Assembly (NCBI RefSeq): GCF_041260155.1
Contig: NC_091932.1
Span: 4,239,501 to 4,303,500, forward strand
DNA: 64,000 nt
Reading direction: 5' to 3'
DNA from: Ptychodera flava
Taxonomy: Eukaryota > Hemichordata > Enteropneusta > Ptychoderidae
A program made the translations under genes and the position numbers. Below, in pieces: positions 1 through 64,000 of the stretch. The notes under the pieces were generated by a model. That model saw only the letters and a list, made by a program, of their open reading frames with translations. It was not told the DNA's origin and ran no database searches. The first letter of the stretch is position 1. Each line of letters opens with the position of its first letter.

Positions 1-1466
1 ACGTTTTACAATCTCTTTCTAGTATGAATGTTTTTAATGTAATCACATCCATCGTTCCACATTTGGTTTTGACTAAATGCTTGACAATACTTAGAATTCA
101 AATTTCACACCACTGCTGTCTGATAGTTTGACATTTTGCATGGAGCAACAGAGACAGTACTTATTGCTCACCCAACTAAAGGGAAAGATGGCTCCCAAAG
201 TTATACAACTACCCCTGATAATGGTTGGTATTTTTACATTGCCAATATTAGGCACTGCAACTGAAGAAACCAAACGTATGTTCTACCAACTGATATATAT
301 TCTGAAGTGTTTCAACTATTTACTTGAAGAAAACAAAGTAATATCCTGTATGTAAAAATTGTGTTTTCTTTTCATAAATAAATAATGGATTTTGAGTGTG
401 CAAATATTGTCTCTGTGAATTTTGTCAATTGATATGATGCTGTGAATGTTATTGCATTCCGATACATTGAACATAGCTGCTGAGCAACATTATACCGCCA
501 TCATACAATGCATAAATTAAAGTGCATATAGCAGTGTACCCTTTAACTAATGACATTTCTGAACACAGTGAATCAAGTTAGGAATATCTTGAAATTTCTT
601 CGCTCTAGCCCAGTGCCATCACAAGTGATGTACAAAATTTTCTTGCTTCTAAGATAGCTTTCAGAGTCATGACAAGATATGGAGGACAGCTGGTTTATGA
701 TCAATTTTCTGTTCATAAGAAAATTAGGTATAGTAGCTTTTAGGGGCAATACCGTGGACCATATGGACACTGAATGTCATTATATTTATTCAGAAGGCAA
801 GGGAAAATTTCTGGGTGAAGGATCTGGGTTGGGGTGAAAGAGGCCCCTTAACTTTGAGTAGAAAAGAAGAGAAAGAAGGCCGCTTATTGTTGTAGACACC
901 TTGAACATTGAGCTGCAGTGAACAAGTCAGCATACTGAACATCTAAAACAGTGCATCCTGGGAAAAACATGGATTCAAAGAATATATTATGATACAACAT
1001 AGACCTTGCGCATTTAAAGGGAAATAAAAGTAGCATTTTCTTTCAGCATTTTGGGAGGTAAATGATTCACTTTGCTTTGAGCTGGAAAGATGAAATATCT
1101 CCAGACTGAGAGTCAAATTGAACTTCAGAATAACTAGAAACCAACAACAAAGTACAGTCAAATCACAAAAGATTTATTTTCAAATCACTGATGATATTGA
1201 ACAAAGCAGACAATCTTTAGTAAAATAGGAAAGTGATCACACACCTTTACTTACAAACATTGGCATGCCGGATTTCAGCAATTTGAGTTTATAAACAGAA
1301 AGTAAATCACATTTTGTCAACATCTGTCATTTTCAGTATTATGTTGTAGTAGATTTAGAATGACAGTGTACCAACAAAGATCCAAAGAAATATGGAGCCA
1401 ATCTCTACATCTGATTTTAATGTGGAGAGGGAGGGAGGGGGGGAATTAAAACTTCCTCTAGGCATT

Positions 1467-1467
<1 letters not shown>

Positions 1468-1507
<40 letters not shown>

Positions 1508-1510
1508 TAC
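1468..1510. repeat. (CA)n microsatellite
   Basis: An uninterrupted CA run is followed by a short CATA tail. It follows a G-rich purine tract (about 1427-1443). Confidence 0.95.
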
Positions 1511-1987
1511 ATAATAAATTAATAACAATAATAATGATCTTAGTTTATTAGGTAATATAGGTCATCGGCCTTTTTAGAATATAGGAAAATATACACAGGC
1601 AAACTTGGGGCTTATGTATAATCTAAATTTGACAATATGACAATATTTGAGGTATTTCTGATCTGGTATATTTTCTATAAATTCTCTGTACATCTGAAGC
1701 TGTAAAAATATACTTTGATAGGTTCAGTATTGTATGACGACATGTAGAGTTCATCAGATTTATACATTTCCTGATGGTTGGTATTTCATAATAATATGGT
1801 GAAAGAAAATGTTTCCTCAATTGTGTGTAAACAGGACACACCAAAACAGAAATGAAACTCATTTTCAACCTGATGCATGTAAGATTACAGGCATAGTCTG
1901 TCTTCCCTTGGCATGTTTGCAGATCGACCACTGTCTATTCAGAGATTATGGTTTGATACTCTATGATAATCATTACATGTGTGAAGA

Positions 1988-1997
1988 ATATATAGAT

Positions 1998-2073
<76 letters not shown>

Positions 2074-2133
2074 CACGGTGTGTGTTTCTGTGTGTGTGTG
2101 TTTCTGTGTGTGTGTGTGTCTGTCTATGTATGT
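1988..2133. repeat. Compound (TA)n-(TG)n microsatellite
   Basis: About 55 bases of pure TA alternation (2001-2055) run into TG alternation broken by a few TC and TTTC steps. Frames open through it read as dipeptide runs (IY, HT) and are not genes. Confidence 0.95.
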
Positions 2134-4770
2134 ATGCATATATCTTTCTTTCTTTGTATGTACGGTATGTTATGTATGTATTAGTAAAAGGGGCTATTAG
2201 TCCTCCCAGCAGATGTAAATCTGTCTGGCTCAAAGCCTGGGCAAATGTTCAACCTTATATCAGATTCTTGTTGAATCATTCCAAAATTCAAATATTGACA
2301 ATTGATATATTTGACTCTTATATTCTATGACTGCTGGAGAATTCATTCTTTATATTAATCACAGTTACAGAATGCTCGGGTAAAGTCAAGATGGGGACAA
2401 CTCAAAATTTAAAAAATGTTATCATTTTTATGATTTTTGTATATGTTGTTCCCTGATTAATTAAAACAAAGTAAACAGAAAAAGGGGTTTATCATCCTTC
2501 TCTCTGAGTTAGAAAGTCCTGAAATAACCCTACCCTGTACTCTGCCACAGGCTTTTTTCTTCTTTTTTGATGATTTCAAGTATTAAAGACACATATATAA
2601 CACTTGTCAGAGAGTTCTGTAATTATTCTGACTACCGTATTACATATGTTGTGAAGGGTACAGTGAGTAGACAAAAACAATGATGAGAAAATGTAATGTT
2701 CTCATCTTACTTTTTAAGACATCTTCAAGACATATGCCATATCCTTTATCTGCAGTTCATACTTCTTAATGTTCAGCCATCAAATATGTGCAGAACTAAT
2801 TAAAAGTGAAGTGTAACTATTTCCTCCAGTGTAGAGCTCTAAAAACATTCCTGTATGTGTGAATTTTAGATTGTATGATGGAATATGTGTGATACTGAAC
2901 ACACAGGGAAGATACACAATGATATATTTATCAACAGGGTAAAGAAAACTGCTGTGTCAGTAGTTTTTTTGCAGGTTTTCTGCCATGTTCATGTTACCAT
3001 CAGATCAAGTTGGTTAAAGACTGTGAGGCATATAAAATATCCAATTTGTTACACTTCAAGGACTGTGAAAACATTCAGACTGTAAAACATAGTTTTTTTA
3101 CCGACTGAACTGCAATAACATACCATAGCAAGAAGGTGAAAATACTCAATATCACTGCTTTTTTTCTGATTTTGCATATTGGGACATAAAACTGCCTCAA
3201 ACATAAATTCAATAATTTGATATTTTTATGTTCATAAACACTGAATCTGTAACAGTTTAAATTCACGAAGTAAAGCTTACCGTCCAATAAAAGCAAGCAT
3301 ATAAGCATATTACTGCAAGAAAATACAAGGACAGTTTAAAGGCCAGATGTGATGTATGGTAACTACATTACATCATTATATGCTGTGTATGTATATGTAC
3401 ATTATATGTCTGCGTTTGATGACCAGGCAGATCTAAATTGCCGATACAGAACAGTTTGAAAAATTTTGGTCAAATTTAGGTCGAGATTTGGCGATACTTT
3501 GAACAAGTGTCACACAAGAATATATTTGCATAATCCCCTTTTTTGTGTATTTTTTTATGTTTATAAACACTTAATTAATAAGGGACTACCCAAGGATAGT
3601 GTCGGCTCTTCTTAGTGTCATGTTTGACCTCCCATCTTTCCTTCAGAGTGAGAACACTGAAGAACAAATACCATGACTGAGCTCTTCGCCGAAGCAAATT
3701 TCTGCTGTATTCACGATAATTGAAGAGAAAAACTCAGCAAATGAACTGTCTTTTGAGATTGGACTGCAAACCAATGTAATAGTTCGACTCGGACACGATG
3801 TCCTCATCGTATAGCGAAAGGGTACGCAAAATATTGTAAATTCATGGTTCTTCGAAATAATTTAAATGCATATTTGCACCATGGTTTGACTTAAACCTAT
3901 TGTTTCAATTTAGTTATTGTTGACTTATTTACTTAGAATTTGCGAGAACGAGTCAACCGATTACAGTGATTAATTTTATTGGTGTTTGTGGATACGTACT
4001 CACATTCTGTACGATAGAAACTGCCTAGAAGTCTCAATCGAATCAGTGCTTTGGTGAGGAAAACTGGATATTTTTCTTCTCAGAACTCATGTATAGCCGT
4101 ATAGAAGGTTGAAAAACTCAATTGCTGGATGAAAATAACTCTAGGATTCTAACAGCTACAGACAATATTACATAAGCTACTTGCATGTAACATGTTACCA
4201 CCTTCAAAAAATGCTGTTTGTTATGGCATTTAGACCATGGTTCTGTTACAGAATGACCAATTAGCATAGTTTTCTTATTTTGTAATGACAAAAATATTAG
4301 TGCTGGTGATTTTTCCTATATTACACACGACCATCAACTGTACTCGATCGCTCGAGTCAATATTTAAGTACCAATGTCATGTGACTGAATTGAAGCTTCA
4401 ATACGTGGATCAAAAATGTGCAGAGACAAGCATCACTTATTGATCATTTTCCGAATTTACAGTCTGGCATTTCAACGCCACTTTGATAATTCACAATCCT
4501 TCAAAAAGCTTCGCAAAAATCGGACCTCCCCCGAAACGAGTTGTAGGCTAAAAAGCGACTATCTCGGGATAGCTTTCCGAAAAGTGTCAAGTGGAGTAAC
4601 TGAGACTGGAAGTACTGTAGAATGAATGATCGAGATTATTGTTATCCGGGAATGAATATGAGTGTTGAGGGTTTATAGTGAGACAACTCTAGAACTTGTG
4701 TTCACGAAGGAATGGAGTACTTGGGAGTGCTTCATAGTCTTGAGATGACACCTAACGAACATACTAACGG

Positions 4771-4773
<3 letters not shown>

Positions 4774-4825
<52 letters not shown>
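4774..4825. repeat. (GA)n microsatellite
   Basis: About 26 perfect GA units form a purine/pyrimidine strand bias tract. No gene adjoins it. Confidence 0.95.
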
Positions 4826-4828
<3 letters not shown>

Positions 4829-5600
4829 TGATTTTTATCTTTATCTTGGTTTATGTAGTGCACGCTTAGTCACTCCGATTTACCCATCTACCATATGAAC
4901 CGACGGTACCACAGAAAATAAAGGAAATCTAGGTGTGTGATGTTGTTTATGTTGTTGTTCATATTGTTATTTGGTAATAAAGTTGAAGAACGCAAGTATT
5001 TTATTTCCATTTTCCACTATTAGCCGTCTAAATAATAACTGTAAGAATAATTACAGAGTTTCCAAGGCTTTGAGGTGCCAAGAAGATGGAGCACAGCGCT
5101 AGTGTCCATTCTTTCCTATGTACTCTGGACGAGGTAAACTTTCAATTTTTAAGCAGCCACGAATATTGAACCTTCGTCTTTGGAAAATATTTTTCGATCT
5201 TGAACAATGATCTTAACTGGGGCAATCTACAAAGTTTAAACGATATGGAGATAGTTCCAAAATTAAGCAATAAACCACACTCAGCGAAGTTGTATTTGGA
5301 AAATTTTGAGCAGTTCGTGACATAATATGACGTGTGCACGAGCGATAGCGAGTACGAGTGCATACCTGGTATATGGAGCGAATTCGTCAAGTTGGGTGGT
5401 ATACCCGTTGCTAAGGTGTTTTATTGCTATTATATCATAATATTACATTGAAATTCTGGCGTGAAACGTCTAAAATTGAGGGCTAACCCGCAGTGGCTCG
5501 GAAGGTTGAATTTGATTGGATGGTCGTTAATTGATCATTTGCATATGCTTTTTGAAAAAAATTTAAAGTTGTAACAGATGGTTGTTGCTTCAGCTGTATT

Positions 5601-5874
5601 GAAGACAAGCATGTTAGTACAGTAACCACAGGAAAGTGAGGAAGTACGCATGGCTAAAGGTCACGGACGTGAGTTCGCATATGCATATAATCAACTCTCC
5701 GTCTGAGGGCGCACTATAAATTCCAATGCAAGCAACACAGCTAAGGACAGGAAAATGCAGTTCTACGAAGGTGTTGTACTTGTTAGCTATTTTTGTCACG
5801 CTGCGAAAGAAAAACGTCGTAATATTAACTTTAATGGCCACGTGTGCACGCCTGCATAGATCATTCTGCAGCCT
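5601..5874. other. Unique spacer before the minisatellite
   Basis: No gene or repeat family is recognised. The sequence is a little less AT-rich than its left neighbour and ends at the first repeat unit. Confidence 0.4.
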
Positions 5875-7770
5875 CTGTGTGTTGAGCAGTGTTGAACGCT
5901 GTTGAACACACATTGAACACTGTTGAACACACGTTGATCTGGGTTTAATACGTACTGCATAGAATCATTCTCCAGCCTCTGTGTGTTGAGCAGTGTTGAG
6001 CAGTGTTGAACGCAGTTGAACGCTGTTGAACACACGTTGAACACTGTTGAACACACATTGATCTGGGTTACTGCATATATTCTCCAGCCTCTGTGTGTTG
6101 AGCAGTGTTGAACGCTGTTGAACACTGTTGAACACACGTTGATCTGGGTTTAATACGTACTGCATAGAATCATTCTCCAGCCTCTGTGTGTTGAGCAGTG
6201 TTGAGCAGTGTTGAACGCTGTTGAACGCTGTTGAACACACGTTGAACACTGTTGAACACACGTTGATCTGGGTTACTGCATATATTCTCCAGCCTCTGTG
6301 TGTTGAGCAGTGTTGAACGCTGTTGAACACACGTTGAACACTGTTGAACACACGTTGATCTGGGTTTAATATGTACTGCATAGAATCATTCTCCAGCCTC
6401 TGTGTGTTGAGCAGTGTTGAGCAGTGTTGAACGCTGTTGAACGCTGTTGAACACACGTTGAACACTGTTGAACACATGTTGATCTGGGTTACTGCATATA
6501 TTCTCCAGCCTCTGTGTGTTGAGCAGTGTTGAGCAGTGTTGAACGCTGTTGAACACACGTTGAACACTGTTGAACACATGTTGATCTGGGTTTAATACGT
6601 ACTGCATAGAATCATTCTCCAGCCTCTGTGTGTTGAGCAGTGTTGAGCAGTGTTGAACGCTGTTGAACGCTGTTGAACACACGTTGAACGCTGTTGAACA
6701 CATGTTGATCTGGGTTACTGCATATATTCTCCAGCCTCTGTGTGTTGAGCAGTGTTGAGCAGTGTTGAACGCTGTTGAACGCTGTTGAACACACGTTGAA
6801 CACTGTTGAACACAGGTTGATCTGGGTTACTGCATATATTCTCCAGCCTCTGTGTGTTGAGCAGTGTTGAGCAGTGTTGAACGCTGTTGAACGGTGTTGA
6901 ACACTGTTGAACGCTGTTGAACACACGTTGAACACTGTTGAACACACGTTGATCTGGGTTACTGCATATATTCTCCAGCCTCTGTGTGTTGAGCAGTGTT
7001 TAGCAGTGTTGAACGCTGTTGAACACACGTTGATCTGGGTTTAATACGTACTGCATAGAATCATTCTCCAGCCTCTGTGTGTTGAGCAGTGTTGAGCAGT
7101 GTTGAACGCTGTTGAACGCTGTTGAACACACGTTGAACACTGTTGAACACACATTGATCTGGGTTACTGCATATATTCTCCAGCCTCTGTGTGTTGAGCA
7201 GTGTTGAGCAGTGTTGAACGCAGTTGAACGGTGTTGAACGCGTTGAACACTGTTGAACACATGTTGATCTGGGTATATTCTCCAGCCTCTGTGTGTTGAG
7301 CAGTGTTGAGCAGTGTTGAACGCAGTTGAACGCTGTTGAACACACGTTGAACACTGTTGAAAACATGTTGATCTGGGTTACTGCATATATTCTCCAGCCT
7401 CTGTGTGTTGAGCAGTGTTGAGCAGTGTTGAACGCTGTTGAACACACGTTGAACACTGTTGAACACACGTTGATCTGGGTTTAATACGTACTGCATAGAA
7501 TCATTCTCCAGTCTCTGTGTGTTGAACGCTGTTGAACGTTGTTGAACAGCTGTCAAATCCATCTCCACTCACCCACAAATTACCTAGAGTATATTGTTGA
7601 ACTGTGTTGAACGCTGTTGAACGGTGTTGAACACTGTTGAACACTGTTGAACAATGTTGAACAACTTTCAACCTCATCTTTACTCATCCACAAATAACCT
7701 AGAGTACACTGTTGAACTGTCTTGAAAACTCTTGGACTCTGTTGAACTGTTTTGAACGCTGTTCAACAAC
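5875..7770. repeat. Higher-order minisatellite built on an 11-bp monomer
   Basis: The basic monomer is 11 bp (plus strand GTTGAACACTG and GTTGAACGCTG variants). Monomers are grouped into larger units of roughly 100-140 bp. Each larger unit starts with a non-monomer block containing TCTCCAGCCTCTGTGTGTTG, continues with GAGCAGTGTT and GAACGCTGTT monomers, and ends GTTGATCTGGGTT followed by either TACTGCATATA or a longer TAATACGTACTGCATAGAA variant. About a dozen larger units lie between 5875 and 7530, then degenerate monomers to 7770. Because 11 is not a multiple of 3, all minus frames stay open through the array. The resulting 100-200 residue open frames are a by-product of the repeat and are not annotated as genes. 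Confidence 0.9.
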
Positions 7771-8560
7771 TTTCAACCCCATCTTCATTCATCAACAAAT
7801 ATGTCAATAACCAAGTCTCTTGAAGCATTAAACAGAGGATTTATTTTTGAATAGACATACATAAATGGAGAATAATCTTCAATGGACAACTAGGAGTTAA
7901 AGGCCCAATAGCTTTATCTTTTAGCATTATTTTTTAGATTTTATTTCCAACTAAACCAAGTTCGTTGGAATGTACTCATTCAGGGGTGTTTATCTCTGTA
8001 CCAGAACTGTTGCCACTGGAGTACAAAGTCAGCAACACCATTCTTATGAAGCCAGATGAGCTCCAACCTCTTCAACATCCAATCACTCGAGACACAAGAA
8101 GATTCATTGTTGAAGACAGATTCCACTCGCACACAAATCCTCACAAGTCTCCTTTGTGTCGATATCATCACATTGATTTGTGCTCTAGGGCAATGCCATA
8201 AGAACATCAATGGCTGAATGTGGGAATAGCATTCGCAAAGCACAACGCTTAAGAGGATAATGTGCACAGAAAATTAGCACGCACATATTTTACAATTATC
8301 TCATGAATTTTTACCATAATGAAGCGATTGTCAAAAAACAGTTTCAGCTGTTAAGCCAAGATAGTTGTGAAGTGAAGAGGGGATTGTATCATAGGTTAGA
8401 AAAAATCACTATGTAATCGGTTTTGTAATGTCTGAAGATGAAACACATATTTTATCAGTCTATTAGAAATATAAAGTGCAAAGGAAGAAAGATAACTCTT
8501 GTTTTGTTAGTACAAAAATAAGCTGGTTTTCAGCTATATCATTTTGGAAATTAATATTAC
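7771..8560. other. Spacer between two minisatellites
   Basis: I see no gene. A short block at 7897-7935 matches the right end of the TTAA-flanked MITE at 61077-61527 and is listed separately. Confidence 0.4.
7897..7935 (-). mobile_element. Fragment of a TTAA-type MITE end
   Basis: Starting at TTAA (7897-7900), the sequence AGGCCCAATAGC and on to TTTTAGCATTATTTTT matches the reverse complement of the right end of the MITE at 61077-61527, with about one difference over 35 bases. I did not find the second end, so this is a truncated or solo end. Confidence 0.6.
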
Positions 8561-8569
8561 TGATAAAGA

Positions 8570-9283
8570 ACCCTGGTACCATTTCTGTAGTCCCTAATCT
8601 CATTGCATTGATATTCTGAGGGAACCCTGGTACCATTTCTGTAGTCCCTAAGCTCATGCATTGATATTCTGAGGGAACCCTGGTACCATTTCTGTAGTCC
8701 CTAATCTCATTGCATTGATATTCTGAGGGAACCCTGGTACCATTTCTGTAGTCCCTAAGCTCATTGCATTGATATTCTGAGGGAACCCTGGTACCATTTC
8801 TGTAGTCCCTAATCTCATTGCATTGATATTCTGAGGGAACCCTGGTACCATTTCTGTAGTCCCTAAGCTCATTGCATTGATTGTCTGGGGGAACCCTGGT
8901 ACCATTTCTGTAGTCCCTAATCTCATTGCATTGATATTCTGAGGGAACCCTGGTACCATGTCTGTAGTCCCTAATCTCATTGCATTGATATTCTGACTGA
9001 ACCCTGGTACCATTTCTGTAGTCCCTAATCTCATTGCATTGATATTCTGAGGGAACCTTGGTACCATTTTTGTAGTCCCTAATCTCATTGCATTGATATT
9101 CTGAGGGAACCCTGGTACCATTTCTGTAGTCCCTAATCTCATTGCATTGATATTCTGAGGGAACCCTGGTACCATTTTTGTAGTCCCTAATTTCATTGTA
9201 TTGATATTCTGAGGTAACCCCTTTACCATTTCTGTAGTCCCTAATTTCATTGCATTGATACTCTGAGGGAACCCTGGTACCAT
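8570..9283. repeat. 54-bp minisatellite, about 13 units
   Basis: The unit begins GGTACCATTTCTGTAGTCCC and recurs every 54 bp (for example 8575 and 8629). Since 54 is 18 codons, minus-strand frames stay open and read as an 18-residue repeat of the type GTRVPSEYQCNEIRDYRN, up to 292 codons (8463-9341). Differences between units change amino acids freely (R/K, I/L, C/Y), and one unit near 8655 has a one-base length change that shifts the frame. This looks like a non-coding minisatellite; a repetitive secreted protein is possible but unsupported, as I see no signal peptide or flanking gene structure. Confidence 0.9.
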
Positions 9284-9346
9284 GAAAATAGGGAACCTCG
9301 ATAAAATTCAACGAGGTACATGTACCCCCCTTAACCAACAAAACCT

Positions 9347-9501
9347 CTGATTAAAATCAGATGTAGAGTACGGCGACGTCTTCTTATGCGTACGCGGTAT
9401 TCTCTCGCTGTCGCCTCTCACTACTAGTGAGAGGCGACAGCGAGAGAATACCGCGTACGCATAAGAAGACGTCGCCGTACTCTACATCTGATTTTAATCA
9501 G
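9347..9501. repeat. Perfect 155-bp palindrome
   Basis: Two 76-base arms are exact reverse complements around a 3-base centre (ACT, 9423-9425). The outer ends are CTGATTAAAATCAG, itself a small palindrome. The arms contain CpG-rich sequence unlike the AT-rich surroundings. No clear target duplication flanks it. It would extrude as a cruciform or fold as a long hairpin. Identical arms imply recent origin or continuing conversion. Confidence 0.97.
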
Positions 9502-10689
9502 CTTGGGCCAAAACATAAAATCAATGATTATATGTCCTGCTTTCCAGTTGGACACTTCAATAACCTCTTCAATACTAAAATGATCTACAACAGAATGCTG
9601 ATATTCTTTCGGTACCATAGATAACACTGCTTCTTTGTGATCTGTGTGAAAGTTGTTTATATTTTGGACTGAGTATGTGTACAAGTGTTCAAGACTTAAA
9701 TAGTTGTTGAATGGGCGCTAGCTTATATAGAACATTTCTGCAGATGATTGTCTTTGTTCCCAATATAGATAGATTCCGACACATATTTTCCTTCCTTGTT
9801 CCAAAGCATTTTGTCAATGTAGAGTTTTTGCCACTATTGATCAGGAGCTGGCAGCTTGCAAGGCAAATCAACAACAGTATTTATAGGTACACTGAAATAA
9901 CATTTTTATGTGTGCAGCATTATTGTAAATTTGCATTAGCCGTAACCTACATTAAATATCTTGGAGGCAGTTTGGCACATAACATTGTATGTACATGTAT
10001 GTGTGGTAGCATTGCTAACACTGTCTGATTGTTAATCATGGTTTGAAGAAACTATGGTTCAATAAATGTTGTTAATGTTGTCAAATGATGGCATTTGATC
10101 CGGTTCTGTAAACATACCGGTAGTCACATGACTCAGATTTGAATCCATACCATTTCTGCCAGCTTATACTGTTTTCTTTGCTCAATTTCTGGATCAAGAA
10201 TGAATGCACACAGTTCAAATGGCACGATATTTGACAACTTTTTAGTTTTCAAAAGTTGGTTTCAAAATGTCCAAGTTCATCATATTGTTTTCAAAAAAAA
10301 TGAACAAAATGCATACAATGAAACATTTTTCTGAGTATTCTAAGTGGAGGAATTGATTTCCGACCTACTGTCATTGGATTATGGATTGGTATGATCGCGA
10401 TTATTTTTCATACGTCTCTGCCTTGTAATACGGAAATGTATCAATTCAATATTGACATTGTGTAGACCATTCAGGAGTTTCTGGGTACTGTAAAGGGTCA
10501 ATGCATATTTGACAAGCTATGGGAGAAATTTACAGTCATAAAACAATGATGCATGCATTATTTTATCAAAATCTTCATTAGGCAATCCACACAACATCAA
10601 AAAGTAGTTGCAGTTTAACACTTATAGTTCAGTTAAGTTCAGTCCAAATAAGGGAATAGATATCCTATCTGATAATGACACATCCCTCT
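9502..10689. other. Unassigned spacer
   Basis: The 105-codon frame at 9711-10028 has no recognisable family, and its composition matches the surroundings. I see no gene here. Confidence 0.4.
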
Positions 10690-11545
10690 TGGGTACATGT
10701 ATATTGCGACATTATGAGCTAGTGACAGTTGAAGGTTCCATATTGAGTTGGTAGCAGTCATGCATGTTCTGGAAGGAGTTCACACTGCTAGTGTTGACCA
10801 CCCTGTTTGGCAAACTCTTCCACAGGTTGATGATCCTCAGCGCAAATGAGTATTTCCTTATGTCTAGAGTTTTGTAGTTTGTTTTGTCAATTTGAATGCG
10901 TGGCTTCAGTTCATTGTCAATGAAATATGAGTTAATAATGGTTACAAGAGTCAGTGTGGTTCAAAATTTTAAAAACCTGGATCATATCTCCTCTCACCCT
11001 GCAACTTTTCAGACTTGGCAAATTCAAAGCCTGCAACCATTGCTCATATGTCATATTATGGAGTTGAGGAATCATTTTTGTTGCTCAATGTTGTACCGGT
11101 ACCTGTTCCAGAATGCTGCTGTCCTGTACAAGCCAAGGTGGGCAAGCCTGAACTGAATATTCAAGTCTTGGCCTCACCAGTTGCTTATACAGCCATACAA
11201 TTATGTCCTTGGATTAGCATGGCAGTGTTCTCTTCATCATTCCCAGAACTTATTTGTCTTCTTTGCTTCTTCAACACACTGCCATGAAGGTTTCATGCTC
11301 TTATGAACAATGATTCCAAGATCCTTTTCTTCCTCAATGCTTTCTAACGGAATACTTTTCATGTTGTAAATATGATTAGAGTTTAACTACTTCCAAGGTA
11401 CAATACATAATATACTGTACATTGACTGACATAAAAGTTCATTTGCATGCCACATAACCACATAGCTTATCAAGATCTAGCTGCCAACTGGTTCTCTCAG
11501 CATTCTTGCTAACATGGGCTGTACAGCTTGACATTATCCAGGTAT
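10690..11545 (-). mobile_element. CR1-like LINE, 3' (C-terminal) fragment, decayed
   Basis: Read on minus, the pieces follow the order of a CR1/Jockey-type ORF2 C-terminus. First comes NWQLDLDKLCGYVACK (about 11490-11445), then EEEKDLGIIVHKSMK (about 11330), then LYKQLVRPRLEYSVQACPPW (about 11195-11135). These are followed by MTYEQWLQALNLPSLKSCRV and RGDMIQVFKIL (about 11060-10970), then a tail containing RKYSFALRIINLWKSLPNRV and VNTSSVNSFQN (about 10855-10770). These are the familiar post-reverse-transcriptase blocks of such LINEs. Several stops and frame changes break it, and the RT catalytic core and endonuclease are absent, so it is a dead 5'-truncated copy. Confidence 0.85.
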
Positions 11546-11557
11546 GTATTAAAGGGT

Positions 11558-11770
11558 TGCTCAAACCTCCAACTGGGACCACTAACTGCAGGGACTCCCA
11601 GTTGGCTCAAAATGCACTCTGGGACCAGTCCCAGTTGGTCTTCAGGACCATTCCCAGTTGGCTTCCAGGACCGGTCTCAGTTGGCTTCCAGGACCAGTCC
11701 CAGTTGGCTTCAAAATGCACTCCGGGACTGGTCCCAGTTGGTCTCCAGGATCAGTCCCTGTGCACTTGAG
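11558..11770. repeat. Short imperfect direct repeats (CCAGTTGG type)
   Basis: CCAGTTGG occurs again and again in phrases like GGACCAGTCCCAGTTGGCTT, at irregular intervals of about 20-50 bp. It separates the two LINE remnants. Frames through it read as SQLA/PSW repeats and are not genes. Confidence 0.8.
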
Positions 11771-11869
11771 GGACACATCCACTTGGTGATCTGGGACCAC
11801 CATTTCATTGAATTGTCAATCATAAGTATGTATATAGCTCTTAACAAATTGGATGCATGTACTACCATA

Positions 11870-13904
11870 GATTAATAAGTGTTTATCTATCAAAACAGAT
11901 TTACTAAAATTAATTGCTTGGGTTTTCTATAAATTAACATTAAGTTTCCAATTAGAGCAAAATGTGTGTATTGCATTTAACTCCCTCTGCAAACCTTCTT
12001 TTGTTAAAAGAAGATTATCAGCGTAAAATAATGAGTTAATCAGAGTTTTATTCAACACTGGTGGTTCAGTATTTACTTTGTCTAGATTTGTTTTCAAGTC
12101 ATTGACATATAAATTAAACAGACTAGGACTTAAAACACAGCACTGTTTATAACTCCTTTTTCAACTTTCAGGCTGGGTGGTTTTGTTGTGTAATTTTGTG
12201 TTAGTGTACATGTGTTTTATAAGCCTATATAATTTGCCATTAATCATGGAAATAATACTTTTCAATTGAGTAAGAATTTTTGTAAAATTCCATCCATGCT
12301 GAGGCTGAGAAACGGTACAATGTCCAGTATTATAATCTTTATCGTTATCTTTTAAGGATTTGATCAATTTCCACATATCATGTGAATTGTTAGCATGTAG
12401 ATTTTACTATAACCCAAACGGGATTCGAACCCCCGCACACTCACGGCAACATCGCCTAGCTGCTAGGCCTCACACAAAACCAGTTGTAGATTGTTTAGTT
12501 TGTCTAAGTTGTTTTGCCAGAATTGCAATTTCGTATTTTTAAGAAGTTTTTTAAACTTCTTTATCTTTGTGTAACAGATAATTTTAAGTGACTGTCATAT
12601 GGAGCTTTATTTAACAGTTTAGCTGTTGCCATTAGGTCCCTTTTTTTTGCTGCATCACAGCTTTTGTCAAGCTATTTTGATTTCTTTCTCTTTAAATTTT
12701 CTTTCTTTGCTTTTTACCATTGAAAATTCCACTGCAAGCTTCATCCAAGATGCCATTAAAGTGCTGAGTGGCTGAGTTAATGTCAAGATTTTGATTACCA
12801 ATATTAGTATTCAAAATTTCTGCAAAATCTTTTTGTAGCGTATCTTATGCTAATCTATCCATGTAATTGAAAACAGATAACTTACCCCGTTTCCATTTTG
12901 GGGGCATTTGCAATAAATTCACAGTATCTTTAACACTGATTGGATTAAAATTTGTTAGTTTTAGGAGAGTAGAAATGTGATAATGATCTGAGAAAATTGT
13001 GAAATTGTGTATTTTAAAATACTCAAAGTTATCGATGATGTCTGTTGTTGCAAAACCGTAATCTACTACACTGTTTCCATTCCAGTGGTAAAATAAATTT
13101 TCCACAAATATATCCATGTAGTCTGCCATTCATAATTCTTGTATTGTTGGTTTTACATAAAGCTATGAGGTTTCTACCATACTTATTTTCAATCTTATCC
13201 ATATTGCAGCGATTAATGTGTATCAACAAAATATCCTGGTGGAACTGGTATATGGTTTGAGAAATCATTGTCAATAAAATCGGGCAGTAATCCTACTCTG
13301 GCGTTAAAATCCCCTGAAATCATGACAGAGCCAGAACAGCTATATTTTGTGATAAACTGTTCTAAATGTTCAAAAAATGATTCAGACTTATGTTTAAAAT
13401 TTCTGGTGATTTTAAACAAAGCAAAGAAATATATCCTGTTGTAATCTAAAAATGCTTTTGAAAGTTTGCACCACAGCGTATCTTCAGCATCTGAATGAAC
13501 CATTTTTACACCCTTCTGTATGGTATTTTTTACAAAAAGTGAAAGACCACTCCTCTGTTTTTTTTCTTTTTTCTAACAACACAATGGTCATAGTACCCAG
13601 GAATGTGAAAAGTATGTTTCAATTGCTCTATGAGCCAAGTTTCTCCAATACCAATAATGTCATGTTGAGTAATATTATTTATAAAGTCACTGTCTTGAAA
13701 CTTTCTCTCTTGGTAACCCTTTACATTCCAATATGATATTGACAGTGAACTTTGTATATTGTTGTTTTCCTGATCATAACCTACATCGTTTAACATAAAT
13801 GTTGGAGCTGTGATGATGAGATTCATATAGATATCTTGCACGAAAAATATTGTTTGAAAACAAGAAACTAGCACAGGCACAGTTCCGACGACAACATCCT
13901 TTAA
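11870..13904 (-). mobile_element. LINE with endonuclease and part of reverse transcriptase, decayed
   Basis: The minus strand encodes an APE-type endonuclease. SISYWNVKG and DIIGIGETWL lie near 13740-13650, VMISGDFNARVGLLPDF near 13325-13275, and the C-terminal NSVVDYGF...FSDHYHIS near 13075-12975. After a linker come MWKLIKSLKD (about 12376-12345) and a reverse-transcriptase core, LSPSLFNLYVNDLKTNLDKV followed by LFYADNLLL and TKEGLQREL (about 12145-11965). The catalytic YADD is YADN here. The element breaks off near 11870, without the thumb and C-terminal domains. Its 5' end lies at about 13904, and the first ~130 bp match the MITE at 48087-48325. The RT style differs from the CR1-like fragment at 10690-11545 and resembles the family whose C-terminus lies at 21950-22690. 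Multiple stops show it is inactive. Confidence 0.85.
12404..12484 (-). mobile_element. tRNA-like SINE insertion inside the LINE
   Basis: This 81-bp insert, read on minus, contains GGGGGTTCGAATCCCG, a near-perfect TpsiC arm and RNA polymerase III B box. Upstream lies a D-arm-like stretch, GGCCTAGCAGCTAGGCG. It is flanked by an 8-bp direct repeat, TGTAGATT (plus strand 12396-12403 and 12485-12492), and it interrupts the LINE reading frame between the endonuclease and MWKLIKSLKD. The acceptor stem does not pair, so a working tRNA gene is unlikely. A tRNA-derived SINE or tRNA retropseudogene fits best. Confidence 0.65.
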
Positions 13905-14557
13905 GATGTGGGTTTTGTTTACACCTCTCGCATTAAGGTATGCAAGTCATCCTTTATGATGCAGACCCCGCCAGACCAATGTTGTTTAAGTCTGTGATAC
14001 TTTGTTATTAGTATTTTTGTCATTAATAGATAACATGAGTAAATTATAACTGTGCAAAGTTTGCTGGCAGTCATTTCAGATCATAATGAATAAAAATTAA
14101 TTTTGACTGTTTACGTCAATGTGTACATTGGTCCAAAAAATGGTTAAAGTTCAAAGAAATTACTAGACATGATCATAATGTAACAATAATGGCCACCTAA
14201 CCATTTTCAGTCCCTGCAGATGCAGTCCGACGTGAACTTATAGATGGGTGCTGTCCGTCCATCCGTGCATGCGTCTGTCCGCAGCAGTTTCTCAGTCACC
14301 CCTAAACTGATATTGTTCAACCTTGGTACATGATAGCAGATGTCAATGACCAGAAACAAACCTATTATTTTTTTTGGCCTTATGACGAAAGTTAAATTGT
14401 ACTATATTTATCTATTACACTAAAATTATTCTGAAGTGAAACAGTAAGCTACACTTGACTGATTACATAAAAAAATTATCTTTAATTTTTGAGAAGTCTA
14501 GTGGTTACCAAGTACACATGGAAGAAAAGCATTCTGACATTCTTGGTTGTCCATATT
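13905..14557. other. Unassigned spacer
   Basis: No gene is recognised. A pyrimidine-rich stretch with CCGTCCATCCGTGCATGCGT near 14256 resembles the short tandem CCGT motifs often found near MITE ends, but no partner end is visible. Confidence 0.35.
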
Positions 14558-15465
14558 CAGGGCTCAAAATTAACTTTTACCCTGGTAGTCCACTTGGGCT
14601 ACCATTTTCTGAAGTTGGTAGCCCAGTGACAATGGCTGGTAGTCCATGAATATTTTAGTTTAGGGATACTATACTCGTCCGAGTATAGGCCCCGGTTCCG
14701 AAACACAAAATAGCAGTAAAACTAGGGACTTCAACTCGAGAAACCCAATGTTATGTGTCACGAACGCTTAATTTATGCTAATTTATGTACATTTTAACAC
14801 TTTCGATCACTTTCAAAATCGGCTTACACATCCAAAGAAATTGTAACTTGAGTAAAGAAAAACAGAAAAAAAATATTTTCATGATCTTTATGAACTGGTA
14901 TGCCTTGTTACACCCGAGTCTCTCTATACAGAACGTAATACATTGATACTGATCGACAACCATAGATAAAAGACAGCCAAGCTTAACTGACAGTATTTTA
15001 TATTACTATTTCAAATCAAACTGATTACACAATCTCTTGATACAGAAGTGACAGTTTTGTGAAATTTCAGCATCAAAACCCCAAAACTTGACACAAGTAC
15101 ATCTTGTATGCTGCCGATCAACAGCATAGTGTGAACTGGCATGCAAAGACTACACACAGAAAAGCAACTCAACATTCTGGTATCAAACGCTCGGCATCTT
15201 GTGAAAACAACAACATAACAATGGAAATTTTAATAGTCACCAGAAAAAAAAAACTCTTCACAGATGAAATGATAATTGCTTCAAACAAAATGAAACTGCA
15301 TGTTGACTGCATTTAGCTCGTCCCAAAGTGACGGACATCGCACGCCAAGTATTTCATGTCCCAGGCTTTGGTAGTCCATGTGGGCTACCATTTCATGGAC
15401 TTTGGTAGCCCCAGGGAAAAGTTGGTAGTCTGTGGACACGGGACTACCGCTAATTTCGAGCCCTG
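14558..15465. mobile_element. MITE with CAGGGCTCG ends and 5-bp target duplication
   Basis: The left end CAGGGCTCAAAATTAAC and the right end (reverse complement CAGGGCTCGAAATTAGC) are terminal inverted repeats. A perfect 5-bp duplication ATATT flanks the 908-bp element (14553-14557 and 15466-15470). Near both ends it carries short repeats built on TGGTAGTCC and GGGCTACCA. Coding capacity is not evident; the 61- to 70-codon frames inside have no recognisable family. The ends and duplication length suggest a non-autonomous hAT-related element of the 5-bp (hAT5-like) class, by inference. Confidence 0.85.
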
Positions 15466-17032
15466 ATATTTACAAATAAAGGAACTGCCATTTTTGATGA
15501 GTTTCCACTTTTTCAGCACTTATTTGTTGTGTGCTTCAACAACAGATTCTTGTACTGATCTGAAAAGCATGGTAAGAAATACAATTCATCATGTTGACTC
15601 AGCCTTTAGTAGGGTAATCTGGGATATTAATGTTGAAGAGTGAATTCCATTCCAGACTTTTTAGATGATAGGCCTAAGGGACGATTCAGAATTTACTTCC
15701 AGGGGGAGGGTGGAGGATTTTCTATTTTCTGGGTGATTTTTTTCCACCACCCCCCCCCCTAGTAAATTATAGCAAAAATGTATGCCCCCCCCCCTCATCT
15801 TTCCTGTTTTTTTTCCATGCCCCCCCTAATATATACATGCATGCTTACACACTATAGACATATCCAGTCTAACAAGTTGCAGGAACTGTAGTGGACATTT
15901 AATCGATGATATAACAAATCATTTCAGGGTTATGTAACTATAAAAAGAATGATTTGCAGGGACACTAATTAGCACACTTTTGGAAAGGGTAGCAATAAAA
16001 CATATCTGGTTGTAAATTTCTGAAGAAAAGTTAATTACTAAATATGAATACTTTTTTCGTTATGTCTCACTGATACATATGATGCACACAAAGAGAAGCA
16101 AAGATGTCAGTTAGAAATGGTGAACAGAAAATCAGAGGAGCAGATAATTGGCAAAGTGATATATATCTTGAAGTTTAATGGTACATCATTTGCAGATATC
16201 CAGATATTTCTGGAAAGTGAGATGTACCCTACCGGAATCGGAAAACTTAACCATTACCTCTGTAAACGTGAGGGAAATCATCGTGCTCATCTCGTGGAGA
16301 TAGCATGTGTGCGGAAATCTTACCTCGAGTTCAAAGAAACCGACACGTTCCACACAACGCGTATTTAAATCTATACACGTGGAGCGAGTGTCGAGAAGGA
16401 CATGTTTGTCTGTCAAGTTGAGTTATGCGCCATCTATTGTCTGGTACCATAATCTGTGTTGACCTTATACTCTGTTGCATTACGAAGTGATTCACTGTAC
16501 TTGTGTTTTGAGTCCCGATTGAGCGCTCAAACTACTACTTCTTTTTGAGTATGTGTGAATATTTTACATTTCTTTACGTCATTGATCATGACTTTATCTT
16601 GTTGATTAGATATGGAGCAGAGTCAGACACGAACGGTCACTACATGACTGCGGCGTTCACTGTCAAGCCTCACGGTGCCATTGACTTTCGTTTCTCCATG
16701 CACTTGTCTTTTATCATTGTAATCTTAATTTTCATTCGGGGTAGGGCGTTATTATGTTCTCTCAACTGCGCAAACTACGCATTTCGAACCATTGTCTGCC
16801 CTGAAAAGTTACGGAAATCGCGTAAATCGCACATGAAACACAATGCAAGCAAAAACGTCCATATATTATGAGGGTGCAAGCGCACAGTAGCAACCTGTGA
16901 ATTTGCTGTTGTTTGTAGTCATAATACTCCCTCGAAAAAGAGAAAATATCGCTTGTCATTCTGCTGTGGTGACGTGTATGCCATGGAATGTACGCATCAA
17001 AACATCCAACGATGTATTGTAATTCAGTCAGT
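15466..17032. other. Unassigned DNA with G-run/C-run blocks
   Basis: Between about 15675 and 15825 are several long C and G runs (AAGGGACGATTCAG, then G- and C-tracts). They resemble one end of a G-rich TIR element like those at 24525 and 37531, but I could not find the opposite end. The rest (16100-17030) has short frames on both strands without family features. Confidence 0.4.
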
Positions 17033-17587
17033 TCAGTCTCCATGGATGCCGCCGCTCAGGGTTCCGTGCATATTCCTAATATAGTCATTACGGCCGATTG
17101 GGGGTGAAACATTCACACCTCTATTGATTCTTACTAGTATTACTACGAGTAGCGATCGCGGTAATACCGCGGGTGCAGCGATAAATTGCAAGAACGGCTC
17201 TACTAAAACAGTTTGTGGTTTTTTATTTGAGAGAGAGAGTACGTCTTGGTCAAATAAAGAGAGTGCTTTGTCACTGTTGCCTATGGTCACTTCCATCGGT
17301 AAAATATTGCAAACTGAAGGCCGAAATTCTAACAAAAAGGTGCCATTCATGAACATCCCCAAATATGTCTGAAGTGTAATCGATGCCACAAAAATAGTCG
17401 ATGATTTATCAAATGTAAAGTTCAAATTAATTACGATACCCAAAATTTGTTCGATTTGTGCGAGATCGGGAAGTAAAACTGGTCGCACATCGGCAGAGCC
17501 ATCCCATAGCAAATATCGACATCGCGTTGGGGAAATTTGTTGTCTAATTTTCGTCTGCATTTGATAGCAGCCTGAATTTCCCTGCAC
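17033..17587 (-). CDS. Orphan open reading frame, 184 codons, function unknown
   Basis: This ATG-initiated minus frame is notably long for the local base composition. Its hydrophobic blocks include LGIVINLNFTF (about residues 49-59) and a VLVEPFLQFIAAPAVLPRSL stretch followed by VVILV (about 132-158). The second block could be a membrane segment, but no family motif is recognised. The opposite strand has an 82-codon frame in the same interval (17124-17372), so at most one is real. No splice context or polyadenylation signal clearly ties it to a gene. It may be an exon of an unrecognised gene, a transposon relic or a chance frame. Confidence 0.2.
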   Translation of the reverse strand: MQGNSGCYQMQTKIRQQISPTRCRYLLWDGSADVRPVLLPDLAQIEQILGIVINLNFTFDKSSTIFVASITLQTYLGMFMNGTFLLEFRPSVCNILPMEVTIGNSDKALSLFDQDVLSLSNKKPQTVLVEPFLQFIAAPAVLPRSLLVVILVRINRGVNVSPPIGRNDYIRNMHGTLSGGIHGD

Positions 17588-20560
17588 TCGATAAAGAAAT
17601 CACTGAAATTATGGAACTACCACCGACGCATTTCTGTGTAGTTTGAACAAAAAAAAACTTTCTGAACACGGGTCAAAATACGTGGATCATCTGTTTCATC
17701 ATGAAAACAATCCTGTGACTGGGGAATATAGATTCTTTTATTTATGTGTGTATTTATGTTTTGTATGTGTTTCATTAATTCTTTTAAAGAGCCGACATAC
17801 AACGGCTGGAACAACCATACTGAACTGAACTGAATATGGTGCTATGCTTGGTGCAGCACGGGGGTAATAGACAGAGTGTACTAAGCTATGCGATCAGTCT
17901 GGCAAACAGTTGACATATCGATCATATTGTCGTTTGCGCCAACAAATCTTAGCAAATACGGATACTTCTGAAATAATAATTCAACTAAAAATAAAGTCAT
18001 CGACTGATCATTGGACACTATTGATCACAAGAATGGGGCATAAACTCGAATATTTGACAGGTCTATGCCGATAGAACGTTGAAAATAAGTAAACATTGTC
18101 ATCCTTTGAGATGGAAATACACATGACGTCAGGTCAAAGAGTTGAATGTTAAAACTGAAAAGTAAAAACGTCTTTTCAAGGGCATAAATAATAAATTTCT
18201 TTGATGAATTTCTTAATTTGTGCTTGGAGGTTTGGTGTTCGTATGATCATCAACTGCAGTGTCCTTGAAGTCTCGTGACCTGTCCCGTGACCTCTGTACA
18301 GTCTGTGACTTCTACACTCGACGGCGACGTGATCAGAAGATTACGATCGCCAAACGTAAATTCAAACCAAAAGTGATTTGCTCGTGAAATGTTCTTGCCT
18401 TTCTATCACGTAGTGACTCTGAGAAGTATAGGAGGGCCAGTTTGTAAACAATCGTTCAAGCTGATTATCGACAACTGCATGAATGCTATCTGAGTATCTA
18501 TAGTCAGTCAGCTGATCAGTATATAGACACTGTAAATAATGACGTAATAGAATATATTTCCTAACAGTGACTATGACGCACTTTCTTTTCCAAGGCGATG
18601 TTCATACTAGTACTTAGTCACAATATCGATGGGTTACGACGTTAGCCATTTGAGTCAACAGCACATGAGGCCGTCGTTCACCCCGCGATAAACAGCTCAC
18701 CACTAACCCGACATGCGAACCGGGCTGTGTTTTGATACGCCTACAGACTTGAAGCATTGAGGTACTTTCCTCCATGCTTGAAGCAAGTCTACGATAACAT
18801 ATTTATCATCTCATATTTATGTTAATAAACTCCATGAACACGTTCAATAAAGAAAGCATTATGTTTCAAAGCTCAGTTCAATAAAAAACTCTGCTGATAT
18901 AATTGTTTGAAGTCCGAAGCTAGCTATACATTCAAGAAAGCAATGCTTGGAAACAAAGGTTATATTTGTATATAAGTACAACAAGCATACTTAGAGTTAG
19001 GTGACTGTGAGTCTGAACAAAAATCCCATAATAAACAATGGCAATAAACACTATACCAGTACATAGGCCCTAGTGTACCACATCATGGATCTATTTTTTA
19101 CATCCATGACCACATGTACAGAGTTATAGTAATCAACTGGTTGTGTTACGCAGATCTATAGTTTGTCTCTGACGGAGGTTTATGCACTAGGTAGTCATAG
19201 GCAAGAGTAAAACTATTAAAATAACAAGATCTCAATTATGAATAAAAAGCATATTTGCGACAAATGTAAAAGATGCAAATTACGTATTACGACGATGTTT
19301 ACGAAGTTTTGAAGAAAACAAAATATATTTGAATCAACACCTAATGAAGGAACATAAGAACTTCACCGTTTACGCAATGGCTTCAATTTTGCAACGTGTT
19401 TAAGTGACATTTGTATATTGATTATGACATGTACATTTAAGATCGAGATCTGTATTGATGTTTACGATTGGACGTATATTTCCATCTTTAATTCATATCT
19501 ATCATATGATCCAAACCAAGCCTTAAACATAACGTGTAAAATCCCATTCTAAAATAATACGGGAAAGGGAATACAAAGGACAAGAGAGAAAAATACAACA
19601 GACAGGGCAGGAGGACAGACAATTGGAGAAGCGTATCTTGGGCGATGGCAGCTGTGAAGCTTGTCTACCGAGAAATAAAGTCTATGTAGTACCAAACGAA
19701 CTCTGAACATCTCGTGTAGTCAATCGAAGATTACTAGCACCTCTCAGCAAGCTGCGACGAGTCCATGAGTAAAAGCAGGCCAAGGTGAGGTAATGAGATA
19801 TAGGGAGAAAAACGAGTAGTAACAGTTGTTTTGACAACTGTACACTATGTATTTCAACATGTTGGGGTAAACTTAGAACAAAAAGGTGTTCTTGCAAAAC
19901 CTGAAAATTCCAAATGTAAAACTGCAAAAGTTACTGAGTATAACAAAGTATGTAGTTGTCACTCAGAAAACAAATGCTAAACATCTTAAGGTGAAACTAC
20001 CATCTCTTCCATAAAATTACAATTTTTGCAGTAAGAAGAGTGGGTAGCTGAACAAATCATAACAGCCTCGAGTAAAAATCCTCCTTTTTAAGTGTCAAAT
20101 AAATACTAGTCCTGATCACTGTTTCTGTTGAGTTAAATGCTCCATTAGCTGTAACTTTTAAGGCTATTTATTCTGAATTTTGTGTATCAAGTATTTTTTA
20201 GCCGAATTCAAATAGCGCTGATCGCGATGTCAGGTTTGTTAATAAATATAGCTGCATGCGCGACTTCAGGGCTACCTGAAATTCGGACAAATTTTTTCAT
20301 GCGCGGTCGTTGTTGCAGCTCAGTTGGAATTAGTGTGAGTTTTTGTATTCATTGTAACACTAGCAGGTTTTGATATCATCGTTCTTGCCGAAAATGCGGA
20401 CTAATAGTTATTTTTGCATATTAATGACAGAAAACTCACGCTATTGCATACTAAAATGCTAAATATTCTGCTTGTCAAGACAGCAATGCCGAATGGCCAT
20501 TTCTATTTTGAAAACAGAATTCTAATCCGGACTTCTAAAATGTCCAAATCGTTTTTTAGC
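17588..20560. other. Unassigned DNA
   Basis: No gene, RNA or complete mobile element is recognised. ACTGAACTGAACTGAATATG near 17818-17837 resembles the short tandem tails that end some LINE 3' regions, and a related tail (TGAGTTGAATTGAACTGAAT) occurs near 28322. This hints at a LINE 3' UTR remnant at about 17640-17840. Confidence 0.35.
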
Positions 20561-21172
20561 AGAAAAAAATGTTCAAAGTATGGGCAACTTCCACCGCGTA
20601 CGAACTATTTGGAGCATTCAACAACGAACATTTCACCGGCGGTACCTGCTTGCCACGGTGCAGATCCAACATCGTGATCAATCGCGGATCGTGGAAAAGC
20701 TGATGGAAATTCAGTTCCGTTCCTTATTCGAAGCTAAACCAGTCAAGAATTGTTTTCGATCCGTCTTGTATGGAGACCAAAAAGATTTTACGCACTTCCG
20801 CCGATTGAAAACTTTGAGGGAGAAATCAACTTGTGAAACTGTCGATTGATCTTCACTTACGGTACACTGCAGTCCGCTATATACAACAGGAGGTGCACAT
20901 GTACACTTTACGTACAGCGGTTGATGTACCCCTTTAAGATAGGTAATCTGATTTGTATGGAAACGATCGTACGACATTTGCGTGTTTGCGACATTAAAGA
21001 AAATTACTGCGACATCGCGAACAAAGGAAGGGCACATCCCGCCGTATTTTCCATCATACGATCTGTGTTTGTTTTTCAGATTTCGTCCAAAAACCTACCC
21101 GCACGCGGACGGCAAACAAAGAATTTATTTTACGGCGCCTTAACTCCAGTTGTTTGTTTAAAAACTACATAG
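20561..21172 (+). other. Overlapping open frames, unclear coding status
   Basis: Two ATG frames (20580-20849, 89 codons; 20846-21172, 108 codons) overlap by 4 bases on plus, and a 108-codon minus frame covers much of the same DNA. The interval is less AT-rich than its surroundings, which explains the scarcity of stops. I recognise no protein family. A decayed mobile element or an exon cluster are both possible. Confidence 0.15.
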
Positions 21173-21224
21173 CACTCAGCAATAGTTGGGACAGCTAGCC
21201 GTAGTCAATGTGTATTTGTAAAAG

Positions 21225-21302
21225 TTGGGGGGGGGGGCAAAAGTTTACCTTTGCCCCCCCCCCCCCAACTTCAGCATTGGGGGGGGGACACCCCCCCCGG
21301 TT
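21225..21302. repeat. G-run/C-run inverted sequence
   Basis: Long G runs followed by CAAAAGTTTAC and CTTTGCCCC-type blocks form a potential hairpin, ending in a C-run before GGTTCCTACGCCTATGC. It looks like an end of a G-rich mobile repeat; a matching second end was not found. Confidence 0.5.
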
Positions 21303-21569
21303 CCTACGCCTATGCTGTACACTGTAAAAATCGCTGTACTCGGAATTACTGTAAACTCCCATGCCAGACACTGACCTCTCATTGGGACTGAGCAAAGACA
21401 AACCAGTACAGTACTGGTTACATTATTGGTGAATCCATCAAAATGAAATTCAAAGTCACAATAAAATAAAGATGTAAAAGCTCACGCAGTATCTAACCAT
21501 ATAGTATATTGTTTAATTTGGATGGGTATTATGATAGGGATTTCACTAGAATATCTGACCGGGCAGAAT

Positions 21570-21865
21570 TTGTAAGTACAGGGGGAGAACACGCGAGAGG
21601 CGTAGGGGGAAAGTGTCACAGGGGCTTTGCCCTATCTTGCATGGAAATTTTTAAGATATTGATGTTTGCAATGGTGCAGTCTGGTGCAATCTGAGAGGTG
21701 TTTTTTAATTTTTTTACTAAGTGAAAGTGGGGCAGGTGGGACTAAGGCCTAAACTGTTAGAATACCCCAAGGGGGAGAGCACGAGAGGGGGTTCCCCCTC
21801 TCGTATTGGAAAGTTTGAGAAATTGATGTGTTTAATGGTGCAATCTGAGAGGAGTTTCAGTTTAT
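21570..21865. repeat. Two-copy G-rich repeat
   Basis: The phrase GGGGGAGARCACGMGAG, then a short spacer, TTGGAAA/ATGGAAA, AATTGATGTGTTT/TATTGATGTTTGC, AATGGTGCA and TCTGAGAGG, occurs twice with a period of about 200 bp. It resembles in style the minisatellite at 24765-25170 but is not the same sequence. Confidence 0.6.
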
Positions 21866-21949
21866 TTTGCACTCGGTAAAACTGTTTGAAAATGACATTG
21901 AACACTGATATTTTTTACATTTTTTGCATGATCAGTGTTTGAGTCACAA

Positions 21950-22690
21950 TATTCAACAACCAAACAATGACAATACAATGCCAGTATAACTACTTTCCTG
22001 TACTCTTAAACCAAGACATGAACATCTCATTCTATCCAATGCATGTCTATATTTTAACTCTGTAATTTCAAACAAGTATTTTTCAGGTTCAAGCATGCTT
22101 TTAAAATACGATATGTACGGAGTTTGTCTTTTGTGCATACGTCACTGTACCATTCCTGTTTGTACACATCAGATACACGTTGTTTAAAATCAGCTATGAA
22201 TGATGGAATATCTCCCACCCTTGTGATAGCCAAACAATGCCATAACCGTATGAACATAAAATAGTTTTAATCTGTGAAGCCCATGATGTGTGGCCATTTT
22301 CATCCACTGTAAACATCAATTTGTATGCATGTGAAGCTATTCCGTCTTCTGTGAGTTCAGTGAGGCGCCTTAATGCATTTTGTGACTGAATTTATATAAA
22401 GAGGATATCTCCCACACTCGCCATCTACTGCTTCATTTGAAGTACTCTGACCCACTCCAAGAAAGTGCTTGCAGAACGTCAAATGAACCCTTTCTATCTC
22501 CATGTATTGTTTGAATCCCCAAATATCAGCCCCATACAATGATATTGGCAATATCAGTGTATCAAAAAGTTTAAAGTATACATCTCTGTTAATCATACCA
22601 ACTTTGCGTTCAAACTTAAAAATTTAAAACATAGCTTTTCGTGCTTGTGCAGCCAAATTACATACAGCTTTGCTCCAAGTATTTCTACAG
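21950..22690 (-). mobile_element. LINE C-terminal fragment, decayed
   Basis: The minus strand reads LFDTLILPISLYGADIWGF (about 22570-22510), then IERVHLTFCKHFLGVGQSTS (about 22500-22440) and GECGRYPLYINS (about 22415-22380). Further down come SDVYKQEWYSDVCTKDKLRT and YRILKAC (about 22170-22090), and FEITELKYRHALDRMRCSCL (about 22075-22015). These are the conserved blocks that follow the reverse transcriptase in a large invertebrate LINE family. The blocks lie in different frames with stops between them. The endonuclease and RT core are absent. It may be the same family as the 5' portion at 11870-13904, but there is no overlap to test this. Confidence 0.85.
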
Positions 22691-23050
22691 GATAACAATA
22701 AACAAAGATACTTATATGACTAACAACTTCCACAGCTTCTCCATTCATCTTCCACATTTCACTTTTTGCGTTATGTCCCCCTTTGCGAAATACTACAGAT
22801 TACAGACAGATTACGTCACGGTCATAGCAGCAGCGTGTGCAATCACTTACAGAATGACAGCTCTTGAAACGTAAGAAGCAGGGTAAAAACATGCGGTACC
22901 CAATTGTTACATGGCGACCCTAACCTTTTCAAAGCCAAACACAGAAATGAAAAATTAAGAAAATGAAATTTGGCGAAAATTCAATTCAACGAGAACTTCC
23001 GTGAGATACACCAGTATTCATGTAACATTCTGCAAGCAAGCATACTTAAA
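22691..23050. other. Spacer between retroelement fragments
   Basis: I see nothing that can be supported as a gene. Confidence 0.35.
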
Positions 23051-23199
23051 TACATTTTGGAACTCATGAAGATTTGTAGAGGTATTTGGTAGAGACAACC
23101 GAAAAAACAGAGTCTTTCCTAATGAAAACCCCAATAAACTTAAGCCTCAGCACGCAATAACAAAAAATAATATTTTCCATCGAAAGTGAGGGTGGCTGC

Positions 23200-23950
23200 C
23201 CCATCCAAAACACACAACAGCAATGCTGGCCCGCGAGTATTTTTCTATTGACTGGATTCAAATATTCATATGTGTGATGGTCAATGTGTTTTTCATTGTA
23301 CATTTCTGTTATGAGATTGTGTACCGGTATGTCTTCTATTGTATTTTTTGTGTCATCTGTTGCCAATTTTGTGTAGTATTGTTGATCGATAAGTTGACAT
23401 TCTCTTATGTAATCATCAGTGTTTAAAATTGCTGTCCCCGGTCCTTTTTCAAACGGTTTGATGGTTATCTTCTTGTTTTTTGATAGCGTTTTGAACACTA
23501 TTTGTTCTGCACGTGTCATGTTGTTTTTTTTGTGGTTCGAATAGGTACGTTAACAATAGCCAATTTTGATGCTTCCAAATAATTTTTATGTGGGATCAAT
23601 TTCGAGTTCATTTTGACTGGGTGTTGTACGGTCTGTGTCTCATGATATATCGGAGTCTCATTTTCGGAATGTATATTTTATGTCCTCTAACAGATGGATT
23701 CTGTTGGGAATGAATTTTAAGCCTTTGTCAAGTACGTTGATTTCAATGCTGGTGAGTTTGTGTGTCGATAGGTTCTTAATGAATCTTTTGATGCAGTGCT
23801 CAATTTTGTTCTATTGTGACTTTTCGTTATTTTTGTCATTCTATGATTCTTGTTTATGTGTTTCCTTTTTTATCTTTGAACTTGGTCATACTAACACACA
23901 ATACAAAGCTGTCTCCGGCCATTCTGTCTCTCTCTAATCCTAACCTATCT
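23200..23950 (-). mobile_element. Penelope-like retroelement fragment
   Basis: On minus, HKLTSIEINVLDKGLKFIPN (about 23765-23705) is followed by MTRAEQIVFKTLSKNKKITI and KPFEKGPGTAILNTDDYIRE (23519-23400), then YYTKLATDD, LITEMYNEKHIDHHTYEYLN and PVNRKI (to about 23230). These match the region just upstream of and into the reverse transcriptase of Penelope-like elements (typical reading there: IKPxDKGxxxxIxNxxDY). The finger part of RT is present. The palm with its catalytic aspartates and any GIY-YIG domain are missing, so this is a truncated, decayed copy. Confidence 0.85.
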
Positions 23951-24237
23951 CCAAGTGTGTACCCCAGAAAACTCTGTTTTCGAAACATAGCGCCAAAGTA
24001 TCGTAGTGTCACAGCAATCTCACCGCTCCAGTGCGGATAAACACAAGACATGTAAATTACGGGTACGTCTCGCCATGGCTGAGCAACATTTTACACAAAA
24101 CAGCCAAACATGATATACACTTATATTATACACAATATCACACACAAAACGCAAACAACCCAAATATGAAGTGGAGTTGCTTTCCCTTTACTAGCAAAGA
24201 CGAACAACAACTGATGAATAATTTTGTCTTTTTTGTC

Positions 24238-24241
24238 TTTC

Positions 24242-24304
<63 letters not shown>

Positions 24305-24306
24305 TT
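24238..24306. repeat. (TTTA)n microsatellite
   Basis: About 16 TTTA units lie between the Penelope-like fragment and the G-rich TIR element. Confidence 0.95.
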
Positions 24307-24524
24307 TCACATTACAGACATTTGTATCGTATAAAATAAAACAAGTATTGATTACAAGACATAGTGTGTGAGAATACTATTGTTTTACAGTAAAATTCGG
24401 AATTATGTTCCTGTTTTGTAAATAAATGGAATTATTGTTAAAAATGTCTAAAATATGAAAGGAATGTACAAGGTATATGGAAATAAAAACAAATTATTAA
24501 AATCGGACCAGTATTGGGCAGTAA

Positions 24525-26386
24525 GGGATGGACCATTAGACCTTGGGAGGGGGGGGTGGTCACAATGAGATTGTGAAAATTTTTTTTTTACTATTGTAAA
24601 TTTCTGAAATTTTTTTTTTCCAATTGAGATTAGCTGTGCAAATTTTTTTTTTCAGAGTAAATTTTCAGATTTATAATTTTTTTTTCGTTCGTCGCTGTCT
24701 GAAGATAAAGAGGGCAAACATGTGGTGCCAAGCACCACAAGCGGCCACGCAAGCGGTCACTGGGAAGAGGTCAGGAGAGGGGTGTCCCCCTCCTGCCATT
24801 GGAGCTTTTGAAAAATAGAGATTAAAATGGTGTTATTTGGTGGCACTTGGGAGTATTTTTGCGGGGGTGGTCAGGAGGGGGTGTCCCCCTCCTGCCATCG
24901 GAGCTTTTGAAAAATAGAGATTAAAATGGTGTTATTTGGTGGCACTTGGGGAGTATTTTTGCGGGGGGAGGTGGGGAGGGGGTTGTCCCCTCCTGCCATT
25001 GGAGCTTTTGAAAAATAGAGATTAAAATGGTGTTATTTGGTGGCACTTGGGGAGTATTTTTGCGGGGGGAGGTCAGGAGGGGGGTGTCCCCCTCCTGCTG
25101 TTAGAGCTTTTGAAAAATAGAGATAAAAATGGTGTTATTTGGTGGCACTTTGGGAGCATTTTTTTCGGATTACACATCTTCCTCTGAAACATGGTCTTCT
25201 TGCTCCTCAGTAGCTTCGTATAGTTTTGAAAATTGACTATTTTGGTTTCCTGGCTTCCCTTTCTACTGCGTGATGAAATGCCTACATTCACCCCAACAAA
25301 CATCATGCATATCTCATGATTTACAATTGATTTTGACAAGCTGAGAAGCTAAAATAAGCTAAATAATATAGTGAAATTTGCATATTTGTGTTTTTAGAGC
25401 AATTGTTGCCCTTTTTTGATCAAAACATCTATTTCTGTGTAGCAGCATGTCCAAATTGATTTGATGGTATAGATGTGTTGAAATTTCAATATTTGTCTTT
25501 TTGGGCAATTTATGCCATTTATGGTCAAAAAATCTGTATTCTCTGAAAGGGCTTGTCCAATTTCTTTTAAATTTGCTACACAAAAACGATTAACCATGCA
25601 GATTTATTCAGTATTTGCTATCGAGAAACTTTCAAAGTTCAACCCTTTTATGTGTTGTTGTGTTGGGATTTGTTGGATAGATGGCATTCTACGTAGTGTA
25701 TTGTTGAATGTTAAAACATGTGTTGCTGTTGTTATTTGAGGCTGTTTTTTGAGAAAAAAGAATGGAAAATGCCTTTTTAAAAGCAAAATAATACATAATG
25801 ACTTGATATGTTGTTTTATCATTATTGACGTGTTTCTACTTGTTCACCCATTCTTGCATTCATAATTGTAATAAAATGCTGTGAAAAAAATGAAACTGAT
25901 GTGGCCTGCATCTGTTTACCTTGATCTTAAAAGGCAAATACAACTTTCTGTCTTGACAACCATACCATAGTTTCAATGTTTTACCTAGTGTACCTGCTTG
26001 GTTTGTACGCAGGAAACAAGTAGAAAACAGGCTCTATAATTTCATAATTTTCAAGTGATCAGAATACAAATGTCCTGAAAAGATAAGATAATCACAACTT
26101 CCAGTATAAGGGATACAGTCACTCTAAATGTATAAATTAAAATTAAAAATGTGCGGGAGGATGTATTAAAAATACAGAAAGTTGCTTACTGTCGGTAAAA
26201 TATAAAAAAAATTCAAAATTTTAAAGATTTTTGCAGATTTTTTTTTTACGCCTTTGTCTTCTTATTTATTTTTTTTTTATTTTGCAAACTAGTTTGAAGA
26301 TTTTTTTTTCCTAACTTTCTGCTCTGAAAATTTTTTTTTTTCTGTTTTTGACCACCCCCCCCTCCCAAGATCTAATGGTCCGTCCC
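24525..26386. mobile_element. TIR element with TAA target duplication (PIF/Harbinger-like), non-autonomous
   Basis: The left end GGGATGGACCATTAGACCTT (24525) and the reverse complement of the right end, GGGACGGACCATTAGATCTT, continue as matching TIRs for about 38 bp, through GGGAGGGGGGGGTGGTCA. A TAA duplication flanks the element (24522-24524 and 26387-26389), the TWA target typical of PIF/Harbinger transposons. The 1862-bp interior holds long T-runs just inside each end, a G-rich ~100-bp minisatellite (24765-25170) and AT-rich sequence. No transposase frame is recognised. Confidence 0.85.
24765..25170. repeat. ~100-bp G-rich minisatellite inside the TAA element
   Basis: Four units are present, each reading GGAGGGGGTGTCCCCCTCCT, then GCCATTGGAGCTTTTGAAAA, ATAGAGATTAAAATGGTGTT, ATTTGGTGGCACTTGGG and GAGTATTTTTGCGGGG. 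A single unit of the same sequence, in the opposite orientation, lies at about 38340-38450 in a TIR element with different ends. Confidence 0.9.
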
Positions 26387-26876
26387 TAAGTGGCCAAAAG
26401 CGTTGAAACTATAATACCGGGGCGGTCATTTTGGATTTATGCAAATTAGGCGGTTTTCAACTCCACAAATTTTGGAAGACTTTTGATATGTTTTGTGAAA
26501 AAAATGGTGAAAAAAATAAATTCTGTTGCAATTTGTGGTGGGTTACCCCCTTTTTTGGCCTAAAATGACTGGAGTACATACCCACTTCCTCCATACCCCC
26601 CCCCGAAATCAAATGGTTCTCCCCCAACGCGGACGCAGCGCAGCGTGCTCGATTTCAGGGCACGCCGTCCGAATGATTAATAACAGACATGGGGCTGCTG
26701 TGTCGACAAACACAAATCTATTTCTCATCGGAATAAAAATAGTCATAAGAAACTGGTTAGATTCTCGACTGATTGGGCTCCCCGTTTACAAGAATCAGTC
26801 AAAATTCAAGCTCAGTCAGAGCACAATCACCGACGATTTCGGGGCAGGACGATTCCACGATTTCTCATGTTCTATC
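26387..26876. other. Spacer left of the foldback cluster
   Basis: No gene. A 189-codon plus frame starts here (26526) and runs into the left arm of the foldback element; it is treated as a consequence of CpG-rich sequence with few stops. Confidence 0.4.
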
Positions 26877-27357
26877 CACAGTTACGAGTGGAGTGATACG
26901 TACCGGCCGCCGCGTACTTTGCTGCAGTACAGTAGCTCGAGGTTTTGCCTGGGTATTTGGGTCGGACGGCAAAACCAGAGCTACAGATCCAACCATCCAG
27001 AGAGAGTGCAGGTGCCGAACGTCTGGACGTTCGGCGCGCCTTGCAAAGTTATTCGGCGAATCCGGCGTTCTTCTCCTTACCGGTTTACCTTCTAATACTA
27101 TTTTGCACCTACCCGCTCAAGGATGTCTCGCTATTTATCCAAAGTACTGCCGTTCGGCAGGATTTTGTGTGCCGATCGCGGGTTACTCACTGAATGGGAC
27201 GCCATGTTTGAAAGGGATGACGTCACAGTCTCGCACATCCACGTTCCTATCCTATTAGCATAACAATGCACACATTTACGTTGTACGTGTACGCTGCAGC
27301 GCTGCGCTGGCTCTTTCAGTTTTCATAACTACTGACCGGCCGAACTCCGAAATGAAG
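26877..27357 (+). repeat. Left inverted arm of the 3.4-kb foldback element
   Basis: This is the reverse complement of 29760-30271 apart from a few substitutions and the absence of a ~30-bp inner palindrome. It is CpG-rich and open in several frames; the 161-codon and 82-codon frames here recur in the other arm because the DNA is duplicated, which is not evidence of coding. Confidence 0.93.
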
Positions 27358-29759
27358 ACGATTGATATTATATGATAATTTTTTATGAACAAAATTACAG
27401 AGAAATGTTATAATGTGCAAATACGTACGTGCATGTTATTCATGAAAGTGATTGTAAATGATTATTTGATCACGCTATTAAAGCCACAATACAAACGACA
27501 GCATCGACGAAACAGCAAAAGCAGACGGAAAACGAAAAGCAAACAAGGTTTCATAAAAGTGAGGGAAGCTGCCAAGAACAAGGTAAGCAACTTTTCAAAG
27601 GCAAAAAAAATAAAGTCATCTGTTGTTTCCTAAGTGGTGTTGTGTGTGATATTTCTTATCGATGTCCGAGGAGGCAAGAACGAAACCCTCCGACAACCTT
27701 TGTGTGCGATAAAGAAATCGAAATTGTCTCTAAGTGTACCCACCTTTGGTTTGAATACTTTCTAAAAAAATTAAATGGGATTTAAACACTGATGCTATCC
27801 TGAAGGAAGGGCGACAGCGATTTATTTTTAAGGAAACTGCTTTCCTTCATGTTTGATAGATAAATCTTATCCATTACAGTGAAAGCGTTGTTTCATTCTC
27901 GCTCATCTGGTGGCTTCATCTGACAATCAAAGACATATTAACTTTACAGAATTTTATCACTTACCTTAAAATTAGAATATCAAGAGAAGTCTGTCACTTT
28001 ATGATCAGCTAGTACTTAGGAAAAGCCCGAGCAATTGTTAACTGTAGTAATAATATTCTGTCATATTCATCATATTCTGTTCGGAGCGACCCTCCGGTCG
28101 GCGTTTTACACTCGGGAACCTGCTTGCAGGTTAAACCGGCGCAAGTTTTTGTTCATTTCCTCCATTACTTTACGGCTTTTAAATGATTTGTAAACTGTTT
28201 CATGTGTATGTTTTTGGTCACCGCTCTGTATCTATGTACTTTTTGTATATTTAATATTTTGATGTATTGTGTTTTATTCGCACTTTTTTATTGCCCATGT
28301 TTAGGATGAATAAAGCTGTACTGAGTTGAATTGAACTGAATAAAACCAAAACCCGACGGCCTTTTTCCAAGGCCACCACGTCATATTAAAAGCGAACTAC
28401 CGTTGAATAAACCCATTGTCCATCACCGCACACAAGACGACGTAAAGACCAACACAAACAGAAATTTCAACAGATGAAAAAAACTGAAGTTTCTCAAACG
28501 AAGAATGAAAGAAAACCTAAACAACGTATTAAACGACACGGAACACGTAAAAGCTAATGGAAGATTAAACACAAACAAGAAAAAACAAAAAACCTTCAAT
28601 ATAGGAAGAGGCATAGCAATTATGAATACGAAAGATTACATTCTAAGAAAATAATAGACCGCTGAAAATTCAAACTACACATGTATTAATGTAAACCACC
28701 GTCCCTCCATTGAGGGACGGTGTGTAAACCAACGCAGCGCGACTTAAGTACACGATGGATATGGGGACAAAATTATGAGGAGGTAACTTACAGTTTCCCC
28801 GACCCCGTAACGAAAATAATACGTTCATACTCTTGTATACAAATAACGGCATGATCGGACACTCTATTATCAAAACGTTCCCAAGTTACTTGTTGTTCCA
28901 GTCAAGCATATCAAATCCTGGTATTTTTTCTATATTTTTTTTTAATTCAACGGACAATACAGTATAAACAAATCTGTGAATGGAACGTGGGCTCACCAGC
29001 AGCCTCAACAGAAATAGCTGGCATATGATTCCGTGAAACGGAGAAAATTATGTTAAATCTCCACTACGGTCAAATATTCCGATGGAAACGTTTCAGACAC
29101 GACATTTCCATGGTTTACGCTGGAAAGGGCCATGTACCTTACTTCAAATTCACATTTGAACATTCTATCGACAAAATCTCGTACCTTGACTCAGTGGTCG
29201 GACATATGACCGAGAAAGAAGGCCCGACATTAATTTTCGGTGTATTTTTTAATGAATTTTGCTTCAGTGTATTTCATTTGTTTAACTTCGTTTTATTTAT
29301 ACGCGGAGTTTTATTTCCGAAAATTAAGTCCTCGCGTAACTTTCCATTGCACAAAATTAAATGCTTGTCCGCATTTTCCGCAAAAACTGCAACAGCGACC
29401 AGGCGAGCATGCATCAATAAAAATTGTTATAATTTCAGGCAGCAGTGTGCGATATCGCGTGTGCAGCTATATTTAGTAACAATGAAGTTACATTTATTTC
29501 CTTTCTATTGTGTACATAAAAGCAACTATGTATTAAAGAGATGCACTACCGAGCCGTCCGGTATTTATTTCGTTTAATTTTTACTTGAGTTTTGTTTAAT
29601 TTTTATTTGTTTAGCTTCGTTTTAATTATACACGTACAAAGATTTTTAATTCCCGAACATGAAGTCAATCTGGCGTAACTTTTTTACATAGCGCAGCAAA
29701 TATCCGATGGCGTTTTGTTGATATCGCTACAATAATGCTAATAGGATAGGAACGTGGAT

Positions 29760-30271
29760 CTTCATTTCGGAGTTCGGCCGGTCAGTAGTTATGAAAACTG
29801 AAAGAACCAGCGCAGCGCTGCAGCGTACACGTACAACGTAAATGTGTGCATTGTTATGCTAATAGGATAGGAACGTGGATGTGCGAGACTGTGACGTCAT
29901 CCCTTTCAAACATGGCGTCCCATTCAGTGAGTAACCCGCAATCGGCACACAAAATCCTGCCGAACGGCAGTACTTTGGATAAATAGCGAGACATCCTTGA
30001 GCGGGTAGGTGCAAAATAGTATTAGAAGGTAAACCGGTAAGGAGAAGAACGCCGGATTCGCCGAATAACTTTGCAAGGCGCGCCGAACGTCCAGACGTTC
30101 GGCACCTGCACTCTCTCTGGATGGTTGGATCTGTAGCGCTGGTTTTGCCGTCCGACCCAAATACCCAGGCAAAACCTCGAGCTACTGTACTGCAGCAAGG
30201 CGCCCACGTACTATGCATATAATATGCATAGTACGCGGCGGCCGGTACGTATCACTCCACTCGTAACTGTG
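29760..30271 (-). repeat. Right inverted arm of the 3.4-kb foldback element
   Basis: This partner of 26877-27357 includes the inner palindrome around 30208-30236 (GTACTATGCATATAATATGC). Just inside the arm, ATGCTAATAGGATAGGAACG followed by TGGAT at about 29735-29759 repeats sequence found again at 29857-29881. The arm therefore carries a 25-bp direct repeat at its inner edge. Confidence 0.93.
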
Positions 30272-30279
30272 GTTCTATC

Positions 30280-30365
30280 TACATCTAGCATGCATCTGTA
30301 GCTACAAGCCTCCGGACTCCCCGAACGGACGATAGGTTAATCAAATCATGCATATCAAAGGGCTG
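30280..30365. other. Spacer between foldback elements
   Basis: Short unique sequence. Confidence 0.4.
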
Positions 30366-30375
30366 GTGGGGACCC

Positions 30376-30473
30376 TAGCTGCAGTACAGTAGCTCGAGGT
30401 TTTGCCTGGGTATTTGGGTCGGACGGCAAACCCAAATACCCAGGCAAAACCTCGAGCTACTGTACTGCAGCTA
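30376..30473. mobile_element. 98-bp hairpin element (module A palindrome) with 10-bp target duplication
   Basis: The outer end is TAGCTGCAGTACAGTAGCTC. The two halves are perfect reverse complements for 44 bases, around a 10-base loop (CGGACGGCAA). A perfect 10-bp direct repeat GTGGGGACCC flanks it (30366-30375 and 30474-30483). Nine- to eleven-base duplications are usual for Mutator-like transposases; the assignment is inference. The element is module A joined head to head, lacking the last ~10 bases of the module. Confidence 0.9.
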
Positions 30474-30483
30474 GTGGGGACCC

Positions 30484-30974
30484 CAGCACTTAAAGGCGGA
30501 GCCTCCCTTTAAAAGGACGTCAAGTTATGGTGGCGTTCATTGTGTAAGTGGACACCAAACAGGCAACACGCAGGCACACGCTCCAGAAAATGCAACTTTT
30601 TAGTTTTCCCCAGCCGAACAAACATAGACAAACTGCCAAGCGGTCAGCGCGAAGTTGCTGCCGATCGAACTCTGTGGTTATATTTAAAGTCTAACGCGAC
30701 TGGAAGACTTTTTTTTGGAAGTTCAAGTGTTGTGGTGGGGAATCAATGACTGTTTGCGATTTGAACCGACCGTCAATCAAAAGAGCTTGCATAAACTCTG
30801 CTTGCAGGATTAGCAAAATGTGACAAAAGGTTGAGATCAGTTTGTGTAATAATGTTATAGAAATCAAACATCGTACTGGCCAAGCGTTTGACTGGAGGAG
30901 AACTCCACTAATGCGAGAACCTGGATTGAAAAGTGCGGCTTTAACGTTCCCAATGGCTGGGGTCTGTGAATATT
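30484..30974. other. Unique DNA between foldback elements
   Basis: No recognisable gene. A 69-codon plus frame (30540-30749) has no family features. Confidence 0.35.
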
Positions 30975-30982
30975 GAACTGAC

Positions 30983-31882
30983 CACAGTCGTTTGGAGAGC
31001 TATTCAGCGCTGGGACTATTCGCCCCATAGACGAGAGTACAGAAGCGAGAAATACCCAAGTCTGGAAACAGAATGGCTATAAAAACCACGCCATGTCACA
31101 TTCCGTGTCCGATTTCACTGTGAAAATTAGCAAGTTCATCTATCATGCAACCGTCGATCGTTCCCTATCATTCTAAAATTTCATACCTGATACTTTATCT
31201 GATTCAAAAAACGCTCGTTTCGTGTGATTTTCGGCCGAATTCGACGGACACCTCGCCAGAACCTGGGGGTGAGCAACATTCCGGTCACCTCTTGGGTACC
31301 TCCACTTTACTGACGTTGGCGCCGCCTACCCATGAGGGATGACTGGAATGTTGCTCACGCTTATGTTTTGGCCAGGTGTCTCTCGAACTCGGCCGAAAAT
31401 CACAGGAATGAGCATTTTGTAAGCAGATGAAGTATCAGGTATGAATTTTCGTGTGATTTTCGGCCGAATTCAGAAGACACGTCGCCAAAACATAAGGCAT
31501 GAACAACCTTCAAGTCACCCCTCATAGGTACGCGGCGCTAACGTCAGTAAAGTGGAGGTGCCCAACGTCCACTGTGAGGTGACCGGAATGTTGCTCACCC
31601 CCAGGTTTTGGCGAGGTGTCCGTCGAATTCGGCCGAAATCACACGAAACGAGCGTTTTTGAATCAGATAAAGTATCAGGTATGAAATTTTAGAATGATAG
31701 GGAACGATCGACGGTTGCATGATAGATGAACTTGCTAATTTTCACAGTGAAATCGGACACGGAATGTGACATGGCGTGGTTTTTATAGCCATTCTGTTTC
31801 CAGACTTGGGGTATTTCTCGCTTCTGTACTCTCGTCTATGGGGCGAATAGTCCCAGCGCTGAATAGCTCTCCAAACGACTGT
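30983..31882. mobile_element. 900-bp foldback element, almost entirely inverted repeat, 8-bp target duplication
   Basis: The arms begin CACAGTCGTTTGGAGAGC and pair over several hundred bases around a centre near 31430. GAACTGAC flanks both ends (30975-30982 and 31883-31890), with one base of ambiguity at the right end. Within the arms, CGTGTGATTTTCGGCCGAAT recurs in direct and inverted orientation near 31225, 31450 and 31630, so the centre is built from smaller repeats. No coding frame is recognised. Confidence 0.87.
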
Positions 31883-31928
31883 GAACTGACTGGCGGACTG
31901 GCGCAGTCAGGGACTTCTGGGAGTCTGA

Positions 31929-31987
31929 TAGCTGCAGTACAGTAGCTCGAGGTTTTGCCTGGGTATTTGGGTCGGACGGCAAAACCA
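31929..31987 (+). repeat. Module A copy
   Basis: This is the full 59-bp module: TAGCTGCAGTACAGTAGCTC, then GAGGTTTTGCCTGGGTATTT and GGGTCGGACGGCAAAACCAG. It contains a 9-bp stem (GGTTTTGCC...GGCAAAACC). Immediately before it is GGAGTCTGA (31920-31928). Confidence 0.95.
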
Positions 31988-32442
31988 GATTTTTTCTACT
32001 ATTTTTATAGTATTTTTTACAAAGGCACAGACTTATTCTACCTGCAACTTAAAACTGATAGTGATTTTGTAGCTCATTCTTTACTATTTTTCATAGTTTT
32101 TGGTAGCCGGTAACAGACACTTCGTGTTCGTGTCGGCTACATGGACGATCTGCCAAACTTTACCATGCCGTAGACACGGCCGCCCGGAAGACGATCTTCG
32201 TACTGCTGTTGTTGAAAGCGTATATCGAAATTTCTAGTAATTTATTTGAACTTTCTGTCAGCGATTTTCATGAATATTTAATCAGGTCTACAGCTTCGCC
32301 GATACGGCCACACTGCTGTGTACTGAACGAAACACGCTTTGCATGCCGTAGACACGGAAGACGATTATGTTATGCCAAGGACGTCAAAACGTCTTATGCG
32401 AATGTAGGTTTCCTTATGCTTATGTTCACCACCATCCCGAAC

Positions 32443-32544
32443 CACGGTTGCGTGTGTAGTGATACATACCGGCCGCCGCGTAGTATGCATTATTCTATGC
32501 ATACTACGCGGCGGCCGGTATGTATCACTACACTCGCAACCGTG
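32443..32544. mobile_element. 102-bp hairpin element (module B) with 8-bp target duplication
   Basis: This near-perfect palindrome starts CACGGTTGCGTGTGTAGTGA and continues TACATACCGGCCGCCGCGTA to a centre near 32494. A perfect 8-bp direct repeat TCCCGAAC flanks it (32435-32442 and 32545-32552). Its inner sequence matches the outer 40 bp of the 3.4-kb element at 26877-30271, so it looks like a minimal family member made of two ends only. Confidence 0.92.
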
Positions 32545-32659
32545 TCCCGAACATATGAACCTGCCCCATTCTTCGATTGTTGTGCTTCCAAGTTCCATGC
32601 CCATCAGTGCGGGTCAGTATTAAATATCACTGATAGCCAAACAAGTACACTCAGACTCC

Positions 32660-32718
32660 TAGCTGCAGTACAGTAGCTCGAGGTTTTGCCTGGGTATTTG
32701 GGTCGGACGGCAAAACCA
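32660..32718 (+). repeat. Module A copy with reverse-complement flank
   Basis: This copy matches 31929-31987 essentially base for base. It is preceded by TCAGACTCC (32651-32659), the reverse complement of the GGAGTCTGA that precedes the other copy. Confidence 0.95.
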
Positions 32719-32999
32719 GAAAACCAGATCTGTAAAGTTTTCAAAGCGTGTTTCGTTCAGTACACTGTGGCCGTATAGGCGAAGCTGTAGACTGATTAAA
32801 TATTCAGGAAAATCGCTGACCTCTCGCATAAATTACTAGAAATTTCGATACGCTTTCAACAGCAGCAGTACGAAGATCGTCTTCCGTGTCTACGGCATGG
32901 TAAAGCTTTCTAAGTACGAAGATCGTCTTCTGTGTCTACGGTATGCATGGTAAAGCTTTCTCTAAAGCGTGTTTCGTTCAGTACACTGTGGCCATATGA

Positions 33000-34049
33000 G
33001 GCGGTCCCATTTCACGACTGTCAATCACATTCGTCAACCAATCACAACAACCTTCCGAGCCAGTGCGGGTCAGCAGAAAATGGATTTTTTCTCTACTTGG
33101 GAGCTCGTGCCTGTTCCAACCGTACTGCATTGCGAATATAGCATGGTTTATTTCACGTCTTGACCAATCAGATCGCAATATACTGGTATGATACAAAACA
33201 TTGGATATATTCAATATATCGTCGGAAAAGGCCTTTCTACTAGTGAAGACTTGTCTAAATTGGCATGAATTTGAAAGGATAGAAGGATATTTAGGCTGGG
33301 CGAGATATCGCATATAGTAGTATATCGCCGTGCTGGAGTGACCCTGGTAATGAAAACTGGTTGGCCGAGTCTTGCGAGCTGTTGTAGACCATCCAACCTC
33401 AACTGTACCAACAAAAAATCTATTAGTTGTTGTTGTTTATATTTATATTCATGTTGTCAACGAACATAACTCTTGTGTTGTTGTTGTTTCAAACGTAATG
33501 TAGGCTAGATGTCCATGAAACACTACAAGGACGTTATCATTATTTGACCCGATGAAACTCTCTCCAAACCTACACTTTCTTCATGAGGAAAGTTCCCTGT
33601 GATTGTGCCATAGTTCCTCCAGGACTGTGAAGGCTGTAAAATGCTGGCGCAGCTGAATCAACAGGTGGCTGGGTACTGTGTGTAGGTGCCAGAGAAGTCG
33701 GCAGTTGTGAGCTCGATCGATCAGTCGAGTAATCGTGTAGTACCATGACACGATGATGACGGCAATGCAGTGAAGGCTGGTATAGTTTCGATGAAAATAA
33801 CCTAAGACCATTTTACTACCATTAAACAATATTTTGAAAGTACTGTACCTCTCGATCGAACGCGGACGGTCCGCAGAAACAAGCAGTAGAGGGGTGTGTA
33901 AGTTCAGGGTGGACCGCTGCACGCTGTTCGTTATGTCACTGACATTGACAATCAAAATAAACGGTTCAGAACCAAATTTCAAATTGACATGTGCATGAAA
34001 AATTTTGTGTTTCACGAGAATGCAAATGCAATTGTATGAGCTATCCCTA
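33000..34049. other. Unassigned DNA with a 192-codon minus frame
   Basis: An ATG-initiated minus frame runs 34159 to 33581, overlapping the left end of the large foldback element. It has no recognisable domain. Its first ~35 codons lie within transposon DNA, arguing against a host gene. No other gene is seen. Confidence 0.3.
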
Positions 34050-34417
34050 TACAGCAAAAAACAGGATGGTTGGACAGTCTCATATACTTTACGTTTACGT
34101 TTTTGAATGTCCCACACAAGTTCTGTTGATAACATTGTAGATAAGAAGAACCGACTCATTGAGTAAAATACTAATCATGTAACACTCCACTCCACTGTTT
34201 ATCCTTGTATGTCTATAACAACAGATTGGCTTCAGTAGGTATACATTGTTTTATGGTTTGTTTAGCCCCGGGGTTTAGCCAGAGTGCTGTACTAATTAAC
34301 TTCAGTCTCTACACAGGCTACCCAGACAGAATGAAATAAGCTTGTCATTGCGTTTTTCTCACTGTTTTCTCTATCAGTTCCTCTCCTTTTCTTCATCACA
34401 GTCCCTCTATGGATATA

Positions 34418-34859
34418 GGGACTGTGTCTTCATGCTCTGACTGATCGGAGTAAATAAAATAAACGGTTATATAATCTAACCTAGCCTCTTATAGACCCTT
34501 TATTCATTTTACACCAATTACAAGGACGTTTATCTCTCATATACACATCTTGTAATTAATTAGTCAACACAACTAATTATGCTAATCCGTGGACTTATCA
34601 AGAGTTGGTCAACATTGCAAAGATACCCGTTTTAGTAACCATTCCTATCTTTCGCGATGTTGACCAACCCGTAAATCCCTGATAAGTCCACGGATTAGCA
34701 TGATTAGTTGTGTTGACTAATTAATTACAAGGTGTGTATATGAGAGATACACGTCCTTGTAATGTATGTAAAATGAATAAAGGGTTAAGAGGCTAGGTTA
34801 GATTATATAACCGTTTACTTTATTTACTCCGATCAGTCAGAGCATGAAGACACAGTCCC
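34418..34859. mobile_element. 442-bp foldback MITE nested in the large element, TA duplication
   Basis: The ends GGGACTGTGTCTTCATGCTC and CTGACTGATCGGAGTAAATA pair with the right end over about 200 bp per arm. TA lies at 34416-34417 and 34860-34861. Removing it restores the sequence of the opposite arm of the host element (TATGGATATACAGTGGATTT), which proves insertion after that element formed. Confidence 0.93.
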
Positions 34860-35050
34860 TACAGTGGATTTCAACTAGGCACCGCAACTCAGCGTATGAG
34901 ACGGACGCATTTCACGTACAAAACACACGGTAAGCTTGAGTATCACGACACATTTCAAAGCCACCGACACCTTGATTAATTACAGTAAACCAGCATGGGA
35001 CAGCCGCTCTGTCTAGACTGAGAGATACATCTGACCTACAATGTAACTGT

Positions 35051-35140
35051 TTTTACAGTTTCAGCTAAGAGCTTTTTCAATAGAAACTATTAGTTTCTAT
35101 TGAGAAAACTCTTTAAAAGCTAATAGCTGAAACTGTAAAA
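35051..35140. repeat. Imperfect 90-bp hairpin
   Basis: TTTTACAGTTTCAGCTA pairs with TAGCTGAAACTGTAAAA around an inner pair AATAGAAACTA/TAGTTTCTATT. It lies at the inner edge of the left arm of the 34052-37432 element. Confidence 0.85.
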
Positions 35141-35778
35141 GCACAAGGCCTCACATTTTGCTGCAATGCACCTCAAAATTACAGAAATTGCACAAAACAC
35201 ACACACCGTAACATACTTCAAAACGTTTATTTTTTGAACATGATTAAAGTGACCATAATTCAACGGGCTACGTTTGCTTCTGCTCTCAACTCTGTGGAAT
35301 GAAACGTTAATACGCAACTTTAACCTTGAAAGGAATGAAACACGCTGGGCCCGAATAAGCTTACGTCTATTTCGAACTGTTGGTCAACAGTTTTACGCTA
35401 GCAAAATGGCGGTCTCCGGGTAGTCATGTCGGTTAAAGCTAGGAAAAAGGTGATATTTCAGTGAATTTTAAATGGTCGTGGTGGGTCCCTAATAACCAAG
35501 TTGTCAATGAGTGTTGGCAATTTGTAATTTGAATGGAAACTTTTCGAAATATCGCCAAACAAAGTTGCGACAAGGGTGCTGTCGGGCGTAACGTGGACGC
35601 TATTCTACGCAGTTTCCCATAGCTGTGGTGGCGGGGTTATCGTAAAAGTCAAAAACCAGCCCGTAAAAGGCGGGAATCCCGTCTGAAAACACCACAGCTA
35701 TGGACCCACAGCTAACTCCATATGTAACTCGTTCGAAAGTAAAGTTCGGCCATTTCTTATCAACAACAATCCAGATAA

Positions 35779-36162
35779 ATATCTCCTCAATGGTCGTATC
35801 AGACAACATGGACAAGTGATTGTAAATACATTCTTCGTGCGTATTACAATGGTAAAATTCCAGAAAACATCGAGACTATACGCGAAGTTTGGCCAGAGAT
35901 AATCCAGGCAGCCGCAAGCAGACAGGAGAAAAAACGACCCAAGCACACTAACAGTGTACAGAAATTACTTGAATCGCAAGGAATTACTTTTCCAAGCAAG
36001 CAGACGTCAAAATCACCCGGTACACCAACATGTGCTGGCACAGATGTCATTACCACAGTGAATGTAAACAAGGGTTTGGTAAAAAACGACGCAACTCCAT
36101 TCAGTAGAGAGCGTGCAACTTTGCAATGTTTCACAACAGACCCGGCCGTACTATCAACCTAG
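35779..36162 (+). CDS. Open frame without ATG inside the large foldback element
   Basis: A stop-free plus frame of 127 codons contains CKYILRAYYNGKIPENIETI and REVWPEIIQAAASRQEKKRP, then NSVQKLLESQGITFPSKQTS. Its composition (charged and polar, mixed helix-like) looks more protein-like than the neighbouring frames. No ATG lies in frame and I recognise no family. It may be an exon of a transposon protein or a captured host exon. Confidence 0.3.
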   Translation: MSPQWSYQTTWTSDCKYILRAYYNGKIPENIETIREVWPEIIQAAASRQEKKRPKHTNSVQKLLESQGITFPSKQTSKSPGTPTCAGTDVITTVNVNKGLVKNDATPFSRERATLQCFTTDPAVLST

Positions 36163-37530
36163 CATGTACTATGAACAGAATGTATTGCCTTACCACCAGT
36201 CTACATGTATGTTCGCATAAATGCATCCCTATGCGTACGTGGCGAATTATGGCGATACTATATAGTATGGCTCCGAATCAACCTTTACACTCGTATCCAT
36301 TTTCTCATCCGGCATGTAATGACATTAACACTCAGCCTCCTTTGCCGACTGAACAACGTAACCATCGCGCCAGCCATCTCCACCTCCTCCATTTCAATAG
36401 TAATGGCGAGTAATTGTCCCAAATGTTCATTCCGTAAGGCAATGCAATATTTTGCTGTTCTTGTTTTTCTTTTAACTTTTGGTAGACTACAACATATCAG
36501 AAATTTGAGAAAGAAAAATTTGCTTCGAAATATATTTCAACTGCTTTCTCGTTTTGCGACCTTACATCAGAGTTACCTTGTTCAATTATCCGTTGATTTC
36601 GTATTCTAAACTTCTTTCCGTGAAGTAGTGCACAGTAGATTTTCTCGTGCGAAATACAGACAAAGTCGTCATCTGTAAGCGGCTTTGGTTTTTTCGTCGA
36701 CTAAAGATATCAGTTGACTTTATTTCACCGATTCCAAAGCGGAAGTCGAAGTACATGTTACTCCATTTACTCATGGTCACCACTATATTCACTTTATTCG
36801 TGTTCATAAAATAAATATTAAAAAAGTATGATAAGAGGTATGTATTTTGTTTATTCGTTTTGCAATGTGAGGTGTTTGTGCAGCAAAATATCTGGTATTT
36901 CGACTTGTCTTAGCAGCAACATATGCGATATTTCAATTCATTTTAGCTTGCAGCCGAAACCGTAAAAACAGTTACATTGTAGGTCAGATGTATCTCTCAG
37001 TCTAGACAGAGCGGCTGTCCCATGCTGGTTTACCGTAATTAATCAAGGTGTCGGTGGCTTTGAAATGTGTCGTGATACCCAAGCTTACCGTGTGTTTTGT
37101 ATGTGAAATGCGTCCGTCTCACACGCTGAGTTGCGGTGCCTAGTTGAAATCCACTGTATATCCATAGGGGACTGTGATGAAGAAAAGGAGAGGAACTGAT
37201 AGAGAAAACAGTGAGAAAAACTCAATAATGAGCTTATTAATACTGTCTGGGTAGCCTGTGGTCTCTACTGTCAACACACTCAGTAATTTAGCAATTCCCT
37301 TGTGTGTTCAGTCCAGACACTCAAATGAGTCGGTTCTTTTTATCTACAATGTTATCTTCAAAACTTTTGTGCCACGTACAAAAAAGTAAACGTAATGTAT
37401 ATGAGACTGTTCAACCATCCTGTTTTTTGCTGTAGTTGTCGAAAGTGACCGACTACTCCTGAGTCCTGGCCAACCTTCCCTACCTGTGCACTGTACTCGC
37501 TTTCTGTGTCCTTGAAAGTCCACGATCCTA

Positions 37531-37796
37531 GGGAGCCGTCATTATTTATGGTCTGGGGGGTCGGAGGAATCTGAGAGGGGAGGGGGGGGGTCACTCAAAA
37601 AATCGAAAGCTACAAAGGGGGGGGTTGCTCAAAAGTGGAGAACAAGAAGTGGGGGGCCTACTCAATTTCGTTGATATGTACTGAAGCATTTAGTGAAGCT
37701 ATGAATTAACACAACAATAATAGTAAAGAACAGCAATATGTATGCTTGAGATAATTTATGTTCATACCCGGTATATGTACACATACACACAAACAC

Positions 37797-37847
<51 letters not shown>

Positions 37848-38762
37848 TATATATTATATATATATATATCATAATACAGGTGGTTTCAAGAAGAAACTTA
37901 AATCTCATTACACTATGTGTTTCACGTTATTGTGATCTTCAGACGAGAATGATCAGCTATTCGACATGGCAAGCCTTATGTTAGAGGCTTGTACTGAGTA
38001 CATTTTTCAGTATTTCCTGATTAAAGATTGATATTCTTGCCTGATCATTTATGAGAAACATCTGCTTTCTATATTCTACATTGTATAGGTTACCGATAGG
38101 GGAAATGTGTAAAGCAAGCTAATTCTGATTCTATAAAGTTTACAACCAGTGGAATACCTTGCAACAAACCCATCTTTTATTGCAGGAAAATAATGATAAA
38201 AATAAATGTGAATGTATGTCTGTCGCTATTTTTTCGTTTTCAAAAAATGTAATCTTCATTGAAATCAGTGAACTGGAATATAAGTTTTGGAATAATGTCT
38301 CAGATTTCTGTTCCTTTGAGTTTTTTATACAAAAAAATCTGAAAAAAATACTCCCCAAGTGCCACCAAATAACGCCATTTTAATCTCTATTTTTCAAACG
38401 CTCCAACGGCAGGAGGGGGGATACCCTCCTCCTGACCTCCCCCCGTTGCGCGGTCGCTTATGGTGCTTTTGCACCGCATCTTCGCCCTCGTAAAAAATCC
38501 TACGGAGAACACTGCATGTCATCAGAGCACTGGATACAGACCTGTACATCAGCCCCTGTCACAGCAATGGAACCTCTTTCCGACACAGACCTGTACAGGG
38601 CCTGTCACAGCAGCAATCCATTTTACTGTATAGATATTTAACTTTCCCATTTGTTTTTTTTGGGGGGGTCACTCAAAATTACTCAAACACGTCATGGTTG
38701 AAATTTTGGAGTTTCTAAAGCAATTCCTCCGACCCCCCAGGCCGTAAATAATGACGGCTCCC
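37531..38762. mobile_element. 1.2-kb TIR element with GGGAGCCGTC ends
   Basis: The left end GGGAGCCGTCATTATTTATG and the reverse complement of the right end, GGGAGCCGTCATTATTTACG, continue through CTGGGGGGTCGGAGGAAT for about 40 bp of TIR. No clear target duplication was identified. It contains a TA microsatellite (37801-37872) and, at 38340-38450, one inverted unit of the minisatellite found in the 24525-26386 element. There is no coding capacity that I can recognise. Confidence 0.85.
37801..37872. repeat. (TA)n microsatellite
   Basis: TA alternation with three short AATA/TTAT breaks, preceded by (CA)n-like sequence, inside the 37531-38762 element. Confidence 0.95.
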
Positions 38763-39264
38763 TTCAACATCAGACTGCATGCGAAATGCATGAAATGCGG
38801 AAGCAGATCCAATCCATATTTGGTATAGTCTTTACCAAATATGGCTGGGGACGTAAAGGTCATTTCGCTAGCTCACTGTCGTTTGCTAAAGGTCATTTTA
38901 GCATAAAAATAATACGCTGATATTTATAGATTGTGGAGCGATTAACTTGCCGTATAATGAAACAAAAGGCCGCATACTACAGCCCGTCACCTCACCTGAC
39001 TTTGAACTCTTGCATAAAAGCAGTTGTTCGCATTTAGACAACGTCGTTTCACATCAAAGGAATCACGTAGGTGAGTACATACACAGCTTTGGGAACAACC
39101 CCCATAAACAAATGATAGATCAGCACTTGGTGAGTTGCTAAACTTTGTCCGTCGGTGCGATTCGCCGGTCAAAACTCGTTGTTTCAGTTCGTGCAGTATG
39201 GTGGTAATTCATGAGGAGATAGTTTGTGAAGGGACCTATGCTTGCACTTCGAGATAGGACACAT
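38763..39264. other. Spacer
   Basis: No gene is recognised. Confidence 0.35.
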
Positions 39265-39427
39265 CACAGTCACCCGTTTTCTAAAATTGTGCTCTGCCCC
39301 CATAGACAGACAGACGGGCCGATAGACGTGTGTATATGCCTGAGAAGAATACATGTAGTACATGTATGTACACACGTCTATGGGGCTCGTAGGCGCAGAG
39401 CGGAATTTTAGAAAACAGGTGACTGTG
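39265..39427. mobile_element. 163-bp hairpin element with CACAGT ends
   Basis: CACAGTCACCCGTTTTCTAA and its near reverse complement at the right end bound an imperfect palindrome whose centre is TACATGTAGTACATGTATGT (about 39352). The flanks (GGACACAT and GGCACACG) are similar but not an exact 8-bp duplication. The ends begin with the same hexamer as the elements at 26877 and 30983. Confidence 0.75.
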
Positions 39428-40416
39428 GGCACACGCACCTGAGGCATGCAACACAGGCTCGGCTAGTACCCAATTTTTTATATTCAGCACCAGCCTTGAC
39501 TACATACGTCGTGACGATTATGATATGAGTGACCATAGACAGTCTATGGAGCGACCGACTGTCCATAATTATCTGATAATGCTGCCGGTCGGGTCAGTTT
39601 GACCTTTGTGAACATGCACGTCATGCAAGTTGCCCATGTGCCAACTTGAATCGATACGCACCGTGTCAACTTTGATCCTTACTGATATACAAAAGGTAAA
39701 ATTACAAAGAAAGTTCCAGAATTTCTTTAATTTACTCAAAGACTTTGATTAAGGGGGTGCACTAAATATTTATGCCATTTACACTGCGGTGGAAGGGCAC
39801 CAAAATGAAATGACACTGAGTGCTTTTTGTGGATTTTTTGTCATTGTGCTTTTGTGGAATATTTTTTTCTTGGTTGTCATTTATGCACCCATTATTCCAA
39901 AAGTTTGCATTTGCTCTTCTTCAATTCTCACACCTTGCATCTTGACAAATTTCAGTCAATGTGAAAAGACGTAACTGATCAAGTAATGTTGCACCTTGTC
40001 CTTGGTTACTTTTCAAAAAACTATTTACAAAATAAGAATTCAGTAAACAAAAAAAGAGATCAGCAAAAAGTGGAAAACATATCAGAGAAACCATCCATAC
40101 AAAAACTGATCAAGTTATGAGGATAAAAATCTGCGGCAACATTTTGAAAATAAGTTAATGTTTAACTGTATGGTTTGAAATCTTGGGGAAGTTCCTAATA
40201 CATGGTTGGATCACTTTTTAGAGAATGTCACATTTGCATCCAAGCTTCAACAGCCAATCACATACATGCTGATAGTGTACATTTACATGTTTTAAAAAAA
40301 TACAACTGGTTTTCAAGTGCAAGCATTCTAAATTGCTCCCAGTGTAGCCAGTGTGCAGGAACACAAGCAGCTACTTCCAAGCTGGCATTTTCAGCCATTT
40401 TTGGGTATTGTTTGAA
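39428..40416. other. Unassigned DNA
   Basis: A small palindrome (CCATAGACAGTCTATGG near 39533) is present. I see no gene. Confidence 0.4.
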
Positions 40417-40419
40417 TTA

Positions 40420-41090
40420 CAGTCTGCACGATAACCGGCTTTTGAGGTGTGGCCGGTACCAGCGATTTGATTGGGTATTGTAGGGTGATTGGCATGTGTG
40501 ACATTATGTTAGAAACCATTTTCTTTAATGGGTGGGTTCAATCGCTAAGGTATAAATAACAATCAATATTTGTTATCATATGATGATATTTTACAATAAT
40601 TTGATATTGTTGTAATTTATTCAATTAAATAATTATTTCGTTGATGATTTGAAGACGTTGACAACGTCAGTATGCACGTCTTCTATGACAGTTAAATTTC
40701 CCACCCTCCGCATAAATGGTTGACACTTCGACGAGAGTTGACCGCTGTCGCTCCAGTCTGCACGATAACCCGGCTTTTGAGGTGTGGCCGGTACCAGCGA
40801 TTTGATTGGGTATTGTAGGGTGATTGGCATGTGTGACATTATGTTAGAAACCATTTTCTTTAATGGGTGGGTTCAATCGCTAAGGTATAAATAACAATCA
40901 ATATTTGTTATCATATGAAGATATTTTACAATAATTTGATATTGTTTGTAATTTATTCAATTAAAATAATTATTTCGTTGATGATTTGAAGACGTTGACA
41001 ACCTCAGTATGCACGTCTTCTATGACAGTTAAATTTCCCACCCTCCGCATAAATGGTTGACACTTCGACGAGAGTTGACCGCTGTCGCTC
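40420..41090. repeat. Tandem duplication, two ~334-bp copies
   Basis: 40420-40753 and 40754-41090 are nearly identical, differing mainly by single-base indels in homopolymers. Each starts with the TIR and ends GAGAGTTGACCGCTGTCGCT. Confidence 0.97.
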
Positions 41091-43248
41091 CTACAACCAC
41101 CAAAACATTAGAACAAGAAACGCACATGGTTCTTAAAGTTACGGATCAAATTTAAAGCTAATGATGTTTCTAGAGTAGAAATAAAGATAGGTACAAACCG
41201 TACAAAAATGGCTTTGTTGGAACGAACCTACATTGAAAGGTCTAAATGTAGCGATCACATGAACATCCCGACCGGTCCAACTACCCGTCGACTGCCGTAC
41301 TGTCAAGATTCGATGTCTAAAACAACAAAGAGTTGCTGTTTAGCCCCTGCTGATGTGTACCAGCCCCCAAAGAGTACAACCACATTTATAGAAAGCTACA
41401 AAATATGCGTATGTTTTACTCACAATTACTGAATCCTGTCTCAAAACTGTCATCCATATAATTTCCTGACGGGCAGTGTCACTGAGTGTGTGGATACCGG
41501 ATACGATCATCGTTGCATGGACATACCACAGATGATCGTTGACACTCGCTGGAAAAACGACGGCTGGGACTATTATTTTGTTTGGTTTTACAGAGTGTAA
41601 TGGGTTCAGGTACAGAGATATCGACTGATTACAGATTGGAAGGTAAATTGCCTGTAGGGCAGTGACGGGCAGCAGTATGACCCTTTGATCGAACACTTGC
41701 AACACTGCCTGCGATCGCAGACAGTTGTGAGATCGACAGAAATTTTAGTTGTTGGGATTTTTTCAACAAATACGGGCTACCACAAGTTTAACTCTATGTG
41801 CAGTTGTAATTAGCAACCTCTACTACATTACATTAATACAGAAAATGTGCTCATACGCCGACGAGTTACTCCGTATTGTGCAAGTTTTGTACATTTCGAG
41901 TGGCTCGCCGGCCCGGTGAAGCTATGAATGAGCACGCACGAGTGAGTAATACACGACAGCTCATTATGCATGACCTCATTATGTCTAGCCTCTAAACCAA
42001 TAGGTGCAGCTTTGAGATGTCATGTGATACTATTCATGAGTATTTGTTTACAACATATGCGATTTTCCCGCCACGTCATTAGCGTTTGTTTTCTTGATTA
42101 TCTACGCCTATTTTACCTTATTAAGGCATAGCTGATGATTCATACTTTGAGGGCAATAATAATCAGCTAAGCTGCATTCAAAAAATGGTAAGGGATTGGC
42201 TAGTACCGCGCTTCGCACCCTTACGACTGGGATTTGACATGTGTCAATCAATGGTTTTCACTGCAAGTTACTCGAAATCGTGTCAATCAGAGCAATTACC
42301 GACGAGGGGGCAAGCCCCCGATGAGTAACATGAAGTTGTATGTTGCCAGGAGTAAACCATTGCCGATTGGAGAGGTTTGCATTAGTCTGACGGTACTTAA
42401 GGTGGAACATAATCGGCTTGAAAATTTTAGGGTTTTTCATTGTTTCGCTCAAAAGTTAACTGTGCTGAGAACACATTTTAATGAACCACAGAAACGATTA
42501 ATCATTTTTAAACAATTAGTAATACCTAAAGGCCTTATTTTTCATACTAAATTGTCTACATGATTTTTAGACCAAAAATTACAAAGTTTCAAAGAGAGGT
42601 CCTGTCAACCCCATAGAAAATGTACCCTCCATTTCTCCGTGCAGTGAGGTCACCAGCCGAGCGGGCGGGACTTTAGCACCCGTTTACCGTATTGTGGAAG
42701 CTATGCCCAAAGTGACACTTGCAGCCTTTTTCAAGCAGCGTCGTGTTCAACAGCGGGATTATGCCACAAAATTGACAAAATTTTCGTATTTTGCCCTATA
42801 TTCACACACGTGAATTTGCTCCATTTCTGCCAACGATCGCGTGTCTAGTGACCCAGGTGACGTTATTTTACGTTTACATTGACAATGGGGTACGTTTAAT
42901 CGGCAAAGTTTGGCGATTGTCTGTTTAGACCAAAAATTACAAGTTTTGAAAGTTGAGTTCGTTCAAAATCAAGTAATTTTAGCTACCCAATTGAAAATTG
43001 ATAAAATTATATTTTAAAATATGTATATTGCCAAAACATTTGTCGACAATATTCTTCAGACCTATAGCCGACACTTACCATCTCAAAAACAGTGAAAATA
43101 TACCTTAGTTTATGAGAAAACCGCGTCTTTATTTTGGCGATATTGCTGGCTTTTGTTTACTTTCAATGACGCCACTGAAAGACGCCATTCTTGCCAATAT
43201 TACCCGTCATGCAATGGTACCGGAAAAGCCCGGTCGTCGTGCAGATTG
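40420..43248. mobile_element. 2.8-kb TIR element with TTA target duplication (PIF/Harbinger-like)
   Basis: The left end CAGTCTGCACGATAACCGGC and the reverse complement of the right end, CAATCTGCACGACGACCGGG, share a TIR of about 25 bp (CTTTTNNGG follows). TTA flanks both sides (40417-40419 and 43249-43251). The first ~334 bp, TIR included, are tandemly duplicated. The frames inside (for example 41340-41705 minus, 121 codons) are not recognisable as transposase or Myb-like protein, so it is probably non-autonomous. Confidence 0.75.
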
Positions 43249-43251
43249 TTA

Positions 43252-45040
43252 AACTACTTCACTGAATGATCAAAGACGCTTGTACACTAAGTACATGTTG
43301 TTTTCTTGGTGATCCTATGGCTTAGGTTAGCGTCCACCTCAATGGGAATTAACCGTCTGTCAGTTTGCTCATGGAGGTACAAGTGAGATTGCTTGGTTTT
43401 TATGATGTATCTCCTTGGCTTACCCAGGATTTGAATGTATTTGCATGACATGTAGACTATCTAAGGAACAAGACCTTTAATGTCTGTGCCTTGACTCACT
43501 AGAAGAATGCATATCTAATAGTTCTGGTAGTAAATTGATGTTTATAAAGCAGACTACTCTCTGATAATTTGACTGTGGTTTAAATATCCTTTGTACACAA
43601 CTCTTCTATCAAAAAATTCTGGAATAAATAAAAAATAAACTAGAAGCGTAGCAGAGAGCTAAGTATAGGTAGATTGGGAGGCAAAAGACAATGCCAGTCA
43701 CAGATAAAAACAAAAGAAATCCTTCCGTTGGCATGGTACACTTTAATTTAATCACTTCATATGCAGCAACAATAGTCAATGCTGAACTATCAGAGAAGTA
43801 CGGGAAATGTTCTCATTTGTGATTCGACTGACTCTCTCATTGAGTAAACTAGTCTAGATCTTGACGTCTTCGCCTAACAAGGCTGAAAGACGATGAGATC
43901 TAGGCTAAGAGTAAGGAAAACAGTAGTTTAGTATGGGCTGCAATTAAATCTCTATTTATGGCATTTTTGTGAAGGGTCAGAGTACTCTGTCCACTAAGTG
44001 ACCTGTGCAGGTCTAGCTATGGTCACTCCATAAAGTTGTTTACCATTTCACTCAGACAATGTCTGGCAGAGAACTCCAAGTCTCAGATCTTTCAACATTG
44101 CTTCATGATGTTCTATGAAAAAGGTGTCTAAGTGGACATAATTGAGATGTACTTGTGATTAAAGGCGTCTTTCAAAGGAGGACTTATATCATAGAAATAG
44201 TTAGTTGCTGTCAATAACCAGGGATTGAGGACTGCAAACATTTACAATGAATTGTACAAGTCTTGTTTACATGTACATTGAACCAAGATCATACTTTGAC
44301 CTGTTTGGTGATGAAAAACACTGTACAGCAATGAAGCTTGAATAGATCAATACATAGCACTAGTTTTGCTGGAACTGAAGGTTTAATCTAACGTCAGGTA
44401 TTCAGATATTGACACTGCAAAAATGAGGTAAAAAGAGGTATTTTTAGTTTCAGACCATATGTAATCACAGATAAGCAGAAATACAGCTGAAATGGGCAAA
44501 CACAACTGACTTGATATGTCTTACCAAAAACAATAAAAGGTCATGAAACTGACACATGTTCTCGTACATCTTTCTGCAATGTTCCACAATATTTGAAGTA
44601 ACTAATTGACTGCTAACATAAAGGATACCATCATTACAAACTTATAACAAACATCAGATCATGTCAACTCTTTCAACACAACTTCGACAGACATGGCAAC
44701 TTCAAAAGTTCACACTGATGCTTGTTTGCCAACATGGAAAGTTTGGTATCAATGTTTGATGTCTGATGTACGTTGCATGACAGAGTGTCAATACAAATAC
44801 ACCAGCATTGATGCTAGCATACAGATGCAGACAGCCAAACACTAAGACAATGAAATCAATTTCATTAGAATAAAATAAAAGTCGTTTCCACTTCATTCGC
44901 ACAATAATTGTCCACAGATTTTTAGAGTTTTACCCACCAAGACGCCAAGAGTTGGCATAAATTTATTATTGTCTTAGTTTTAATGACCCTGAACGCAACA
45001 CTGTTCTTAAAGCAACATTTAAAATACAGTGATTTTATCA
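43252..45040. other. Region upstream of the kelch coding exon
   Basis: No coding exon is recognised. The splice acceptor directly before the kelch ATG implies that at least one 5' untranslated exon and the promoter lie here or further left, but I cannot place them. Confidence 0.45.
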
Positions 45041-45051
45041 TTCTGTTGTAG
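45041..45051 (+). promoter_or_regulatory. Predicted splice acceptor 13 bases before the kelch start codon
   Basis: TTCTGTTGTAG has a pyrimidine-rich tract ending in AG. It places the start of the coding exon at about 45052 and implies a 5' untranslated exon upstream. The alternative is transcription starting nearby with this AG unused. Confidence 0.5.
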
Positions 45052-45064
45052 AAAGTAAGTCACC

Positions 45065-46948
45065 ATGGCAACTGGCAGAGGTCTTGTAACCAGGGGAAGC
45101 ATTACTGTGCATCACTTACCAATGGCTAATATAGGTCATGTCAAAGCAGCTGCAGTAGAGGAATCAAATCTACAAATGTTCAAGGTCGTCGGCAATGGAC
45201 ATGACCTTGAATTCACCTCAGCGGCACATTCCCATGGATTGATGCAAGGCATGAATGACCTTCGGCAGGAAGGCCAGTTCACGGATATCACGCTTCATGT
45301 TAGGGATAGTGTATTCCATGGTCACCGTGCAGTTCTTGCATCCAGTAGTGGTTACTTCCATGCCATGTTTACCACGGATATGAAGGAAAGCAAATACGAA
45401 GAAATTACTTTGAATGATGTAGATCCGGCCATCATGCAAATTTTATTGGATTACATCTACACAGCAAAGATCATCATCACTGATGGCAATGTTCAAGATT
45501 TACTACAAGTAGCAAGTCTTTTCCAGGTGTTTGCAGTCCGTGATGCATGTGCAGCTTATCTACAACGACAGCTCCATCCATCCAATTGTCTTGGTTTCCA
45601 AAGATTTGCTGACAACCATGGATGCACTGAGCTGGCAGACACTGCTGCTGAGTTTTCACGTATCTATCTGGAAGAAGTCAGTCAAAATGAAGAGTACTTA
45701 ATGCTTACCAAAGATGCACTTCTAGAATTCATCAATACTGATGATATCTCCGTAAAAGAAGAAATTCTGTATGAATCAATCATGCGTTGGGTGACCCATG
45801 ACGTGGAAAGTCGAGCCAAGGAACTCCCTGATCTATTACCAAAGGTGAATTTTGCCAGGGTTGATACAAAGTATTTTGAAGAGAAAGTGATGTCGCATCC
45901 ACTGATAGAACAGCTGTCGTCATGGCAAGATGCAATCTCTATGAAAGGCGGTCCATCCAGAGGCAAACAGCTCATTCTGTTGTTGAGCGGCAAAACAGGT
46001 CGACCCAATCTACCAACACAGTTCAACCATGATGTCTTTAGTTTCAATCCAGAAACACAAGAGATGACAGTACTCTGTCGTGATCCAGAGCGCGAGGCCA
46101 ACAGCTTTTACGACAGCATTGCCACAGCATCCAAAGTAGGCGACGATGTTGTCTTTATCCGTGCCAATAATACATGGCTATTCAACATTAAGACATTGCA
46201 GTGGAAGAAAGTGGCACCATCGTTACGAGGAACCTACCGTTCAGAAACAAGCTCAGTTGAAGTTGGAGGGTATGTCTATGTCCTTGGCGGTCACTCTATT
46301 GAATTCAATAGAGAGGTAGCATTTGCTGAACGCTACAATCCACAACAAAATGTCTGGGAAGTAATCTCACCAATGATCCGTGCTGCAAGGGGAGCTGCAG
46401 TTGCATCCTGCAATGGTAAGATATTTGTGATGGGTGGTCACACTGAAGTAGGAAACATCGCTGACGCTCAGTGTTATGACCCGGCAACCAACACATGGAA
46501 GCTTTTGGCGCCAGTTCCCATAGCAACAAGTGGTGGCACAGCCATAACACTGCACAATCAAGTGTATTTGATAGGGGTCAAAAATCCAGCAACTTCCTAC
46601 GACAACCCTTTCCCAATCTACAACCACGTCTTCCGTTATGATGTTGCCACGGATACATGGCAACAGGTGGCCAGCATGTTGGATGGACATCGCAGATGCT
46701 CTGTGGTGATACACAACGGTAAAATCCACGTTCTTGGAGGAACACGACGTGACTTCATGAGTGGAAATATGCAGTGGGTGACGTCAGTGGAAGTGTATGA
46801 TCCAAATGAAGATAGCTGGACACCCAATGGAAGAGTATCCCAGCCGCTATTCTGTCATTGTGGAATGATGTTTACAGTTGAGGATGAAGAATCTGATGAA
46901 GATATCGATGAAGACCATGAAATCCAGGCCAAAAAGACAAAAGCATAA
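45065..46948 (+). CDS. BTB-BACK-Kelch (kelch-like family) protein, 627 residues
   Basis: Proteins of this family are usually substrate adaptors of Cullin-3 ubiquitin ligases: BTB dimerises and binds CUL3, BACK supports this, and the kelch propeller binds the substrate. The BTB domain (about residues 63-168) shows QFTDITLHV and HRAVLASSSGYFHAMF. BACK covers about 175-280. Kelch repeats cover about 305-600, with GGYVYVLGG (401-409) and YNPQQNVW, NGKIFVMGG (450-458) and YDPATNTW, YDVATDTW (525-532), and NGKIHVLGG (551-559) and YDPNEDSW. An unusual ~60-residue N-terminal extension precedes BTB, and the tail is acidic (606-619), ending KKTKA. The length is normal for the family. The start is the first ATG after an in-frame TAA nine bases upstream, in a good context (CACCATGG). 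The whole coding sequence is one exon. I cannot name an orthologue. It is convergent with TPR. Confidence 0.95.
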   Translation: MATGRGLVTRGSITVHHLPMANIGHVKAAAVEESNLQMFKVVGNGHDLEFTSAAHSHGLMQGMNDLRQEGQFTDITLHVRDSVFHGHRAVLASSSGYFHAMFTTDMKESKYEEITLNDVDPAIMQILLDYIYTAKIIITDGNVQDLLQVASLFQVFAVRDACAAYLQRQLHPSNCLGFQRFADNHGCTELADTAAEFSRIYLEEVSQNEEYLMLTKDALLEFINTDDISVKEEILYESIMRWVTHDVESRAKELPDLLPKVNFARVDTKYFEEKVMSHPLIEQLSSWQDAISMKGGPSRGKQLILLLSGKTGRPNLPTQFNHDVFSFNPETQEMTVLCRDPEREANSFYDSIATASKVGDDVVFIRANNTWLFNIKTLQWKKVAPSLRGTYRSETSSVEVGGYVYVLGGHSIEFNREVAFAERYNPQQNVWEVISPMIRAARGAAVASCNGKIFVMGGHTEVGNIADAQCYDPATNTWKLLAPVPIATSGGTAITLHNQVYLIGVKNPATSYDNPFPIYNHVFRYDVATDTWQQVASMLDGHRRCSVVIHNGKIHVLGGTRRDFMSGNMQWVTSVEVYDPNEDSWTPNGRVSQPLFCHCGMMFTVEDEESDEDIDEDHEIQAKKTKA

Positions 46949-48086
46949 AACATTCCTGAGAAAGTTGGAGTCTATGATTTGTGTTGGGAGAGAAAGCTTT
47001 GCTTGAAACTTACTTTGGTCTTTATAGAATTGTGCGGAATAGTATTCATACTTTTGAATGCAGATTTACAAGTTCTTCTGAGTATTTAGGCTTGCATACT
47101 AAGTCTTACAATACTGACCAACAGTATCTTACGGTGTTCAATCATCATGAACAAAATCTTACATCTATTGATTGATATCTTTGTGTTGTTCCTACATGTA
47201 TGTCATTTCATCAAAAATGTTCAACCAGTTCTGCATACGGATTTTATGTAAAATGAACTTCAGAATCATGTCTGAAGATATTTTCATACAATCAATGATT
47301 TCATAAAGACTGAAATGACAATACAGCCTCATAAAAGGTATTGAAAGTATGGTTATACTTTCGTCCATTTTGAAGCGCCGAACATAAAAATTGTCAAATC
47401 TTGTTTACTGATATGTATGTTACAGTTTGATATGATTCATTGCACATGTACTCCTTCAGGTTGTTTCAGTTTGGATTTTGATGTCCGAGAGTTAAACCAT
47501 TTGCAGTCTTCACAATGTATAGCTTTTCTAATTTGCTACCAACTTTATGTGTACTTATTCACACCAGTACTACAAGCATTATGACCTTGTAGAAAATATA
47601 TAGCAAACAGAGTACCACCAACAGTATAACTGTGATTTCTGATATTGTTTGAAACTTATACTTAGCAACATACTCTGTGAATTGTGTGTTTTCAGAACAC
47701 TGTATCCTATGTATAATCTCATTAGTAGCTCTTTGGTCATTCACTTAGCTTGTCTGTTTTACACAACAGTCGGAATAGAAATAATTATGATGTATTCACA
47801 GTTTATATCTTTTGTATCATGGTGCCATCAGTGAGCTACATGAAATTCAGGTGTTTCATATGTCCATAGACACACACAGATGTGATCAGTTTCATGTACA
47901 CATTCCTTAATACTGTTTACAAGGTCTCAGAATCAACATATATTATGTACAATACAGTTAATATGGTAACCATCAAGGTCACTATATTTATCAAAGTTGG
48001 ATTTTTAGATAATGAAATTAATTGCTAATGAAGTAACACAGGGGTATTTAAAGTACATGTACATGTCAGTGCAATGTATTGTTTAA

Positions 48087-48325
48087 AGGGATATAGTCGT
48101 CGGAACTGCGCCTGTGCGAGTTTCTTGTTTACAAACAATGTATTTCGTGCACGATATCAAGATGCACCTCATCATCATAGCTGCAACATTTAAATTATAC
48201 GATGATAGATTATGACAGACATGTTTTAACTTTCATCAATCACCATTGTGCCTTGGATACATTGTTGCCATGGGTCGTATGGGTCCCATACGACCTTTGA
48301 GCGCAGTTCCGACGACTATATCCCT
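48087..48325. mobile_element. 239-bp MITE with TTAA target duplication
   Basis: TIRs AGGGATATAGTCGTCGGAAC (continuing TGCGC) are perfect over about 25 bp. TTAA flanks both sides (48083-48086 and 48326-48329), the piggyBac-type target. The left ~130 bp resemble, in reverse orientation, the 5' end of the LINE at 11870-13904. Confidence 0.9.
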
Positions 48326-48496
48326 TTAAGTACAGAGAGTACATAAGATCTCTGCATTTGCTATGTTCAAACGCACAATGCACTATTTGGTGCAAATCAT
48401 CATTTGCTTATGGTATATTTTGTAAGACAGTAAAGTCAGTTATGTTAAACTCCGCATCCCTGGGGATGACCCCATCCCAGGGGGTGACTCTAATAA

Positions 48497-48761
48497 GGCC
48501 AAAGTAATTAAATTCTTTGTTTTGCGTCCACTCTAGATGGGAAAAGGTACGCGTCTAAGCGGCTGAAAAACACACACAAGAAAATTAACACAATGTAATT
48601 TGATTGCAGCAAATAAAAAATTGTAACAAAATTTTAGTTCAGAAAAGCTAAGCGGTCATGTCCTAAAATTTCCTATTCAAATACATTGTGTGTGTTTTTC
48701 ATGAAAACCTTAAAATTCTACGCGGGTGGGGACGCAAAACAAAGAATTAATTACTTTGGCC
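48497..48761. mobile_element. 265-bp MITE with TAA target duplication
   Basis: TIRs GGCCAAAGTAATTAAATTCT and on through TTGTTTTGCGTCC match for about 32 bp with one or two differences. TAA lies at 48494-48496 and 48762-48764, suggesting a PIF/Harbinger-type non-autonomous element. Confidence 0.9.
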
Positions 48762-49964
48762 TAAGGGTCCTGGGTATAAAGCTACCCTCACCCCTAGAGG
48801 TGACTCCAATGACTTTTGGACAATACCAGTCACTAAAACAGTTGTGTCTTCATTAATTTTACCATTAACTCGCCAGTACTATTACAGTAGAATTGTTTTC
48901 ATTATTACATCACAGGAAGCTTTATTTTAGTCATTAAAGGAAGAATTTCAACTTCTGTTGTATAGCTGAATCAGTAGTTGTTTGAAAGAAGTTACCATTT
49001 TGACCGTGTCATCAATTTAAATTTTCTCATTCAAAGAACAAGTTTTGATCTTTTTGTTAGATTTTAGGTGTTTTACTTTTTGTATTGTACTTTTGATATC
49101 AACAATTGTATTTTGGAATTATTGATTTATAACATTACTTTGTAACAAAATATTTTATGATTATACAAAAAATAAGAATATTAACTTGCAATAATTTTAA
49201 TAAGATGAAGAGAAAGTTTTTAGCGTAACATTTATATAGAAAGCCTGTTACAGAACTGGGCTGGCATATACGCATATCACTTATTCAACTATGGTTAAAA
49301 GTCAAGGATTTAATTGAACTGTGTTTATGAAATAGCTTAATCACTTTTTGTGAAGATACATTTTATGAGACAATTCCATGGAGCAGTACTTAGCTTACAA
49401 CACTAATACAGTCCTCACTAATGCATTGATGGTATGGCCAGGTGATAATCAATTATTCAGGTATGGTTTCCAACAGACATTTCCTATGTATTCAGCAGCC
49501 AGTCACCATAGTATCTCTATCAATTAACTTCATTTCTAGGAGTTTACATAAAGGAAGGATCAAGTATTCTTTTAAGATTTTAATATAGTTTTTTTACAGT
49601 TTTGAATTTGATTGTACGGTGCATAGATCTTTTGTAGTCTTGAACAAATTTGTAGTAAGCTGCTGAAGGAACATTTTTAGTTTTTAGCTGAATTTTGAGA
49701 GGTTTCAATCTGAAAACTGAATAAAATAAGTTTGAAGGACATTCTGCATCATCTTTGTCAGTTTGTTTCCCTTTCCATGACTTTTAACACAGTGCTGGAG
49801 TAGGTCTGGAATGGCAGCTTTGTCAACTGCCTGTGCAGCCTACATATGGTCATTGCACCAAGCTGATTTGTGATATTGACTATGACTACAAGTTAGTTGC
49901 TTTGGTTCTCCAGAAATGTATCAACAACTCACCCTCTCTGACAGATCTGTTAAAAGTTGTCTCT

Positions 49965-50182
49965 GGGACGAACAGGCCTGGTAAAATTTGTGTCCCAGAC
50001 AGGCCTGGTAAAATTTCTCTCTCAGACAGGTCTGGTAAGTTGTATCCCAGACAGGCCTGGTAAAATTTCTCTCTTTGACAGGTCTGGTAAGTTGTATCTC
50101 TGAATGGCCTGCCAAATTTCTCTGACAGGTCTGGTAAAATTTGTCTCTCGGACAGGCCTGGTAAAAATTGTCTCTCAGACTG
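49965..50182. repeat. ~26-bp minisatellite (GACAGGYCTGGTAA type)
   Basis: About eight imperfect units of GACAGGCCTGGTAAAATT plus TCTCTCTC or TTGTATCYC occur between the ends of the two convergent genes. Frames through it are open on both strands because of the repeat. Confidence 0.9.
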
Positions 50183-50820
50183 TAATCCGTGTTACAAGTT
50201 TGTGTGTTCATTTATTTCACAATCATAATTGCACTTTTTTCTAAATTAAAAGTCAAAACAAAGTATTATGCTGTTGGGCAAATAACTTGGTATCTTCATT
50301 GGCAATAGTGTCATTATAAATGATCAGACATTGTAGGTACTATACATAACTAAATAGACCAATCTCCATCTCTAACTAAAAGGTCCTCAATTATACAACT
50401 ATTTTCCACATTTCTGTTTACAAGCAATTAACCCTTTGAGCGCTGTAAATTTTCCCTCCAAAATTTTTTGTGCAAAATTTTACCAATTTCTAACTATTTT
50501 TTGTAATTCCTTTGACAATTTTGGACCAAGTGGACATTACTTTTCAGTGGCTACTGTTTTTGATCAAAATTTTGGTAAAAATCTGAAAAAATATTGTCAG
50601 GGTTACATTTTATAAAGGCGGCAAAAACTGACTTTGGCGCTCAAAGAGTTTATATCAGCCAATGTGCAGTCACTTGGCCTGAATGAAACTAATTTTTATG
50701 TGTGCGGTGTAGCTATATACTAATATTTGAAATATTTTTTTGTTTTTATTAGAGTGATAAGAAAGGGAGAGAGAGCCAATAAAAATTTTCAAAATCAAAA
50801 CAAAAAAATTAGCAATGTAA
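50183..50820. other. Intergenic DNA between kelch and TPR 3' ends
   Basis: CCCTTTGAGCGCTGTAAATT (about 50433) and TTTGGCGCTCAAAGAGTTTA (about 50633) are inverted to each other, suggesting a ~220-bp MITE at about 50432-50653. No gene. Confidence 0.5.
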
Positions 50821-50830
50821 GAAGCTATAT

Positions 50831-50836
50831 TTTATT
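50831..50836 (-). terminator. TPR: Predicted polyadenylation signal of TPR
   Basis: AATAAA on minus, about 130 bases after the TPR stop codon, gives a short 3' UTR ending near 50810-50820. Confidence 0.65.
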
Positions 50837-50963
50837 TACCAAGACATAAAGTACATTATACATAGGACTGATGTGTTAAAAAATGGGAAACAAATTCCAA
50901 ACAAAGCAACTGAAAAAACACTCATAATATCACAGTTTCAAAAGGTGTCGGTAGATGAAATAA

Positions 50964-51016
50964 TTACATTTGACCGCCTCGATTACCACGACTTGCACTA
51001 GCTGGATGACCTCGAC
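50964..51016 (-). CDS. TPR: TPR last coding exon
   Basis: Encodes RGHPASASRGNRGGQM and the stop codon (TAA at 50966-50964), a Gly/Arg end like the GRGGINRG tail of vertebrate TPR. Confidence 0.9.
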
Positions 51017-54000
51017 CTAAAATAAAAGAATTAATGCAATGAATGGCACAATACACAACTTTTGAGTGTTGTCTTTGTATTCTTACTTGAATAAAGATGA
51101 GATTTAGTACAGGCTAGGTGCATTACTGCTAGACATCACCACTGGTGGCGCTGTATTTGCCACTCATACACTCTATGGAATCAAATGCGGCGTCTTACAA
51201 CCATATCTGCAGTTTCCTTGCAAATGTGATAATGTCAGTCAACATCATAAACTATATTTCAATATCATCAACTAAGTAGGTCACAGACTAGCTTTTGGCC
51301 TACTGTAAGTGATTTATCCCTTCTATGGTTAGGCTTACAGACATGATGTAAAAACCCAGTTTAAAAAAAATGTCAGACAGGAAATAAAAATTATATTAAA
51401 TTGAAGCTACTCATGTTAAAAATGGTATTTAGAATAGCCAAAGACTTATCACCACATGGATAGGCAGTCTATTTTCAGCTCTTCTACTGACTACTTTACA
51501 AACTCAGACACTTATAGATATCAGTGCGCACAGCAACCAGTAAGGAAGATGTTCATATTTTTTCACAAGAACCAGATTTGGGCACATACAGCCAGTGAAT
51601 GAGAAACATCAGTTTCTGTGCAAATGTGAGGGATTTTTTTGCACATAATGACCAGAGAGTGCATAATGATGATTAGAAAGGTGCTGAGACGGATAATAGC
51701 AGCTTACCGTGAAAGCTTCCAGATCCCCTTGACATTGGTCTACGGATAAATCTCCTTCCGCTAGCTCCTCTCATGTGTTGCCGTTGGTAACCAGGTCTAG
51801 GCTGATGACTAGCTGATACCATACTTGTAGAAGCTGAACTGGCAGTGGTTGAACTTTGACCTTGGTTAGGTCTTCTGGCATCGCTGTCACTCCATACAAT
51901 TCTAGCTGGTTTGGGTTTACTTCCTGTAAAGACACAATATCATATGGTAAGTTTATCCTAATACAGGGTTCGTACACCTGGGACAAATAAAATTCCAGGG
52001 CTTTCAAGGGTTTTTTGACCAGTTTTCCGGGGCTATTTCAACTAAAATCAAGTAATTTTCCAGGGCTCTTGATCATGAAAACAAATTTATACTCGACTGC
52101 TATCAACACACCGTACCTATCTACTGCTTTAATTCCTGAGCTTTTTCTTCTAACTGTATAGCTACTGATTGTAGTTCAGTTTGTTTTTCTCTTTTGCAGT
52201 CTTAGAATTTGCACTCCTAAGACTATTTAACTTTGCGATAAAAGACATTTTCCTGTAGATTCAGCTTTCTTGGAATATTTATTATCAGATTTGTTAAGTT
52301 CAACTACATCAGTCTCAAGTATCTTCATTTTCCAGGGTTTTCCAGGGCTAAATCACATTTTTCCAGAGTTTTCCAGGGTTTTCCAGGGCTAAAATAAAAT
52401 TCCAGGGTTTTCCAGGACCGTACGAACCCTGTAATAAAAGTGCTTGAAAATTTTGCTGTTCTTTTTTATATTTACTGTCTTCACCGTAAACAGTCATAGC
52501 TGTTGCCAATATTGTTTTTTTTTAAACCACCATCTTACAAGAAAATATCAACAAATGTCTTGTATGTCTTTTCATTCTGAACCAAATTTCTACTCATTTT
52601 TACACCTACAGTAAAGTGTGACAGCGTTGATCCATGGTGGACATGGTCACATGCAGATACCTTGCAACAATATGCCAGTATTTACAGCTTTCTTTGTCAA
52701 ATGTGAATCAGCTTTCCTTTATGCAAATTTGTTCAGATTACTGTGAAATTCATCTGATCCTCAGTTCTGTTTTTCTTGTTATTGCATGGGCTGTACATTA
52801 CAAGTTACATTCGCTGTACAAATCATATGATGACTGACAACCGGTCAAAAAAGTGTACATTAAGCATGCATTGACCTTCAATAATGTGCTTCTGTATATG
52901 TCTCTAAAGGAATAATAAGCAAACAAAGCAATTTAATGTGTACTGCATTCCAACCACATGTACTCTACACATTCATGTATCCAAAGACCTAGATGATCTG
53001 AATGAAAAATTCGACCCTCAAAAGTGGGGATTTAGCTGAGCAATTTTAATCACAGACTTCTTCACTAGGTAAGTAGTTATGGTAGACTGTGGGCTTGCAT
53101 TCGATTGAGAAATTACTGAATTATAATAGTCATCAGACAGACCTACCACTGTAATGATATCAGACTATTGATATCTTACCTGAATCCTGAGATGATCCAT
53201 TTCCACTGATGGCTTCACTCTCAGTTTTCTGATCACTACCTGTACTACTTTCTGTCGTTATGGCAACACTCTCTGATCCGTCTTCATCTTCTGCAAGTTC
53301 AAGTACTGATTCTCCTTGTCCACTTCTAAAATTATAAATTAATAGAATTAAAGCTGATCAAACCAGTAAAATGAAGAAAGAAGACAGTTTTGGGGGTGCC
53401 ATTGATAAAATTTGAATGCTGGTATGAAAGTGTCAGAGCTCAAAGTACTTTCAACTTATTGAATTTTGGAGGAATTACAATGAATAGGCATAGACCTTTC
53501 ACTGTGAAAGATATCACACTGTTTATATGCATGCACTGTAAAGGTTGGTGTTAACTATAATAGTCAGTGATGATACCAGTTGTATTTATATCTTTCATAA
53601 TAATGAAAAGATATAAATGATTCATTGAGACAAAATACATCACAATTCAAATACACTGAATACTTGCTGAGTTTTTATTCTGCCTCTCAATCTAGAAATA
53701 ATCATTTGAAGTTCTGGTGTTTGACAAGTTGTAGCATTTCACAACTTCTTGTAAATGACACTGAACATAAGTTTATATGACACTACTGATTGAATAGACA
53801 CATTCTTGACATTCTGCTGCAAGTCCTGAGTAGATGGAAACCATAATGCATTTGTATCATATCAACATGACAAAAGGTCACACTTTTTACAGTAGAATTC
53901 AAAACACTGTCTTACTCTTCTTCTTGAGTAACTTCCTCTGTTTCTGTGTCTATGGTTTCCAGCTCTACATATGCAGCAGATGATTGGCTATCTTCTCTTC

Positions 54001-57000
54001 CAATAATCTCTCTATTATCGGTTGCCTCTTGACTGTCCGTATCCAACTCAACAAACTGTACAGATGACTGAGTTGTAGGTGTTACGCTGACACTGTCACT
54101 GCTGGCTATACTCTCTATAACTGACCCAGGCACTGTGCTTTCAATAACAGACACTGGTACAGATTGACAACTCTCTTCTTGGGATTCAATACCAGTTTCA
54201 GGAGTCGGGAACTGCACCACTGGTGAGTGTGCCTGCAGCGGTGTTGTCGGAACACTACGTCCACTGCCTTCATCTTCACCCAGGATATCAATGTGTGTGT
54301 CATCCATACCAAGAGCTGTTGGCAAATCATAACAGATATTGAAATATAAAATACACACACATTTTTAACAAATCTGATGTTTTTTATGGTTCTCATCATT
54401 TGACATCTATTGTAGGAAGTACATCAACATGTTGATATATCACTTTCTATGACATATTCTTTCCATACACTATTTAATGAGAACCTTTAGTTGTTTTGCT
54501 GTGAAAGTTCATCTTGCAGGTTCTTTGATGTAACAAGACCAGCAATGTAGCTGTAGACGGCAAACTGCTCACCAATAATCAGAGCAATTTGTTTCTCAAC
54601 AAAGAGTGAATACAGATGTTTGAATAAAAACTGTCAGGAACTTGGTGATTCTGATCTTAAATTACCATCTGAGTTGACATCAAATAGGATTACAAAACTG
54701 ATTTTTAGATGTTTGATGAAAGCAATACTTTAACATTTTCTTCAATGCCCAGTATATGATAATGGGCCACAGGGTGAAAATTTCGAGTTATAATCAATTC
54801 TTTTTACAAAAGAAAGAAGTGTTGCAAATAAATATATAAGTGGAACACAAAAGTAAAGTTTTAGCAAGTAGTACAGACATTAAAAGTGCAAATCTGCTCA
54901 AATAAATTTAATGATAACTTGTTGAGCTCCACACCAATTACAAAAATGTCTTCTATTACTTCAATGTTACTGTGATCTGGAACAAATTTATGAATCAAAA
55001 TATCAGTCTTTAAATGTTTGTGAATTATGAGTTTCTCTAGTTGGTTTTACCTCCTTGTGTTGCTAGTTGTGCCAGCACCTGTCTGGGTCCTTCCTCTGGT
55101 GGGTTAAACTGGAAACGATTATGTTGAATTTGTGGAGAACTGCATCAAATAGATAAATAAAAACAGACTATTTTACAAAAACCTTTCAAGGAAAAATTGG
55201 AAGGGTACTGGTATGACACAATGAAACTCACTGTGACAAATGCGATACCAAGGTTCAAGGTCCCTATGTCAATGTAACACATAAGACTGTGTACTTTATT
55301 CATCCTACTCTGATTCTCCAACACAGTTTGACTTGATTGCTTTCTCATTTGTAATTAGAAGCAGATGTAGAGTAATACAGGAGATACAGGGTAAGGCCAA
55401 GAAAATAAAAAGTTTGTTTCTCATCCTAGACATATTGCAAAAATGATGCGGTGACGCGGGGTTTTTCTCTCAATTTTTTTATTCTTCAACCAACAAGAAC
55501 ACGCAAAAAACATGAAAACAACATAGGAATGCATGCAGAGATAAATGCACAGCAGTGTTGCTTTAGTATTTTTGTATAGCAACAGTTCTGCAGTTTGACT
55601 TTTAGTGCAGCAATGCACAGTTTTGATAGCGTGATATAACAGTGACATATGTGTACAGTTCTGAATGGAATGTTAGTGTCAGTTATTTTGTTTGCACTGT
55701 GTTATGCACTATCATCCCATATTTTTGCTTTTTTTAAATTTTATTTCCTCATGAGCAGAAAAACAAGTCATCGTTGATGACACAGTCCCCACTTGTTAAT
55801 GGGTACTTTGATTACAAGTCCTCAGAGAGGATAGAGTCCTCTTCTTTAATTAGGTCTGTGATAAAAATACTTTGATACAGATGGCACTCAATGGCCAAGA
55901 ATGAGTTCCATGGTGATGAAAACATAAAACCAATGTAGGCCACCATCCTAAAGTTCATAAAATGAGTCAACTAGGAATTAATCAACAGGGTGTTGCAAAA
56001 AATTTTTGCATACAATCCTAATACTTAATAGATTATCACTGGTACCATATTTCATGAAGTTTGATGCAGTATTTACAACAAACTATGAGATCAACATCTG
56101 TATCAAGTTTCATCAAATTTGACGTTGTATTAATTTGTGGCTATATCACTCTAATTAGGAAAGTTCATTACATATGCAATTACAAATTAATTAAAATGAC
56201 ACTGATAAATGTCTTTTTCAATGTTAAAGCAATGTGAGCTTAACATCTGTGCAAAGTTTCATGAAATTTGGTGCAGTATTTCTTGACATATCAGCCTACT
56301 TACAAAACTTCAATAATTGACATGTTACTGCTACATGACGTGAAACAAATTGACGAGCATATGTATGAAATAGGTCAATGTCCTTGTACCAACTTTGAAT
56401 GATACTGGTGGAAATATGTCTGAGTTATGGCTCTGTACATTAGAAAATTGTAACAAAATCACCGCCATGCAGCGATATTTGATCTTACTGTTTAAAAAAT
56501 CAACATGTACCGTATATGTATTACATAAGTCAATGTCCATGTACCAACTTTGAATAGGATCAGTTGAGACTTGCCAGAGTTATGGCTCTCGACATGAAAC
56601 AACCATAACAAAATTGCCACCATGTGGCCATATTTGACCACCTCGTGAAACCAATCGACATACATATGTATAAGTCAATGTCCTTGTACCAACTTTGAAT
56701 AAATTCGCTTGATACGTGTCTGAGTTATGGTTCCGGACATGAAAAAATCGGGGGAAAAATGGCCACACGGCGGCCATATTGGATTGTATCACAAAACAAA
56801 TCAATGTGCATATGTATGACATAGGTCAATGTCCTTGCACTAAGTTTGAATAAAATTGGTGAATAAAATCGTACGTGTCCAAAGGACGTGAACAAATTGT
56901 AACAAAATGGCTGCCATGCAGCCATGTTGGATCATATCATGAAACAAATTGACGTACATATGTATGACATAGGTTAATGTCATTGTACAAACTTTGAATA

Positions 57001-60000
57001 AAATCGGTTGAGATATGCCGGAGTATTGTGGCTCTGTACATGAAAAAATCGTAACAAAATGGCCACACGGCAGCCATATTGGATCATATCACAAAACAAA
57101 TTGACATGCATATCTATTACAGTGGTCAATATCCTTGTACCAACTTTGAAAAAAATCGGTTGAAACATGTCTGAGTTATGGCTCTGTACATGACAAAATC
57201 ATAATAAAATGGCTGCCTAGCGGCCATATTGGATCGTATCACAAAACAAATTGACGTGCATATGTATCACATAGGTCAATGTCCTTGTACCAACTTTGAA
57301 TAAAATCGGTTGAGATATGTTTGAGTTATGGCTCTGTACATGAAAAAATTGTAACAAAATGGCCACACGGCAGCCATATTGGATCGTATCACAAAACAAA
57401 TTGACATGCATATCTATTACAGTGGTCAATATCCTTGTACCAACTTTGAAAAAAATCGGTTGAAACATGTCTGACTTATGGCTCTGTACATGAAAAAATC
57501 GTAATAAAATGGCCGCCTGGCGGCCATATTGGATCGTATCACAAAACAAAGTGACGTGCATATCTATGACATTGGTCAATGTCCTTGTACCAACTTTGAA
57601 TAAATTCAGTTGAAACATGTCTGAGTTAGGCTTTGTACATGAAAAAATCGTAATAAAATGGCCGCCTGGCAGCCATATTGGATCGTATCACAAAACAAAT
57701 CGACATGCATATCTATGACATTGGTCAATGTCCTTGTACCAACTTTGAATAAAATCGGTTGAAACATGTCTGAGTTAGGGGAGGCGTCAAAAGATCGATG
57801 TTTGAAAAAAAAACTTAATTGCTTAAGTTTGGGGGTGGGGGGTTTTTGGCTAAATTAATTTCTGTGCAGTCAAAAACGATTTAACATCTTTTTGGCAAAT
57901 TTTATGATTTCAAGGCTGTTTTGTACGCTAAAACCGATCGAGTCACCTGTATTTTTGTTACTTTATAATGGTTTTCAATTTTTATTTAATTCAATGGTAC
58001 ATTGGTACGTCATTTGAAAGAATTAGTACAGGGTATGAGTTCGCAATGTTTTTCAATTTTAGGTCAGTTAAGTTAGAAGGGGGGGTGGGGGGGTCTGAGG
58101 CCAAACTTAAGCAATTAAGTTAGATTTATTATATTGAACTTTTGACGTTGCCCCTTATGGCTTTGTACATGAAAAAATCGTAATAAAATGGCCGCCTGGC
58201 GGCCATATTGGATCGTATCACAAAACAAATCGACGTGCATCTGTATGACATATGAAGTAATCCTTGAATGAAATCGCTCCTTGCATCTCAAAGATATCTG
58301 CGTGAACGGACGGACGCACACACGCACGCACGCACGGACATGACCAAACCTATAAGTCCCCCCGGACGGTGTCCGTGGGGACTAAAAAAGGTTGACATGG
58401 TGGGACTGAATTGATGCATGCGAGGGATGAGAAACAAACTTTTTATTTTTCTTGGACTAACTTTGAGTGATAGAACTCAGTGGAATGCTTCAAATAATGC
58501 AAATGTCGATAAGTCTACAAGAAATTTGGAAGCAGATAAGATTGAATAAAAATAATATAGGGTTATTCACAAAATACGGCCCTGTATGGACTCGGGCTCA
58601 GTGCCGGGACGAGCCTAAGGCGAGTCCAATACGTCACTCACTGAGCCCGAGTCCATACAGGGCCGTATTTTGTGTATAACCATATTATTATACACCTCCC
58701 TCCATTAATCGTTTGCATAAACTAATTCTATGGTAAATTGTGAGGGATGCGGCACGCGCGATATGAGTGGAACGTGCGCAATTGTTGAAATAAAATTGCT
58801 ACAAACCCCAAACAGGCGCGTCACGCGTCTCCCGTATTCGGGACTCCGCGTACTATACAAAATACAGAAAGTTATTGGACAGTCAAACTCCCATAGGTTA
58901 CGGCAGTAGGTGTATAATAATATATGATATGATATGATATGATATGATATATAAACTTACTTTAGTGCTTCTGCAAAACCATCAGTACGTTTTGGTACAA
59001 ACAAAGTTGGTGTGCTGGGAACAGTACAATCATCACCAACATCGTCAAAGGGAGCCCCTGACGTTTGACCCTACATGAGATGAAAAGGGAATATTCACCA
59101 GTTGATGGCCTGAATAGCTAATGCTTACATCTATGAATGGAACACTAATCTTGAATGTAACAATTTTGTCCTTAGACAAAATGATGAATTGCTTTCAGTA
59201 CACTGACCACTTAAAATACTTGCTGGTGGTTTGACTCAATGCTGTTTACTTAGTTTTAATATAATGATGGTTATCAACAAATGATATCCATTTCATATAA
59301 TGAACAGTTGCTCTAATATGTGTTTTTGCAAAGTACTCACTTCCATATATGTTATGGACTAGACTGCTTCCAAGACATCATTTTTAATTTTTAGTTAGAC
59401 ATACTTACCACAAATGAAAACTGGGGAAGTTGTCGTGTGAGTCTTTCTGTTCTGAGTGGTAGTCTCTGCAAAGGAAATGAAACTATTGGATCAGAATGTG
59501 TAAAACATTGAGAAAGGCTTCTAATCACAAGAACAGCTTGCTTTGAATGAGAAACTTAATTTCTAACATCCCTGGTATGTAGGGAATATGAGAAAACCAG
59601 TGTGTGATTGATTTGTTTTCACACTCTGTATTATTGTGAAAAATATACTTTTTTGTTGGTGCTCATTGGTCATTTTCTGTCCCAATGCTGAATGTGAGGC
59701 TATTATTTTCAGAAGGGAGACTGCAAACAGTAAAACTGGAATTCTAATACCAGCAGATGTCGTACTCCAAAGTGAATGTGTTTGATGATCTCAAACATGA
59801 TAATACGGAAAAGCACAATTAGACGTGGTAATTTTGACAGACGCATTTTACATGTAAAATAATTATTGAGTAATGCTGTGAAGACATATTTGGCTCCGCA
59901 TATGATGTCAATAAATGTTGACTTATTTGCTCAGCATTTGATATGGATGAATATAGACTTATATGAAAAGGAATGATTTATGTCAAAGAAAATCATTGAT

Positions 60001-62195
60001 GAAAACAGTGTTTCCTACAATTAAATATGATTACTACAATTTTTGCAACTATGGAGGTGAGGGAGTGAAAAATATTCCATACACCAATGGACTAAGATGG
60101 AATGAGGAATTTCTCCAGCTTGTGTGAGACTGAAATTCCTAGGAAAGAAATTCAAATGAGAAATTCGGCATGAGACCTTTTATCTCAGCCCATTGACGTG
60201 TGAGATTCTACCATCATTACTAACACAGATCAACAACCAATTCTACCAATGACAGTAGCTGTGACGTTTGTGACCTATTCTCAGCAGTTTTATAGTTTCT
60301 GTGTAATGATTACACTTTCTTACACTCAGAGCTTTCACTATTAGCCCAGTGCAGTGTTTGAATGCTGTGTCAAAATAACCTGTGTATCTTTGATGTAAAC
60401 CATTCTTAAAGGCAAGGATTTACAAACCAAGCCTGACATGTTGATACATATAGTGTGTGCAATGGTATGTCTGAACTGTAAAATACAACCAAATAGTAAA
60501 TGGCCAATCAATTGCCATTAATTTTTTGCTTGAACTTCAACATTCAGAATATGCAAGAATTTACGACTATGGCACCTATTAATTGCATGTTCCTGAAAGG
60601 TACATAGACAACGCTTACTTGTACAGGGTCACTGTTTATCAAACAACACTGATGACTTCCCTAAACCAATCACAGCTACTGTATCAAAAATGACATTATG
60701 ATGTCGGTAAAATCAGTTTAAAAATAAATAGACATGCGATCTACATGCAAAACTCCTGGCTATAAGATTATTTTATCACCTGTATTGATACTGGTTGTCC
60801 TGATGTTTCATGACTGCTTTGTTGTGGTGATGGTTGCTGATGAGATGGTGGTCCCTGTGCTGCTTGTTCAGGTTCTGGTGGTACAACATTTATTTGGATT
60901 TGTGGTGGTTGTCTTACTGGTTGTCCATTACCCGGTGGTTGGTGACTATCTGGTTGTCCCTCACTCTGGTCCTCCATGTCAACTTGATCAACATGATCAT
61001 CATCATCATCTCCTGCACAGAACATACATCAACAAAATAAATCATCTACCGGTACATAAACTCAGGTCACCATTAAAGCCCCTGTAGCTGTAACTCTTGA
61101 AATTCGTTGACCTGAAAAAGGCTTTCTATTTTCTCTGGTTTTCTTTAAATTCTACAGATTTAAAGGATATAGTCTTTTACCACTGAAAAGTTGGACAAGT
61201 AAATTTAAATTTTAACCGTTATTTTGATTTCCTGCCATTTTTAAGAACTGGTAATGTTACAAAGAAAATATGATGTCCAAGTGGAAAACATTCAGCTCTA
61301 TGCATTATATTGGACTACTCTGTTGTTTCTGTGAAGATTCCAATGCATATATGCACTATGTACTGTGTTTTTGCTTTATTTGCATGAGGGTGCCATATTA
61401 TGTATGGGCAAACGTTTACTATTTATCTTGTTCAAAAACACCCCTCAATGAGTACATTCCCATGAACTTGTTTTAGTTTGGAAAGAAAATCACAAAAATA
61501 ATGCTAAAAGATACAGCTATTGGGCCTTTAAAGTCACAACACAGTCAGTGTTTTAGTTAAGGCCAGTACTTCGGTAAATGTTACCGGGATTCCCCAGTCA
61601 TTTTACTGGGGTTCCCTATGGTATATCAATGCAATCAGATTTAGGACCAGCAGAAATGTTACCAGGGTTTTGAAATCATTTAACAACCTTTAAGAACCTT
61701 AGCAAAAACACACTGACAGTAATTCTGAAATTATCTTGGCAACATGAGGGAATGAATTCAACATGTAGACAACAACTCAGCTGAAATCTTTTCATATAAA
61801 AACTTTGACTTTCAATATGGCAGCAGATTGCTATGAGAAATTCTGACATATTTCCTCTATGCCAGCATTTTCACCCAAGTATGAGTACTTTGGTACATTG
61901 AGCTGGAAAGAAGCTATGGTGATTTGTAGCAGATTACTGTCCCTCACAGAAAACACTGGATAAACAGTTGCTGCAAGTTTCCTGTTAAAACATGCTAATA
62001 AAACTTTGATGCAGTACCTATGATTTCAACATCCTCTTCATCACCGTCAACAGCATCATCATCACCATCATCCATCTGTTGCTCTTGTTCAACTTCATCT
62101 TCAACTTCTTCATCCATTCCTTCAACTTCTGTATCTTCCTCCTCCTCTTCCTCTTCCATCTCAGCTACCTCTCCCTCCTCATATGCATCAACAAC
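50964..62195 (-). CDS. TPR: Nucleoprotein TPR, C-terminal part (nine exons, gene continues past the right edge)
   Basis: TPR is the long coiled-coil protein of the nuclear pore basket; its C-terminal tail is acidic and disordered and projects into the nucleus. Exons on minus are 62195-62018, 61012-60780, 59465-59409, 59070-58961, 55139-55051, 54315-53916, 53325-53180, 51923-51708 and 51016-50964. All junctions are AG/GT and the 1482 coding bases keep one frame (493 residues). The order matches vertebrate TPR: a Glu/Asp-rich stretch, Pro/Gln-rich linker, CTVPSTPTLFVPKRTDGFAE, SPQIQHNRFQFNPPEEGPRQ, LATQGALGMDD, GSGRSVPTTPLQAHSPV, a Ser/Thr/Glu-rich region, SKPKPARIVW, then an Arg/Gly-rich end. 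The coiled-coil region is outside the window. The first visible exon begins in phase 0. Confidence 0.95.
51708..51923 (-). CDS. TPR: TPR exon: SKPKPARIVW and Arg-rich segment
   Basis: Encodes SKPKPARIVWSDSDARRPNQ, a Ser/Thr/Gln-rich part, and QRQHMRGASGRRFIRRPMSR. It parallels the QPKPFRRVR and RGRQFNRQRG part of vertebrate TPR. A MITE lies only 40 bases upstream of its acceptor. Confidence 0.92.
51964..52431. mobile_element. 468-bp MITE in a TPR intron, CAGGGTTCG ends, 5-bp duplication
   Basis: The ends CAGGGTTCGTACACCTGG and (reverse complement) CAGGGTTCGTACGGTCCTGG are followed by repeated TTCCAGGGYTTTCCAGGG blocks. TAATA flanks both sides (51959-51963 and 52432-52436). hAT-type non-autonomous element by inference; its end class and duplication length match the element at 14558-15465. 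Confidence 0.9.
52437..53179. other. TPR intron, nothing further seen
   Basis: AT-rich intron sequence; the 67-codon plus frame at 52634-52837 has no family features. Confidence 0.5.
53180..53325 (-). CDS. TPR: TPR exon: Ser/Glu-rich segment
   Basis: Encodes SGQGESVLELAEDEDGSESV then AITTESSTGSDQKTESEAIS and GNGSSQDS. Low complexity; identified by frame, splice sites and order. Confidence 0.88.
53326..53915. other. TPR intron, nothing further seen
   Basis: AT-rich sequence with a tiny palindrome around ATCTTTCATAATAATGAAAAGAT. Confidence 0.5.
53916..54315 (-). CDS. TPR: TPR exon: RSVPTTPLQ motif and Ser/Thr/Glu-rich tail
   Basis: This is the longest visible exon, 133 codons. It carries ALGMDDTHIDILGEDEGSGR and SVPTTPLQAHSPVVQFPTP, then many SQE, SVPVSVIES and VELDTDSQE steps. 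Short repeats (VPVSVIESTVPGSVIES; YVELETIDTETEE and FVELDTDSQE) suggest slippage-type expansion. Confidence 0.95.
54316..55050. other. TPR intron, nothing further seen
   Basis: AT-rich intron without recognisable elements. Confidence 0.5.
55051..55139 (-). CDS. TPR: TPR exon: SPQ...FQFNPPEE segment
   Basis: Encodes SPQIQHNRFQFNPPEEGPRQ then VLAQLATQG. The 3.8-kb intron before it (55140-58960) contains the satellite-bearing element. Confidence 0.93.
56330..58265. repeat. ~150-bp satellite array, about 10-11 units, interrupted once
   Basis: The unit contains ACAAATTGACGTGCATATGT, GGTCAATGTCCTTGTACCAA, CTTTGAATAAAATCGGTTGA, GTCTGAGTTATGGCTCTGTA, CATGAAAAAATCGTAACAAA and ATGGCCRCMYGGCGGCCATA. 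Units start near 56340, 56500, 56655, 56800, 56950, 57104, 57251, 57403, 57553, 57700 and 58230. Units near 57104/57403 and 57251/57553 are most alike, suggesting a two-unit higher-order step. A separate MITE interrupts it at 57778-58154. Minus frames through it (up to 133 codons) are a by-product. Confidence 0.92.
57778..58154. mobile_element. 377-bp MITE inserted in the satellite, TTA duplication
   Basis: The ends GGGGAGGCGTCAAAAG and (reverse complement) GGGGCAACGTCAAAAG are flanked by TTA (57775-57777 and 58155-58157). Removing it restores the satellite word GAGTTATGGCT. Just inside are mirror blocks AACTTAATTGCTTAAGTTTG and CCAAACTTAAGCAATTAAGT. PIF/Harbinger-like by target site. Confidence 0.92.
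58561..58923. mobile_element. Hairpin-bearing element with TATTATTATACACCT repeats
   Basis: 58561-58681 is an imperfect palindrome: GGTTATTCACAAAATACGGC and CCTGTATGGACTCGGGCTCA pair with the right side. It is followed directly by ATATTATTATACACCT (58682-58697), whose exact reverse complement is at 58908-58923. A related hairpin with the same following word lies at 63783. No coding capacity. Confidence 0.75.
58920..58952. repeat. (GATAT)n microsatellite
   Basis: About five GATAT units directly beside the donor site of the TPR exon 58961-59070. Confidence 0.85.
58961..59070 (-). CDS. TPR: TPR exon: TVPSTPTL motif
   Basis: Encodes GQTSGAPFDDVGDDCTVPST then PTLFVPKRTDGFAEAL, the best conserved part of the tail. 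A GATAT microsatellite starts one base beyond the donor sequence. Confidence 0.95.
59409..59465 (-). CDS. TPR: TPR exon: 19-codon micro-exon
   Basis: Reads RLPLRTERLTRQLPQFSFV. Acceptor TCCTTTGCAG and donor GTAAGTATG are both strong. In position it corresponds to the basic segment after the Pro-rich part in vertebrate TPR. Confidence 0.85.
59466..60779. other. TPR intron, nothing further seen
   Basis: AT-rich intron; no supported element. Confidence 0.5.
60780..61012 (-). CDS. TPR: TPR exon: Asp run and Pro/Gln-rich linker
   Basis: Starts GDDDDDHVDQVDMEDQ and continues with many PPQ, QPS and HQPP steps to GQPVSIQ. Donor GTGATAAAA is weaker than the others in the gene. It ends in phase 0. 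Confidence 0.9.
61077..61527. mobile_element. 451-bp MITE with TTAA duplication in a TPR intron
   Basis: The ends AGCCCCTGTAGCTGTAACTC and (reverse complement) AGGCCCAATAGCTGTATCTT are imperfect TIRs. TTAA lies at 61073-61076 and 61528-61531 (piggyBac-type target). A partial copy of the right end is at 7897-7935. Confidence 0.8.
62018..62195 (-). CDS. TPR: TPR exon: acidic stretch
   Basis: Reads VVDAYEEGEVAEMEEEEEEE and onwards, ending DAVDGDEEDVEII. Acceptor GAATTCAG, donor GTACTGC. It ends with one base of a split Gly codon. No earlier exon is seen up to 64000. Confidence 0.9.
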
Positions 62196-62690
62196 CTGAA
62201 TTCAAACAAAACTTTTCAAAACTGCTGTTCCGGCTGTCACACTGCTATGATTGTGAATTACTTCACTCTACACATCGATCCTCTCAGTAACATTGCAACA
62301 GGCCTAAGGAATCAGTGAATAAGCATTGCAATGTTTGGGCTGACTTGCAGCAATTTGGAAGCTGTTATCCCATTGGTTGACAGTTACTGTATTGAACGAG
62401 ATCACAATCGTGCAAGTCTAAAAGATTTTACTATATAAGAGTAATAATACAAATAAACTCCCTAAGTTGCTGTGAATAATGACAGTCGACCAATCAGATA
62501 TAACCTTGCAAACATGCGGCAAGTCAGCCGCAATGTTTCTCCATTATTGCTACTATGTCTTGAATGATTTAAAAATTTATGCTTGTCTTTAAAAGTAGAA
62601 TGTTTGAAAATTTCTGGGAACATTAAGTAAGTTCTGACAAGACCATTATAGTGGTTGCAACAGAATCACATATATCCTACTTCTATAGTG

Positions 62691-63307
62691 CACAGTAAGT
62701 GAGGCTACCCACAATTCTCCATGATCTGTACACACGGAGATCACTCACTGAACTGAAGCAAATTTCTTCTGTACACAGAACAACTCGGTCCATATTTCAA
62801 AATTCTGGCAACATAGTTCTGATAATCATAATTTTCTGATTTCTCACTGTGAACAATGAGAAGATCAACCCCTTTTCCGCGGAGGAGATAGCAATTTTGT
62901 AATTTTGTCGACATAGATTTTTGACAGCCATACACAATATTTTCAAGGAAACTAAGGGAATAAGTTGCATCTGTGTTGGCCAAAGAAAGGGTATTGATTT
63001 TTTTTAATGTTCGTAACAAAGGAAATTTGCATGTCTGACAGGTGGTATGATGAGACCATCTTAGTTGCTGATAACTTTATCTTGACAAGTGTGCAATTTT
63101 TAGCACCTCCAAACATCAACTTCTCATTCAGTTTACTCTTGAATTTTAAACATAATCAATAATTTTGGAACATAGTTTTAACAAATAATCCTGAACTTTA
63201 ATTGTAAGTTAAAAATTGTTAAGAAACTGATAAAATTGAAAAAGCCTTTAGCAAAAATGTCTGCGTAAACAAATCAAGGGGAATTGTGGGTAGCCTCACT
63301 CACTGTG
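62691..63307. mobile_element. 617-bp MITE in a TPR intron, CACAGT ends
   Basis: The TIRs CACAGTAAGTGAGGCTACCC and ACAATTC match the right end over about 30 bp with two differences. No clear 8-bp duplication. The 92-codon minus frame inside (62741-63019) belongs to the element and is not a TPR exon. Terminal bases resemble the elements at 26877, 30983 and 39265. Confidence 0.85.
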
Positions 63308-63782
63308 GTGGTGTCTAGCTAGGTGGCTCGAAAGTTAAGTAAGTTATGATCTTCTGATGTAATTGCCATTCAGTATTGTGGAGTAAGAAGATAAAGTAAA
63401 TACTGTTTTCTCTACATGTTGATTTTGAAGAATATGCCGTCCTCTGTTGTTCGAGATCTATTCATATGAAATACATAGCCACAACAAAATATGCAAATTA
63501 TACATTGTTATGTAAATTGGCCACCCCCTCCATTTTTCCTGAAGTGTGGAGACATGATTGCAAGGTTTCCACAGTTAATGCAATCCATGGTTTTCATGGC
63601 AAATGCAAAGACAGACATTGCTAAGCTATACTGATGGTAAAAGTGGGGGTATAGTAGCATATAATGGAAAAGTGGCAAACATGTGACAACATAGCATTTA
63701 TTACTATGACATATTACAATGAAAACATTACATTAACCTACATACAGTATATCACTATCAAGATGAACACATAGAATATGAG

Positions 63783-63895
63783 GTTATTACGAAAATACCA
63801 CAAAGGATGCACGAGGACATTGGCGCAGCGTATCGCGTCGGGCGATGCGCGGCGCCAATGTCTGAGTGCATCCTTTGCGGTATTTTCGTAATAAC
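63783..63895. repeat. 113-bp hairpin related to 58561-58681
   Basis: GTTATTACGAAAATACCACA and AAGGATGCACGAGGACATTG pair with CAATGTCTGAGTGCATCCTT and TGCGGTATTTTCGTAATAAC around a CpG-rich loop. It is followed by TTATTATTATACATCT, as in the copy at 58561. The element probably continues past the window. Confidence 0.85.
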
Positions 63896-64000
63896 TTATT
63901 ATTATACATCTTACATTCCTGATCGGGGCATCAAAATGTCGGAGTAGTGACCGTTAATGCAATGTCAACAATTTTTCTTCCGATTTTATCGTGCCAGTGC

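Follow-up and report, generated by a model that had tools for sequence, protein, structure and literature searches.

Made1, a human MITE derived from Hsmar1, is described as a near-perfect palindrome of 80 bp, consisting of two 37-bp ends and a 6-bp core (PMC1784062). Root-knot nematodes have a Mutator/Foldback family, Tm1, whose composite inverted ends vary in length and enclose several types of content, including MITE-like forms; 45 of 53 elements carry duplications of 8-10 bp, mostly 9 bp (PMC3169594). Muta1 of Aedes aegypti has inverted ends of 145 bp, the tip of which is an imperfect palindrome, duplications of 8 or 9 bp, and many derivatives with truncated ends (PMC5225508). For Galileo, a Foldback-like member of the P superfamily, long inverted ends, a palindromic target motif and inversion-generating copies are reported, with duplications of 7 bp, or of 8 bp in three copies (PMC4168063).

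Anatomy and insertion signature of a 98-bp palindrome

The palindrome studied here (C; 98 bp, unstranded) lies at 30376-30473 of the window, i.e. of the whole 64-kb stretch of DNA that was analysed, and its position in the initial annotation was exact to the base. Its description there as two copies of about 44 bases set head to head around a 10-base loop was confirmed: the left arm (30376-30419, + strand) and the right arm (30430-30473, - strand), both of them transposon ends, form a perfect 44-base inverted repeat around the loop CGGACGGCAA (30420-30429, + strand). The perfect 10-bp flanking duplication that had been reported was recovered as GTGGGGACCC at both edges (30366-30375 and 30474-30483, both + strand), though it is also readable as 8 bp. 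The arms can be extended by one base per side to 45 bp, yielding a 100-bp palindrome (30375-30474), and this CTAG...CTAG register is equally exact and gives an 8-bp duplication, TGGGGACC. The duplication is 8-10 bp long, depending on the register, and is not fixable at 10 bp by sequence alone. No further exact match to GTGGGGACCC was found on either strand of the 64-kb window. The possibility raised with the original description, that the two 10-mers are part of a longer local repeat, was checked: no longer exact repeat is present, only a match of 18 bases with 2 mismatches, which arises because the flanks GCTG/CAGC resemble the element tips GCTA/TAGC.

With arms of at least 12 and loops of at most 20, 23 palindromes were called in the window, some of them overlapping calls within AT microsatellites, as against 0, 1, 0, 0 and 0 in five Markov-simulated sequences. 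The DNA folding z-score of C is -17.83, with 0 of 200 shuffles equally good. Abutting duplications expected by chance were counted in random placements, allowing 25 registers. With repeats excluded, 2 of 300,000 placements yielded a 10-bp duplication and 195 yielded one of 8 bp or longer; with tandem arrays included, the counts were 1,657 and 2,260 of 200,000, respectively. Large tandem arrays are located at 5880-7801 (units of ~10 and 112 bp), 8568-9283 (54 bp) and 56343-57777 (150 bp).

In the manner of a MITE, C is short (98 bp), has inverted ends (44-bp perfect arms) and no coding capacity, is flanked by a target-site duplication, and has its ends in common with longer relatives of 495 bp and 3,280 bp. 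Very probably, C is a palindromic MITE: a non-autonomous DNA transposon of which only the two ends are left and which a transposase encoded elsewhere has moved. Long perfect palindromes are also a known class of assembly or amplification artefact, and a strand-switch chimera could have yielded a false palindrome at this position; such a switch, however, would make no direct duplication of the flanking DNA and would not share its starting TAG with D and E, the ends of the 495-bp relative, so that we attach practically no weight to this explanation. It is also quite improbable that C is a hairpin RNA gene (for a microRNA-like precursor), whether originally or by conversion once it had inserted. 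Its hairpin, calculated as DNA, is very stable, and mir-548 genes originated from Made1 palindromes (PMC1784062); however, 0 Rfam matches at gathering scores were obtained across the window, and the flanking duplication is accounted for by transposition, not by an RNA gene.

The shared 61-base end and its longer relatives

By sequence comparison, both arms of C derive from a 61-base unit (TAGCTGCAG...AAAACCAGA) found at A (26919, + strand), B (30198, - strand), D (31929-31989, + strand) and E (32660-32720, + strand). D and E are identical at 61 of 61 bases. When the arms of C are counted, the first 44 bases are identical in six occurrences except for the second base, which is T in A and B, and A in D, E and both arms of C. 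Single-stranded D, with one base added, folds into a pair of small hairpins (z-score -2.73; 3 of 200 shuffles equally good). The end begins abruptly amid differing flanks, and likeness between the flanks of its occurrences is limited to A and B, with 440 bp in common, and to the duplication around C; a reading of the unit as a piece of a longer duplicated segment was rejected on account of these differing flanks. On this one end are built three insertions, all within 6 kb: C, a 495-bp element bearing D and E, and a 3,280-bp element (N) bearing A and B. B and the left arm of C, inverted repeats 163 bases apart, were also considered as the ends of one element, and this pairing was rejected: their outer tips point towards one another, and a better partner exists for either of them.

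D and E have the same orientation. The 9-mer GGAGTCTGA (31920-31928, + strand) adjoins D, and its reverse complement, which reads TCAGACTCC on the + strand (32651-32659; - strand as a copy of the duplication), adjoins E, each touching the first base of its unit. The reverse-complementary 9-mer beside E points to an inversion, and the arms of an inverted repeat, which would bound it (left arm 32185-32341, + strand; right arm 32742-32886, - strand), flank E on both sides. After the 400 bases at 32342-32741 had been flipped back by script, a 495-bp element was obtained whose inverted ends agree at 61/61 bases and whose 9-bp duplication is perfect. It is strongly indicated by this reconstruction that D and E are the left end and the other end of one 495-bp element, of which the right end would have been flipped by a local 400-bp inversion. 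Random pairs of 9-mers from the window were reverse-complementary in 12 of 1,000,000 draws, and, allowing for about 30 comparisons among six ends, the chance of the D/E match is roughly 0.0004, for a reading that was found post hoc.

N (26919-30198, 3,280 bp, unstranded) is the relative with long inverted ends, its left 440-bp terminal inverted repeat (26919-27358, + strand) beginning with A and its right one (29759-30198, - strand), with 3 mismatches to the left, beginning with B. Its probable duplication consists of CCGCGTACT on the left (26910-26918, + strand) and CCACGTACT on the right (30204-30212, + strand), which agree at 8 of 9 positions, with the five bases GGCGC (30199-30203) between the right end of N and CCACGTACT. 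There is no perfect adjoining duplication, and by eye the flanks are also readable as a 14-base duplication with three mismatches. In self-comparison, the interior of the D/E element has no match to N beyond the shared end. Flanking duplications, proposed in the initial annotation as a test of other copies, are exact for the D/E element after un-inverting (9 bp) and imperfect for N (8/9).

As to the further check proposed there, whether a longer copy encodes a MULE-type transposase, a longer copy exists in N, and no accepted Pfam match was found in the 19 of its 22 interior ORFs of at least 45 aa that were scanned, the best match below the cut-off being PF25761 (E 0.0032; 16.8 bits against 27). 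Among the ORFs of at least 95 aa in the window, 33 of 60 were scanned against Pfam and no transposase was found in them, a search in which short exons could escape detection. Elsewhere in the window, an unbroken BTB-BACK-Kelch reading frame of 629 aa, indicative of an animal genome, is located at 45059-46945, and a rhodopsin-type receptor domain (PF00001) was matched weakly at 24007-24336, with E 0.00086 and 19.3 bits (cut-off 30.5), possibly a receptor fragment. To judge by the look of the repeats, the animal might be an amphioxus; an amphioxus MITE, LanceletTn-2, is named in PMC5802833.

Bare palindromes and the origin of C

N is nested inside an unrelated palindrome, P3, which it splits into a left part (26877-26918, + strand) and a right part (30213-30271, + strand). 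With the flanks of N joined, P3 measures 101 bp, of which 100 are self-complementary, and it is bordered on both sides (26869-26876 and 30272-30279) by the 8-bp GTTCTATC, an exact duplication. Its relative P2 (32443-32544, unstranded) has a different exact 8-bp duplication, TCCCGAAC, at 32435-32442 and 32545-32552; the two are identical at 88 of 102 aligned columns over the full length of P2, with the centre at the same place. Both duplications sit at the edges of the maximal palindromes, and the sequence family of P2 and P3 differs from that of C. One palindrome with two different 8-bp duplications means that the same unit was inserted at two sites and, to judge from the sequence, the pair shows that ends-only palindromes of ~101 bp have been mobile in this genome. 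Together with the recurrence of the 61-base end at four places besides C, this lends substance to the original suggestion of a mobile unit made of ends only.

As for C itself, a longer family element of the D/E type may have lost its interior, probably via interrupted repair or end joining, in a deletion that would have left one 61-base end with 55 bases, joined to the 44 that remain of its counterpart. Compared with such an element, C retains 55 left-end and 44 right-end bases with one shared base (30430) at the junction, which is located at the right edge of the loop, where the left end ...GGCAAA meets the right end ACCC.... We infer an ordinary internal deletion of a D/E-type element, which explains this junction. 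Internal deletions of Ds reportedly arose via abortive gap repair, as put forward by Rubin and Levy in 1997. For defective copies of PePIF1, internal deletion is likewise proposed (PMC6327408). A transposase made elsewhere in the genome would then recognise the end, cut and paste whatever two ends enclose, and leave a duplication of 8-10 bp; because C has no coding room, we infer that it was mobilised in trans.

The order of events may also have been the reverse, with the longer element inserting first and making the duplication, and the interior being lost later, so that the 98-bp form never moved alone. This is a variant within the MITE explanation of C and is not exclusive of it. In keeping with such a collapse in situ, the window contains one bare copy only of C's family, and the junction resembles a simple deletion with one shared base; against it, the sister family P2/P3, with bare ~101-bp palindromes at two sites, indicates that small size is no bar to movement. 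We treat the collapse in situ as a credible but minority account. If the bare form itself moved, ~55 + 44 bases of end sequence suffice for insertion.

Self-comparison yielded seven self-palindromes of at least 100 bp in 64 kb (two inside P4 excluded), or eight with the split P3, a density that rests on one 64-kb window without a second-genome control. An insertion signature accompanies five of the eight, namely C (8-10 bp), P2 (8 bp), P3 (8 bp), P4 (7-9 bp) and 34416-34861 (TA). P4 (30983-31883) is a 901-bp self-palindrome that matches its own reverse complement at 828 of 916 aligned columns and is flanked by AACTGAC (7 bp) or TGAACTGAC (9 bp, 30974-30982 and 31882-31890). The 446-bp palindrome at 34416-34861 is inserted at TA within a dispersed repeat, of which an uninterrupted inverted relative at 36952-37434 presents the empty TA site. 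The 155-bp palindrome at 9347-9501, with 77-bp perfect arms, has TTAA 4 bases inside each edge and could be a TTAA-type insertion; no clear flanking duplication was found there, at 58552-58691 (140 bp) or at 63783-63895 (113 bp). It is conceivable, though we rather doubt it, that collapse to self-palindromic bare ends is a general and recurrent process across unrelated families, with palindromes being good transposition substrates. If true, a host-side fold-back or interrupted-repair mechanism, and not any one transposase, would make the MITEs of this genome.

The flanks of C are partly complementary to each other, at 8 of 9 positions in the 8-bp register (by eye) and at 7 of 9 in the 10-bp register; in the window, 77 of 63,974 positions show complementarity of at least 8/9 across a gap of 8 bases. 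A hint of palindromic targets is limited to C and to N inside P3, and a preference for such targets was set aside, as those of D/E, P2, P3 and P4 are not palindromic.

Transposase superfamily and comparison with known systems

The initial annotation had attributed C to a Mutator-like transposase on the basis of its duplication, and this attribution survives as a leaning, with duplications of 8-10 bp for C, 9 bp for the 495-bp relative and an imperfect 9 bp for N. Among the superfamilies considered, a Mutator/Foldback-like one is the most likely for the family of C, D/E and N, with a slight balance of probability in its favour, because it best fits the duplications (9 bp in D/E, 8-10 bp in C) and the long inverted ends of N with unmatched interiors; long inverted ends (440 bp in N) around unrelated interiors are a mark of Mutator-like elements (MULE/Foldback).

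Duplications of 8 bp are characteristic of hAT, P and Merlin, and the tip consensus of hAT is YARNG. An assignment to one of these 8-bp superfamilies, in which the 100-bp CTAG...CTAG form with TGGGGACC would be the true register of C, is appreciably less probable than the Mutator/Foldback-like one but deserves consideration. The maximal palindrome of C leaves exactly 8 bp, a reading that suits hAT, P or Merlin no less than Mutator, and the duplications that border P2 and P3 nearby are exactly 8 bp long; the 495-bp relative, however, combines TAG...CTA tips with an exact duplication of 9 bp, and the tip TAGCT, or CTAGC in the 100-bp register, does not fit the hAT consensus.

In the cluster, a single family is present side by side as long inverted ends that enclose contents, as a short element and as bare ends. 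A small inversion, readable because the duplication is split, lies there too, as does a further family of bare ends that was mobile as a unit, and the cluster allows tests of whether MITEs originate from end-only fusions. Relatives were sought in viral contigs, prokaryote genomes, phages and plasmids and none was found, a weakly informative result, as these collections are not animal genomes.

Of the systems outlined at the beginning, Galileo resembles the present family in its long inverted ends, its inversions and its palindromic target motif, and differs from it in the length of its duplications, which is 7 bp, or 8 bp for three copies, as compared with 9 and 8-10 bp. Muta1 has similar duplications of 8-9 bp, and the tip of the 61-base end is also self-folding; the tips are likened by folding alone, and no transposase was found among the window ORFs scanned. 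Tm1 is like the family of C, D/E and N in combining inverted ends and duplications of 8-10 bp with varied contents that include MITE-like forms, a likeness drawn on these features; it has a transposase-encoding copy, whereas none was found among the window ORFs scanned. Made1, as described, shares with C the arrangement of two transposon ends that meet head to head with a few bases between them. It is a mariner derivative with a TA target, in contrast to the 8-10 bp duplication of C, and the two are likened by architecture alone. The architecture of C is already known from Made1, and the family to which C belongs is itself new.
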